A stretch of 64,000 bases of DNA from Branchiostoma floridae (Eukaryota; Chordata; Leptocardii; Amphioxiformes; Branchiostomatidae). A model generated the notes under the pieces. The model saw only the letters and a list, made by a program, of their open reading frames with translations, was not told the DNA's origin and did no database searches. Of this stretch, positions 1-64,000 are shown piece by piece. Within the stretch, counting starts at the first letter, position 1. Every line of letters starts with the position of its first letter. The position numbers were made by a program, and so were the translations under genes. Location: the NCBI RefSeq assembly GCF_000003815.2, contig NC_049979.1:28574249-28638248 (forward strand), given 5' to 3'.

Positions 1-985
1 ACAAATCGAAAGAAAACCTGCCTTCTTCCTCTTCTTCGTAAACCATTTGAAGAAGGATATTGGCAACGTGGATTTTGGTCACATACCTTGCCTTCTGCTT
101 GCACGATGATACCACAATCTTCCATGGCATATTGACATCAACCTTGTCTTTAGAGACGAACAGGGTATTACCGCCAAGCGCCAATCTATCCAGTTTCAAC
201 AGAAACGATTCTCTTGGCAGACACACTAAAGCGTTGTGACTGAGATCTAGGGACTGCAGTTTGGGTAAAGACTCATACGTGTTCGGTGAAAACGACTCGA
301 TTTTGTTTCCAGCAAGAAGAAGCGTTGCGAGACGGATCAATCCGACAAAAGAGAGGTTTTGTATTTGCCGTAGAGCGTTATTCCGTAAATCTAACGTAAG
401 AAGGAGGCTCAGCGGTTCAAAACAATAAGGTTCTAAACTCGATATTCTATTATGAGAGAAAGAGAGCTGGTTGAGATTATATATGCCCCATGCATTGTTA
501 ACGCTGTACCAGTATCTAGGAACACGCGTTATCATGTTTTGGTCTAAATATAACTCTCGTAGGAGCATAAACTTTGTAAATGTAGCTCTTTCTATTTCGG
601 TTATTCCCGTGTCCATTAGAAGAAGGGTGAAGAGACGGGAATCGTTACCAAGCATAGCTAGCTTTTGTGATGATAGCATGCCGAACTTCAAGCCTCTAAC
701 AGCGAACCAAAGTGATTTTGAAAAACAGTCGCCATGTGCACTAGCACTGGGCCCAGAAAAAAGCTGTTGATCACTACTACATGATGTGCACACAGACTTG
801 TGATACTTGTAGTACGTAGAAAGATATTCTTTTTCCAGAAATGTTATGTTAGTGTCCATGCAAAATGCCCACTCTCGCCTTTCACAGCTTGGTAAGCAAC
901 TCTGACGGCTCAACTGGCGGGACGCCGTATACGAGGTGAGAATAACAATAAGAACGCCAAATATGCACAGAAATCTGGACATCAT
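1..985 (-). CDS. LRR transmembrane receptor, copy 1 (N-terminal part, cut by window edge)
   Basis: An uninterrupted minus-strand frame of 328 codons starts at the double ATG at 985 and runs off the left edge. An in-frame TGA lies five codons upstream, which fixes the start. A hydrophobic signal peptide (residues 1-20) is followed by a Cys-rich N-terminal cap and about seven leucine-rich repeats with LxxLxLxxN spacing, then an acidic patch (EEEEE). It aligns almost codon for codon with the copy at 9385-11895, so it is a tandem paralogue. LRR ectodomains usually bind proteins or microbial ligands at the cell surface. The transmembrane segment and tail lie outside the window. The ligand is unknown. 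No frameshift or stop is seen, so it looks functional. Confidence 0.9.
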   Translation of the reverse strand, partial: MMSRFLCIFGVLIVILTSYTASRQLSRQSCLPSCERREWAFCMDTNITFLEKEYLSTYYKYHKSVCTSCSSDQQLFSGPSASAHGDCFSKSLWFAVRGLKFGMLSSQKLAMLGNDSRLFTLLLMDTGITEIERATFTKFMLLRELYLDQNMITRVPRYWYSVNNAWGIYNLNQLSFSHNRISSLEPYCFEPLSLLLTLDLRNNALRQIQNLSFVGLIRLATLLLAGNKIESFSPNTYESLPKLQSLDLSHNALVCLPRESFLLKLDRLALGGNTLFVSKDKVDVNMPWKIVVSSCKQKARYVTKIHVANILLQMVYEEEEEGRFSFDL

Positions 986-1860
986 GGTGAAATAATATCG
1001 TCAATTTCTCGCCCCGCTTTTTTTCTTCTCCGTCACAAATTTCCAGTTCTGCTAAAAGTTTTAAATCCCAGAAACCACTTTTCGTTCAGCTCTTGGATGT
1101 CCGTTGTAATTTTTACCTACAATTATGTGTATTGTGAGTCCCGAGAGAAATAGAGACCGAGACCGGTACGTCCGAATGCGCGAGAAAAACAACAACAACA
1201 ACAACAACGAAATCTTCCTTTACCTGAAAGACGCTTGTTGGAAGTTGCAAAGCGCTGAATGAGTATCGGACGACTTGGCTGTACCGACGGCTGGGTAGGT
1301 CTTGTGCAACGATGCCAATACGGCCAGTCAGGATTTGATACCACGAATTTGTACCGCAGTAGACTATCGGTTTAGTTCACTTGTCGCTGGGTCCCGTGTT
1401 GATTTTAACTGCGGGTAAAAAAAACCCTTTGGGTTCCCGCCGTGCCCAAAGATAGTCTGGTTGCCACTGGGATTCCAACGGAGCCGCGTAGGTGTTACAC
1501 CCGTTAGTGCAAAAAAACAGCGCGCTAACTACCCACCTAGGCCTTTTTTTCCAAGTGTGACCGTAGCAAAAAATGGTGTTTCAGTTTTTTTCTAAGGTAG
1601 CCAAAACACACAACGATATTTTCTAATGTTGAACACAAAATCTGTACGGTCGAAAGGAAAGGCTAACGCAGTTCAACTGTATCTCTCTGGTTCGTTTTCG
1701 GTAACCACGATCTGTGGAGGTTGCTGTCCACAGTAATGGTGCCAAGCGGCTTTGAGTGACACTCTATTTATTTGCGAGGACAGACTAATTTCTTGTATTC
1801 GACCCACTTGGACGTTTGCCATGCGCTAGCGAACACGTGTGCTGGATAAACGGGACATTT
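986..1860 (-). other. Upstream region of LRR copy 1, duplicated with the gene
   Basis: This flank is similar to the flank of LRR copy 2 (11896-12800), so the duplication unit included upstream DNA. Shared landmarks are a CAA/CAACAA run (about 1190-1209), a CAG|GTAAAG candidate splice donor (minus strand, 1222-1226; counterpart CAG|GTAAAA at 12108-12112), and a block beginning near 1733 (counterpart near 12660). The conserved donor suggests a non-coding first exon with an intron ending just before the ATG. I could not fix the acceptor. Confidence 0.5.
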
Positions 1861-1959
1861 AGTCCGCCTGACTGGCACAACACGTGTCACTTTATACGTT
1901 AAAGAGTACTGTAGTTATCCGCGACCCATGGCGACTAACAGGTTAACACACCTATACTG

Positions 1960-2330
1960 GTTCTGAACACCATCCACATACAGGTAATCACACCTGTCCC
2001 TAGCCCTGAACAAAATCCACACACAGGTATACATGCCTGTCCCCGGTGCTGAACAAAATCCACACACAGGTATACATGCCTGTCCCCGGTGCTGAACAAA
2101 ATCCACACACAGGTATACATGCCTGTCCCCGGTGCTGAACACCATCAACACAGATAAACACACCTGTCCGTGTATTGAACACCATCAACACACTGTCAGA
2201 TAAACAACGTCCACACACATGTAAACACACCTGTCCCTAGTGCTTAACACCATAAATACACATGTACTTAAAATGCTGCACCCCATTTACACACAGCAAA
2301 CATAGCTATTATTGGTGCTAAACACCATTC
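1960..2330. repeat. 42-bp minisatellite, cluster 1
   Basis: About eight tandem copies of a unit built on CTGTCCCTGGTGCTGAAC, followed by ACCATCCACACACAGGTAAAC. The best-preserved units are 42 bases, a multiple of three, so long open frames appear in several frames. These are repeat artefacts, not genes. The same unit recurs at 4220-4680, 5240-5680, 12865-12960 and inverted at 18150-18600. Confidence 0.9.
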
Positions 2331-2821
2331 AATTTTATTTTAAGATAGGAGGTAGTGAACCCCTTCAAATATGTCATATACGCCACGTGGGGTGGGGTCA
2401 TTTTCCAGCAGAGGTCTGAGAGAAATTTGGGAGGAGGGTTCGCATTGGAAGGCTAATAGCCTGATACTAACCGTAACCGTTAAACCATTCCTTTACCTCC
2501 CCCTAACATTATGGTCCTCACCCCAAACCTAATCCCAAATTAACGTTGAAGCACTGCCCGTCGGAGACAAAAATCTGGCGGAGCAGAAATTTGGCGCGAC
2601 ACCCGATAAAGAAGAATGACCCATTTAGTGGTCACTGACTTATGAATGACTGATGAGTGACACTTCATGTATTGGCAAGGACAGACTAATTTCCTGCATT
2701 GGACCCAAATAGGTGTTTAAAGCGCGGCAACGAACACGTGTTCTGGATAAACTAAAAATAAAGTCCATATTGCCCACCTGAGTTGCACAACAAACGCCAC
2801 GTTACTTGTTAATTAAAGAGT
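2330..2821. repeat. Composite repeat flank, copy 1
   Basis: This unique-looking stretch downstream of the minisatellite recurs at about 4665-5060 and 5680-5960. Shared blocks include AATTTGGGAGGAG, GAAATTTGGCGC and GGACAGACTAATTTCCTGCA. The repeated unit is therefore larger than the minisatellite: minisatellite plus about 0.5 kb of flank. The GGACAGACTAATTT block also occurs upstream of both LRR genes (about 1780 and 12700). Confidence 0.75.
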
Positions 2822-3383
2822 ACAGTCAAACCTGTCTATAGCAGCCACTCAAGGGACTGAAGAAATGTGGCCACTATGGACAGGTGGCCACTTTAGAGAA
2901 AATGCTGGTCAATTGACCACGAGCAATAAGTTACACATGATTTCAGTGCCTACTGATCTTTCTCACTAAGTAATATTGTCTCGATCGTCCTCAAAATTCA
3001 ACTGACCCTGCCAAAGTCAAATCTACCGAACATGATAAATATTGTAATGCTTAATGTTGGTGAATTCGCCGACAAAGATGATTCTAACGTTCAAGGCACG
3101 CGTACCATCCGCTATCGCCAAAATGACCCCGTCGGAAACTGCAAATCCTCGCAAACTACGTTTTCAAACAGGGTGCAGGGTGAAATACGACGGCCATATG
3201 GTCACAATAGGCAGTGTTTCTGTATCTATGGGACCGATAACCGTGTGGCTGTGACCGCGTTCGATAGGAGGCCGCTATAGACTATTTCTTAATGCTTAGG
3301 TCAATGGTAAAAATTCCGCAAAGTGACCGCAATGGCCAGGTGGTTGCTCTGCAGAGGTAGTCGCTAATACAGGTTTGGCTGTA
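2822..3383. mobile_element. Inverted-repeat element, ACAGTCAAACCTGT family, copy 1
   Basis: It begins ACAGTCAAACCTGTCTATAG and ends with ACAGGTTTGGCTGT, roughly its reverse complement. The interior is rich in GTGGCCACT-like motifs. A second, more decayed copy lies at about 52809-53400 and carries a nested hAT-like insertion. No coding capacity is seen, so it looks like a non-autonomous DNA transposon. The superfamily is not determined. Confidence 0.65.
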
Positions 3384-4219
3384 GTGTAAACGGGTACATT
3401 TCGCCTCGATACTGAGCAATGGGGGACCCAATTGGCGGCCACTTCAGTTACATATAAGGTTACATGAAATGTCCTAGTTGCTCCATGTATGTCGGTAAAA
3501 AAATGCGATGCCAATGCATAAACATGACCAGTAAAATTGTCTTGTAAGAAACACGCAGAACATGTCTATGTTGATGGAAACAATTACAATGTGAACGTTT
3601 TTTGTTACATTTGTTGTCCTTGGCTCGTATTTGTCACACGTTTTTTTGTCATATTTTTTTTTCAGGACTGATCGACATGGACCAATGGAAAACTTTTCTG
3701 TTTCGGGAGAGCTTGACTTCAAACGACACATCTGCGACTTTCCGAAAGAATACCATCGCTTCGATGTTGTGGAATTATACCCAGTACCTGTCCTTGGTAC
3801 TGAACACCATCCACCAACATCAGGCATAACTGTATGGCTCATTTAGTGGTCAAAGACTCAACATAGAAAGGTCGTGTGTTATGGCATCTGTCGCATACGT
3901 CTACATGAATATGTGTAGAGCAGTTTATGGGTTAATTTTCTGTGCATATATTGATGGTTTGAAGCACCAGGAAGCTATACATGTTTCATAATATAGAATT
4001 GTAATTGGTGACCTACTTTACACGTAGCAATTTCCGGGGTGGAAAGTTAAATGAGCAAAAAATTTGGTATACAGATTGTTTGTCGTGCTCTCGACAGGAT
4101 CTCCTGGTGACTACAATATATGGGCAAACCATCCCATCCCGAGACACCTAGACCTCGTACGAAATACTCACAACTTTCCAAACAATACCCTAAATTCTAT
4201 GTATTGGGTGTATCACATA
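3384..4219. repeat. Composite repeat, decayed intermediate part
   Basis: It contains a partial minisatellite unit (about 3781-3835). From about 3850 there is a stretch that recurs near 5950-6130 (CATAATATAGAATTGTAATTGGTGACC, here in two pieces) and near 5080 (CACGTAGCAATTT, then a GTTTGTCG block). The short open frames have no recognisable protein content. I see no gene. Confidence 0.55.
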
Positions 4220-4680
4220 CAAGACTGTCCTTGGTGCTGAACACCATCCACACACAGGCAAACACACATGTTCTAGTGCTGAACACCACCCACACACAGG
4301 TAAACACACATGTTCTGGTGCTAAACACCATCCACACACAGGTAAACACACCTGTCCCCGGTGTTGAACGCCATCCGCACACAGGTAAACACACCTAGGC
4401 CTGTCCCTGGTGCTGAACACCATCCACACACAGGTAAACACACATGTTCTAGTGCTGAACACCATCCACACACAGGTAAACACACTTGTCCCCGGTGCTC
4501 AACACCATCCACACACAGGTAAACATACCTGTCACTGGTTCTGAACACTACTCAGCCACTGGTAAACACAAAAGTACCTGGTGCTAAACACAACCCACAC
4601 ACATGTACTTGATTCTAAACCCCAATCGCACACAGCAAACATAGCTGTTCTTGGTGCTGAACACCATTCAATTTTTCAAG
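4220..4680. repeat. 42-bp minisatellite, cluster 2
   Basis: About ten copies of the GGTGCTGAACACCATCCACA unit, same orientation as cluster 1, with internal variants (TGTTCTAGTGC against TGTCCCCGGTGC). Open frames across it are periodic and track the repeat. Confidence 0.9.
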
Positions 4681-5239
4681 AGAGTAGGTAGCGAAACCCG
4701 TCACAGTCATGGGGTTTGGTAATTTCCAGAAGAGGTCCGAGAAGAATTTGGGAGGAGGAGTCGCACTGGAAGGCTAATGCTGACCCTAGCTGGTTAAACC
4801 AACCCTTTGCCTACCCCTAACATTATAGTCCTTACTCTAACACGTCGGAGGCAAAACTCTGTCGGAGAAGAAATGTGGCGCCACACCAGATAAAGAAGGA
4901 TGACCCGTTTAGTGGCCTCTGACTTATGAATGACTGATGAGCGACACTTCATGTATTTGCAAGGACAGACTAATTTCCTGCATTCGACCCAATTAGTTGT
5001 TTATCACGCGGCAACGAACACGTGTTCTAGATAAACTGAAAATATAGTCCATATTGGAATCAAAATTGGATAAGTAGTTTACACGTAGCATTTTTGGGGG
5101 AAAAAGTACTAGGAGCAAAAATGTCTATTTACACTGTTTGTCGCGGGTCTTCAGGACCTACAGTTGACTAGAATCCGTGGGCAAATTTTTCACCCCGATA
5201 CAACGAGACTACCCTCAATGTGCTGTTTTGCACGCATCA
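4665..5239. repeat. Composite repeat flank, copy 2
   Basis: It is a clear duplicate of 2330-2800, with the same order of AATTTGGGAGGAG, TGGCGCCACACC and GACAGACTAATTTCCTGCA blocks, followed by a stretch shared with about 4020-4150. Confidence 0.75.
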
Positions 5240-5680
5240 TAAGTACACCTGTCCTTGGTGCTGAACACCATCCATACACAGGTTAACACAACTGTCCCTT
5301 GTGATGAACACCATCTACACACACCTGTCCCTGGTGCTGAACACCATCTACACACACCTGTCCCTGGTGCTGAACACCATTCTCAAACAGGATAACACAA
5401 CTGTCCCTTGTGCTGAACACCATCTACACACACCTGTCCCTGGTGCTGAACACCATCTACACACACCTGTCCCTGGTGCTGAACACCATTCTCAAACAGG
5501 ATAACACAACTGTCCCTTGTGCTGAACACCATCTACACACGCCTGTCTCCGGTGCTGAGCAAAGTCCACACACAGGTGAACACACCTGTCCCTTGTGCTG
5601 AACACAAAACACACACATGTACTTGATTCTGAACCCCATTCACGTACAACATACATAGCTGTTCTTGATGCTGAACAACA
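5240..5680. repeat. 42-bp minisatellite family, cluster 3
   Basis: Variant units alternate between 30-33 bases (CACCATCTACACACACCTGTC) and longer ones carrying TTCTCAAACAGGATAAC. A two-unit higher-order block is itself duplicated (about 5320-5400 and 5430-5510). It ends in a short (GA)n at 5682-5697. Confidence 0.85.
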
Positions 5681-6207
5681 GAGAGAGAGAGAGAGAGTAG
5701 GTAGCGAAGCCCGTCACAGTCGTGGGTTTGGGTAATTTCCAGCAGAGAAGAATTTGGGAGGAGGAGTTGCACTGGAAGGCTAATACTGACCCTCTCCGGT
5801 TAAACCAATACTTTACCTACTCTAACATTACAGTATTCACCCTAACCTAACACTAAATTAACGCTGACGCACTACCCATCGCAGACAAAAATCTGACGGC
5901 GCAGAAATTTGGCGCAACACCGGTACCTGATGAAGAAGAATGGCCCAGTTAGTGGTTACTGACTCGTCCCCGAAAATTTGAGTCACTTCATCTGGAGAAC
6001 ACGTGTACATGAATATTTGCAGTAATTGGGTGTATTTTAAAACATCGTTTGTGCATATATGTAAAATTCATAATGTAGAATTGTAGTAGGTGACCTGGTT
6101 TTCAAGCAGAATTTCCGTGAGCGAAAAATTCTTATATATCAAAACACTATTCAACAGAAAGTCATTCCACCTTAAGCTTATGTACAAAACATATGGGAAA
6201 CATTGTA
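5681..6207. repeat. Composite repeat flank, copy 3
   Basis: Third copy of the flank seen at 2330 and 4665, more decayed, followed by the stretch shared with 3850-4030. No gene is seen. Confidence 0.65.
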
Positions 6208-6428
6208 TAACGCGAGTTCATCCTTATCCGTATGTAACGGACATCCATTATTAAAACAAACAAGTTCTTCGAGGATATCAATTCGCGGGGCAGTGCAGTA
6301 GTTTAAACATAACTGCAATATTTTGAAAATATTACATTTTGAAACCACCGTCCGCTCACCTCATTTAAAAAAATGCTTTCAAAAACAACGGATATAGGTT
6401 ATCCTGCGGATAAAAGTGAGCTTGCGTA
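6208..6428. mobile_element. MITE family M1, copy 1
   Basis: Ends are TAACGCGAGTTCATCCTTAT and, in reverse, a match to the same end (GGATAAAAGTGAGCTTGCGT). This is the most diverged of four copies; the others are 20164-20370, 37301-37557 and 43718-43939. Terminal inverted repeats in the best copies are about 45 bp, and TA is found at both ends. It has no coding capacity and looks like a non-autonomous TA-targeting element. Confidence 0.8.
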
Positions 6429-6559
6429 TAGTATGATCAAACTAGAGTTCCATGAACACATACCTTTGCCAAATAAACCAGGTTTATTATGAAGAATGGT
6501 GTCTGTAGACAAATGCGTTACTCATTTCAATATCTTTATAATTATATGCTTGGAGTTGG

Positions 6560-7430
6560 TTTATAAAATTTCGGCATTGATTATGCAAATTAGTTCCCAA
6601 GTTACAATCAATTGATATCAAATTGTATCAAACATTACGTAAGCTATCAGCATACCAAAAATCATGGTGATCCTTTCATCCATTCTTGACTTATTCTCTT
6701 TCAAAGTCTTTAAATTCACCTCTTACTCTCTTCCCTCTTTCTCAGTTACCTGTGACAACTTTGAAAGTACTATAATGAATACAGTGGATTTGTGAACTTT
6801 TCCTAATCAATTATGCAAATTAGCTGTTAATTTGCATAATGAGTATTACATTATATAAGTCTTCACTTAGGCTATTTACATGCCAAAAATCATGACGATC
6901 CATCAACACGTTCATATTTTCTCATTAATTATGCAAATGAGATCGTCATTTGCATGATGAATATGTATTGACGTTTCTCTCTTTCTCAGCTACATATGTG
7001 ACAACTTTGAAAGTCCTATCATGGAATGTAGTGGATTTATAAAACGTCCTCATTAATTATGCAAATTAGCTATTGATTTGCATAATTGGTATCTCATTAT
7101 GTAGGTCTTCACTTACGCTACCTACATACCAAAAACATGATGATCTGTCAACATGTTCATATTTTCTCATTAATTATGCAAATGAGGTCATAATTTGCAT
7201 AATTGATATCTACTGACATTTCTCTCTTTCCCAGCTACATATGTGACAAGTTTGAAAGTCCTATCATAGAATGCAGTGGTTTTATAAACTTTCCTTATTA
7301 ATTATGCAAATTAGCTGTTGATTTGCATGATTAGTATCTCATTATGTAAGTCAACACTCATTCTATCTACATACCAAAAATCATGAAGATCTGTCAACAC
7401 GTTGTAGAGTTATTCCCGTCCAAAGTTTGA
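6560..7430. repeat. 240-bp tandem array with paired octamer motifs
   Basis: About 3.5 copies with a period of 236-245 bases. Equivalent ATGCAAAT motifs sit at 6583, 6823, 7059 and 7304. Full units carry two inverted octamer pairs, for example 6823 with 6840 and 6931 with 6948, each forming an imperfect palindrome ATGCAAAT...ATTTGCAT. The rest of the unit (CTACATACCAAAAATCATGA) is conserved as well. No coding potential. Confidence 0.85.
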
Positions 7431-7803
7431 AAGGAAACCGCCGCCTGCAGTTCCAAAAAAGCCGCTAGGGGGCCCAAACTCACAGCACTTAATCTCTACC
7501 CCGAGGGCTATCAACCCTTAAAAAATCATGACCTCAGCATGTTCAGAACACGAGATATAAAAAATTGAGTATCCGCTGCAGTACCTTAGCAAGCCGCTGG
7601 GGGGCCCATTATCGAACTTGACCTTCGTTTTCCTGACCCCTACCCACCTACCAAATATCAACAGGATCCATCCAAGGCTTCTCGAGTTATGCTGTTGACA
7701 CACAGACACACACACAGACACACACACAGACACACAAACACGCCCATAACATAACCTTAGGTAATAAATCATGCAATAAGGGAACAATCATATAACCATG
7801 CAT
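7430..7803 (+). repeat. Dispersed repeat with GCCGCTAGGGGGCCC core, ending in CA-rich microsatellite
   Basis: The core is present twice (about 7461 and 7590), linked by CTGCAGTTCCAAAAAA-type sequence. Relatives on the opposite strand are at about 23760-24075 and 27430-27760 (GGGCCCTCTAG core). It ends with (CACACAGA)n at about 7695-7740, next to an assembly gap. Confidence 0.7.
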
Positions 7804-7903
7804 NNNNNNNNNNNNNNNNNNNNNNNNNNNNNNNNNNNNNNNNNNNNNNNNNNNNNNNNNNNNNNNNNNNNNNNNNNNNNNNNNNNNNNNNNNNNNNNNN
7901 NNN
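7804..7903. other. Assembly gap (100 N)
   Basis: Exactly 100 Ns next to a CACACAGA microsatellite. The round number suggests a placeholder of unknown true length. Confidence 0.95.
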
Positions 7904-8199
7904 AGGAACATGAAAAGGACAAGAGAAACGTGCTGAATTTTTTCCAAAAAAATTCTGCTGCTTTATTGTAAGTGTCCACTTCCAGCCAGAAATAGAGATT
8001 AGATTATATTACATTGTACAATGCTGTCTGTACCTAACTGTTATAATGCATTACAAGATCAAAACAATACAACGCAATGCAAGCCGGTGAACAAACATAT
8101 CGAGAATAGAGCGGGTGAACCGCAATATAGCTTGGCTAAAAATACTTAAACATTAGCAAAGATTGCTACTTGCTAAGGAAACCTAGCACGTCACACCTC

Positions 8200-9365
8200 G
8201 TCCACAGTCTCAGGTGGCCCTTAAGTACAATTCATTTATTTTCGTAATCTAACATTTTACTTCTGGGCCACCGTATAAGTCTGAGTTCAACTGCTTGAAC
8301 CACGCCTCCTCCACAGTCTAAGGTGGCCCTTAACCCTATTCAGACCGGGCTTTTTTGGTCATCCCTGGACCGGGGGGGGGGCTTTTGAGGCCCTCCACTT
8401 CTAAGTCCTATAACTCTAAAACGACGTGCCGTAGGGCCACCAAATTTTCAGGACATGATTTTGACATAATATTTGATAAGTATGTGACGTTTGACGTTAC
8501 GTTGACGTAAGATGACGTAATTATGACGTCATCAATTTGATTACATTGGCCAAACCCATGAAAAATGGGTATTCTCAGAAAACTTCAAGTTATGCTGCAA
8601 AAATGTAACAACAAGTGCAGATAACAGAATCCTAATGTTCATTACGACTTGTGTTGCCAATAGCAACATCAATGACGTCAATATGACGTCATAACATGAC
8701 GTCATGCACATCTAAGATACGAGTTGGGCTCCGCCATATTATATCCACCACCTTGAATTTTTAAAAATACTTTTTTTGCAACAAATAATCACAAAGGGCA
8801 ATGGAAATAGACTAAATTCATTCATTTAGATGGTTTTTGATGAAGAAATACCATATAGTTACAGATTTTAAGGGAAAATTAGCTTGTTATTCTTGATCTG
8901 GCCATTCGGTCCGCCATCTTGGATTTTGGGCTGATGACGTCATCAAATTAGCATAATTTATGCATATATAATTATGAAAGATATGCTGAATAATATAAGA
9001 TTTTATTTATGTAACAAAATCGCAGTAATATAGCAAATAAATGTGAAAAATACATAGTTAGAACCAAAAATAGTGATTTTTGGCAAAACTGCCTGTCAAC
9101 AAACGGTTGCCATGGCAACAAGAAAAAATGGAAAATTTGTCAAACTTCGTAAAATTGTTTCCAACAATATTTTAGGAAAACTCACCAAATTTGGTGGCTC
9201 TAGCGTAAGCCGTTCTGGCGTTATAGGACATCGAATTTAGCGCGGGCCTCAAAAGCCCCCCCCCGGTCTGAATAGGGTTAAGTACAAATTCATTTTTTTT
9301 TCGTAATCTAACCTTTTTACTTCTGGACAACCGTATAAGTCTGAGGTCAGCCGCTTGACCCCTCG
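8200..9365. repeat. About 108-bp direct duplication, second copy split by a transposon
   Basis: Copy one (about 8200-8300) reads AGGTGGCCCTTAAGTACAA and onward. Copy two reads the same up to GGCCCTTAA at 8333, is interrupted by the element at 8334-9277, and resumes at GTACAAATTC (9282). The uninterrupted first copy acts as an empty-site control for the insertion. Confidence 0.85.
8334..9277. mobile_element. Non-autonomous piggyBac-like element
   Basis: A 944-bp element. Terminal inverted repeats are CCCTATTCAGACCGGG at the left and CCCCGGTCTGAATAGGG at the right, with a further internal inverted match (GGGGCTTTTGAGGCCC against GGGCCTCAAAAGCCCC). It is flanked on both sides by TTAA (8330-8333 and 9278-9281). 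TTAA duplication with CCC termini is the signature of the piggyBac superfamily. No transposase frame is present. Five TGACGTCA palindromes lie inside. Confidence 0.85.
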
Positions 9366-9384
9366 TCATCGTCATCACTCGAGA

Positions 9385-11895
9385 TCACTCGTCATCGATC
9401 TCGTTCCCATGGTTGCTCGTTCTCATGATCTCGTCCTCTGTTTCTTCGTCATCCCCTGTTAAAACGTCATCATGATTTTGCGGGGTACCGTTTATTTCGC
9501 TGTCTGTATGTGAGGAAAAGTTATGTGCGTCCTGACCAGATACAGTCTCCTGGTCTTTTACTTCGTAGGTCATATCATTAGTGTCTTCATCTTTTATATC
9601 GCAGTAGGTATGGTGCTGTGGATTGTACTCGTCTTCTTCGTTAATTTGGGCGTACGCGTTTGTTGAAGCCATTTGAGGGGTTTGCCCATTGTCTATTTCA
9701 TTGCCATGAGGAATGATCTTGGGCTGAGGCGCACCTTGCGGATTACTTTGGTAGTGCATGTTTTCCGTCACAGAAATTTTTGGAAAGCTGGAAAGGGGAT
9801 GAGGAGAGATTGGAGTTGTGTTCTTTCCAGATGAAGCGTTTTTGTCTTTTATGTCGCAATGCACGTTAGTGTCTTCATCTTTTATATCACAGTAGGTGTG
9901 GTGTTGTGGATTGTACACCTGATCTTCGTTTATTTGGGCGTACGAGTTTGTTGTAGGAGTTTGTGGGGTTTGCCCATTGTCTATTACATTACCATGCGNN
10001 NNNNNNNNNNNNNNNNNNNNNNNNNNNNNNNNNNNNNNNNNNNNNNNNNNNNNNNNNNNNNNNNNNNNNNNNNNNNNNNNNNNNNNNNNNNNNNNNNNNN
10101 NNNNNNNNNNNNNNNNNNNNNNNNNNNNNNNNNNNNNNNNNNNNNNNNNNNNNNNNNNNNNNNNNNNNNNNNNNNNNNNNNNNNNNNNNNTTCTTTTGAT
10201 TACGTGAAAAGGTAGGGAGACAAGAATTATCACAACAAGTGTAACCACTGCTGCAGAGCCCACTATAATATATAGCCGTTTTAACAATACTTTTGCTGTT
10301 TTTCTAGATACCTCCTCTTTAGTTTGTATTGTCGGCTTGCCATTCGTAAAAATTTCTGACAATGTCATTGTATCTTCCAAAGATACATATGTTGTTGTTG
10401 TTGATTTCTCTGACGTAATACTAGGTATAGACACTACGGTTGTGTCTACAATGTGAACAGTTCCGTTCCTATCCGACTCCTCTTTCAAACAGTTTGTACC
10501 TACTTTCATTGCTGATGAGGCTCTGAAGTTTCCATGATACATGTTGTCTCCAACCAGAGTAAAACAGTGCACTGCCTGTTCACTTGTGGGAGGACCAGTC
10601 CCTGTCACTGAATCTGCCATTACGACGAAACCTTGCTCCTCGCTGTTTTCTACACCGGATATTCGTAAATTGTATGCCTCGTTTGAAGGCAATTTCATCC
10701 CGCCAGGCTCTTTCCACGCCTCGGCACACTGGACCGGAAACGGTGCGCGGCTACGCTTGTCTCCATTCTTCACCATAATGACGAAAGGAGGACGCAAGTG
10801 GCTGGATGACGTACAGTGCGAAGATCCCTCTTTGCCACACGACTGCGAAACGTGTGGTTGATAATCCATGCACTTGGGATACTTCACAGTGCCCTTCTTC
10901 ATGTCAAACCGATTGAAAGAGAACCAGTCTTCCTCTTCTTCGTAAACGACTTGAAGAAGGGTGTCAGCAACGTGGATTCGTATCACATGCCTCCTGCTCT
11001 GCTCGCACAGTGCCAGCACAATCTTCCATGGTATATCGAGATTTGCCTTGTGTTCAGAAGCGAAAAGGCTATCACTGTCGAGTGTTACACTATCAATTCT
11101 AAGTAGACTCAGAAACAACTCTTTGGACAGACACACTAAAGCGTTGTGACTGAGATCGATGGACTGCAATTTGGTTAAAGGCTCCAACGCGTTCGGTGAA
11201 AACGACTCGATTTTGTTTTCGGCAAGAAGAAGCGTTGTGAGACGGCGCAATCCGATAAACGATAGGTCTTGCACTTGACGTAGAGCGTTATTCCGTAAAT
11301 CTAACGCATCAAGGTTGTTCAACGATTCAAAACAATAAGGTTCTAATCTCGATATCTTATTATGAGAGAAGGAAAGCTTGTTGAGGTTATATGTACCCCA
11401 TGGCTTTAGTTCACCGTACCAGTTTCTAGGAACCCGTGTTATCATGTTTTGGTCCAAATATAACTTTCCTAATATTGCAAAGTTTGCAAATGTAGCTCTT
11501 TCTATTTCGGTTATTCCCGTGTCGATTAGAACAAGTGTGTCGAGCCTTGCATCGTTTCCGAGCACGGCTAGCTTTTGTGACGATAACATGCCAAACTTGA
11601 AGCCTCTTATACCAAGCCACATGAAAGATGCAAAACATTCACCACTAGCGTTGAGGCCAGAAAGAAGCTGTTGATCATTATTAACGTTACATGATATACA
11701 CAAAGACCTGTAAAACTTGTAGTGCGTAGCATAATATTCGTTGTCCAGAAACGTTGTGTTAGTGTCCATGCAAAATGCCCACTCTCGCGGAACACAGTTT
11801 GGAAAACAAGTCTGGTCGGAGGACTCACAGGAAACCGTATACGAGGCGAGAATAACGATCAGAACGCCAAATATGTACAGAAATCTGGACATCAT
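9385..11895 (-). CDS. LRR transmembrane receptor, copy 2, with repeated ITAM-like tail
   Basis: A single-exon receptor of about 836 residues, including 64 or more unknown residues in a gap. The start at 11895 (double ATG) is chosen over 11949 because copy 1 has a stop upstream of the same ATG and a signal peptide follows at once. In order: signal peptide 1-22; Cys-rich cap to about 115; about seven LRRs 116-290; a Cys-containing extracellular region 291-540 with a Thr/Ser-rich stalk; transmembrane helix 541-565 followed by basic HVIKR; then the gap. The cytoplasmic tail contains two modules of YAQI, twelve residues, YCDI, each preceded by HGN(V/E)IDNGQTPQ. It ends in an acidic stretch and HGNEIDDE. 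The YxxI spacing fits the ITAM consensus, so signalling through SH2 proteins is a reasonable inference. The ligand is unknown. Confidence 0.93.
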   Translation of the reverse strand: MMSRFLYIFGVLIVILASYTVSCESSDQTCFPNCVPREWAFCMDTNTTFLDNEYYATHYKFYRSLCISCNVNNDQQLLSGLNASGECFASFMWLGIRGFKFGMLSSQKLAVLGNDARLDTLVLIDTGITEIERATFANFAILGKLYLDQNMITRVPRNWYGELKPWGTYNLNKLSFSHNKISRLEPYCFESLNNLDALDLRNNALRQVQDLSFIGLRRLTTLLLAENKIESFSPNALEPLTKLQSIDLSHNALVCLSKELFLSLLRIDSVTLDSDSLFASEHKANLDIPWKIVLALCEQSRRHVIRIHVADTLLQVVYEEEEDWFSFNRFDMKKGTVKYPKCMDYQPHVSQSCGKEGSSHCTSSSHLRPPFVIMVKNGDKRSRAPFPVQCAEAWKEPGGMKLPSNEAYNLRISGVENSEEQGFVVMADSVTGTGPPTSEQAVHCFTLVGDNMYHGNFRASSAMKVGTNCLKEESDRNGTVHIVDTTVVSIPSITSEKSTTTTYVSLEDTMTLSEIFTNGKPTIQTKEEVSRKTAKVLLKRLYIIVGSAAVVTLVVIILVSLPFHVIKRXXXXXXXXXXXXXXXXXXXXXXXXXXXXXXXXXXXXXXXXXXXXXXXXXXXXXXXXXXXXXXXXXHGNVIDNGQTPQTPTTNSYAQINEDQVYNPQHHTYCDIKDEDTNVHCDIKDKNASSGKNTTPISPHPLSSFPKISVTENMHYQSNPQGAPQPKIIPHGNEIDNGQTPQMASTNAYAQINEEDEYNPQHHTYCDIKDEDTNDMTYEVKDQETVSGQDAHNFSSHTDSEINGTPQNHDDVLTGDDEETEDEIMRTSNHGNEIDDE
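9595..9654 (-). other. ITAM-like module 2 in LRR receptor tail
   Basis: Codons for YAQI (9643-9654) and YCDI (9595-9606) are separated by twelve codons with a third tyrosine (EYNPQ) between them. YxxI/L with 6-12 spacer residues and a second YxxI/L is the ITAM definition. The downstream TYEVKD adds another tyrosine. Confidence 0.7.
9883..9942 (-). other. ITAM-like module 1 in LRR receptor tail
   Basis: YAQI (9931-9942), twelve residues, YCDI (9883-9894). It is followed by a degenerate duplicate in which tyrosine has become histidine (HCDI, 9851-9862), as expected of a tail growing by internal duplication and decay. Confidence 0.7.
9999..10190. other. Assembly gap (192 N) inside the LRR receptor tail
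   Basis: The gap starts exactly at a further HGN repeat boundary and ends just after the transmembrane segment. The lost sequence is therefore probably more copies of the tail repeat. The open frame is in phase across it only if the true length is a multiple of three. Confidence 0.9.
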
Positions 11896-12860
11896 TGTGA
11901 AGGAAATCCTCAGTTTGCCTGCGCTACTTTCCCCCAGCCACAAATTCATCTTGGACCGTTTTTTTTAGATGTTTCTTAGATGTCTTGTAATTCGTGGCTA
12001 CGTTTTTGTGGATATTCGCAGGTTTTGGAGTTTCTTCAGACGAAGAGGGAAAAAGTTTTGAATGCGGGAGGAGAACGACAACAAGAACAACAACGAAACC
12101 TCCTTTTACCTGAATGGCGCTTGTTGAATGTTCAAAAGCGCTGAATGAATGCTGGGTGTCTTGGCTGGAATGATGACAGGATAGGTCTTGCGCAGTTTAC
12201 ATATGACGGCTTCGGTCAAATTTGCTTCGATCTCAGTGCCCGTACGTTCAAGGGTGTCGCCCCAGTCGCGCTCTGAAGCCACGAATCTGCCGTGATGGAC
12301 TTCAGGATTTTGACCTCTCAGTGTTTTCACGATTTAGTCACGTTGTCAAAGAAATCCGAAGACCCGGCCGTGCCCTCAAATAGCCTGTTAGCCGTAGGAT
12401 ATCCAATGGTGCCACAAGAGGGGGTCACGTACAAAAAAGACCAAAAAACAAACAAACGAAAAACAGCCCGTCAACTTAGTACGTACCCAGCGGTCACTTC
12501 TTTCCAATTGTAACCGTCTCAAAAATTGTGGTTTCTTGCGAGCCTCAGCTTTTTTAAAAGTAGCCCAAACAATCTGTACGGTCAAAAAGTAAGTTAGACC
12601 AAATCTCTGGTTTGTCTTCGCTAACCAACATCCATGGATGGTGCTGTCCACAGGTAACAGTGATGACGCGGTTCCAAGTGGCACTCAATTTATTTGCAAA
12701 GACAGACTAATTTCCTGCATTGGTTGCGACCCACTTAATTGTTTACCACGTGGCAAAGTACAAATGTTACACAAACTAAAAAATAATGTACATATAGTTA
12801 ACCTGATTGACCAAACATGTGCCACGTAACAACGTGTCCTTTAGCGCCATTTACATGTAG
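11896..12860 (-). other. Upstream region of LRR copy 2
   Basis: Colinear with 986-1860: a CAA-rich run near 12077-12095, a CAG|GTAAAA candidate donor at 12108-12112, and the TTATTTGCAAAGACAGACTA block near 12690. The intermediate part differs by indels. Short open frames here have no conserved product. Confidence 0.5.
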
Positions 12861-12864
12861 GTCA

Positions 12865-12960
12865 AGACATCTGTCCTTGGTGCTGAACACCCCTTGAAAC
12901 ACAAGTAAAAATGCCTGTCCTTGGTGCTGATCACCATCCACACACAGGTAAACACACCTG
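12865..12960. repeat. 42-bp minisatellite, cluster 4 (two units)
   Basis: Two copies of the CTGTCCTTGGTGCTGA(A/T)CACC unit. It lies at the same relative place upstream of LRR copy 2 as cluster 1 does upstream of copy 1, so the minisatellite predates the gene duplication. Confidence 0.8.
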
Positions 12961-15437
12961 CCCTTTTTTTCCCTTCCTATCCACAGATCATTAATTCCAG
13001 ACCATTGTCATTCGGTGACCAAGATGTAATGAGCAGACATAAAAAAATTGGAGGTATGTTTCTTGTAAAACGTGTTTTTGATAGTGACAGATTGAAGAGT
13101 TATTCTGTTCCATTTACACGAACACTCTATATCCATTTTATATAATTACCACTACCATGCCCTAGACACATAAATTACTAAAAATCAACATGTTTACACA
13201 ACGTATTTCTACCATTGTAGAACAGTTACATAAGTAAACAAGAAGTGCTGAATTCTTAGACAAATGGAATCCCACTGACATTAATCAATAAGATATGGTA
13301 AACCAAATAGACGAGTGTTTATCTTGGAATGTGAGAAAAACACTAAATTATTCAGTCTAGTGACGCATGAACGTCAACCAGTTTTACAGTTGACTTGTGA
13401 AATGGCATCGCATGTAGAGTATACGATGGAACGCTGTAAGAAAGACGAAGAATGCACTTGACGCGTGGTGTTAAATTAAAATGTGTGGAAGACCTTTTTA
13501 ATGCTTCTGCGGGATAGAATAATTTTGCAAGAGATGGCCCTCAATATGTAACACTAAGTTTTGTACAAACTTTGAATTACCAACGATTTTGAAAAATCCT
13601 AAAAGCGGTTTGATAACAGTGTGTAATATACTCGTACATTATGTACATGTAAATAAGCACACACGACTTAAAGAGCTAACTACCACGCAAAGATGCAAGT
13701 TATAACTTACAAATGTGTAAAGGGATATTAGGAATAAAATATTCACCACAACAAGGAAAGAATCCACTACACTATTTATCATATATTGAATTTTTATTGT
13801 GCAATCATAAACAAAAGAAGTAACAAATAATTTAAACATCAGGAGAAGGCACCACAACAACATTGTCCATTTTCACAGTCACACACATTTGCACATGATT
13901 GTGCACCACGCAGCATAAGTATAAATACTTCCTGTAAAAAACATGGCACGCCAGCACATCAAACCGTGATCACGTACGTGAATTTCCGAAGTCACAATAA
14001 GTTCTCGTGAGACCTCACGTGAGGTACATTCAACGTTAATCTCGCAATCTCTCGCGTGAAAACAATACAGAGCACTACTTTCAGAATGACAGTGACTGTA
14101 AGAAAAAAGAAGGTAAGAAACATGGACTATGACACTGCAAGACATTTCATATGTCATCTCACATGTCGAATCCGTCTCACAGATCTAAATAATCCTGCCA
14201 TAGTCTAAGAAAGAAGACTAAATAGCAGCACAATGGTCACAGACAGTGTCTATCACGTCAACAATGGTTCTACACACTAAAACGACGAGATCAAAGAACA
14301 ACGAGCATATAATAAAGTGGCTATTGTTTAGTTTGAATGTACAACGGCAAGGTAACATAATTTTGCAGAGCAAACAACCCTCCGACAGATTGCTATCAAA
14401 ATCGCTGTAAGCTCATCCACCATTTCAAGTAAGCATGTACAGCGACTGGAATAGTCAGTAATATGATATGTCAAAAGGTAATGTCCCTGATACGGTAACA
14501 AATCCCATTTAGACATTGTTATGCAAATTGGACAAGAGCTGTTTATAGGTCACTGACCTTCACCTTTGACATAATACCCACAATTCCTGTCGCTGCGCAT
14601 GAGTACTCGGATTGGTGTCTGTGAGCGAGTTTATTGAATATTGTCGTCGCTACATTACATGGAGTCCTGCAGGACCAAATGACAAGTGGAAGGTCGTCCT
14701 ATTGTAAATTCTAATGTATAAACTACATGTTTACATGACCTTGGCAACTCCCCCCCTCCCCCGGCGTATGAGTTGGCCTCTCAAATCATCAAACAGTATC
14801 ACGTGATCAACCACAATAATGTCTCTGCTACAAATATCAACAGTCCTGACAAGTGGTAACGTCCTACTACAAATACTGCCAACATACGGATACATTCTAT
14901 ACAGTGTAGCAAATTGCAATGTAAGTACATCATTATGGTATATACGTACTGGCTAGATAACAACAAAACGACTATGTTACAATGTCATAATACAAAGAAT
15001 CAATAGTTTGATACAATGTTCATAATAAATACAATGCAAACGTTGGTCACCATTATGTGTATTCCTATACATGCACAGCGTTCTCATTAGCAAATGTTTC
15101 TGCATTCTACAGAGCTTGGTGTCAGCTTGGTGATAGCAAAGGCTTGAATGAACAAGTCAGATGTAGAGCTATGTGTAGTGAACAGCGCAGTGTTGCATGC
15201 TTTTCTTAAATCTATGCACAAAAATCTTTCAAGCAGAGCTAAGACTTACAACGCAAGCAGAGCTATGTATTGCAAAGGCTAAGTAAAAAATAGGAACGAA
15301 GAATTGGAATGATAAAACACCCTTGTCAAGCAAGGTTTTGGTCGTGTCCTTTATCCTTTAAAGCACAACTTCTGAAGCGAACCATGCAGGAAAAGAAAGA
15401 ACAATAGTTATCACCAATAACGGGAATGCTTTTCTGA
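12961..15437. other. Gene-free stretch
   Basis: AT-rich sequence with only short open frames and none of recognisable content. I saw no splice-bounded exons, RNA gene or clear repeat structure here. Confidence 0.5.
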
Positions 15438-15737
15438 CCTAAAGCGGGTATTCGGGTCGCGCCTGTTGACGATGGTTTATTGTGGAAACTTTGCGAATTG
15501 TTCGCCAATTTTTTTTCCAATACGTGCCCTCTACAAACAAAATGGCCAAATTAGATATAACTTCAATGGAAATCGCAGTGTAACTACTAAATTAGAATCA
15601 ACGTACAATGATTGAGATACGTCAAATAAGAGATTTAGACTGATCGCGTCTAGTTCGTGAAATTTTGCTAATTGTGATTGAAATTTCCCAAAATATCCCC
15701 ATTTCAGGCAACAAGTTGGCGAGATACCCGCTTTAGG
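15438..15737. mobile_element. MITE family M2, copy 1
   Basis: It opens with CCTAAAGCGGGTAT and closes with ATACCCGCTTTAGG, about 300 bp apart. A second copy is at 16678-16922, and a truncated end at about 45474-45545 has the same TAAAGCGGGTATCTCACAG sequence. Confidence 0.75.
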
Positions 15738-15916
15738 TAACGCACAGGCCGCAGAGCTGGAGAAAAAAAATGTTGTAAAGCGCGACGCTTAAAGCTGGGC
15801 GTAGCTTATTGCTTTATGTCATCAATCTCTTTTTATCTACAATAATTTTTTGTCGCGAAATTGTGAGAAGAACACCATCCCAAGCTACTGACTTACATTA
15901 AGTCCAGATCTAACAT

Positions 15917-16102
15917 ACCCTGGGAACCAGACTCTAGCCGGGCCGGGGCCTGACAGAGAATCTGTTCGGGACCCTAGGCAGTTTTTCCCGCCGACCTAAA
16001 TTAACACTCCCGAGGACTTCTCGTCAATAGATATCGGACTCATTATCTAAGCTGCCGAACAGATCCTCTGCCAATCCGGCTAGAGTCTGGCTTCCAGGGT
16101 AA
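15917..16102. mobile_element. MITE M3 with 9-bp target duplication
   Basis: Termini are ACCCTGGGAACCAGACTCTA and its near reverse complement TAGAGTCTGGCTTCCAGGGT, an inverted repeat of about 26 bp. The flanks are the identical 9-mer ATCTAACAT (15908-15916 and 16103-16111). A 9-bp target duplication is usual for Mutator-like elements; 8 bp would suggest hAT. No coding capacity. Confidence 0.8.
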
Positions 16103-16677
16103 ATCTAACATTGCCAAACAGACGATACAATGCCATGTCTCAACATGTTTGACTTACAAGGTACATACTGTATATGATATATAAATAGATAATGATCAAA
16201 ACTGTACAAAAAGAACACTGGGCAGGAACTTTGGTAGCACCTTTGGCTTCATTCTGTAGATTGTGTGTAACTTATCAGATGATCTCGGACAAACACCATA
16301 GTTTGTTGTTAGTTTTTTTTTTCATTTTCAAAAATTATCAAAATCATCGGGAATTGTGTACAACTTAAAGATTTCTTGCTCCGTGGGTCTTCTGCGTGGC
16401 ATTCAAATGTTTTTTTTCTAACATTTTTGGTAATTTTAGTGAAATGAGGTCGCAGCTATCTCATATGGCCTATCGCATAGTGTCCAAGATCAAGTGATTT
16501 TGTCAGCAAATCACCTGAGTCAGAAATTCATCAAAAGCAATTGAAACATTGACTAAACACATCGTCTTGATACTCAACCTAGTCTCTATCATGTATGTGT
16601 CTCAACGTAACTTTGGTCCAGCTTACATTCTGACAGCGGTCTATAGACTACCAACAAACTCAACTTTCAGGGACCTA

Positions 16678-16922
16678 CCTAAAGTGGGTATCTCACAGAA
16701 ACTGCGGCACGTTTGCGACCTCGCTGCGATTTGACAGAGCGCTTAACGAATTTCATCGATAAAAACGAATCTTTTACGCTTTGTATGTTTTGTTGTCTTG
16801 TTCGTCATGCTTGTAAAATTTGCATGATATTCCCATTTAAAAGTTTGAAGTGATACAAATCTAATTAAGGACGCAGCAACGCCGTTAGCATGCTTACGTC
16901 CAGGCAAAATACCAGCTTTAGG
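16678..16922. mobile_element. MITE family M2, copy 2
   Basis: It begins CCTAAAGTGGGTATCTCACA and ends ATACCAGCTTTAGG, matching 15438-15737 at both ends with a shorter interior. Confidence 0.7.
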
Positions 16923-17568
16923 AATGACGTTCTTTGACAAGGTCGGGAAAAGTAACACTGAAACGAGCCACACTTTTTCTCCAATCTAACTCTGATCCAC
17001 GGACCATTACCAAAAGACGTGACGTATTCTCTCTCTATCTATTGACAACACTTAATCTTGTTCTAAACTTGGAAGGAACCCTTTGAATTTGGAATTCATT
17101 GCAAAATATGACAGTGATACATCTTAACCCAAGTAAGTAACTATATTGCATTGAAGAGCATTGCAGAATGTCCTTTTTTTGTTAAGTATTGTACAGGGAT
17201 AAGATGGCCGTATGCCCAAGTATATATACCATAGTGAGTTTTTAATCACGTCCGTGGTTACATGTAAATACTTACAAACAAATGAAATTAGTTTTTAAAA
17301 AATAGAGAAAATTAAAGTAGTTTGTACAGTTAATGGCGCAGTCGCGTTCGTCGCAGGTCGTCGTGCAATTTTTAAGTCATAGAATGTTTTAAAAAGCTGT
17401 GACAAGGATCCAAGACAACCTTTCCCGAATCAAGGTTAAGTCAAGCTAAATTTTCCAGTGCAGTACACATGCATGCACGAGCGCACGGAGACCGTATGAC
17501 CGTTTCTGAGCGCACGACGACCGTACGACGTACGACTGTCGAACGATAACGTTGCACTGTTGCACGAC
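16923..17568. other. Gene-free stretch below BTB-BACK gene A (probable 3' UTR and flank)
   Basis: It lies immediately downstream of the minus-strand stop codon at 17569. AT-rich. I could not identify a convincing AATAAA on the minus strand. Confidence 0.4.
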
Positions 17569-20500
17569 CTACTCTACATGCGGCTTGATGATGACGGCTA
17601 CGTTGATGGCGCTCTCCTTGACGTATGGCGAGTCCGGGCCGAGCTCGTTCTCCTCGAAGAACTGTTCCACAGTGACGGAGTCCTGCTGACCGAAGGACGG
17701 CATCCCGAAGCGGAAGCCTGTGGCGGCCTGGATGGCGTACGACTCCCGGTGCGTGGCCTGGGTAGCTTTCACCGTGGCCGACCGCCTGATGATCTGCGCC
17801 ACGTTCACGTCTCGGTCGTACACGAGGAGCGAGATCTCGAAGCTGCGGTCACGTGGGCAGATTTTGAGTGGCGTGAGCTTGATCGCCAGGCACTCGTACT
17901 TGTGTAGGGTGGCGTTACTGCCCAGGCCGGACCGGAAACGCTTGCCGATGTAGTTCAGTTGGAATGCGATGTTCCACATGTAATCTTCGGAATGAACCTA
18001 TTGAAAGGCATTGAAACCACGTTAAAATGACATCCCGGGCCAGAAAGGACCACGCTGACATGTATCTGCAATACAAACCTCTGTGAATATTAACCCTATT
18101 TCTGAGCATCAGGGGTAAGTGCAAAGCATTTATCCAGATGCATTTTCATGTGTGTAGATTGTGTTCATGATCAGAAGGGCCGGTCAAAGGTCTCTGTGCC
18201 GATAGTGTTCAGGGCAGGAGATAGGTGTGTTAACCTGTGTGTGGATGGTTTTCAGCATCAGGGACAGGTCTGTGTGTTGATGGTGTTCAGCACCAGGGAC
18301 AGGTCTGTGTGTGGATGGTGTTCAGCACCAGGGACAGGTCTGTATGTATGGTATTCAACACCAGTGACAGGCCTGTGTGTGGATAGTGTTCAGAACCAGG
18401 GACAAGCCTGTGTGGGGGTGGTGTTCAGTACCAGGGACATGTCTGTGTGTGGATGGTGTTCAGTACCAGGAACAGGGTTGTGTGTCTATGGTGTTAAGCA
18501 CCAGGGGCAGATCTGTGGGTGAATTGTGTTCAGTACTAAGGACAGACTCGTGTGTGGATGGTGTTCTGACCCAGAACAGATTTGTATTTGAATCGTATTC
18601 ATCATATATATGTGTATGCGTTGTATTGCGATGTGTTTGGATCAAGATATCTCGATTGGGCATACACCGTCTTTTAGAAGGGACGTAAAATGGAACTTCC
18701 GTACTCGAGAAGGTTTCTCTTGCACGTTTAAGAGACCCCTCCCTCAAAAATATGCACATTAACCACAATACGTTGAAAATGGTTGCAACAACGTGTCGTA
18801 CGGTACCTCGTTGGGCACGGGTGAGTCGAGGCTGATGGTCCTGACGTTGTGCTGGAAGCGGCGGATGTCGGACAGCTGGAGCCTCAGGAATGTGCACCAC
18901 TCTTTGGCCGTGTAGTCACGTGGCAGGAACTTGTTGTCATGGAAACCTCCCACCTAGAGTGCAGACGACACAAAACGTTTCTTTGTCAGTTGAACAATGA
19001 AACTAAGTAAATTGTGGGAGGTCAAAAGATAGAACACGACTTAATCTGATACGACTTACGATACGTGCAGCTGTTCAAGGTGCGGTTTTATGAAAAAAAA
19101 ACTAAGGTAAATTGCTAAGGTAAATTGGTATCTTTTTTCATAGGAATATAAGAAATGTGTCACTGGATCGAAGTGTATGACATCCACTGCAGTTTTATGA
19201 AAAGCTGCAAGGCGACGTTTTATAAAATTCTGCAAGGTGCATTAGTATCTTCTACACAGGAATAAGACAAGCGTTCCTGGATGCAAGTGTATGACACCTA
19301 CAGCAGTTTATGAAAAGTATCTTTTATACAGGCATTTAAAAATATGCGACCCTGTATGTAAGTGTATTACTGCAGTTTTATGAAAACCCGCAAGGTGCGT
19401 TCTTCGAATTGAGCTCACCTGTCCCGCCAGAGACCGGAACCGGTAGGCTTCGTTGATGAAGGGGCTGAGGAGAAGCGGGAACTTCTGTCCTATGGCGGAC
19501 CGTTCCACGTTCACCAACTGCTGGGGGAGCATCTGAGAGAACCTGACGTGCGGCAGCAGCCTGATCAAGTTCTCCCCGGCCTGGGCCTCCCTGTACTCCG
19601 CCAAAACCCAGTCCTGCATCGCCTTGAACACGGCGAACTCGTTCTCTACTATAAGCGTGGTGCACTGTAAGAGTTCCCCTACGTATTGCACGTCTAGTTC
19701 CAGCCACTCGGGCATGGCCACTGCGCTCGCGAAATTTCTGGAGATGGCGTCGAAGCATTTCTCCTCCAACTCTTCGAAGCCGTACATCCTAGCGTAGTGC
19801 ATGTACATGACAGCGGCCCTCGCGTTACCACCTTGGACTTTCCTCCTCATAAACTTCTCACACTCTGTCCTTATAGACTCCACGTTGTACTTGTCGCCTA
19901 GAAGTAAAAGCGGGACGGCAGTGTCTATCTCTAAGGTCACCTGGCCGCAGTAAAAGTACTTGAGGAATTCGGTGAAGACTTCTTCGCACGCGCTGGACTC
20001 CTTGAGGACGATTTCGGACTTCTTGGAGTCTGCCCAAAGTTGGCCGGCCAACATGGTGTGAAAGACGTCGCTGGAACGCGCCAGCGCGAACTTGTGTGCG
20101 TAGTATACATTTGGTCCCACTCTGTTAAAAGAATGAAGATTATGATAAATACATACTCAATGAAGGCACGCACCTCACCTTTATCCGCGAGGTAACCTAA
20201 ATCCGTCGTTTTTTGAAAATAAAGAAATGGGGATATCAAGTCCACGAACGGTGATTATACACAACGTGTATTTTCAAAATATTGCAGTTTGAAACCATCA
20301 ACTGGACATCACTAAATACTCTTTTAAAACAACTGACATAGGCTACCTTCTTGATAGCGGAGTAACGTTAGAAATTACTATAAACTGAGAAGAAATTCAT
20401 AGAAATTTTATGAATAAATGGACTTTTGCCTCGTAACGCAATGATTTACATAAAACTGATAAATAAAACTGAAACGAAAGTTCACGAACCTACAGAAGAA

Positions 20501-20838
20501 GAGTTTTTTCTAATACAACTACCAATCCTTATCTTAAACCTTATACCATAGGGTAGCTAGGTAGTCCTCCGCAGGGACCATGTAGGGGGTCACGGCCAAA
20601 ATCGAAAAAAGGACCGCAAACTGCACAGACTGGCCCCTTTTCCCACTTGTAACCTTGTTTATTCCTCCGGTAGGAAACAACAACAACAAGGTTCTAACCT
20701 TAGCACAATGTCACTGAGGTCCGGGTTGTTGTGGAATTTGGTCATGCCGCTGACGAAGGTGGTGATGTTGCCAACAGTCTCGCGAGAGTCGGGCGGCGAG
20801 ACTTGCTCGGTGGCGGGAGCTGCTGGGCCTGTTGCCAT
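17569..20838 (-). CDS. BTB-BACK protein A (BTBD17-like)
   Basis: Four coding exons on the minus strand: 20699-20838, 19419-20121, 18807-18953 and 17569-17997, joined at AG|GTTAGA, CAG|GTGAGC and GAG|GTACCG donors. All junctions are in phase and give 472 residues. The start is the ATG at 20838; a CAG acceptor just upstream (about 20880) indicates an intron in the 5' UTR. A BTB domain spans about 36-150 (LSDIVL, AHKFALARSSDVF) and a BACK domain about 155-265. The C-terminal 200 residues (WCTFLRLQLSDIRRF; RFGMPSFGQQDSVTVEQFF) match paralogue B. Length and architecture fit the BTBD17 family, a name I infer from memory. BTB-BACK proteins are commonly adaptors, often for cullin 3; nothing in the sequence proves that here. 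Confidence 0.85.
18150..18600. repeat. Minisatellite, cluster 5, inverted, in intron 3 of BTB-BACK gene A
   Basis: About twelve units of GTGTTCAGCACCAGGGACAG plus GTCTGTGTGTGGATG, the reverse complement of the minisatellite upstream of the LRR genes, with a shorter period of about 35. Open frames across it are repeat artefacts. Confidence 0.85.
20164..20370. mobile_element. MITE family M1, copy 2, in intron 1 of BTB-BACK gene A
   Basis: CTCACCTTTATCCGCGAGGT at the left and ATAGGCTACC...GTAACGTTA at the right match the family ends at 37301 and 43718, with decay in the outer bases. It lies between exons 1 and 2. Confidence 0.7.
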
Positions 20839-21120
20839 TGCTGGCCCGCGGTGGTCACAGGAAACGACTTTTTTTCGACCCTGAAAAAATGGCATAATCG
20901 TAATGAGCATGAAAGTTCATCTGTGTTGGTAGAATACATTATACCATTGAGAGGGATAAGTCCCTATAATTCAGTGTTGGAAGTAAAGTGTTAGCTATTT
21001 TTCTATAATAATCGTAATGAGTTATGCTTGATGACGAGAATGCAAGGTCACGGAACACAGTCTTTATCCAAGTAGTACTCGTGGTTTGTCTCGTTCAAAT
21101 AGTGACTTATTTTTAGTCTT

Positions 21121-21478
21121 TAGGCCACACCAAATTTATTTGTTGCTTCTCGGATTTTTGCAGAAACAATTGTAGCGACAATATGTTTTTTGAAAAGGTG
21201 AAGATATACGGCTTAAATAACAAAAAAAGGGCCTGAGGAGTTTGTTAGCACGTTTTATACAACAACCCCTTGCTTTTGAATTGTTACTTATGTTCTGAAT
21301 AAAAGGCATTGCTTTTAGACTGAAATTATGTGTTTGTGGCTCTGAATGGTAATATAATATTTACAGGTTGTGATAGCAACACCTATATTATTTTTTCTAG
21401 GGACACAATTTTTTCTGATTATGAAAAAAAACGGACAGTCGCATCCAAGAAGCAACATATAAAATTGGCGTGGCCTTA
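21121..21478. mobile_element. MITE family M6, copy 1
   Basis: It begins TAGGCCACACCAAATTTATT and ends with AAAATTGGCGTGGCCTTA. The inverted match extends inward through GTTGCTTCTCGGAT and ATCCAAGAAGCAAC, about 40 bp in all. A full-length relative is at 41119-41498 with similar interior order (GACGGCTTAAATAAC, CCTGAGGAGTTT, TGATAGCAA). Confidence 0.85.
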
Positions 21479-22019
21479 TAGCTTCACAGAAAGAAAACAC
21501 TTTGGACTTATTTAATCCTTGCATGCAATGGCCGCTTGGGGTCATGCTACAAAAACATACCTGTCTTAAATATTCATAGCGCTAGGATAACACCATTCCG
21601 TCACGTTGTACAGGTAAATACTACTGAACTTTGTTTACAGTATATCAATATCCCTAGTGGTATGCTCAAAGGAGACGTGCTCGTGCATAATAACCAAGGC
21701 ATTACGTTATCAAAAGCAATGAGCTCTAAAAGATGGGGCAGTAGATTTGAGCACTGAGTAATTTTCTCTCACAAAAGAGATCATGTAATAACTCTTGGAT
21801 TTAATACATAATGCGGGTAGTGTTTAGGCTAAATGTTGCATTATATCATTCTTCCACATCGCTTCCCGTTCTATGGAGATTGACGTCATCTCGAAGTGGC
21901 GACCGTGAGAATTGAAGGAGGCATTGTAAGAGTATTTTGAAAAAAAGTGTCTTTTGAAGCAGCTAAACAGGTAAGCCAATGCAAAACAGAGTATATGTAA
22001 ATGTAGTCCCGTTATCTGT

Positions 22020-22260
22020 TTTAAAGCCCTGGGGCAATGGGCTATTATCCACTTTGTCTAGGGCACGGTACTGGAAAGCGGAGCCCTTCCCTCTCCTTCC
22101 AGCGCCTTTACCTCCCCAACCGAATTCAGGCACCCATTTTTACACCTTGGTAGACTAAGGAGTTCAAAAGTCATGTAAAGTGTCATTCCCAAGGTCACAA
22201 TGAAGGTAGCATATCAGGGAATTCTGACCTAAGACCTCTATGCTTCTTGTGACCGAAACC
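22020..22260 (-). mobile_element. tRNA-derived SINE, minus strand
   Basis: In reverse complement this shows a B-box-like GGTCAGAATTCCC, then GGTGTAAAAATGGGTGCCTG and TTCGGTTGGGGAGGTAAA, the same body as the SINEs at 47701-47935 and 44130-44640. Confidence 0.7.
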
Positions 22261-22839
22261 CTAACCGTTACTAAGACTTTGAAAACCATGTTCAAAATAC
22301 CGCAATTCCACGGGGGTTTCTAAAACTTGCTGTGTCAAAAAATAACGATATCGATCCCAGCAGTTGACAGGCTGAATCTAAGGCTCCGAATATTTAGCAT
22401 TCCCTACAAGAGTGTAGACAGCCTTTGTAAACACGATGGAGAATTTTACCTCAATTTGGTGCCTTTCGGGTTGAAAGGCAGCGCATTAAAGTACCGTACG
22501 TAGACCTAACGATACCTCCTGCTTTGAAGTCTGACATGAACCTTTCTCACCATTTGGCTTGATTCCATATAAACACCTGTATCGTGGCAACTGTCAACTG
22601 TACCGCTTCAATAATCAAGACCCAAGTTCAAAGCAAATACCGCTTCTAGGTGATGCCTTGCGAATGTTAAAACTTTCATTTGCTGACTTTCTATTCCGAC
22701 TTGAGTGTAATCTAACCTTTTTCGGCGCCAGAAGGGGCAGTCGTTGTAGTATTGCAGACGACGATATATAAGCCACATAACGTTATTTTTGACCGTACGT
22801 TTTGTGATAAGTCCCCAGTACTTATCGAGGTTAGGCCAC

Positions 22840-22962
22840 AGTCATTCGCTCAACCTTCTTGGACACTTAGATTTCATAATGAAAGCAATGTTTGTTTTTA
22901 CTCGCGGCAATTTTGGGGTTCCCAGCGGATGTCATCCATGTATTCAAATCAACATGGCCTTA
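22840..22962. mobile_element. MITE family M7, partial copy (right end)
   Basis: It ends GATGTCATCCATGTATTCAA then ATCAACATGGCCTTA, the reverse complement of the family left end AGGCCACGTTGATTCGATTA. The left half is missing or too decayed to place. Confidence 0.65.
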
Positions 22963-22974
22963 GGTAAAATAAGC

Positions 22975-23365
22975 CTCGGTTTTTACCTGCAAGCGCAAAC
23001 CGCCGACACTGCAAAAGATGAAGTGCACTTGATAGTAGATTGTACGATGTAATACTAATAGGACAGAAATATCCTATTTAGACAGTTGGTACAGTTATAT
23101 TGAAAGTAGATTCCCTCACTTTATACATATGAGTAGCAATGAAAAATCATATTCCTCACGCGTTTTGACAAACCGAAAATTACTAAACCCAGACAATCCT
23201 ACATTTTCACCATTACAAAGAACCGAAAAGAAAACGTTTATGGTAGATCTATATAGATCTACGCTACGTTTACATGTAGATTTTGTCTTTGTTGTCTCCT
23301 GTACTTAGCTCGGTTGGGTAAAAGCATACAATAAAGGTCTTCATTCATTATAAAATAGCGAACAA
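22975..23365 (+). mobile_element. LINE 3' end fragment
   Basis: A short coding remnant (DEVHLIVDC) resembles the Cys/His-containing C-terminus of LINE reverse transcriptase ORFs. It is followed by CTGTACTTAGCTCGGTTGGG, CAATAAAGGTCTTCATTCATT, a polyadenylation-like signal and an ATTC-type tail. Similar tails occur at 45420-45475 and, inverted, at 31630-31690. Confidence 0.6.
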
Positions 23366-23581
23366 AGGTACATCTCGGTGCGTATGCATGATAACATCTA
23401 CCTGTAAAAAGTGGGTGCGGCTAATGATATAGCCTTAGGGCTAGTATAATATATTGATGACTTGTCCTGTCTCCTGTCTCGTCTATCACGACAGGTACAT
23501 TTATCACAAGTATCACATTTCATTCCCTGAACGGCTAACTGCTTATTACCTTTTCCACGTAGGTTACGTTTTGGTTGCGCT

Positions 23582-23586
<5 letters not shown>

Positions 23587-23621
<35 letters not shown>

Positions 23622-23626
23622 TGTAC

Positions 23627-23668
<42 letters not shown>

Positions 23669-23680
23669 GTGTGTGTGTCT
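23587..23680. repeat. (GT)n then (GA)n microsatellite
   Basis: About 60 bases of GT repeats with minor interruptions, then (GA)n and a short GT tail. Confidence 0.95.
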
Positions 23681-23739
23681 ATGTCTTTTTGTGTATAAAC
23701 AGCATAACTCTAGAAGACCTGGTGGGTTTCTCTTGATAT

Positions 23740-24080
23740 TTAGTATGAGGCTAGGTCTTGATCATAGAAGACCTTGAAATTGTTAGATTTCTTTGCCCTC
23801 TGGCGTATAGATACGGTACTGCAGCGAACATTTCGGTTTTGATATCTCGACTTCCGGACATGCTATGGCCACGATTTTTGGTTGTGAACTTGAGAGGTAG
23901 ATATTTCTGGTCAGAAAGTACCGATATTGAATTTGGGCCCTCTAGCTGCTTTCATTGGGATTTCAAGGGAGGTTTCAGTCACAGACTTTAAAACAGGACA
24001 GGTCAAGAAACGGCTAATTAATTTTCATGATTTTTTTACCTGCATGTAGCTTTCATGAAGACCGACAGAAGGACTTGATT
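23740..24080 (-). repeat. Dispersed repeat, GGGCCCTCTAG family, copy 2
   Basis: Homologous over its length to 27430-27760 and on the other strand to 7430-7640: CTATGGC.ACGA.TTTTGGTTG, GGGCCCTCTAG, GGTTTCAGT.GCAGA, and a closing TTTTTTACCTGCA.GTA block. Open frames in it look incidental. Confidence 0.7.
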
Positions 24081-25116
24081 TGCATAAAAAATTCCCTCTG
24101 TATAAACTCAAAATATTAATTTCTGATTTCTGACGTCAATTGTCCATTATTATACAACAGCATCTTCTAAAACTTACCGGTGTCCGCCAAACCAAAGTAA
24201 AAATTACATGTTTTTCTGTCAACAAAACTGCAAAGTCCTTCACACGCAGATCAGACACACAAGGATCTAACTGCCGGAGACAAGGTAACCATAAACATGC
24301 ACTAGACACCTCTGATGATCAATCATGGCCAAACAATACACAGCATAAACATGACAACAAACAGGACTTAGTGCATCTCTCTATGCCGATTGACATTGCA
24401 AATACATCAAGGAAAGACCTTTTTGTGTGGCTATTGATGACAACCCCCTTTCCGATATTTGTTTTTGAGTGCGATGTTTTCGATTTATTCTCCTCACTGT
24501 AGAAGGTAAAAATATTGCGCACGCATATTTATTTCAAACGATTACATTTACGTGCCTATCTTTTAAACACGCATACACCATGACCAATAGTGGTTGCTCC
24601 CTATAACATGTTAGAAAATTGCGATAAGAATGTTTCCCGCGTCCGGGGGAAGGTCATCTGAAGGTCGCGCTAGACTGGACAAGACTCGAGGCCAATCGCA
24701 ACATCCGTTACCTGAGACTTTGTAGCTCCTCCCCTTCTGCTCCAACTGTCAATCACCGATGTGGTCTGGTGTTACAGGGACGGTTCACTTCTCACCGCTG
24801 AGGAATGTTCTGGAGGCAAGAAATACAAGAGATGGTCACACTTCTTTTCTACAAAATGGACAGTCAACAGCAATGTTGTTTTTAATGGAAATAAAGCAAG
24901 GCTATTCGAACATCGTGTTTCCCACAGGTGGTAAAAGGAAGGGACACGTAGATGGAAAAATAAATAAAAGGTCGACACAGAGAAGACTAGAAAGATTGAA
25001 AGCGAATACACATGGTCTAGACTAACAAATTACTGCCCTGTCTAATCTTACTCAAAACACATTCATATATATGGCAACCAGCCCCTCTGCTCTGCCCTAA
25101 CACTCGCTACATAATG
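24081..25116. other. Gene-free stretch
   Basis: Several open frames of 80-120 codons, but none shows recognisable domains, repeat structure or splice context. Confidence 0.4.
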
Positions 25117-25316
25117 TAAGAGGGTCTGTATAGCGTAGGTAGCCTATCTTATTTCTCGTAATTCGTAGGGAAAACCATCTTATCTACGTGATTCGTAGCG
25201 AGTCGACCAAATTTAGCTAATTGCCTTCCTTGATTTAGCGTAATTCGTAGGGGGCTCTTCTGAATTCAGCGTAAATCGTTGTTGGGACCCCCCCCCCCCC
25301 CATGCAGACCCTCATG
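25117..25316. repeat. Short inverted-repeat element with internal CGTAATTCGTAGGG repeats
   Basis: The ends are AGAGGGTCTGTA and TGCAGACCCTCA (reverse complements, about 11 bases). Three internal copies of a CGTAATTCGTAGGG-like motif (about 25160, 25190, 25240) and a (C)14 run precede the right end. Confidence 0.5.
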
Positions 25317-25776
25317 TAATTGAACATCACAGGCTGTCTGCTGCTTTACCAGTAACTATTGCATAGACACGTGACAGCCGTCTGATCCAGGTCATTGACC
25401 TCTATATTTGCTTTGAGAAGAGGAAGCAGAAATCGAGCAAAAACAAAATGTTTCCCTTCCGTGAAGGGAAAACATAACAAGACATTTCGAGCTTTCTTCC
25501 AAGATTAAAATGCACTGGTCAGCTGCCCTGAAGGTTTCCAACGTCACCCACAAATGATAAATATCTTGACTAGAGAAATAATAAGGTAGTGAGTACTAAT
25601 TTATGGCCTATGGGGCGGATGTACGGTAGTTTAGGGGATTTCCCCTGAAGGGTTGTGGGACAAGGATTAAAGAACACCTGCGAGTACCATTGTAATGTCT
25701 CATGTAATTACACTTATCTTCCCTTAAAGAGGCGATAAATTTTGCACTGGAAGGAAAATGCGTGTCGCGAAATTTT

Positions 25777-26013
25777 AACCTGGCATCCATGGATATCTTC
25801 GTTCGGCCGGGCTACCTTTGACTGAGCCTTCTTCGGGGCAGACGGGGCTTACTGTCGCCTGGGTAATCTTTTGCGCCCGCTGGCTGTTTCGCGTTGCGCC
25901 GTATACCGCGTAAAACTCCTGCCACCGTTTGGGAAGAATTTTGCCGGCGGCGGAAGGCTTCACATGCCCCAAAGAAAGTCTGAAAAATCCACGTTAGACT
26001 GGATGCCAGGTTT
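25777..26013. mobile_element. Inverted-repeat element, CCTGGCATCCA ends
   Basis: CCTGGCATCCA at 25779 is matched by TGGATGCCAGG at 26000-26010. The flanks are TTAA-like (TTTTAA left, TTTAAT right). Interior is GC-rich, unlike its surroundings. Probably a MITE; the superfamily is uncertain. Confidence 0.6.
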
Positions 26014-27429
26014 AATAGTTGAATGATTTACGAAAAAGGGAAGACGGGACTCTAGGCTTCCCAAAATAGAAACAAGAGCAGTTGTTTGCACAGTATGACG
26101 TCATAATCCGCACAAACCTGCTCAGTAAATTTTGGCGGGCTTTTGGGGGGCAGTACCGTGCGTTTTAGATTCCAGGCTTGTATTCCATAGGCGATGGCTG
26201 ACATACGTAAAATAGTTTGTCAACCATCGACGAATTTTGTTGTGGGCAATCGAAAACCTAACCGTTTGCAATTGACCGATAATGACCGCCTTCCTCAACA
26301 GCTTGTCACGGTAAAATTGAAGGACATATTAAGCCAGGTAACCTTCCACAGCAAATGGACAATGGGTAAATGTTAGATGTTACAGAGTAGTACATGTATC
26401 CAAAACCATAGTGTCTGTTCGTTTTACGAGGGTACCGTCAGAGAGTAAATCAATTGTTTTTGCCAAAATCTTGACAGGAATCTTCTAAAATGTCGACTCA
26501 GCAAACCCAAGCGACAGAATAAACACAACCCCAAGGGCAGGCACGAAACAGGGGCCAAATGTCGGGCTCAAGGTCAATCACTGTCCATATGAATGTAATG
26601 AAGCAGAATTTGACGCTACTTTTACGCAAGTATATTCAAAAATGACGAAGGTGACATCATAGAAGAGTAAGGGGACGGGCGAAGCGTACCTATGATAATA
26701 TATTCCCTTGTTGTACCATTACGTCCAGTAGGTACCCAATTTGAGTAATGAGGCTGTTGTAGCGTGCTCAAGGCCCTCCTTTGCGGTTACAGCCCGTTGG
26801 AAATTGTGAAAATGAACAGATGTATTTACAATTTTACTGGCCAATATCGAGCCCAAATGCCCACCACAATATTGTCTCCTTGTGGTATGCATATATATCT
26901 GTGAATTCACATTTGCTGTATTATTACAGCCAGTACTAGATATAGGTACCCTATCTCACTAAATAAGGCTGTTGTAGCGTACTCGAAGCACCTCCTCGAA
27001 CACGGGAACACCATTGTACGGTGCATCTCTAACCAGGGCGCCTTTCCTCGCTAATGATGTGTCTACCGTGCCGGCCCGTTATTTTTTGTTTCTCATCTCC
27101 TAATCAAGGTATGGACACCTGGAGGTTCACCACTCGACCACCTGGCGGTTGGCCACTTGGGTTGTTCGACATGCACCTGTTAGCGCTATGTACAGGCGAT
27201 TCCAACATAACACAGAAAAGAGGGGTGTACGTACGTACGTGGCATACAGTACATGTTTGTGTGATTGTATTGTATTGTCAATACTGAACTCAGAACCACG
27301 TCACGCACACATATAGAGAGTATAGGGCAGATTTCAAAGGCAATTACATGATTAACTCCTCAGACAATTTTGGCAACATGCCCGTACCTGCCCGTACCCT
27401 TGTGTTGATGACTCATACTGTGTTGATTT
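26014..27429. other. Gene-free stretch with a 75-bp duplicated block
   Basis: GTAGGTACCCAATTTGAGTA...GGCTGTTGTAGCGTGCTC near 26717 recurs near 26942. No gene recognised. Confidence 0.45.
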
Positions 27430-27765
27430 TTGTCTAGTAGTAGGGGCAGGTGTTCATGCCACTGGATTTTGGGTCCCCTGACGGTTTTCATTGGAACTTC
27501 AGCAGAACTTCTGATTTTGGTATATTGTGTTCTATGGAAGCTATGGCAACGACTTTTGGTTGGTAGATAGTTCTTGAGCTCGGAAAGAAGAGACACAAGC
27601 TTGGGGCCCTCTAGTGACTTTTTTGGAACTGCAAAGGAAGTTTCAGTTGCAGATTTTGAAATAGGATAAATTTTGAAGGGAAGAATGGATTCTAATGATT
27701 TTTTACCTGCAGGTAACTTTGATTAAGACCAACCTTATGGTGTTTTAATTATGCAAATTAGGGCT
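27430..27765 (-). repeat. Dispersed repeat, GGGCCCTCTAG family, copy 3
   Basis: Parallel to 23740-24080 throughout, ending with AATTATGCAAATTAGG, the octamer-bearing sequence also found in the 240-bp array at 6560-7430. This suggests the two repeats belong to one larger family. Confidence 0.7.
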
Positions 27766-30700
27766 TGTTTAGAGTGCGTTTCCCGTACACGTCATGGCAT
27801 TATCTCAGTGATTACAATGCTATAAAAAGAAACACAGAAGTGGTCGCTAGTTTCCCTATAAATAATACGTATTACTAAGTCTGAGTAAGCTAACTGTAAT
27901 TACAGGTAAGACACAGGCACAGACGCATACAAGGCAAGATTCTTATCTTTACATCTACACAAACAAACGACCATTTGATCGCTCGGCTTCATTCCGTTGA
28001 GTCAGGTACTCTCGCTGTGAAAGGTCTTTCATGTGGCAATATTTTGATTGTTGGGAGAAGTCACGCGATCGCACCATGCAACGACTTCCCGCGAGAAAAT
28101 CAGAGAAAATTCGTGAAACTCAGTTTTGTTTTTGTCAGCAGGCTGCAGTTCTACAATTACAAACAGGTACTCTCAAGGCAGAGTTTGATTGGGAGGAAGT
28201 AACCTTCTTTTTATTTGCCCCGTTGGCTTTCTGCCGCTAACGAGCATATGATTAATGGCTGTACGATATTATCGAGGGGGGAGGGATGGTGCACTTGATT
28301 TTTTTTATAGCATGGACAGGCCATTGGATTTTTTAATGGACACTCATTGCACCACCATCCCCACTTCGAATATTGAACAGTCCCTAAGAAAGGTCGCAAT
28401 TTTCCCCCACCAACCTCTGCTTGGAGGTAACCAATAGCGTGAAAGACAATGGTGCCAACGTGTGCTACTAAAGCGTGTAGACACGACAGCGCAGTGGCTT
28501 AATGGCACACAGCTTTCCCGTCAAGGCCGTCGGTTTACTTCAAGTAAACAGCGATACAAAACACGCGGACCGACGCCTGCAAATCTTTTCTGGAGTCACG
28601 CAAACACTCTTGATCGCCCCTTTGTGTCAATCAGGTCCAATTTTACAGGTATATTTTGTCGCTAGACTTGTGACGTGTGAATCTATATATAATATTCCTC
28701 TTATTTGGACCAAGGGAAGTCCCCTTTGCAACCTTGTCCCCCTTTTTCGAACCCCGGGAAGACCCCTTAGCAACCTTGTTTCTACCAGCTGTTACTAAAT
28801 CGGGATTGAGCTACACAATCGCAAATGTCCTTCCGGGCATTTCTTCTGCACACGGAAGAAACCACTTGACTCCCAGGGGAGGGGAGGGCAGTTTCCTACC
28901 TGGCCAAACTGACTGATAACAAAGAAACGTGAAGAAACAAACGTATATTTTTTGCTCGTTTACCTCTATACACTTTTCCCTGTTCCTTCCTTCTGTGTTA
29001 TTTTTGCTTATCTTTACGCTGGTGCATCATGCCTTTTTGCCACAGTATAACACGTGGCCATCCTTTCTTCTGGTTGTCCTGTATATAACTCACTTTTCTT
29101 TCTTTCTTTGTTTCTTTCTTCTTTGATTTTTACACCCTTCCTTTGTTTGTCAGATAGTCCAGCTGTGCCACGCAGTACTCGGTAAAGATATTTACCGTAT
29201 TTTAGCGAATTGTTGAGAATTTCTTATTTCTGTGCCTTTAACGTCTTGAAAAATCTGGGCCCTTAAGGCTTTTGATCGGCTTTGGAGACCTTAGCACCTA
29301 AATGCCAATGTGTGGCACTACCAGAGACAAGATATGAAATATTTCAAATGACGTCGCAATTTTTCCTTATTTTTCCGAAAATCAGTCAGTCCGAGAAAAT
29401 AAGTTTGTAGGTTTCACCGAACCGCCGACCGGACAACCATTGCCCAACCTTTCAAAAACATTTATTCACCCAAGGAAGTTCCTTTCAATGAACAAATGTT
29501 TTGTTCAACATTCATATTAAAAGTCTATCAAAACACGAGTCAATTTCCTGTAGCTATCACTTACAGAACCCCAGAGGATATCTCCTACGGTCCTACCAAG
29601 ACTCACAGGACGTGGTTGGAAAATTACCAACAAATGACGTCATGGTCATGTGATTCTTTTATTTACTTCCTGTAGGCCACGAGGAATCGAGAAAGGGGCG
29701 CCGATAAAATATACGGTGTTTATCTGGAGAGAAAAATACACGCTTTGGGCGTTTTGTGTGTGACGCAGTTTGTATATAATTGTACTAACGAACGGAATAT
29801 ATCACAAAGAGAGGGTCGTTGCGCAATATCAATCACATGACATTACGGTCTGTATGCAGGTGTGGTGTTGTTTTGGCGCCAAGAATAAGAAACAAAAACA
29901 AAGGTGATCCAAGGCCTTTAGATCTCGTGGCACGATACTTCGGTGTCGATTAACAAAGTGGTGGCTTAAAATCTAACATTACGGTCGCGACAACTTATAT
30001 GCCCCCGTTTATACCTATGCCGACCCTTGGCGCTCTCGCGGTAAATTTTCTACCTTACCTTTTTTTTTTTGGTGACGTTACCACCTATACAATTAAAAAT
30101 GTATGAGACCAGACCTTGTACTGTGAACTATTGGTATTGAAGCACTGACCGGGATTTGGGGACACCTTTTACGGTTTACCTCACAGGGCGAACCAAATTA
30201 CTTCATTTACAGTGATAAAACTGACTACAAGTCACCTCAAGGTTGCCACGATTCAGGCCTACTCGTCTTTGTTATTGTTGCGCAAGACTCTGTTACAGCC
30301 CGCGCGACATGCGCAATTGCGTGACAATCACTTACCCACCTGATAAAAAACACCTAATATGCTGACGAAATATATTTCTACTTACAGATGCATACAGACG
30401 TCCTTCGGGAACGCCCAGGCGTATACGTGTTGTGGAAAATATAACCCACTTGATCGACACACACACATACATATACCGTATACGGTTGCAACGTGGAGAG
30501 AGCGGTCTATGTGGATCGAGACAAAGGATTTGGTACTACTCTATATTCTGGGACAACACGCGTGCGCTTGCGATCGATTTCCAAACAAAATCCCCCCGGC
30601 AGAATGGATAATAAGTCGCCAGCTGACACGCAACGTCTGTGTCATGTATATCGGCCTCGAATCACCCCCGTTGTAAGAATAGAAACACACAATAACCCTA

Positions 30701-31357
30701 CCTTTCAATCTATCTCACTGCACGGAACCCTCTGTATAGGCGCCATGTACACATAGCGATTCTCCCGTTGCTTTTACCATTGTCACTTCCCCCCAGACAA
30801 TACACGCAGGTGTGACAAGAAAGTGGCGCTCACCTGAGTATAGCTGTGCTTGATTCCCGCCAAATCCCCAAGGTACAATGGATACGGATGGCACGGTACG
30901 ATGTCAATGGCAACGATCGTTTCTCTCTCTCTCTCTCTAGCTCGGTTCTCCGGTCTGTTATGGCCGGCCTCGATGTAAACACTACTTTCCCTTCCTGCCT
31001 TCTCGACAGCTGAGCGCTTACGTAGCCAGTGAGTCAGGCCAATCACATGAGGTTTACTGCCCGGTCAAGAAAGCTGGTAGGTTGCCCCAGAAAGGCGCGC
31101 TATGAAAACACTGGACCCGGGCCCGCTGCCAGAATATATGACGCAGCCCTTCCATCCAGCGGTGAGGTGAGGGTTTTGTTTCCAAACAGTAACATGTACA
31201 CGTCGTCATGTGACATGTGACCACTACCGGCTGCGAAACGCTTATACTGTGGGCAGGCTTGAGTCAACTATCCGTTTTCAGTCTCCCCTATTTTCCGGTG
31301 TAAGCAAAAGCACAAATCATTTTCTTACCAAGGAGCAACTAAACTTAATGGTGGTAT
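27766..31357. other. Gene-free stretch
   Basis: 3.6 kb with only incidental open frames. It includes T-rich tracts (about 28930-29130 and 30060). I see no exon with domain content and no RNA gene. Confidence 0.45.
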
Positions 31358-31630
31358 CGAATGAATGAATGAATGAATGAATGAATGAATGAATGAATGA
31401 ATGAATGAATGAATGAATGAATGAATGAATGAATGAATGAATGAATGAATGAATGAATGAATGAATGAATGAATGAATGAATGAATGAATGAATGAATGG
31501 ATAAACTATGTTTCTCCTTCGGGAAACATAATGAATGAATACATGGATGGATAGATAGATTGATGGATAGATGAATGGATGGATGGATAAATGAATAGAT
31601 GAATGAATGAATGAACGAATGAATGAATGA
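31358..31630. repeat. (GAAT)n microsatellite
   Basis: About 35 nearly perfect copies of GAAT (31358-31500), then interrupted GATG/GATA/GAAT variants to 31630. It abuts the inverted LINE tail that follows, consistent with ATTC-type tails of LINE elements having expanded. The open frame rich in HSFI is an artefact. Confidence 0.95.
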
Positions 31631-31960
31631 AGACTTTTATTGTAAATATACACGTTTGCCCAACAGAGCTAAGTACAGGTTACAGTTAAGATAAAAGTAT
31701 CGCAGATATAGTCTAACAGAAGTTAGGCTTCTTGGTAATGGCAAAAATGTATGGTTTATCAATAGTCAGCTTGTCAAAACGCTTGAGGAATATTAATTGT
31801 TAAGAGCTACTTGTGTACCTAAAGTGAAGGAATCTACTTTCTATATAACTGACTCAATCTACGATGAAATACACTTTATAATTATACTCTACAGTGTTTG
31901 AGGTAAAAACTAACAGATTATTTGCTATTGAGGTGTTCGGTTATGCCTTTCTGATTCGAT
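31630..31960 (-). mobile_element. LINE 3' end fragment, minus strand
   Basis: In reverse complement it reads CTGTACTTAGCTCTGTTGGG and a TACAATAAAAGTCTTCATTC tail, the same 3' end seen at 23270-23345 and 45420-45475. Confidence 0.6.
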
Positions 31961-34900
31961 TCGTATTATGTGGCAAATTACTTCTTATACCTTCTTTCAT
32001 ACAGGATTTGTTTCCTAGTAACTATCAGACACATCCATCTTTGCATTCAAATCCCCTTAAAAACGGTTAATTGATTTTTTCACTCGTAATACTCCTTTTA
32101 TGGGAAGGGTTTAGCTAAAGTATATTATATTTTGAATTGGCAGTCTTATATCATTTTTTATTATGAAAGTTTGCAGAATTTTTTCATTATGAAATGAAAC
32201 TTGAAGACGTTATGGTCTTTAATGCAAGGATCATAAGTCCAAACCGGGGGCCCGGTCGGGAAGTTTGCGGTAACAACATAAAAACAAAAATTAAAGACAC
32301 ACTGACTGTAAAAAAAAAAGAACAACAAAAAGTTAATCATGGAACTCATGATATTTTGTGTCTATTTCTTGATATTTCAAAGCGCTCGACCAATAAAAAA
32401 TGTCTTCTAAATGTAAATGAAGTCCAGTCTATAATTTTAGCTCACTGTTACATTTCCTTCTCTTCAGACGGATATGACATACATTATGGATGTCTAAAAG
32501 CTAACAATTAGCGAACAATGACAGTAATGTGGCGTAAGAACACCGATAATGACGCAAATGACGATTAAAGAAGCGCGACTTTAACTACTAGTCACTAGGT
32601 GATAATTACATGCAGTCTAATTGTGGATTCTTCTTACTTTAGGCGTTAATATATCTTTAACGTTAGCTTTGCGGTTTGTGAGTCATCTGAATACGCTAGC
32701 CAGGTAACAATTCTCCTCTGGTCGGCTTAGTGATGTTTTTGCCCGGCAAAGTGTGCACAAGCATGGTACTGTTTCTGTCAATCTGTCTTTCTAGCTGGCC
32801 AGTTTTGAGTTCGGGAGCACTGTAAGTGTAAACTCAGACCAACCAAAGATTCCTCGGCGTTTGCTGATGAACTGGGCGGGCGAGCTAACCCCCAGCACCG
32901 TAGAGATAGCGGCGAGCTCCCGATGGCACGGTTACCAGGGTATAAGAAATACACCTGTTTTGTTGTCATTTCTGCGAAGCATCACAAACGAGCAAACAGA
33001 ACTCTCCACTTCTAAGAAATCAGAAACAAAACGCCCAGCACGAATAATAACTATATTTTCTTACTATTCGAGTATTCGTTCGCTAACATGTGCATCTATT
33101 GTTCGTACCCAAATCGTTAGTCGTGTGACGTGTATATATACAACAGACCCCCGCCCTAATAATATGATGTCCCTGTACGGTTCAGTACCCCCGAACATAA
33201 ACATCATCTCAGTAGATATCCTATATTCCGCTTACTGAGTGTGTACAAACACGCGATTTTCTCGTGTTGTTACAAGTTTCTCATCTTCTAAATGAAAAAG
33301 GAAGGATTCTGTGGCTATCTTTAAAGTCTTATGTGCCATGTTAGACCGTCTGATAGAAAAGTCGATGGCCCGAACGGGGAGAACTAGGTAGGTAGTCTCG
33401 GTAGCCCGCCGGACACGTGACGGGACATGCTTACCGCGTGAGGCCCAAAACAGGTCTTCCACGTGATGAACAGGTACATTGGGCGATTCCATTCTAAGAA
33501 TAGGGGGGTTGTTTTCACAGACAAGGATAGTGTTGCAAAATGCTATGTTTCCTGCTACAGTCCTAACATTGGATTTTTTTTACATTTCTGAAAAAGTGAT
33601 CCAGCGTATTAAGATGAAAGATGTAAAAATATAAAGATGTGAAAATAAAACGCATCAAAATAACAGCATTTAAGACATGATCTCTCATGACCTCCAAGCA
33701 GACACAATGAGTCATAACTCATTTTTTTCGTTCATATGACTTTTCCCACAGGTTACCTCTTCGCACGTTTGTTTTGATATCCCGCCAAAACTCCGTACAC
33801 CTGCTTGGAGATAACAGTCGTTGGATGTACCATACCAGACACTAGACAGGGTGGGCAAGTTCCGTTTGACCTAAATGGAAATCCGCCCAGGTCAACGGTA
33901 CTGGCCTGTATATAAACATTACGAAATTGATCGGAAATGGCCTTTGAACTTGCTGACTGTCCATAGATGCCAGGTGTAGAGGCTGTGGATAAAGCCCATC
34001 GACCAGAAACTGTTAAAAAGTACAGATACACCCAACATCTGCTCGTAGATTTCAGTAAGCGCCACAGTCGTGGAAGAAGAAGGTATCAATTTAAACGAAG
34101 ATATCATATGCATATTTTAGAAAATATGACTAACTGGCCAGATAGATAGATAGATAGATAGGTGGTTTATTGCCCAACAATTGCATCAGTGACAATGTAT
34201 GGCAATGTATATACAACAAAAAGATAGAAGATACGTTGGTTCATCAATTTTGTCAAGTTTGAAAAAAATGCTGTACAAATGCATAAAATGGAAACTACTT
34301 AACATAGGTGCATTCCCATGCATATCCAGTTTTTTTTTCATATTTCAGAACACATGGTTGTAATATTCCCTAACAAAAGTACAATCTCGTATCATACAAT
34401 GGCCCGCCTGAATCGATAGCAAATGTAAAACACGTGATACCAAGGTCATCCATTCGATGAGCCTAGATCACCCCTCAGAGATTTCTAATAAGCGTGGCGA
34501 CGTACACTATCCAATCTGATGACCTTGAACGGGATGACTTCTGCATTACAGAGTCAATACTTTGACTTTCGCCTTCCCAGCCAAATTCATTACTACGCGT
34601 GCTCTTCACATGATACCCCGGGCCGTAATAATACAGTTATATGTATGACTGTTGTATGAAAAAAAAACAGGGAAAAAGTTGCGTTTTCGGTTATCTGACC
34701 CGGCCCCGACATCACCTCGTATGACCCACAAACCTAAGAACACAGCCTTTTTGGGGTTGACCGCTGACCAAGGGCATAAAATTTTTGATCTGACATCTGA
34801 ATGACAAAATTCAAAACAGTATTCGTGTATTTTACACTAACTCTCAGCTAACAGTTTAATACTTTGAACAGTTGATGTAAGAATGTGTAGTAAACATTGT

Positions 34901-35580
34901 TCTTCTTTGCTCAGCCTTTCAATACACTTGTTCTCGTACAATGTACAAAAATTATATGTATAATGAATGTGCATTCAGTTTTACATTGCAAGTCTGCATT
35001 TGGCGGGTCACTTCGACCAATAGCTATGAAAAAAGAAAAAAAAGAGAGATCCCTATCTACCTGCTTAGCCTATTGAAAATGATAGACAATGGACACAGAG
35101 TATGAATACATCTTAAGTTTTTAATCCGTAAATGTGTTGACACGAAATAGCACAGTTCAATGAAGAAACAGAATTATTTGTTATTGCATTTGGAAAAGAA
35201 CGTATCACAATGGTATCTATTTTCTTCTTTTAACTATTTTTGTCACAATGAATATCATATTGACTGTGCACTTCAGCATTTTCTTTCCTATCGTTTCAGT
35301 ATTACTATCAATAACTTACTAATGAACACATTCATGGTCAAGAATATACTCAAACATACATATTGGTTTCTAAATCCATTTGTATTTACGTACGAATTCG
35401 GTGATGGACTCCAATAAAGTCAAGCTCAAGTTACATTTCAAACCTCGTTGTTGAGGGGAATATAATACCCACAAGTATGAAATTGTACGAAGTTTTATTG
35501 CAAAGACATTATTGCTGATTATTGCATTATTAGTAAAATTGCAAGTTACAAGTGGTCTTCATTTTGAATACCCAGTCTAG
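31961..35580. other. Gene-free stretch
   Basis: 3.6 kb without recognisable exons. It includes a short (GATA)n at 34140-34162 and T-rich tracts. Confidence 0.45.
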
Positions 35581-35589
35581 ATCTAGTGA

Positions 35590-36300
35590 GATGGGGATAT
35601 GAGGTTGTGAAATACAGCGTCATGATTGGTTGAAATTATCGACGACAGCACAAGACGATTGGCTGGTGGAATAAATGGCAACAGGGATATGGGACTGTGA
35701 AATGCACCACCATGATTGGTTGAACTATTTGATGATGGCACAAGATGATTAGTTGGAAGCTGGCACATTGAATGAATGTCAATGGGATATGGGTCTGTGA
35801 AATGCACCGTTGAAATGACCGACGATGGCACAAGATGATTGGTTGGAAGATGGCACAATGAATGAATGGCAACGGGGACACGGGTTTTAGGGGAAAATGC
35901 AGCGCCATGATTGGTTGAAATGATTAACGATGGCACAAGATGATTAATTAAAAGATGGTACATTGAATGAATGACAACGGGACACGAGTTTGTGAAAGAA
36001 TGCAGCGTCATGATTGGTTGAAATGATCGATAATGGCACAAGATGATTGGTTGAAAGATGGCACAATGAATGAATGGCAACGGTGACATGGGTTTATGGG
36101 GAAAATGCAGCGCCATGATTGGTTGAAATGATCTACGATGACACAGGATGATTAGTCGGCAGATGGCACATTGAATGATCACAAATTAGGACATGGGTTT
36201 GTGAAATGCAGCGCTTTGATTGGTTGAAATGTTTGATGATGGCACAAGATGATTGGTTGGAAGATAGCACGTTGAACGAATAGGGGGATATGGCAGCCTC
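35590..36300. repeat. About 100-bp tandem repeat, seven copies, rich in CCAAT boxes
   Basis: The TGGCACAAGATGATT motif (or variants) recurs at about 35647, 35736, 35826, 35931, 36034, 36138 and 36240, spaced 89-105 bases. Units contain TGATTGGTTG, so ATTGG (CCAAT inverted) occurs about ten times. A 199-codon minus-strand frame (35583-36182) crosses several units because those periods are near multiples of three; I treat it as an artefact. Confidence 0.85.
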
Positions 36301-36741
36301 GCTAATAAGGCTTGGTGGAAAACACGATCGGAAGACTGATTGCATGATTCTTATTAGAGTGATCACATATTGGCATCCACAGGGCTCACTCAGAGAGCGA
36401 GGCTATCAATATGGCAGCCAATGGGAGCGAATGGACAAGGAAAATTTGGTATACTATGATGACGTCATTACGAAAGTACAACTGGAATGCAATACACTGA
36501 TTTCCCGCTAGGGTGAAATGCTGACATTGGGGATGAAGATGATGGTTGGTTGTCGTGTGTTTTCCCAACAAAACGGACGACCTTTTGCGATTTAAAGATT
36601 ACGCCGAATGTTGAACAATGATAAGTATCACAACATGGTGGTCTTGAAATGATTTTTCCTTTGATAAATAATGTTGGATCTATACATTCCATCTTATATG
36701 GAACCTTTTCCGGAATTCATTCAATTGCAATATTATCCATA

Positions 36742-37119
36742 AGGCCACGTTGATTCGATTATATGGATGACATCCGCGCGCGCATCAATTTTCGTTCGTT
36801 TTCATAAAAAACAAGTTTTCGAGTATACGGTAAATGCAAAATGAGCAAATATATGCTGTGAATTGCAAAAAAATTACTGAAAACAGATACAAATGTTGTA
36901 AATGCTGAAGTATTTTCCAAATCTATACAGAAGAAGGTGTAAAATAATAGAAATAAAGAATATGTATGCTAGTACTTTAGATTTATATAGTCCTTTTGTA
37001 GTTTTGTGAATTTCATGATGGAGGTGACTTCTTTTAACTTTTATAATTTGCTCCCTTGCATCAGTTTTAGGTTCCCAGATGATGTACATGTCTTCCATAT
37101 AATAGAATCAACATGGCCT
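36742..37119. mobile_element. MITE family M7, full copy
   Basis: It begins AGGCCACGTTGATTCGATTA then TATGGATGACATC and ends GTCTTCCATATAATAGAATC then AACATGGCCT, a long terminal inverted repeat. Six other full or partial copies lie at 22840, 40900, 46131, 49068, 55080 and 57795. Confidence 0.85.
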
Positions 37120-37300
37120 GACTATCAACAGAATTTGATATTTCACTGATCTCATAGTAAATCTCATCTCAAGCCTCAGACACTTAGCCAGATTGCACAG
37201 TCAGAGTTTCCAAAACTACTTACCACAAGTCAACATCCCCATTTCATACAGCACTTTCTCCTCACTCTTGTTCAGTCTATCGCTATTGCTACTTCACTAT

Positions 37301-37557
37301 TAACGCTAGTTCACCTTTGTCCGCGGGGTAACCTATATCCGTTGTTGATTTTTTAAACAGTGTATTTGGGGATATCACCTCGAATGACGTTAGTTTCAAA
37401 TTGCAATATTTTCAATATTTCAAAACAAACTGACATTGGATTTATAAAATTGTACTGCAAAACCACCGTCTGTCGACTTGATATCCTTAGATACCCTGTC
37501 TGTAAAAAGATAACAACGGATATAGGCTACCACACGAATAAAGGTGAACTAGCGTTA
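37301..37557. mobile_element. MITE family M1, copy 3, in the 3' flank of BTB-BACK gene B
   Basis: TAACGCTAGTTCACCTTTGT at the left and AATAAAGGTGAACTAGCGTTA-type sequence at the right form an inverted repeat of about 45 bp, extending to CCTATATCCGTTGTT and AACAACGGATATAGG. It ends 32 bases beyond the gene B stop codon, so it probably lies in the 3' UTR. Confidence 0.9.
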
Positions 37558-37589
37558 CCGCGGAAGACGGTTGAACGGGCGGTGTCCGG

Positions 37590-40500
37590 CTAGCCTGTTC
37601 CCGACGCCTCTCCCTCCGACGACCCGGTCCCCATCAGACGGGGTTTGATGATGATCGCTATGTGCAAGAACCCGTCCTTGATGTACATAGAGTCTTGTCC
37701 CAGGTCTTTCTGGTCGAAGATATGTTCGATGACGAAGGAGCTCTGGGTCGGGATGATCGGAGGACTGAAGCGGAACCCCCCTGGCTGCGCGCCGCCGAAG
37801 TTGTTGGCTCCGGGGACCCCCTTCACAAGGAAGTTGTTCCGAATGACGCGCGCCACGTTCATGTCCTTGTCGTACAAGACGAGTGACAGCTGTACGTCTC
37901 TGTCAAACGTCGCCAGCTTGAGCGGAGTGACTTTGATGGACAAGCATTCGGCGGTCTCCGGTGGGGACACCTGGGGTAAAGGTAGCACGGTGTTCGGTCC
38001 CGGGTAGATTCGGGTGGGTTTGGCACCGGAGACGGCGTACAGGTGGACCGCCATGTTCCAGTGGACCACGTTCAACATGGCCTCCACGGGGATGGGTCCG
38101 TCCAGGCTGATGGCGTTCACGTTGTTCGGGTACTTACGGATGTCGGAGAGCTGCAAGCCGAGGAATGTGCACCACTCCTGGAGTAATGTTTGGANNNNNN
38201 NNNNNNNNNNNNNNNNNNNNNNNNNNNNNNNNNNNNNNNNNNNNNNNNNNNNNNNNNNNNNNNNNNNNNNNNNNNNNNNNNNNNNNNNNNNNNNCACGTG
38301 CGTATTTCCTGACCTCTCTCCATCCCAGACTGGAGATGTTCCATTCGTCCGGGATGGGGGAACTTGGCTATTCTAATCTAAGTAATCTAACATTGTCAAC
38401 ATCGCAAGAGGTCTCAAAACACAGTATTCATCCGCGACACCGTCCCCAATAGTAGTTCAGGTATAAAGTAGAGCGTCGCAGTGCGGCTGCAGTTTCGTGA
38501 CCTCCGCTGGGGGTCAAATAAAAGTGCCTTTGAAAAGAAAGCAAGCCTGCAAATGTATGCTGATTTTCAGATATTTCGCAGATTTTGCCATAAACTTCAA
38601 CGCATCAAATTCTGGTTAACTGCTCCTGCGCCCTGTGACAAGTTTTGAGGCGTCGAACCTCCTCACTTTGGGGTCCTTGACCATGTAAATACTCATAGGC
38701 CAAAAACTGTGTTCCGAGACCATAAAACAATCCCTGTACATATGTGAATACGTTTGGTACCGCATCTGTAAGCAGCGACACCTATCGCTATAGCCCTGCA
38801 GTGCAATATGAAGCTGTCGAATTTACCCCGAGGAAGGTGACGTGACAGACAAAGGTTAAGATAAAACAAGGGTTGTGGAAAAAACAGTCTCTTTATTCAA
38901 TGACGTACCAACCTGAAGAAACTATTCACATACTCACCTGAGACATCACCTTCGGCAGGTAGTCCTCCACCTTGTCCGCCCGACACTCCGCCAACAGCCA
39001 GTCCTGCAGCGCCTGGAACAGGACGAACTCCTCGTCCACGACTAGCGAAGAGTTCTGCAACAGTTCTATCACGTACGGCAAGTCCAGGTTCAACCATTCG
39101 GGCGTCTTCATGGCTTTGGTCATCCGTAGCGAGAGAACTTCGATACACTGCGTTTCAAGCTCTGTCAGGGAGTACACTTTTGCGTAGTGTAGCCAGAGTA
39201 GAGCCGCTCGCACGTTTCCTTTCATGACTTGCCCTGTCATGTACTTGTCGCATACCTCTCGCACGGGTTTCACGTCGTACTTGTCGGCTAGGAACAACAG
39301 TGGCAGCGTTGTCTCGATGTCAAGGTTCACTCTACCGCAGTAAAAGAAGCGAAGGAAGTCGCCGAAGACGGACTCGCACTCGCAGGACTCCTTGAGTTGG
39401 ATCTCTTCCTTGGAGGAGTCTGTCCAGTGCTCTCCGGTCAGCATGGTGCGGAAGACATCGCTGAGGCGGGCTAACATGAACTTGTGCGCGTGGTATCTGT
39501 AGGTAAAACGGGAATTTTAATTAATTTCCGGGCAGATTTACCGGTGCCATAACATAGTATCAAAGCTGACCAAAGAGTTTAGCCGACCGGGAGGTATACT
39601 CCATTCATGGTGTGTTTTTCTAGTCTACATTGCCGATTTCTGTTGTGTGTGTTTGTTTTTTACAGCCGCAATCACTGCCACTCTTTTTTAATGAATCTTA
39701 ATCATTGTTCATCGATTAAATTCAGTGGTAAAACTGCGATTTCTAATAAAGTTGTCTTGTATCTAATGTGGGGCCGAAACTGAGGATGTGACATTCCATG
39801 TGCCCATCTTGTTTGTAGGGGTTACGTATTTTATACCCCTGTTTCCCACGTCAGTGTGACCGCAAGGACAACATGGCGAAAAATTCGCAAAGTTGCCGCA
39901 ATAATTTGTCGCCAATGCAGTGAAGTACCCGATTGAGTAAGAAACGTATGAAAACATTCATATGAATACACATACAAAGGAAACGTATTGCTGTCAGTTC
40001 CGCCAGCTAAAAGGACCTAGTTGCAAAATATATGACATACGAATATATTCTAATATTTCAAGAAATCTCAGCCTCTAGGCAGACATCTGTACCACAGATG
40101 TCATCACCTTTAGCGAAATCAAATTGTGCTCGGATACAGAAGTTGTAAATTTCAAGTCTTTTTTCCCCCAAGACTTCAAGACTCCTAAAAATGTTCTTTG
40201 TCTGTGGCGAACTACAAACTTGTCGTAAACATTCCAAAGAAAACACGGAAAGTATTTCATTTGTGGACACGTATACAATAGATACATTCCCGAGATTTTG
40301 CAGTCCTTCTACTTAATATATCTTCTCCCGAATTCGTCTTAAAAGTACTGAACAAACGACAAGAGACAGTAAAAGTTGACAGGGCTGTATAAATTCCGAA
40401 GCACTTAGCTGATAAGTGTCACATCAATTATCCCCCTGCAGTAAAGATTACGTTAGTACTGTTGAAAGGAATATCAAGCCTGGCGAGAACACATACGGCG

Positions 40501-41634
40501 ACTTTTAATTTCTTGCTACGATTTAAGAAATCTTCTGCTCACAAGAAAGATTGTAAAAAACAACAACAAAAAAACATATTAATTCCAATCTCAAATTCTC
40601 TAACTCAACCCAAGCCGTCGTAGGCCTGGTGCCGGGACGTCCTGATATCATTTCCGAGAAGCTGACGCAGATTACATTTAACATAACATACCCGACTTCC
40701 TTCCTATTGTTTAATCGCTATAATTGTTGCATTGGCGGCCAGTTTCCCTCTCCAAGTTATTGAAGATTTCGTCCTGATACATTTCCGAGAAGCTGACCTA
40801 GATTATAACATTTACATCAACGAAAGCAAGCTACCTAAGGCAGTTCTGTGAAATGTTGCCAAATATCCGGACTACTAACGGACAACCGGTGGGTGGGTGG
40901 GGGCGTTGGTGGCTGCAATCAACGTCAATTCCAAAGTCAAAAATGAAGAACCTATTGTTCGGTATACCATACTCAATGTGTTCAGTCATTTGTTCAACCT
41001 TCCTGACGACTTTGATTTCATAATGAAGGCAACTTTTGTTTGGCCAAACTTTTTTAGAGGATGTCATCCATATAATCAAATTGACATAGCCTAATCGGAA
41101 AAACAGCATTTCTTCCCCAGGACCGCTCCAAATCTATTTGCTGCTTCTCAGTTGTTTTTCAGAAAAAAAAAATTTGACCGACAGGTAAAAAAGAAATACT
41201 ATTTTTTAAAAGGTCTGGGGTGAAGATAGACGGCTTAAATAACCAAAAAAATAACAACCTGAGGAGTTTATAGTGGTACATTTTATGCAACGAATTCCTT
41301 CCTTTGATTTGTTACTAATGTTCTGAATAAGAGACATTGTTTTTAGACTGCCCGAAGTTATGTGTATGTATGTATCTAAAGGGCAATACTTACAGGTTTG
41401 TGATAGCAAAACCGGTATCATTTTTTCTCGGGACTTTTTGTAATGAAAAAAATGTACAGGGTAATCCGAGAAGAAAGAAATAAAATTGGTGTGGCCTAGC
41501 CCTTACCTGTCCTTCCCCACCACTAGCACCACGTCACTCAGGTCGGAGCTGTTGTAGAAACACTCGAAGCTGGCCACAAATTCCCTATGGTCCCCCACGG
41601 CCTCTCGCTCTCTCTCCGTCGACTCCGAGCCCAT
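37590..41634 (-). CDS. BTB-BACK protein B (BTBD17-like), incomplete at an assembly gap
   Basis: Exons on the minus strand: 41507-41634 (ATG at 41634, CAG acceptor at 41656 marks a 5' UTR intron), 38938-39496, and a C-terminal exon from 37590 into the gap at 38195. Exon 1 to exon 2 is in phase (AG|A). The BTB domain spans about 30-145 and BACK starts at about 150. The first BACK exon stops at a strong CAG|GTGAGT donor, and the matching rest of BACK (about 45 residues in paralogue A) is not found; it may be in the gap. The C-terminal exon encodes WCTFLGLQLSDIRKY through a GS-rich end. Compared with A, an intron in the C-terminal part is missing and one inside BACK is present. Same family call and caveats as A. 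Confidence 0.82.
38195..38294. other. Assembly gap (100 N) in BTB-BACK gene B
   Basis: A round 100-N placeholder within the gene. It probably hides the 5' part of the C-terminal exon and the end of the BACK domain. Confidence 0.95.
39497..40899. other. Intron 1 of BTB-BACK gene B, no feature recognised
   Basis: This part of the intron between exons 1 and 2 shows only incidental short open frames. Confidence 0.5.
40900..41093. mobile_element. MITE family M7, partial copy in intron 1 of gene B
   Basis: Shares CAAAGTCAAAAATGAAGAAC, a GTATACCATACTCA-like block, CAACCTTCCTGACGACTTTG and the right end GATGTCATCCATATAATCAA then TTGACATAGCCTA with the other copies. The left end is missing. Confidence 0.7.
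41119..41498. mobile_element. MITE family M6, copy 2, abutting a 5' splice site
   Basis: Its right end (AAAATTGGTGTGGCCTA, ending 41498) lies eight bases from the exon 1 donor of BTB-BACK gene B (intron bases 41501-41506, GTAAGG on the minus strand). It corresponds over its length to 21121-21478. Confidence 0.8.
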
Positions 41635-41659
41635 TGTAGCTGCCGTCTTTTCCAGCTGT

Positions 41660-42475
41660 GAAAGAAAACATATCATCAGTTTTTACTGCAAAGTAGCTAT
41701 AGTTCATTCTTAAGTACAACACTCAGTGATAGAAGTTTGACTTTTAAAAACGGAGGGAGCGACGTTTTTAGTGCCAGATTAATCATAGTCATTTAAACAA
41801 AATGGGAGATGGACCGGAAAAAAGGCAGCCGGAAAGAAATAACTTTTACAAATAGTTCTGAAGATTAAAAAAGGTTATAGTCTCCAATACAGACTTCTAG
41901 CCAACGTGTTAACTCTCTCTCTCTCCTGACATTAGAAAACGTTAGCCCAAGAAAATCGCGAATCAGCACCCACCCCCACCCCCAAAATAGACATTGCTGC
42001 TAGAAGTCTACGAAGCCAGCGCGGGAACTCCCTTTCCCGGCTTTAGAGAACCTTAACCCATGTTAACCCCCCCCCCCCCTCTCCCCCGCCAAAAAAAAAC
42101 AGAGACTAGAAACACACCATGAAGGGAAGAGAGCTCACGGAGCTAGGTCTCGGCAAAGGCGTTATCTCATATAACGCCCATGGTCTCAGAGGCCTGCGTG
42201 GACAAAGACAACTTCTCGCCATTTTTGGACGGTACGTTTCTGCGCCCGATAACCTCAGAGAATGCAAAGTTCAGTTGAGGTGAAATGAGGTCACCCCCTT
42301 GCACACCTGTAGCTTGTCTCTATAGTCCGTGGGTTGTGAGGGATAAGGGTTGAAAGACGACCTATAAGTGTACTCTGAGTGGTGACGCGTATACTGGGGG
42401 CGTGCCTCACTGTCTGTCATATATAATCGTATACGCGGAACTGCACTATTTGTAGTGGAAATAGCAAGTCACTTA
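41660..42475. other. Upstream flank of BTB-BACK gene B
   Basis: It should contain the 5' UTR intron and perhaps the first exon and promoter of gene B on the minus strand, but I cannot place them. It holds a (C)13 run at 42068. Confidence 0.4.
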
Positions 42476-42527
42476 AGCGTAGATTTTCTAGTTTCACGAA
42501 GCTTCGTGAAACTAGAAAATCTACGCT
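42476..42527. repeat. Perfect 52-bp palindrome
   Basis: The left arm AGCGTAGATTTTCTAGTTTC plus ACGAAG is followed with no spacer by its exact reverse complement, with AAGCTT at the centre. All 26 base pairs match. Confidence 0.95.
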
Positions 42528-42940
42528 AGGGAACGCCCTAACCTTTTACCTGGTAATATGTATTATAAGGAGAAAAGAAAAAGAAACTGTTAATGAGATT
42601 TCAAGGAAGATTTATGTATACTTAGAATTCGAAACGAGGAAAAGTGCCACTTACTTTCTGGGACTTAAGAGTACTTGAAATTGCAATGAAAAAAAGTGTA
42701 TGAAAACAAAACGACGACAACGAGAACTCGTCTATATATGTGTACTGAACCACAGCTTGGAAACTGTGAACCTTGACAACAATGACGTCGTACAGAAGGA
42801 ACTTCACCTTAACTGTTTCGCCATTGTTCTCTTTTCGTGCACGTCACGATCAACTTGACAGTCACACTAAATGGTTGACATTCTAGCAAGGATTATCTTG
42901 TTTGCACACACACGAGGATGAACTGAACTGACCTGACCTG
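42528..42940. other. Gene-free stretch
   Basis: AT-rich sequence. I see no exon, RNA gene or repeat structure. Confidence 0.4.
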
Positions 42941-42944
42941 AATT

Positions 42945-43151
42945 GAACTGCACCCACACCCACCCACACCCACCCACACACCCACTAACACAGAGCGAGC
43001 GAGAGAATGAGTTAGAGAGAGATAGAGATAGAGATAGAGAGAGCGTGAGGGAGAGAGAGAGAGAGAGAGAGAGCGTGAGCGAGAGGGAGAGAAGTCACCT
43101 AGTAATGACGCTATTGTACGGTTTAACCGTTACTAGTTGTAGTACGAGAGA

Positions 43152-43209
<58 letters not shown>

Positions 43210-43210
43210 A
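42945..43210. repeat. CACCCA-rich then (GA)n microsatellites, duplicated
   Basis: A CACCCACACC run (42950-42980) is followed by two (GA)n tracts, each ending in GGGAGAGAAGTCACCTA.(G/C)AATGA and TATTGTACGGTT. The tract plus about 55 bases is a tandem duplication (about 43040-43140 and 43147-43250). Open frames are artefacts. Confidence 0.85.
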
Positions 43211-43275
43211 GTCACCTAAGCAATGAAGCTATTGTACGGTTACTAGTTCTACTACTCAGGCCCAGCCGTGTTGTA

Positions 43276-43400
43276 ATACCCCTGTCACATTATCCACGAT
43301 CTTCGGGCGTATCGATGGAAGATCGGCCATATTTAAGATCCTCGGGCGATTGCCGCAGAATCGTCGTCCGATCGATTTTCGCCAAATGTGACAGGGGTAT
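43276..43400. mobile_element. Short MITE with ATACCCCTGTCACATT ends
   Basis: A 125-bp element opening ATACCCCTGTCACATT and closing AATGTGACAGGGGTAT (one mismatch). The flanks TAA...AAG are too short to prove a target duplication. Confidence 0.75.
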
Positions 43401-43717
43401 AAGAGATTGCATTAGTCATTTCGGATAGACACGAAAAGGCGCTGGCTCTGTGTATGAGTGAGCCTATGGTCTTAGCCTCAAGCGTCAAAAAAACCTCTGC
43501 ATGTAAAAACGTCAAAGAACCCAACACAGTTATCGAGAAGAGTAGGGTACGGAGACCGGGCATTGTACGACCACTATATATAGCCACTCTAACAAGACAC
43601 ACAGACACGTCAGAAACTATACCCCCATGTTTCAGGGAGATAAAAAGCGCCCAACTTTTACCTCTTCTGTACCTACTAAAATGGCGTCACCAGAAACATT
43701 AACCTGTCTGTAAATTG

Positions 43718-43939
43718 TAACGCTAGTTCACTTTTATCCGTGGGGTAACCTTTATCCGTTGTTTGTCAAAACAGCACATTTAGGGATATCACTGTTTGAC
43801 GGACGGTTGTTTCAAATTGTAATTTTTTTCAAAATATATCAGTTTGAACTAACATTTCGTCGACATGATAGCCCTAAGTACCTTGTTTTTGAAAACAACG
43901 GATATAGGGTACCCCGCGGATAAAGGTGAACTAGCGTTA
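43718..43939. mobile_element. MITE family M1, copy 4
   Basis: The best-preserved ends: TAACGCTAGTTCACTTTTAT and ATAAAGGTGAACTAGCGTTA, with TA at both borders, 222 bp long. The inner ends ATCCGTTGTTTG and AAAACAACGGAT continue the inverted repeat. Confidence 0.9.
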
Positions 43940-44129
43940 AATCATGCCGTGTGAGCACTGATGGCGGGAATAGATACGGGCATGGAAATAGGGTGCGTTC
44001 CGAAATGTCTGTGTTCCTGAAGAAGATAATTAGGCGGTTTTAAAATCGCCGTAAAGGACACGGACTTATTTCCTGTGATTCGTGGGAAAACAACCTGTGG
44101 GAAAAGAAACTGTCAGTTTTGTGTGGGGT

Positions 44130-44640
44130 CGCGAGGTTTAATTGCAAGGTATTTGGCCCAGACCCAGAGGGCATGGGTTCGAATTCTGTCATGCATGCTA
44201 CCGATCTTGCATTGTGCCTTTGGTAAAGGGCTCTTAACACAACTTTCCTCACTCAACCCCTCTGGAAGAACAAAGGCTATGCAAAAATGTAAATGCAGAA
44301 ACTTTTGCGGTGCTTTAATGTTCATGGTTTTCGCGGTGGCCGCTTCACCGCGAATTCAATACCACCGCGAACATTTTTCCATGGCAGTAAGAGACTGCAG
44401 TGCATAGTGCTTAACCGCGAAATTAAAACCACCGCCAAAAGTCCATTTTTCCGCTACCGCGAAATTAAATCTCCGCGAACTTAAACGCATTTACAGTATT
44501 GTGATTCCAGGTGTAAAAATGGGTACCTGACTTCGGTTGGGGATGTAAAAGGCGGTAGAAGGAGAGGGATGGGCTCCGCCGTCCAATACCGTGTCCTAGA
44601 CACAGAGCCTCAGAGGATAACAACAAACCACTGTCCTTTA
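44130..44640 (+). mobile_element. tRNA-derived SINE interrupted by other elements
   Basis: Head with B-box GGGTTCGAATTCTG (about 44177) and TTAACACAACTTTCCTCACT. After an interruption the body resumes at CAGGTGTAAAAATGGGTACC (about 44508) and runs to GTCCAATACCGTGTCC. The interruption includes a MITE (44287-44498) and about 30 bases resembling the LINE coding end at 45105. Confidence 0.65.
44287..44498. mobile_element. MITE family M9, copy 1, nested in a SINE
   Basis: Left end ATGTAAATGCAGAAAC, right end CTTAAACGCATTTACAGTA. Interior CCGCGAAC motifs and CCATGGCAGTAAG match the copy at 59993-60184. Confidence 0.75.
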
Positions 44641-45099
44641 AAAAGTCTCAAATGGCCAAGGGATTACTACTAAATTTGTTTTTCCGTATATGCGTTGTAT
44701 GTGGGATAAATGAAACAAGTTACTAACTTTGGTTGCTGTGCCACATTGTTCTTTTGTTTGAAGTAAAGAAAAGAGAAAAAACAACAACTCATGGTGACAT
44801 GTGAACAGGAATAACCGAGTTGGTACAAAAAGTCTGCGCTACGACAAGATGATACTTTAAGGATGTGAAATTCTCTTCTAAGACACAGACTTCCTTCCTG
44901 CTCGCAGTGACTTAACACTGGTAAATAAAATGCGAAACACGTCGTTGACAGATTCTCAGGACTTCCCAACGGCTCGTTGGAGATTTGTTTGTCATGTTGT
45001 TTCGCATTGGTCCGCTTAATTCTCACGACTCAATGTTTATGTCATGCCGCGTGAGATACTGAGTTGCTTTCCTCGAATTTACACCGGAAGACATACCCG

Positions 45100-45475
45100 C
45101 ACCCCTCTAGAACAAAGACTATGCAAATATTGTAATCTGAGGACGAATGCCATAGAATGTACATTGACACACATTGTATAGAGAAGAGAGAACTGTATAT
45201 GCTTGTACAAAACCTATTCCCCTAGTTCGTACACTCAAGTTCTGTAGAAAAATTCATATTCCTCATAAAACTAGACAATCCATCGATCATAAAACATATC
45301 TGTTCTTTTACCTCCACCATAACTGAAAAGCGAAGAGAAGTTGAATTTATATATAACGATAGTTTGATTTTGTATCTTATAATTGTATTTCTTCAACATG
45401 TCTTGTTGTGACCTGTACTTAGCCCGGTGCGGTAAAAATGTGCAATAAAGATCTTCATTCATTCATTAACAATTA
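45100..45475 (+). mobile_element. LINE 3' end fragment
   Basis: Remnant coding (LCKYCNLRTNAIECTL) resembles the Cys/His end of LINE reverse transcriptase ORFs. It is followed by CTGTACTTAGCCCGGTGCGG, CAATAAAGATCTTCATTCATT and an ATTC tail. Confidence 0.6.
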
Positions 45476-45545
45476 AAGCGGGTATCTCACAGGGTTGCGC
45501 CCGTTGGCTTTAAATTATTGCGACGACTTTGCCAATTACGGGACA
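45474..45545. mobile_element. MITE family M2, truncated end
   Basis: TAAAGCGGGTATCTCACAGG and GTTGCGCCCGTTGGC match the left part of the copy at 15438. No right end is found before the next element. Confidence 0.5.
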
Positions 45546-45567
45546 TACTCTTTTGACTAAAAAACCT

Positions 45568-45699
45568 AATCTCCAAGCAGATCTTGCGGTGGCATACGAT
45601 AGTATCATAAGCTTGGGAGGGAAACTCCTCTGCTGGCTAAACTCCTTCCCAAGCTTATGATACTATCTTATGCCACCGCCAGTTCTGCTTGGATATTAA
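45568..45699. mobile_element. MITE family M5, copy 1
   Basis: TAATCTCCAAGCAGATCTTG at the left and GTTCTGCTTGGATATTA at the right. The inverted match continues inward through GATAGTATCATAAGCTTGGG and CCCAAGCTTATGATACTATC, so the arms are about 50 bp with a short loop. Confidence 0.85.
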
Positions 45700-46130
45700 C
45701 AAAAACCAATACGTAGATCTGGAATTTCATTTTAGCCAAATGTTAACGTGGCCTTGTAGGTAACAACCGTAAAACGCACACGTGTGTACATTTCCATTCA
45801 ATACCGCAACCGTAGTACCCAAGGTCCCAAGGGAGGGGGGCATTGCTGTGCTATTGTTTCAAAACAACGGTTTGAACAAAAACTCAATCTATGGCATTTA
45901 CGGTAATCATTTCACCTCATGTCGGGACAACCTCTCGAGGGAGAAAACAAAGAAATGGTGGGGGAAACGGTAACATTTCCTAGCTTTATTGACACGACAA
46001 AAAGTAAAGTGACTTTGTATGGTACCGGTCAGCTAAAAAAAAAAGAAATAATACAGAATAGAGATAAAAAATCTACTAGAAATCTACAGACAATCATATT
46101 AGGTGGAGGGGTAATTTCTAATTTCTTTTA

Positions 46131-46487
46131 GACCATGTTGATTCAATTATATGGATGATATCACCGCACGCATTATTTTTCGATCGTTCTGAAAAAAAAA
46201 AAAGGTTTGCACCATAAAGCGTACAAAGTAGTTGCAAACTGGGAAAAAATATGCCGTAAATTGCAAAATAAATATACTAGTATTGAAGAATGGATAATAA
46301 CGTCGCATAACACCAAAGTCAATTTCAAAGTCAAGAACAGAACAAAAATGGATGATCTATTTTTTTTGTATACCGTTATTATCTGTCTTCAGTCATTTTT
46401 TCAACCTTGTTCAACCTGGCATTCTTTCCGCACGCTCGCATCAGTTTTATGGTTCCCAGAGGATGTCTTCCATATATTGGAATCAAA
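46131..46487. mobile_element. MITE family M7, copy truncated at the right
   Basis: Left end GACCATGTTGATTCAATTAT then ATGGATGATATC. The right arm ends at CTTCCATATATTGGAATCAA without the terminal GGCCT. Confidence 0.75.
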
Positions 46488-47700
46488 AATAAATATATCT
46501 TGTTTCAACATTAAAAGATAAGATATAAAATGGCGAAGGCAAACATTGGATACCAAATGACAACGCCAGGAAATGCTTTTTAACAGCCCTTCCAATTTCG
46601 CGCCATATTTTCCCTTAACCAAATGTGCATCACTACCCTTCGTGACGTCAGCACGCAACCCAAAATATTGGAAACGGATACGGGTGCTGTTTTGACACGG
46701 AGATTGAACTGGACATGACACCGGATTGCACGACTGACTACTGTTGTAATCTCGCTAAAAGCAAAAAGGAAAGACCCCCAGCCGATATACCTCCCTCTTA
46801 CTACAGGGATTTACAATTTGCATAAAAGGCGAGCTAACTCCCGAGAGACAAAAAAAGACAAATTACCACCACAGCTGACCAATTTAGTATCTGCCGCGAA
46901 TCAACTAACGGCACGGCGTGGTGTTATTATTACCTCTCATAACATATTCTATGTGAGTAGCTTACTGATGTTGTATAGAATTTCTGAGGGAACCTGATTT
47001 TTTATGGCAAGATGGGTAAGGTGATATCGAATAATCTTTGTGGTCAACCTAATATGATATGCATTGAATCACAGACCCAGAATGATAATTACCGAGGACT
47101 GGAATAGACCAATACAACACACGCGCGGCCACATATAGCACCACACCAAATAACAAGAACGCCTGTATGGTAATCCATCCTCTAATACATGCTACGAATA
47201 TTTTCTGAGCGTGACACATACTGTTTTTTTCTGTGCCCTGTGACGATTTTATTTCAAAAATCACATCTGAACCCTCTCGCACTTGTGTTGTGTACCGTTA
47301 GCATTAGGGTAATATAACAAGTGTATACCACAATGGCTATGATCAACTGGGCCACGCAATCACATAGCGAGACAAAACCGCTTGCGTGTTGGCATATTCA
47401 CTATTCCCTTAGGTATAACAATAACGCAAGACTGCGTGATTTTTCTTAATGATACACAAAAGAAAAGCCCCTCACCTGAAACTTGGTACAGGTATTTAAA
47501 ATCTTGTCCGGGAATGACTGAACGCTCTTTTGTTGACAAAACGTTGGACGCACGCCGCAAAGCACCCTGGGTTGGGAGGCTGTAAATTGCCCCTCCACTT
47601 GATACTGATCAGCTGGGATGGGTGATGACGTCACTCGGAAAGCCCGCCAAGGTTGAACAGTGTACGTCGTTGGTGTATCCTGTTTTCAGAGGGGACGTGA
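46488..47700. other. Gene-free stretch
   Basis: Only incidental open frames; no domain content or splice pattern seen. Confidence 0.4.
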
Positions 47701-47935
47701 CATCGATTTGGTGTAATGGTTAAGATTTTGTGGCCCAGAACCGAGAGGTTATGGGTTTGAATCCGGCTGACATGGTGCTACATTGGAATAGACACTTTAC
47801 ACGACTTTCTTGACACAGGTGTAAAAATGGGTACCTGATTTCGGTTGGGGAGGTAAAAGGTAGTGGACGGAGAGGGACTGACCCCGGGCCGGCCCGTCTT
47901 CCAATAGATATCGTGTCCATATATTTAACATCTGG
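47701..47935 (+). mobile_element. tRNA-derived SINE
   Basis: A polymerase III A-box-like TGGTGTAATGGTTAAG (about 47709) and B-box-like GGGTTTGAATCC (about 47752) lie about 40 bases apart, as in a tRNA. The body has CAGGTGTAAAAATGGGTACC and TTCGGTTGGGGAGGTAAAAG. The same body occurs at 22020-22260 (minus) and 44500-44640. Confidence 0.8.
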
Positions 47936-48106
47936 CGTGACATACCAATATGGTTGTGGAAGAACTAAACTTTACGTGACCAACACCAAATTTAATTGGG
48001 ACTTACCCCATCTTGTTTACCAACACAGATGAACTTTCATGCTAAAATGCCAATATGGTATTTGTCTGAGACAGAGTTGATAACAACCCACTATTTGCAT
48101 TCAGAG

Positions 48107-48219
48107 ATAATCTCCAAGCAGATCCACGGTGGCGAGCCCGTTTGACTCCCTTTGGCCGGATATACTCCTTGGCCAGCTTTGATACTGTCTTGTGGCACCG
48201 TAGGATCTGCTTGGAGATT
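48107..48219. mobile_element. MITE family M5, copy 2, with 8-bp target duplication
   Basis: ATAATCTCCAAGCAGATCC at the left and GGATCTGCTTGGAGATT at the right. Identical ATTCAGAG octamers flank it (48099-48106 and 48220-48227). An 8-bp target duplication is typical of hAT elements. Confidence 0.8.
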
Positions 48220-48480
48220 ATTCAGAGAGGGATATCGTATTAGAACTACTAGTATATTTTGTTTTCAAGTCCTCGAACCATTGGCATTGTGTCAGGTTGC
48301 GACATTGTTTATTAACGCATGTGTGGAAACGGGAGTACTAAGTATTTACCGGTCGTTTTAGTTACCAATGGTCCAGAACAGTCACCCGCCTTGGAGGTCT
48401 TCACGTTCGATTGACGGTGTCCTTCGCATGTTTGAGTTTCAACTCCCCAAGACCAACTACACCTGACAACATAAATAATA

Positions 48481-48840
48481 CCGTGTTTGTATGTTACGCC
48501 ACCTCCTTGGTTACGCTGAAGGGTCTTTGTATAACATCGGTAAATAGTACAGACCTGTACATAATTAGATGACAGTGGCAGAAAAACGCCGTATTTCAGG
48601 GTTATACGGCCGGCTCCGTAAACAATACAGATATGGGATACAGAGTGTTGACAGAATAACGCCATATCTCACCGTTATCCAACCCGGACTCAGTAAAAGA
48701 TATACACTGTATGAGATACGTGGTGTTGACAGAAGAACACCATGTAGCACGGCTGTACGACCGACTCAGTACTGTATAAAGAAATAAGTTACAGATATGA
48801 AGTAACGTTACAGGGTGTTGACACAACCTAACAATATTGA
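48481..48840. repeat. Degenerate tandem repeat of about 78-90 bp
   Basis: Blocks GTGTTGACAGAA(T/G)AACGCCA and GACTCAGTA recur near 48646, 48722 and 48815. Overlapping open frames on both strands across it look incidental. Confidence 0.6.
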
Positions 48841-49067
48841 GCTGAAAATTATATGATCCGAATCCGGAGGCTTGGCCATGGGGCGTTTGGTACGTCATAT
48901 CAACACAGCAAAATCCTATAATCTTGTTTACAAATTCAAGTGGAACGTGGCATTTATGTCGGAATAAAATATAGTGTGGACTACATGTTAGAAATGTATA
49001 ACCCGTCCCTAACACGGCGAAATGGTAGGGAGGTAAAGATAGTCAGAAAGCCTTTTAGTCCGTACTA

Positions 49068-49205
49068 TATGGCCGGCTGATTTTATTACATGGATGGCAT
49101 CCTCTGGGCACCCCCGAAAACTGATGCGAGCGTGCGAAGAAAAGGCTTGACAAAAGAAAGAAAAAGAACGTTGCATTCACTATCAAATCTAAGTGGTCTG
49201 GAAGG
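49068..49205. mobile_element. MITE family M7, left end only
   Basis: TGGCCGGCTGATTTTATTAC then ATGGATGGCATCCTCTGGG matches the family left end. The right end is not found. Confidence 0.5.
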
Positions 49206-50417
49206 ATAGATAATATATCAAAATGTTGCACCTCCCCAGCCCCGCCGCACGTGAGCTGTTGGAGCGGATGTGTGGAAGGTCCTGTGGGGAAGAGTGTGAC
49301 ACCTGTCTGCAGCGTCCCCTGTCGAGACTTGCACGTACTGCTTCAAGCACGTAATGCTGCTTACCTGTGTAATGCCATTATTAATGGAGACTTGGACACT
49401 GCAAGAACATCCGGGCCTGGGATCTGGATAAGCCTGTTGTTTGCAGCTCAGACTGCTATGTTGGGTGTCATATGGGTCTATTCTCAAGCTGCAGATAGTT
49501 GTAACTGTTACATGAAATAGTGCAATATGCAATTAGTGCAATATATTAGTTTTGCCATTGTTTTGTGCAAATAAGTTTAAAGAATTCTAAAACAGTCTGT
49601 ATCTCAGCAGGCCGACGCACACGATTGTTCTTTTTAATATGTCTTACCTTGGGCCCTCTGAACGTCGTAAGTCCAGAAAAAGGGTTGACCTAGGTACCTT
49701 AATCTTTCATCTTGTAATTGTATGTCTAAAGCTCAATAAAGATGATTCTGAAGAAAAAAAAATGTCTGATTGCATTTCTTACAAAGCAATGTTTAATTTG
49801 TATTGTTTTTAAATGAAATGTTCTTCTCTGTTTAAAAATGCCCTTCATAAACCCTTTCTGCCATATCATCTTATTGCAGATTTGGTAATTTTCATTTTTA
49901 AAATAGCTACAGGATCAACCTTAAGTCTTTAGCTTTACATACATTTTTATGTTGGTAAGTTTGTTAATTAGTTAATTATGTTATCAAATGCATGGACATT
50001 TACAAAAAAGACCACAGGGACACAATGATCTTTAGTTTGATTCAATTTTTAATTTGCATCTATCCTGGTAGACTGAGGACTTAGTTAGCAATATCGCTGT
50101 TTGTGACAAACATACTGACAATTGCAATTTCCATTGGAAAAAGTGATTTTATGCTATCTTAAAGACAAAAGCGAATAAAGGAATGTACACAATTACAACT
50201 TACTTTTACTTTTGTGTTTGACTATAAATGTATCATGTTAGCAGTTATCGACTAAAAAGATTAAGTTCTGTACCATTAGAACTTATATCTTAGCTGGCTT
50301 GAAATTTCACCGTAGCTGTATGTTGTGCAATATCATCCCAATCTCTAAATAACAACAGAAGTCCTGTACAGCAGTGATACAAGAAAGCTTCGCTCCCGAG
50401 GCATTGCCAAAAACTAA
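49206..50417. other. Region downstream of PNPT1, content unresolved
   Basis: It holds the probable PNPT1 3' UTR (minus strand, adjoining 50418). From about 49230 to 49760 a GC-richer block is followed by CTCAATAAAGATGATTCTG and A8, which looks like the polyadenylated 3' end of a plus-strand transcript or retroelement. Open frames at 49218-49532 (minus) and 49251-49520 (plus) are not recognisable. Confidence 0.4.
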
Positions 50418-50807
50418 TCATGTTGCTGCATGTGTTGTTGAGTCGTTGGAAGTTGTCTTATCTGATCTGTCCGAAGCTTCTGTCACCTCATCACTATGTC
50501 CATCCTCCTTTTCTTTCTCATTCTGTCTATCCTCACTATGTCCTTCCTCCAGTTCTCTCTCATTCTGTCTATCCTCCCCCTCCTCTTTCACCTCCCCATT
50601 CTCTTCTTCCTTCTGTTCGCTGGACGTCTGAGTGACCCAAGGGGAGGCCGGAGTCCTGGTCAGGTTCAAGTTCTTGACCACTGACGACGCGGGAGCGATC
50701 AGGACCTTTCGCGACAATCTCATCATACCGGTGGCCGGGTCCCGCCCGAAGTACTTGACAGACATTTCTTGTCCGACGTCAAAGCCAAGAGCAGATGGGT
50801 GGCTTAC
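50418..50807 (-). CDS. PNPT1: PNPT1 last exon: end of S1 domain plus acidic tail
   Basis: It encodes [20 protein letters not shown] and [15 protein letters not shown], the conserved end of the S1 RNA-binding domain, then a Glu/Asp/Lys-rich tail of about 60 residues ending THAAT and TGA at 50418. The tail holds two copies of EDRQNE(R/K)E(L/K)E(E/D)GHS. From memory the vertebrate protein ends much sooner and without this acidic repeat. Confidence 0.93.
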
Positions 50808-53800
50808 CTGGGGAAGGGGCAAGGAATATGTCTATTTTCAACATCTCAATGACAATGACAATGAAGTTTATTGCATATTCATATTCACCCTAAATGCAGT
50901 CAGTTTGATATAAAAGGTAGTAAACAGAAAGTTATACATATAGTATAGTTTACATGCATCTTCTCTCTTCTTAAAACAAGCGAAGACAAAATTACAGAGA
51001 TTTTCCAGTATATCGTGGTCAAATGATGACATAAGATATTAATATTTTGAACAATCATATCTTTCTTCGTTAGATGTGCATATTTCTGATCTACTTGTGT
51101 TGCATTAACAAATGTATTGTGCAAATCCTTGTACAGTGAACACTCTCGAACAAAGTGTATTTCGGTTTCTACATGCATGTGGTTCTTATTGCAAAATATA
51201 CATAGTCTATCATTAGGTCTAGAGGAGTTTATCTATATCTACCAGCTTCAATTTCTAGTGAGTGATCGCTGATCATTAGTTTAAAGAGTGTCCTAACTAG
51301 ACTAATAATCTTCAAAAACACAGAAAATCTTCCTTCAGAGGAAAGACAAACTTGAACAGTAGTAACAGAACAGTGCTGGAGGATACCCACCCTTCTGTGG
51401 TCCAGCTGTGAGTTGTGTAACAGTGTAGGCTGCATGGTGGGGAACAGTTTCACCATCACTCCACTCTCTCTGCAGGGATGGAGCAATATGGTCAGAACAG
51501 ACTTCCTTACTTCATATTTATGAGAATAGGCAAATCATTTATTTATTTTACCAAATCTAAATAGGGATATTTATCCAAACGTAACTCAGCCAAAGATACG
51601 GGAGTTGTTTACAGAGGTTTACACTGTAGTGAGTGTGCCTCTACCTAAATTATTTGCCAAAGTAACATGTGCTCTTCAATGATAGCAGTAACAATAATGA
51701 ACTGGTGACAACTTGATAATGTTAAGTCAAAGTTCCAATCAGAACAAAAGTCAACAAAACCAACCTGTGTCCTGTGCCTTAAGTTTGAAGACACGATCTC
51801 ATACCAAAGATGAAGCTGATTTTTAATGCCTCATGACATTTTGTATTCGTCTTTTTCAGTGTTAAATTTTTGGCTTTGTGGTAGGATTTATGCGTTTTAA
51901 GTCACAAAAGGTAAAGTACTGATACTGTGTACTGGTATGTATATCTACATCAGAGGCTAGCTCCTTAAATGTAGACAATAAAGTTGAAACTTCACCTGAT
52001 CTCAGTGATGGTAGCTGTGTAGATGGCACCAAAATCCAGCTGTGGTTCTCTCTGAAGAAAAGTACAAAACATTATTCTCATTATATCATAATTGAAACAT
52101 GTACATGACATTGTATAATATATAATAATTATTGAAAATGTTGAGGCATGTGAACATTTGGAAAAGTTCCTTTGGAAAATATCATAATGTGTTGGGAAAA
52201 GAGTACTTTTTACATGAAGATGGCAGCCCTTGCAGTTAAAAAAATGCTGCTTTAGGGGGCAAACCTACTCTACGTCTTAAAACTAATTGATCACCCCTTG
52301 TGTAGTAGTACACTCAGAACCAGGATGGCAGAACCCTGACCTTGTCTTTCAGTAGGTTGTCAATTTCTTCCCGCGCCTCGTTCATGGCGGCGGTGTTGGG
52401 CGCAAACACCGAGAACGTCTCCTCATCCACCTGTGTGATGGTCACACCTGGGGTACAGTAAGAAAACAGTCTTAAGAACGAAGGCAAAGAAAGAGGGAAA
52501 CTATCCCTCCATGCTTTATCCACTGCTTGGATTTGTTTGTTTGTTTGTATTGCATATTGGTAAACCATCTTGTGGTGTATAAATACAGGTTTCTACTGAA
52601 AAGTACAAGCTGCACATCCAGAAAGATATATCTGATCCACTCACACCGAAAAGGACTCCTACTCTTTAAGAAAATAATCTTAAGAATTAAGGCATTAAGA
52701 AACAGTGAAACTATTTCTCCATGTTTCTCTACTGTTTTGTTTTCTTTCTTCCTTTGCATTGCATACCCAGACTTGTATTCTTGACATACTTGTATTCTAT
52801 GTCTATGTGCAGTCAACCCTGTACAAGTGTCAACTTGTACCAAAATACCACCTGTCGAATGTGACCACTTTCTGGTAAATTTCCCAGTGACACAAGCATA
52901 GTTACAGTAAGGATCCAGTCTATAGTGACCACTAGGGCTGGGTACCGGTACAGAAAATTCAGGTCCAGGTCCGGTTCAGGTCCAAAGGATCAGGTCCAGG
53001 TCCGAACCTGAACCTGGACCTGATGCAGTATGACTCATACCATGGTCCATTTCACTACCAAGAAATCTGTTCGGTGGAGTATTAGACTTACACTGGCGTT
53101 TTAAAATCCTACAACGCTAACTGCACCGGTACGATTGGCTGTAAAACTTGGTAGAAATTTACTATAAACTCTCCTCTTCTTCACTCGTTATTTTCTTCCA
53201 CCTGCAAGCACCAAAACATGTGAATGACTGATAAAATAATCTGTTAATTTTCTAATCGGTCCAACATCCGGTCCACCTAATTTTTTCAGGTCCGGTTTTT
53301 CTGGACCGGTCCAATAAGAAAAACCGGTTTTGTACCGGTACGCTGTACCGATACCCAGCCCTAGTGACCACCTGTCCTCACAGACCTAAAAGACCAGTTT
53401 TAATAGTATTGCAAGAAACAGAAAACAAGTATTTCAAGTTTCACCTGTCTCTGCAGTGATCTTCCTGATATTGTAGCCTCCAGGCCCGACAAACTGGGCT
53501 CTCTTGGCCATCGGCACTTTCAGCTGCTCTGTAATGAGATGAATACAGTATTGAATTCAGTACATTGTGCATGCATCACAACATTCTTTCACATACAAGA
53601 GTCCAACAATACAGCGATTTGTCGTGATGATGCTAAAATGTCATTATTTATTTGACGTCAAATTCTATAAACTAGGATGTATGTGTAGCTGGTATATTTA
53701 GTTAACTACCCTCCAGCTTGAAATGCCAGTTTTACGAGCGCAGTTAAATTATTTCAACAACCTGTGATACCGGCACCTTACCTTTTCTTGTCTACCGACA

Positions 53801-56800
53801 TGTACAAGCATTGTTTAGACTATCTACTATTTACTAGTAGTAGTGAGAATGCTCCTACAGTACTTCATTTTGTAAGTAGTAAGGAGTTCCACTCTATGAT
53901 TATCATATTTTTTAAATCAATTCTTAAACACATTACTCCTGGGTTGATAACTCTGGTACTTGAAGCCAAAACCACTTCTTAGTCTTTTTTTAAACGTTAT
54001 GGCAGTGAATACTATGTAGTTGGTGCTTCCAGAATGTGAGCATCTGCATTAATAGTATATAAAAGTTAGATGTATGCTCCAAAAGTGCAGACACTTGTAT
54101 AGATAGAACACAAAGTGAGCGGCTCACCGGATACTGGTCCATACTCCTTTCTAGTGTTCCTGGGTTTGGCCAGCGCCCTGTTCATGATGTTGATGATGTC
54201 AGACTTCGCCACAGTGGCCTGCTGGGTAGCCTCCATTATGATCTTCAGCGGCAGGCCGGGTAACTTGATGTCAGCCTGAAGGGGGAGGGGGGCAGGGGTG
54301 AAACTTCTGTTTTGACATTTCATTATGAGCAGTTAAAACATTCTGTGTATGACACGCAGACGGAAGACGAAACTTGAAACTATTTCCTTAACTAGTAGTG
54401 AAATTCGGCTTTGTTGCGGCTTGCGTGTTTAACCAAGCATACACAAGATCCCACATAAGTGTGTTGGGTTCTTTATCCATCATATCATCATATATCAGAG
54501 GGGTTAATATATGATGTTACTTTGCAAAATCATGCCCGAGGGCATAGAACAAGGACTAAGAGAAGTAGATAGTGTGATACATAAAACTAGTGTCTAATGA
54601 ACTATATGATACAATGAATACTATTGTCGGGTTTGACTTCTTCTTTGAAGGCAGTGGTTAATGAACTGTCCCACGTTCTGTATGATGGTGGGGTTTTGTG
54701 CTTTAAGTAGAAATATAGTCTTTTGGTGATTTTTTTAGGTGGTAAAAGACACTTGAGGCTTACACCTGAGCTCACTCACACACTGTGAGTTTTATGTCAC
54801 CATCCGAAATGAAAAAGTGCAATCCCTTACAAAATGAGCTGGGTCAGATCCTAGACATTGCTTGGTTCCTCTTCAGGGTCAGACCCTAGACATTTAGAAT
54901 GTTTCTCACCTGTAAGGCTGTTACCCCTTTCTTGGTTCCTGCCATTTTGAAGTCCATATCTCCCATGTAGTCCTCTATGCCCTAGGACAAAATAATGTGA
55001 AATTATATTAAAACTTTCCTTTCAAGGCACAATATTGCTCTGCTATAGAATGAACATTTCCATTGTATTAGAAGACATAAGGCCAGGTTGATTTGATTTT
55101 AATTCATATGGATGACAATTTTCGTCTGTGTCAGAAAAAAATGTTTCGACCACAGTGTAAATCATACAGAACAGTATCAAAATGAGAAAATATGTACCAA
55201 AATTTGTAAAAATATGCCAATCTCATCATTTTCAAAGTCGAAAATGATGATGCGGAAGAACAAAAAAATTAAGAATATATTGTTTGGTATGCCATACCCT
55301 GTGTGTTTAGTTTCTCCAACCTTCCTGACTACTTAGTAGGGCTGACGTCACAGTTGCGTTGCGCGTTAGAAGGCACAAAATGGGAAGGCGATTTGGGTGT
55401 GACTTAAAATCCTTTAAAATCTTCTTTTTCCTTGAAAATTTTGGCCCAAACTGGAGACTTTTTGCGATAGAAGGAACAGACAAGGTCTAATCTTTCCCAT
55501 TTTGATCAAAATTTGCTCAGTTTAGCAGTTTAGATGGTGCACGGAAGGGTTTTAGTTGTTGTGTCATATTGGTGGTATCAGGAGAAAACTGTAGTCAAAG
55601 CTGAGGTTTCTTTCATAGAGCGGGGATTCCTAGGAGTTTGAGGTGGTTAACACTCTGTTTTCTTTTAGTTTTTACAAAGATGACCCTTGTGGCTGTCTGG
55701 TGGAGAAATTTTTTTAAGATTGAAATTGGGGTTAGTACTTTTCTGAAGCCTTGTTTTAGTGTATTTCAACATGCTTGCCTATGGAGAGGTCCAACTATAA
55801 TGTCAGCCCTTAGTAATACATGTAGTCTCATACTGAAGGCACCTTTTTGGGGCAAACTTTTTTCAGGATGTCATCCACATAATCATTAACATGGCCTAAT
55901 GATTGTTGACTGTTGCTAACAAAGACTGCTTTGTGAATGTTTTTTCAACCATATTTCTACTTTTAACACTAAGACAGCACCCATATCATACCAGTATATC
56001 AGTGAGTAGTTTGTAGTCCTGTATGTCTGTGGGGTTGTCTGGCTCAGTCCTGGTCACCAGACCAATGGCTACACCCGCCACCGGAGAGGAGATGGGCACC
56101 CCTGAAACAGACACAATAACAAGCTGTTGTTATACCCACAAGATCAGAGATGGGCACCCTGAAACACACAATAACGACTTGAATTGTTATCAATACATTA
56201 TATACACCTGCCACAGGAGCAGAGATGCTAATTAGCACTCCAGACGTCGGAATGCGGTTTACAGGATTCTAGCCAGCGTCCGTCTTTCCATCCTTTGACC
56301 GAATTTTGATGCTGGGGACAGACATGAATTTTGCCCATTCTGCCCTCTATGATGGACAAAAATCGGCAGGTAAAGATATTAAAACAGATGTCATTGAACC
56401 AAGCAGAGTTTACAAGCAAAATTTGCCCCTGTAATTGCAGGGAATAGCATTTCAGAGGGTCTAGATTTCCAAATTTTTCAGGGGGAACATGCTCCTGGAC
56501 CCACTAGGATCACTGCGCCTTCGGCACTCGACAGGATTTCCAAATTCAAAATCCAGGGGACGGAAAATAATTCAGGCTGGCTAGAGCACTGGTTTAAACA
56601 CATGCTGAAGTTATCCCTGAGCTTTCGGACGAATACTCCGGATCTGTCTGAGGAAATTTTTCCAACATCTGGACTACGAAAATAAAATTTCCATCTAGAA
56701 AACAAAAAAAACTGTCGGCGACAAGATATCGACTCTGCAGATGTCAGGAAAAACTGTGTATAGATTGGGCCTTACAGGCTTTTTGTAGAGATAGCAGTGA

Positions 56801-59800
56801 TCAAACATGGCAGCTATGGTTCATTTGACCTGAGAAACCCAACCATAAATGTAGGACTTACCGGCATCCATGAGTGCCAGGCTGCCTGAACAGGCTGAGG
56901 CCATAGAGGAAGAACCTGCAAAAGACAAACAATCTTTACAACTTAAGACTGAAGTAAATTGTTATGTCCAAATCTGGAGAAGAAAAGAATGAATGGAGTA
57001 TTCAAAAACATGTCTATTATTAAATTGAACTGAATAATTCAATCACAAGGATCAGCTAGAATATCTAGCCTTTTACAGAACTACATTTGTTTCATTTCTC
57101 ATTTCTTTTTCTGCCAAATAGACACCCTTACGCAAATATTGAAAAAGTCCATGAATTTTCAGACTTGAGCTGGTCATTTCTATACAATTACATGTACACA
57201 TCTGGAAAAGCGGCTTAGCTCGGACATGTTGCAAGGGATTGCATTCATCATTTCAGATGGTGACATCAAGCCAGCGGCCACATGTATGAGGGAGCTTGGG
57301 CTTAGGCCCCAAGTGTTAAACCTCTTCACGTAAAAGGACCCAACACACTTATTGAGAGGAGTAGGTTGTGATGAGGTGGTGTGCTTGATTGAAAACACAT
57401 GCCGTGGAAAGGCTGATGTGCAGTTGCACAAATAGCCGCTAGATTCTTTAAGGTCCCTATCTAGGGATGTGGTTAAAAGTCTCTTTTTTTTTTACTGAAG
57501 TGGGGGCAGAGACACTGCAAGATGCTGTGACAAAGTCTCACACACTCACCGTTGGACTCCAGAACCTCTGCAGTCAGCCTTATGGGAAGGGAAAGTCTGA
57601 AGGGAACCCCTGGCTTCAGGGCATCTCCCGGCTAAAACACCGGTGTCAATTACAAAAACCCTTGGGCAGAAATGTTACAAAATGGTCTCTTTCAGGCAGC
57701 AACCTTTTCAACTTGGATGTCCAAATATGCAAATGAGACTGTTGAGATTCAAAGATTCCCTGATGAGACTCCACATAAGATTTTTTCTTGTTTTAGGCCA
57801 CGTTGATTTGGCAATATGGTGGACATCATCTGGGAACAAAAAAAAACTGCTGCAGGTGTGCAAAAAAAATGTTGCTGACAAAAAGTTTTGCAAAAGAAAA
57901 GTTGCCTTCCTCATGAAATCTTATCGTCAGGAAGGTTGAACAAACGACTGAACACACAGAACACTATATACCAAAGAATAGATTTTTTTGTTTTCTATAA
58001 TTCTTTGTTCCCATCTTCATTTTTAACTTAGGGATCAACTCTACAACAGTACTGTTACATTAGAATCCGTTTTGGGATTTTTTTTGGAACTTAAATTTTG
58101 CAGCTACATTGTATGATACAGTATGTGGTCAAAAACTTCTGTAGGAAATGGACGAAAATTTATGTGCGTGGATGTCATCCATATAATCAAGTCAACACTG
58201 CCTTAATGATGTGAACATAATAAAATGAATATTACCCACCATGCCCTAGTTCTCTTCTTGAGTTAGAGGACACCCGGCCTGTCTCATTAGTTGCATAGGG
58301 AGGGAACTGAAAAAAAAGACAAAGAGAAAAAGTTTGCAAATTCAAACTTTAAATTTACCAACCATTCACACACATGTAGTTAATGGATACATGTAAATTT
58401 GGGAAAGTCAAATTTTTGTGTTTGGTAAGTCCAAATTATATGTTGGAAATTGCAGTTTAACTTTTCCAGAACTCTGATGTACATAAGTTTTTTTATGAAA
58501 CCTACATGTAGGTCAAATACTAGTATAGATTATAAACTCCACAAGCACAATTTTCTATTTGAGGAGAACATGTTAGAAAACGGTTACACGTGTACAACAT
58601 TTGTATCAAATAAAAATCTTATGTCCCTTGCCAGTGCAAGCAGTCAACCCCAAACGGAAGGGTTGGAAGACCTGGTTTTTGCAAGGGTTGGTCAGGTAAC
58701 TGGATACACAACATTTTTCTTAGGTCTAACTGTACTTACCACATAATGCAGCATGAAATCCTTCTGTTTCACCCCACTGAAACAAAGATGCAAAGTTGAC
58801 ATTGTAAGTCCCAAAATACACATTCTACAACTTATAAGATACAGAGCAGATTTGGTATAGTATGACCATAATGTTTGCAGAAAGAGATTATTTTATGTTT
58901 CTACATATTCTAATACAATGTTATGATTGTGTATACAAAACAAAATCATGGACATGCATTATGTATCTACAATTCGACAACTGCATGTACATGTACATAC
59001 AATTTAAATAAAAAGATGCCTAGTGAAATGTGTGCCATGCACAGAGGAATAAAAATGTAAAATAAAGCTTTTGCCCCTGAGGCATTGCCTATTCTAAAGT
59101 TTGGTTTATGCCTTATATACATTGTATCTATATAGTATTTTTGAAATAAGTGGTGCATGAAAAGCATCTGTGCACTGCTGCTTAAGAACGTACCCAAGAA
59201 TCTCAGCGATAGGATCCATCTTCAGTGAAGCCTGCTTGGAGTCAAAGGTCACAGTGGACAACACCTATAAACATGGGACATTTGGATGTTAGGAACATGT
59301 AACATCAGGTACATTGTACCTGACATTCAATAAATGAATGAACTTTGATAGTTGTACATGGTACAATCATTATGTAGGGCAACAATGACAAAGCAATCAA
59401 TAATGTGATTAATATCTATTCTAAAGTCTATGACTACAGGGGACTTTTACGTGGCCCCATGGGCCCTCCGGAGTCACTACTAGCAACAGTCAAGAGATGC
59501 AAGCTGCAGCGCATGGGCATGTGATCCAACACAACAACCTGGTCAAGGCAATTCTACAGGGCACTGTGAAGGAGGGCGTAAGTGGAAAGCTTGACAGGGC
59601 AACATTGCAGAATGGTCATGTCTCACTCTGCTGACCCTGGCTAAAGAAAGAGGAGCCTCGAGACAGATCTCTATTTTCATGTCTACCTTGTCCCCCAATG
59701 ATCTAGAGGCCAAGGGACTACATGTAGGTATATGTAGTTCTGTACAGTAGATACCCACCTGTGTCTGTCCCCTCTGGAACAGTGCAGACCCATGTAAGGG

Positions 59801-62800
59801 TTTGTACCCACCTGTGTCTGTCCCCTCTGGAATAGAGCAGACCCATGTAAGGGTTTGTACAGGTCCACATCACAGGAGATGTCTCTCAGGGAAGTCACAT
59901 CACGCCCGTCACATCTGTAGATTAAAACCGTGCAAGACAACAAATTTTATGTGACGTCATTGCTGAGAAAGACGACCACACACTACTTGAATTACTGTAA
60001 ATGCAGTAACTCACAGTGGTTTTATGTTTGTGGTTTTTACGTTGCCAATTCACCGCAAACTTAAAACCACCTCGAACATTTTCTATGGCAGTAAGCAACT
60101 ACCAGTGCATGGTGCTTCCGCGAACAGTCCTTTTTCCTGCAACTGCAAAATTAAATCCCCGTGAACTTAAATGCATTTCCAGTACATTGATTGAAAGAGA
60201 CACTAGTACCCAGGTCTCACAGGAAATGCCTTCAAGTTGGTGAACGCAATGAAAGATGAAAAGTACTGAAGGAAAGAACTCTGCTTAACTGCTTTAATCT
60301 GGATGAAAAATGACAACGATGATTGCTGTGTCCACCGCCACGTTGGGCAGGATGGCAGGAAAGTTGAAATCAGGCAGCATAGCAGTTGTATAGCAAAAAC
60401 ACACCTCTGATAAGTGTCCAGTATGAGGTTCCTGAAGACCTGTTTGGTGACCACACTAATAGACTCACTAATCATGAAGGGTTCTGCCTCTGGAAACAAC
60501 TCTGAAAGCAGACAACAAAATCATCCTCCAAAGAAATGTTGATACTTTTGCTGTGAGTGTTTACCACAAATGTACATCAGAGCCAAATATACATCCTACT
60601 ACAGTTATTATTGTACATCGAACAATAAAAAAATCATTCTTCATACTCAAGGGGGTATCCAATTATGATGGGTCAAATAACAAGAAAGGGGGAATATTAA
60701 GTACAACCACATTCAATGTATGTGTATGTTAATTGAACAATTAATATATACTACCATTATCAAAAATTATATGTAGCGTCACTACCATTCAAAATAATTA
60801 AATGATATATACTATCACTATTAAAAATTATCAGAAAATGTTTTATTTCCTACAATCTTCAGAACAACAAAAGATCTTATCAGTTTGGCAAATTGTAATT
60901 TGATAGATCCACCTACCCTTTAGTTTTTCTTCCACCTCAGCTCGAATTTCTTGCACAGCATTATCCCGAGAGAACTGTAGGTACCCAACAAAAATATAGT
61001 TGTGTAGATTGTATTACATTTGTTTGTTCGTGTTGCATACCCTGTAAACCACCTCATTGCATAACAAACCAGTATAAGCTGCATTTCTGGCATATTTATT
61101 TGATCAACTCACATGTCCTATCCAAGGGCACATCGAAGCTACTCATTTTCACCTGAGTGTATACCGTATTTCTTCTAATAAACCGCGCACTTTTTTGACA
61201 TTTCAACTTTGAAGTTGGTGCTTCAGGTCAAAGCCAAAGTCGGGGTGCGCGCTTTATTTAGGGGTTGTCTCAAGAAAAATCACGTAACAAGCCAGAAAGC
61301 CAGCGATTGCGCCGCGAGGTATCGCGCTGAACATCGATAATTTATGCATTTGTCTTTCGTTTATTATTTACAAGATAAAAATTGTTAACGTTATATAGAC
61401 TTAAAATTACGCATGCTTATGTTATTCTTTGTATTAAAACTAATATAGTTGTAATGATATTTAACGTTATAAGAATGATATTATAAGAATGACTTGAAAA
61501 AGAAAAACGGAGACAATCGTCCGACTTTTTGCAGCGTGCTGGGGCTGGCATAATTTGTTAGTTATGTTACAAATATTTTATCCCCGAGGCATCACGCGGC
61601 TGCACGCCGGCACATCGTGTATTATCCACGAGCATTTTGACCCAAAACATAATTGCTATGATCAGAAAATGTTGCAGGGTTCTTCTTTGCAGGAGTTTTG
61701 TTTTTGTGTGACGAGAAAAATGCGACATTATAATTTTTCGGGGTGTTTGGAAACCCACGCTAAGTTTCAGCACACTTACGGCTGCATCGAAACCCAAAAT
61801 TACGCTAGAGACACCATAAATTCACATATAAAAGCATGTTTCCACGGAAGGTTCTTTGTATTATGCATATCTTAACTAGAATGGTGCAATGTAATCGTTG
61901 AAAATAGCGTTCTTTTGCGTTTCAAAAATGTAACTCTGATAATCAAAATGGCGGCAAGCTAGCTGCAAGCCGCGGGAAAGCTCCCATGATGCACCGCTGC
62001 AACCAATCAGAGCGCGAGATCGCCGGGGAATCCCCGTCATTAGTATTCAGTTGTTGTTGTTGTGGTGGCTTCAACCAATCAGAGATGCGTATTTCCGATC
62101 CTGCAGACGCCGCGTTTCGTGCCGCGCTGTCCAAAAATACGTATTTCTCGGGAAGAACAGCGGGCCACGATGTTTTATTATGACAGTAAATGTGTTTTTT
62201 TTAGTTTATCATCGAAAAGCCCGGTAAAATTTAACGTTTTGATGTCTGCTCACTCGATATAATGGCATCTTGTAGCATGAAAATTCTCATCGCGCTGCGT
62301 GAGCAAGCCGCCGATAAATTATTGGTAGAGTGAATTTTCTCTACGTAACTTTACAAGTGCGGTGCCGATCCAGAAATTGTATCATTTTTCTAAAAGTTTC
62401 ATAGGAAATTAGGCGAATAAACATCAAAGGGTGCTGCGCTATATGAGGGCGCGGCCAAGTTTTGAGGGTACCCCCGGTGCGATCGTCAGCAAAAATTAGG
62501 TGCGCGGATTATTGAGGGGTTTCCCTTGACTATCTCAGCTTGCGTGTAAGGGCACACGATGAGCCCCAAATCGGGGGTGCGCATTTTATTTGGGGTGCGC
62601 GGTTTAATGAAAGAAATACGGTAATAATGTAAATATAAACAAGAGCTAAGTGTTAACTTTACCTTGTGATGGGTGGCGTCAGTAAAAACAACTTGAAGTC
62701 TTTCTGTGGCAAGTCTGAAAAGAAAAAAAAATAGTTCCCTAACAATACCTTTAAAGTTTATACATTGTGCATTTAAGCTATTATTGACAGCAAACTATCA

Positions 62801-63203
62801 TGTCTGTTAAGATAAAACAACAGCTTCATTGTGGAGTAAAAGGGCAAAATATACCCGAATAAACATGGAACAGGTACATTTTGACCAGGGTCATTGTTTT
62901 GCCTGTTACACTGGTATGCAGAAAGAAAAGCCCATACATTCTGGCCTGGGTGCATTTTGACCATGGCCATCGTCTGGCCTGTTACACTGGCATGATACTG
63001 AAAGAAAGACCCATACTTTCTGGCCTGTTCCAATATCTCCTCCGGGGGTGTGAAGAGTTTGGGCGGGGTTCTCTTCTCCTTCCCGACCTCCTTCTGAAGA
63101 GCCTGGATGCCCCGGATGATCTTCTGTGTCTCCTTGATTCCCGTCTTGATGGCTCGCTGGAAGTCTGGCAGCAAGACGTTTTCTGCAGAACCCTCTAACA
63201 TCA
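50418..63203 (-). CDS. PNPT1: Polyribonucleotide nucleotidyltransferase 1, mitochondrial PNPase (3' 18 coding exons)
   Basis: Exons (minus strand, 5' to 3'): 63017-63203, 62663-62714, 60917-60974, 60405-60501, 59812-59914, 59194-59264, 58740-58776, 58240-58306, 57550-57631, 56862-56915, 55992-56101, 54910-54981, 54128-54275, 53445-53528, 52341-52447, 51996-52051, 51391-51469, 50418-50807. Splice sites are GT-AG and phases agree at all junctions except 58240|57631. PNPase is a phosphorolytic 3'-5' exoribonuclease that acts as a trimer in mitochondria, degrading and processing RNA. Recognised in order: the end of RNase PH domain 1 and helical linker, RNase PH domain 2, KH and S1. Exons for the first part of domain 1 and the targeting peptide lie beyond the right edge. 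Confidence 0.96.
50846..51235 (-). mobile_element. LINE 3' end fragment in last PNPT1 intron
   Basis: A 92-codon minus-strand frame begins with [18 protein letters not shown], resembling the terminal Cys/His motif of LINE reverse transcriptase ORFs. In reverse complement it ends CAATAAACTTCATTGTCATT, a polyadenylation-like signal with a CATTGT tail. Confidence 0.65.
51391..52447 (-). CDS. PNPT1: PNPT1 exons for end of KH domain and start of S1 domain
   Basis: Exon 52341-52447 encodes [17 protein letters not shown] and helix 3 of KH. Exon 51996-52051 encodes [18 protein letters not shown], the first S1 strand. Exon 51391-51469 encodes [20 protein letters not shown]. All are in phase (1, 0, 2). 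Confidence 0.95.
52809..53400. mobile_element. ACAGTCAAACCTGT family element, copy 2, split by a nested insertion
   Basis: GCAGTCAACCCTGTACAAGT at the left and GTGACCACTTT/GTGACCACCTG internal motifs match 2822-3383. The hAT-like element at 52933-53363 sits inside it. Both lie in a PNPT1 intron. Confidence 0.55.
52933..53363. mobile_element. hAT-like MITE (M8) with 8-bp target duplication
   Basis: Termini TAGGGCTGGGTACCGGTAC and GTACCGATACCCAGCCCTA. GTGACCAC flanks both sides (52925-52932 and 53364-53371). The interior has several GGTCCAGGTCC repeats. A second copy begins at 63893 and runs off the window. Confidence 0.85.
53445..54275 (-). CDS. PNPT1: PNPT1 exons for linker and KH core
   Basis: Exon 54128-54275 encodes [20 protein letters not shown], the last helix of the catalytic core, through KEYGPVS. 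Exon 53445-53528 encodes [20 protein letters not shown], where GPGG is the KH GxxG RNA-binding loop. Confidence 0.96.
54910..56915 (-). CDS. PNPT1: PNPT1 exons for the active site of RNase PH domain 2
   Basis: Exon 56862-56915 encodes [17 protein letters not shown], the Ser-rich phosphate-binding region. Exon 55992-56101 encodes [17 protein letters not shown] to LLTDIL. Exon 54910-54981 encodes [19 protein letters not shown], which carries the paired aspartates known as catalytic in PNPases. All key residues are intact. Confidence 0.96.
55080..55898. mobile_element. MITE family M7, copy with inner insertion, in PNPT1 intron
   Basis: Left end AGGCCAGGTTGATTTGATTT, right end AGGATGTCATCCACATAATC then ATTAACATGGCCTA. 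About 500 bases between CAACCTTCCTGACTACTTAG (about 55317) and GGGCAAACTTTTTTCAGG are absent from other copies. Confidence 0.7.
57550..57631 (-). CDS. PNPT1: PNPT1 exon with a frame conflict at its 5' end
   Basis: From GATGCCCTGAAG onward it encodes [20 protein letters not shown] and VLESNG, matching the family (ALYPVIPRDFPFTIRV in human, from memory). With the only good acceptor (TTTTAG) it starts in phase 0, while the upstream exon ends in phase 1 at ELGHG. Confidence 0.85.
57795..58205. mobile_element. MITE family M7, full copy in PNPT1 intron
   Basis: Left end AGGCCACGTTGATTTGGCAA, right end GATGTCATCCATATAATCAA then GTCAACACTGCCTTA, 411 bp. Interior shares the CAGGAAGGTTGAACAAACGA block in inverted order with 40980 and 55310. 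Confidence 0.8.
58240..60974 (-). CDS. PNPT1: PNPT1 exons for the start of RNase PH domain 2
   Basis: Six exons: 60917-60974 and 60405-60501 (end of the helical linker, ELFPEAEPF), 59812-59914 ([20 protein letters not shown] and [12 protein letters not shown]), 59194-59264 (VLSTVTFDS), 58740-58776 (KDFMLHYV) and 58240-58306 ([20 protein letters not shown] then GHG). Phases are consistent throughout. These are signature segments of the PNPase second core. Confidence 0.96.
59759..59864. repeat. 53-bp tandem duplication across a PNPT1 splice donor
   Basis: CCTGTGTCTGTCCCCTCTGG and GCAGACCCATGTAAGGGTTT occur twice, 53 bases apart, with few mismatches. The right copy is the true exon 3' end and donor (CAG|GTGGGT); the left copy is a decoy donor inside the intron. 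Confidence 0.9.
59993..60184. mobile_element. MITE family M9, copy 2, in PNPT1 intron
   Basis: TACTGTAAATGCAGTAACTC at the left and TTAAATGCATTTCCAGTA at the right, 192 bp. Interior TTCACCGCAAACTTAAAACC and CTATGGCAGTAAG parallel the copy at 44287-44498. Confidence 0.8.
61162..62623. mobile_element. 1.46-kb terminal-inverted-repeat element in PNPT1 intron
   Basis: TACCGTATTTCTTCTAATAA then ACCGCGCAC at the left, and GGGGTGCGCGGTTTAATGAA then AGAAATACGGTA at the right. The terminal match is about 28 bases, with further GGGGTGCGC motifs just inside both ends (about 61242 and 62576). Open frames of up to 106 codons inside are not recognised as a transposase, so it is probably non-autonomous. 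Confidence 0.8.
62663..63203 (-). CDS. PNPT1: PNPT1 exons for the end of RNase PH domain 1 and helical linker
   Basis: Exon 63017-63203 encodes [20 protein letters not shown] through [14 protein letters not shown]. Exon 62663-62714 encodes [17 protein letters not shown]. The first exon opens in phase 1 after a CAG acceptor at 63204-63206, so at least one more exon lies to the right. None is visible in 63207-64000. Confidence 0.94.
62875..63035. repeat. About 75-bp tandem duplication touching a PNPT1 donor
   Basis: CATTTTGACCA.GG.CAT.GT, GCCTGTTACACTGG and AAGCCCATACATTCTGGCCT occur twice, about 75 bases apart. The right copy contains the real donor (GTATGGG, 63010-63016) and the last codons of the exon. 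Confidence 0.75.
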
Positions 63204-63689
63204 CTGGACATACAGTAAAATAAAGATAAATCTTGCCTTAAAGTTTGTATGTCTGGAGATAATAAGTATTACTTAATTATCTCTTCATATCTGTGGAATA
63301 GGGGAACTGTGACAGACCTAAGATATGTGAAAATAGATGAAAATGGGCAACATCAAAATGTTAAAGTTGTGGATTGCTCTTAGCCAGTAAACAAAGTTGG
63401 GATAGCATATATGATCTATCACTCTGACAAGAGTGTGTAGTTTATTCCTTTTGAGCCCAGAATGTTTCCATGCATTTTAGAGTCATTTGGACATATTCTA
63501 TTCTTGTTTGATGTTTTTAAGTAAGAGCACTTAGTCTATCTTTTCAGCCTCAGTATAGGCTACAATGTTTTACAAAATAAATCATTCTCATTTTCATTCT
63601 GTTGCTACGGTTATACAAGCTTACAGCATGAAGTGAAAATTAACTGCCACACAGAATACTGCAAGGCATTCAAACAATCAACTACCACA

Positions 63690-63880
63690 CAGAATATAGG
63701 CACATAGCGTAGTCCAGTGGTTAGCGGCCCTGCCTTTGGAACTAGAAGTTGTGAGTTCGATTCGACATGCACACACGACATGCACACTACCGGAAATGAG
63801 AGGCAAAGCCGTGGTCCACTGTCCATTGTGCTTGTTGAAAAGAGCTAGTGGAATTTCCCAGGTACAATGAACCTGTAAAT
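63690..63880 (+). mobile_element. tRNA-derived SINE, second type
   Basis: An A-box-like TAGTCCAGTGGTTAGCGG (about 63711) and B-box-like GAGTTCGATTCGAC (about 63752) have tRNA-like spacing. The body differs from the SINE at 47701. It lies in a PNPT1 intron. Confidence 0.75.
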
Positions 63881-63892
63881 ACTAGGGGTGGG

Positions 63893-64000
63893 TACCGGTA
63901 CGGTGTACCGGTACAAAACTGTTTTTTCTTGTTGGACCGGTCAAAAAAAAAAACGGACCTGAAAAAATTTGGCGGACCGGATGTTGGACCTATTGGAAAA
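63893..64000. mobile_element. hAT-like MITE (M8), second copy, cut by window edge
   Basis: TAGGGGTGGGTACCGGTACG, then GGACCGGTC and GGTCCGGTT-like motifs in reverse, match the right half of 52933-53363 in inverted orientation. Confidence 0.8.

Follow-up and report, generated by a model that had tools for sequence, protein, structure and literature searches.

Does a leucine-rich repeat (LRR) receptor of the lancelet carry in its own tail a tyrosine module of the ITAM type, or did a duplicated tail come to resemble one by accident? The locus lies in the window analysed here, a stretch of 64,000 nucleotides from Branchiostoma floridae. A sequence-only reading of this stretch had claimed that an LRR ectodomain, a transmembrane segment and an ITAM-like array are joined on one chain. 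The observation is confirmed, and the window gene proves to belong to a large lancelet family of type I LRR receptors, most of them encoded by a single open frame. It bears on the open question of how immune receptors acquired ITAM-Syk signalling ahead of the jawed vertebrates. Among the titles and abstracts listed by the literature searches, which left most subscription papers outside their scope, none dealt with the present receptor family or with any ITAM-bearing LRR receptor of amphioxus.

The receptor gene and its duplicated tail

An ATG-to-stop frame runs uninterrupted on the minus strand (11892-9385) and encodes a receptor with a two-unit tail. The features of the gene, and the start of its neighbour, are as follows.

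9385..11892, minus strand: single-exon LRR receptor gene, 835 aa, of which 64 are unknown because of an N gap (open frame)
11827..11892, minus strand: signal-peptide-like N terminus, residues ~1-22 (hydropathy, without a dedicated predictor)
11068..11550, minus strand: leucine-rich repeats, residues ~115-275, limits approximate (Pfam LRR_8, E 4.4e-24; LRR proteins in PDB)
10432..11040, minus strand: membrane-proximal domain common to the family (alignment of 14 members)
10213..10272, minus strand: putative transmembrane segment, residues 541-560 (hydropathy 2.7)
9999..10190, no strand: assembly gap of 192 N in the juxtamembrane tail
9709..9996, minus strand: tail unit 1, 96 aa (direct repeat)
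9883..9942, minus strand: ITAM-like module 1, YAQI-x12-YCDI with YNPQ inside
9850..9861, minus strand: HCDI, a decayed half-module 7 residues past YCDI, residues 678-681
9412..9708, minus strand: tail unit 2, 99 aa (direct repeat)
9595..9654, minus strand: ITAM-like module 2, YAQI-x12-YCDI with YNPQ inside
9556..9567, minus strand: YEVK, an extra tyrosine that is not YxxI/L, residues 776-779
9388..9411, minus strand: first 8 residues of a third unit, HGNEIDDE, truncated by the stop
5..982, minus strand: 5' part of the tandem paralogue L009, 65% identical over 330 positions

The PDB matches shown for the receptor were LRR proteins. Pfam found no TIR domain in it, and an Ig domain after the LRRs was matched neither by Pfam nor by the PDB sequence profile. 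The membrane-proximal domain had no match in PDB and none above the cut-off in Pfam; in the window (10432-11040, minus strand) and in the sister genes it holds conserved cysteines and PFVI, QCxEAW, GG and LKG stretches. A structure predicted for the ectodomain from one sequence was too poor to use (mean pLDDT 34.5). The hydrophobic segment at residues 541-560 is taken as transmembrane, with a presumed topology in the cell. Two PDB matches of the tail (E 0.07 and 1.1) were judged to be chance.

The two modules read YAQI-NEDQVYNPQHHT-YCDI (residues 651-670, 9942-9883) and YAQI-NEEDEYNPQHHT-YCDI (residues 747-766, 9654-9595). The claim that both lie within the broad ITAM limits, with spacers of exactly 12 residues, proved right in the frame 11892-9385, and the third tyrosine (YNPQ) is indeed present inside each spacer. 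The decayed HCDI and the further YEVK, which had been noticed as well, are both there. Upstream of the first tyrosine the modules have TTNSY and STNAY (TDDNAY in some sisters), and the -2 positions of the four YxxI sites are N, H, N and H.

The tail units form a 131-nt direct repeat with 88% identity at a distance of 288 nt; past the stop, the sequence gives no convincing continuation of the repeat. The end of the transmembrane segment and the first unit are 72 residues apart in the window gene; in the tandem paralogue, which has no gap, the distance is 66, therefore the N gap need not conceal a further 96-residue unit. An extra module inside the gap was weighed and, given these distances, judged unnecessary.

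How easily could such a tail arise by chance? At least one YxxI/L-x6..12-YxxI/L pair appeared in 1.06% of shuffles of the window tail, and two in 0.016%. Since copy 2 arose by duplication, the one-pair figures, with 0.6% for unit 1 alone, are the fair ones. All six frames of the window, 127,996 residues in total, contain 20 such pairs, two of which are the receptor modules. The 26-codon core differs between the copies by nine nucleotides and three amino acids (dN 0.064, dS 0.58, one-sided P 0.004), and as few core changes were seen in 0.3% of neutral simulations. The four key residues survived in 33-36% of the simulations, and because survival of the motif is so common, the two window copies by themselves are weak proof.

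Other features of the window

On the 3' flank of the receptor gene lies a 944-bp element (8334-9277) with the inverted ends CCCTATTCAGACCGGG...CCCGGTCTGAATAGGG and TTAA on both sides, presumably like a non-autonomous element of the piggyBac type. The stretch adjoining it is duplicated at 88% (8221-8298 and 9278-9358). Pfam recognised two BTB-BACK genes on the minus strand (19311-20156 and 38929-39516), and the frames 17572-17997 and 37593-38372 look by eye like the downstream parts of these two genes. The minus-strand frame 62776-63237, which from its appearance we take to be like a polyribonucleotide nucleotidyltransferase, had no significant Pfam match.

A gene family with a common tail

The assembly searched comprises 513 Mb in 431 contigs. 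One tail query matched 18 places, including the tandem paralogue adjoining the window. This paralogue contains no N and follows the layout of the window gene; its tail, left of the window, has three x12 modules and one decayed module. Another tail query matched 24 places, 22 of which share a frame with an LRR ectodomain of the family; one tail-query place (L018) has the membrane-proximal domain only, and at one the frame has stops and lies ~0.9 kb from an ectodomain match. The ectodomain query matched at least 81 places at E ≤1e-5, not all of them separate genes, and this number is a lower bound because 80 of 1557 candidates were scored. Ten of these places were already in the set, 20 were read whole, eight by their tail, and 43 were left out.

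The resulting set of 31 genes combines the window gene, ten that the tail query had brought in, and that are thus biased to the motif, and 20 picked by ectodomain rank alone. The last are the fairer set, though they are the best-ranked of the at least 81 places, and their ectodomain matches have 32-40% identity to the query. A YxxI/L pair at 6-12 is present in 16 of these 20 genes (15 at x12, one at x8), where shuffles predict 0.47. For the whole set the count is 25 of 31, with 0.64 expected from composition; both expectations treat the genes as unrelated and ignore common descent. With the near-copies L016 and L017 omitted, the pair spacings in the set are x12 in 33 cases, x13 in five and x8 in one (L027). 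Judged crudely by hydropathy, 24 of the 31 genes have an unbroken frame that opens with a signal-like start and extends through to the tail, and the nearer members carry one to five modules. The genome searches by tail and by ectodomain have yielded many sister genes with the module, and paralogues keep the tyrosines and their spacing. The receptor had also been thought unusual and self-duplicating: the units are indeed repeated, but they are no one-off, being the common tail of a gene family.

In a tree of 28 ectodomains, with 12 of 25 inner branches well supported, x12 tails are scattered through the family on long branches, therefore the tyrosines and their spacing have outlasted much ectodomain change. 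The tails are not uniformly under stronger constraint than the ectodomains. The dN/dS values of tail and ectodomain are of the same order: that of the tail is lower in two pairs (0.49/0.63 and 0.41/0.75), nearly equal in a third (0.35/0.37) and higher in two pairs of recent copies on C19 (0.54/0.35 and 0.69/0.31). One relative, L010 (C2:30196188-30200908), is split into two frames of 399 and 587 aa, and a plus-strand frame overlapping it resembles by eye the reverse transcriptase of a retrotransposon.

Conservation of the module

Modules were recognised by an anchor that ignores the tyrosines and requires I/V/M three residues past the first (Y1), and P/A plus S/Q/T/L past the second (Y2). The Y1+3 column is therefore conditioned, and strongly decayed modules are overlooked. 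The count of 45 recognisable modules, from 21 genes, excludes L016 and L017, which are almost identical to L015, as well as an overlapping half-module in L010. Y1 is kept in 45/45, Y2 in 44/45 and the last tyrosine, Y3, in 45/45; the least variable columns are these three tyrosines and one H. The spacing is x12 in 39 modules and x13 in six, all of the latter in L010 and L012. Isoleucine stands at Y1+3 in 42/45 modules, in the column conditioned by the anchor, and at Y3+3 in 36/45. The -2 position of Y3 is H in 44/45, while that of Y1 is I/S in 2/45 and otherwise mostly N or H. The tyrosine codons are mixed, TAC and TAT, and the consensus is approximately YNQI-NEDEV-YDPSGHE-YCEI-KDED.

Losses were found too. 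All five modules of L036 keep Y3 but have lost its +3 I/L, and decayed modules outside the anchor have lost tyrosines (Y3 in the fourth copy of L009, Y2 in L041). Eight of 29 genes have no anchor module: L030, L043, L045 and L046, each with an intact x12 module that the anchor overlooked; L029 (partly within an assembly gap), L041 and L042, which are without a pair; and L027, which has the x8 form. A hand-made alignment includes 20 of 28 modules, omitting six of L016/L017, one L009 repeat copy and the decayed L009 copy.

Outside the module, NPxY occurs in 16 of the 31 tails, being absent from the readable window tail and from L009. An FYAATAEV-like stretch is found in 12 of 31; the window gene shows none, but there the gap covers the juxtamembrane part. 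Among the L027-L046 tails, the juxtamembrane stretches QSNPMYxG, TFYAATAEVxLP and QTAYxM recur in many sisters, and L043 and L045 have C-terminal tandem repeats of ~11 residues (PGTSENVTVL-like) downstream of the module.

Distant tails and the class of the module

The tails of eight lower-ranked relatives contain 10 to 44 tyrosines each. Two or more YxxIPD sites are present in seven of the eight, a pair at 6-12 in one (L061, x10). Their 24 successive YxxI/L gaps include one at 6-12, 14 at 15-26 and nine longer ones. YxxI is therefore kept more widely than x12, which belongs to the nearer branch. Over the 31 tails, 109 YxxI/L sites were counted, with 29.9 expected. The tails of L047 (C18) and L049 (C4) have 42 and 44 tyrosines and 21-residue repeats of the YWEIPDEYYNYYNTRPGAQHP type. 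Homologues keeping the repeat without its tyrosines or spacing had been named as evidence against the reading, and at a distance this objection partly holds: the nearer branch keeps both, whereas the x13 branch and the distant gaps (1/24 at 6-12) depart from the spacing.

The ITAM is defined as Yxx(L/I)x6-12Yxx(L/I) (PMC5557797, PMC3528668). In this broad sense, two Yxx(L/I) 6-12 apart in a tail, the definition covers both window pairs and 25 of the 31 genes. A strict ITAM has a spacer of 6-8 residues and D/E shortly ahead of the first tyrosine; the window modules have x12, and no D/E stands closely ahead of their first tyrosine. The Pfam ITAM profile did not match the window tail, a weak test with a short profile and without a positive control. 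An invariant middle tyrosine and H-x-Y are, to our knowledge, foreign to ITAMs. At -2, the window sites also differ from the ITIM consensus (I/V/L/S at -2, L/V/I at +3). We settle on the term ITAM-like and stop short of classing the module as an ITAM, because x12 is limited to the nearer branch, the constant positions include the middle tyrosine and H-x-Y, and the -2 position is not that of an ITIM.

Candidate effectors in the lancelet

The SH2 region of human SYK was used as a query and matched five places, the best at C15:6243561-6243917 (E 3.6e-21, N-SH2 part). Against structures, this N-SH2 exon matched SYK at 3.9e-42, ZAP-70 at 1.4e-38 and the next family at 8.2e-16, and C-SH2-like exon pieces were seen by eye within 4 kb downstream. 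Judged by these matches, the genome encodes an SH2 region assigned to the Syk/ZAP-70 family. A tandem-SH2 pair on C14 is, by eye, presumably SHP-2-like. Invertebrates are described in a review as having a single Syk-like gene (PMC10253181). Amphioxus has an SLP-76 homologue (PMC5431462) and an Lck homologue; both amphioxus and human Lck are reported to phosphorylate an amphioxus LRR receptor when expressed in human cells (PMC8211107).

Proposed mechanism and alternatives

Ligand binding by the LRR ectodomain would lead to clustering of the receptor, whereupon a Src-family kinase would phosphorylate Y1 and Y3 and probably Y2 too. The YxxI pair, 12 apart, would then dock the lancelet Syk-family kinase by its tandem SH2 domains and give an activating signal, phagocytic or NF-kB-type, from one chain that needs no ITAM adaptor besides. 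Of the readings considered this is the likeliest, yet whether the family does signal in this way, by Src-family phosphorylation and tandem-SH2 (Syk) docking with an activating outcome, we consider evenly balanced. The analysis shows the sequence, its conservation in the family and a Syk-family SH2 region in the genome, and from sequence we infer how the receptor lies in the cell, that it is phosphorylated and bound by Syk, that it activates and that it serves immunity; the modules as likely phosphotyrosine docking sites are the stronger part, the presumed role of Syk and the activating sign the weaker.

The modules could instead be a general docking array, in which each pYxEI is a separate site for a Src-family, adaptor or other single SH2 protein and the spacing is incidental. 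The Src SH2 consensus is pYEEI. The distant tails agree with such an array, with at least two YxxIPD sites in 7/8 and gaps of 15-26 (14/24) or longer (9/24), and so do the x13 branch and the surplus of YxxI/L sites in the 31 tails (109, 29.9 expected). We nevertheless hold it to be somewhat unlikely, as x12 is kept in 39/45 modules across a long ectodomain divergence. An inhibitory receptor, whose phosphorylated modules would recruit SH2 phosphatases of the SHP-2 or SHIP type, is suggested by analogy with BbLcLRR of Branchiostoma belcheri, and the pair on C14, which looks SHP-2-like, is in keeping with it. BbLcLRR is reported to be phosphorylated by Lck, to bind SHIP1 and, less, SHP1/2 after TCR stimulation, and to dampen TCR signalling; its motif HDY655SEV resembles the third tyrosine of the module, and among published results its inhibition in Jurkat cells weighs most against an activating sign (PMC8211107). 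It was, however, assayed in human T cells, and its comparison with the module is by published motifs only (PMC8211107). Inhibition also leaves the fixed x12 pairing unexplained, and the -2 residues are not those of ITIMs (H before Y3 in 44/45, I/S before Y1 in 2/45), so that we regard it as unlikely.

Endocytic sorting would make YAQI and YCDI YxxPhi signals for AP-2, and NPxY, which many sisters have close to the membrane, would be a second signal. The YxxPhi consensus fits the YxxI sites, and NPxY is found in 16/31 tails, albeit neither in the readable window tail nor in L009. Sorting seems quite improbable, since it accounts neither for the invariant middle tyrosine and the H nor for the acidic residues and the spacing. 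An accidental match in a neutrally duplicated tail is hardly credible: for the two window copies alone, roughly one neutral simulation in three does preserve the key residues, but the module is conserved across the family.

With an ITAM-like module kept on the LRR receptors of a chordate family, nature supplies variants for direct peptide-binding and cell tests: x8, x12, x13 and wider gaps, one to five copies, and decayed copies. They occur in an animal group that also has homologues of Lck (PMC8211107), the Syk family and SLP-76 (PMC5431462). More tentatively, and with the balance against it, the family could be a germline-diversified LRR repertoire of dozens of genes, wired by a repeatable ITAM-like tail to a Syk-family kinase. 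It might then be an LRR counterpart of the Ig-plus-ITAM lymphocyte receptors, with the number of modules (1-5) setting signal strength.

Comparison with known systems

Toll-like and LRRIG receptors are likewise type I receptors with LRRs, but Pfam found no TIR or Ig domain in the lancelet receptor. CD3 zeta carries several tandem ITAMs on one chain, with spacers shorter than the lancelet x12, and, unlike the lancelet LRR receptor, is without a ligand-binding ectodomain. The ITAM of FcgammaRIIA has a spacer of 12, and we know of no conserved middle tyrosine or H-x-Y in vertebrate single-chain ITAM receptors. FcgammaRIIA and the fish G6f-like receptors resemble the lancelet family as transmembrane receptors with Yxx(L/I)x6-12Yxx(L/I) in their own tail (PMC9731471, PMC3528668). 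They differ by their Ig ectodomains and single ITAM, and their likeness to the lancelet family is one of motif. Among invertebrate receptors, arthropod Dscam has a predicted ITAM-type tail motif; this motif is YXXL, and the Ig-type ectodomain is diversified by splicing (PMC6851185).

Within the lancelets, BbLcLRR (GenBank MW390887) differs in being 699 aa long, with WSC, LRRNT and LRRCT called by SMART, in motifs reported as ITIM or ITIM-like, and in its inhibitory function; it is likened to the module by short motifs (PMC8211107). It is alike in its LRRs, transmembrane segment and tyrosine-phosphorylated tail, and its HDYSEV resembles the HxYxEI of the lancelet module (PMC8211107).
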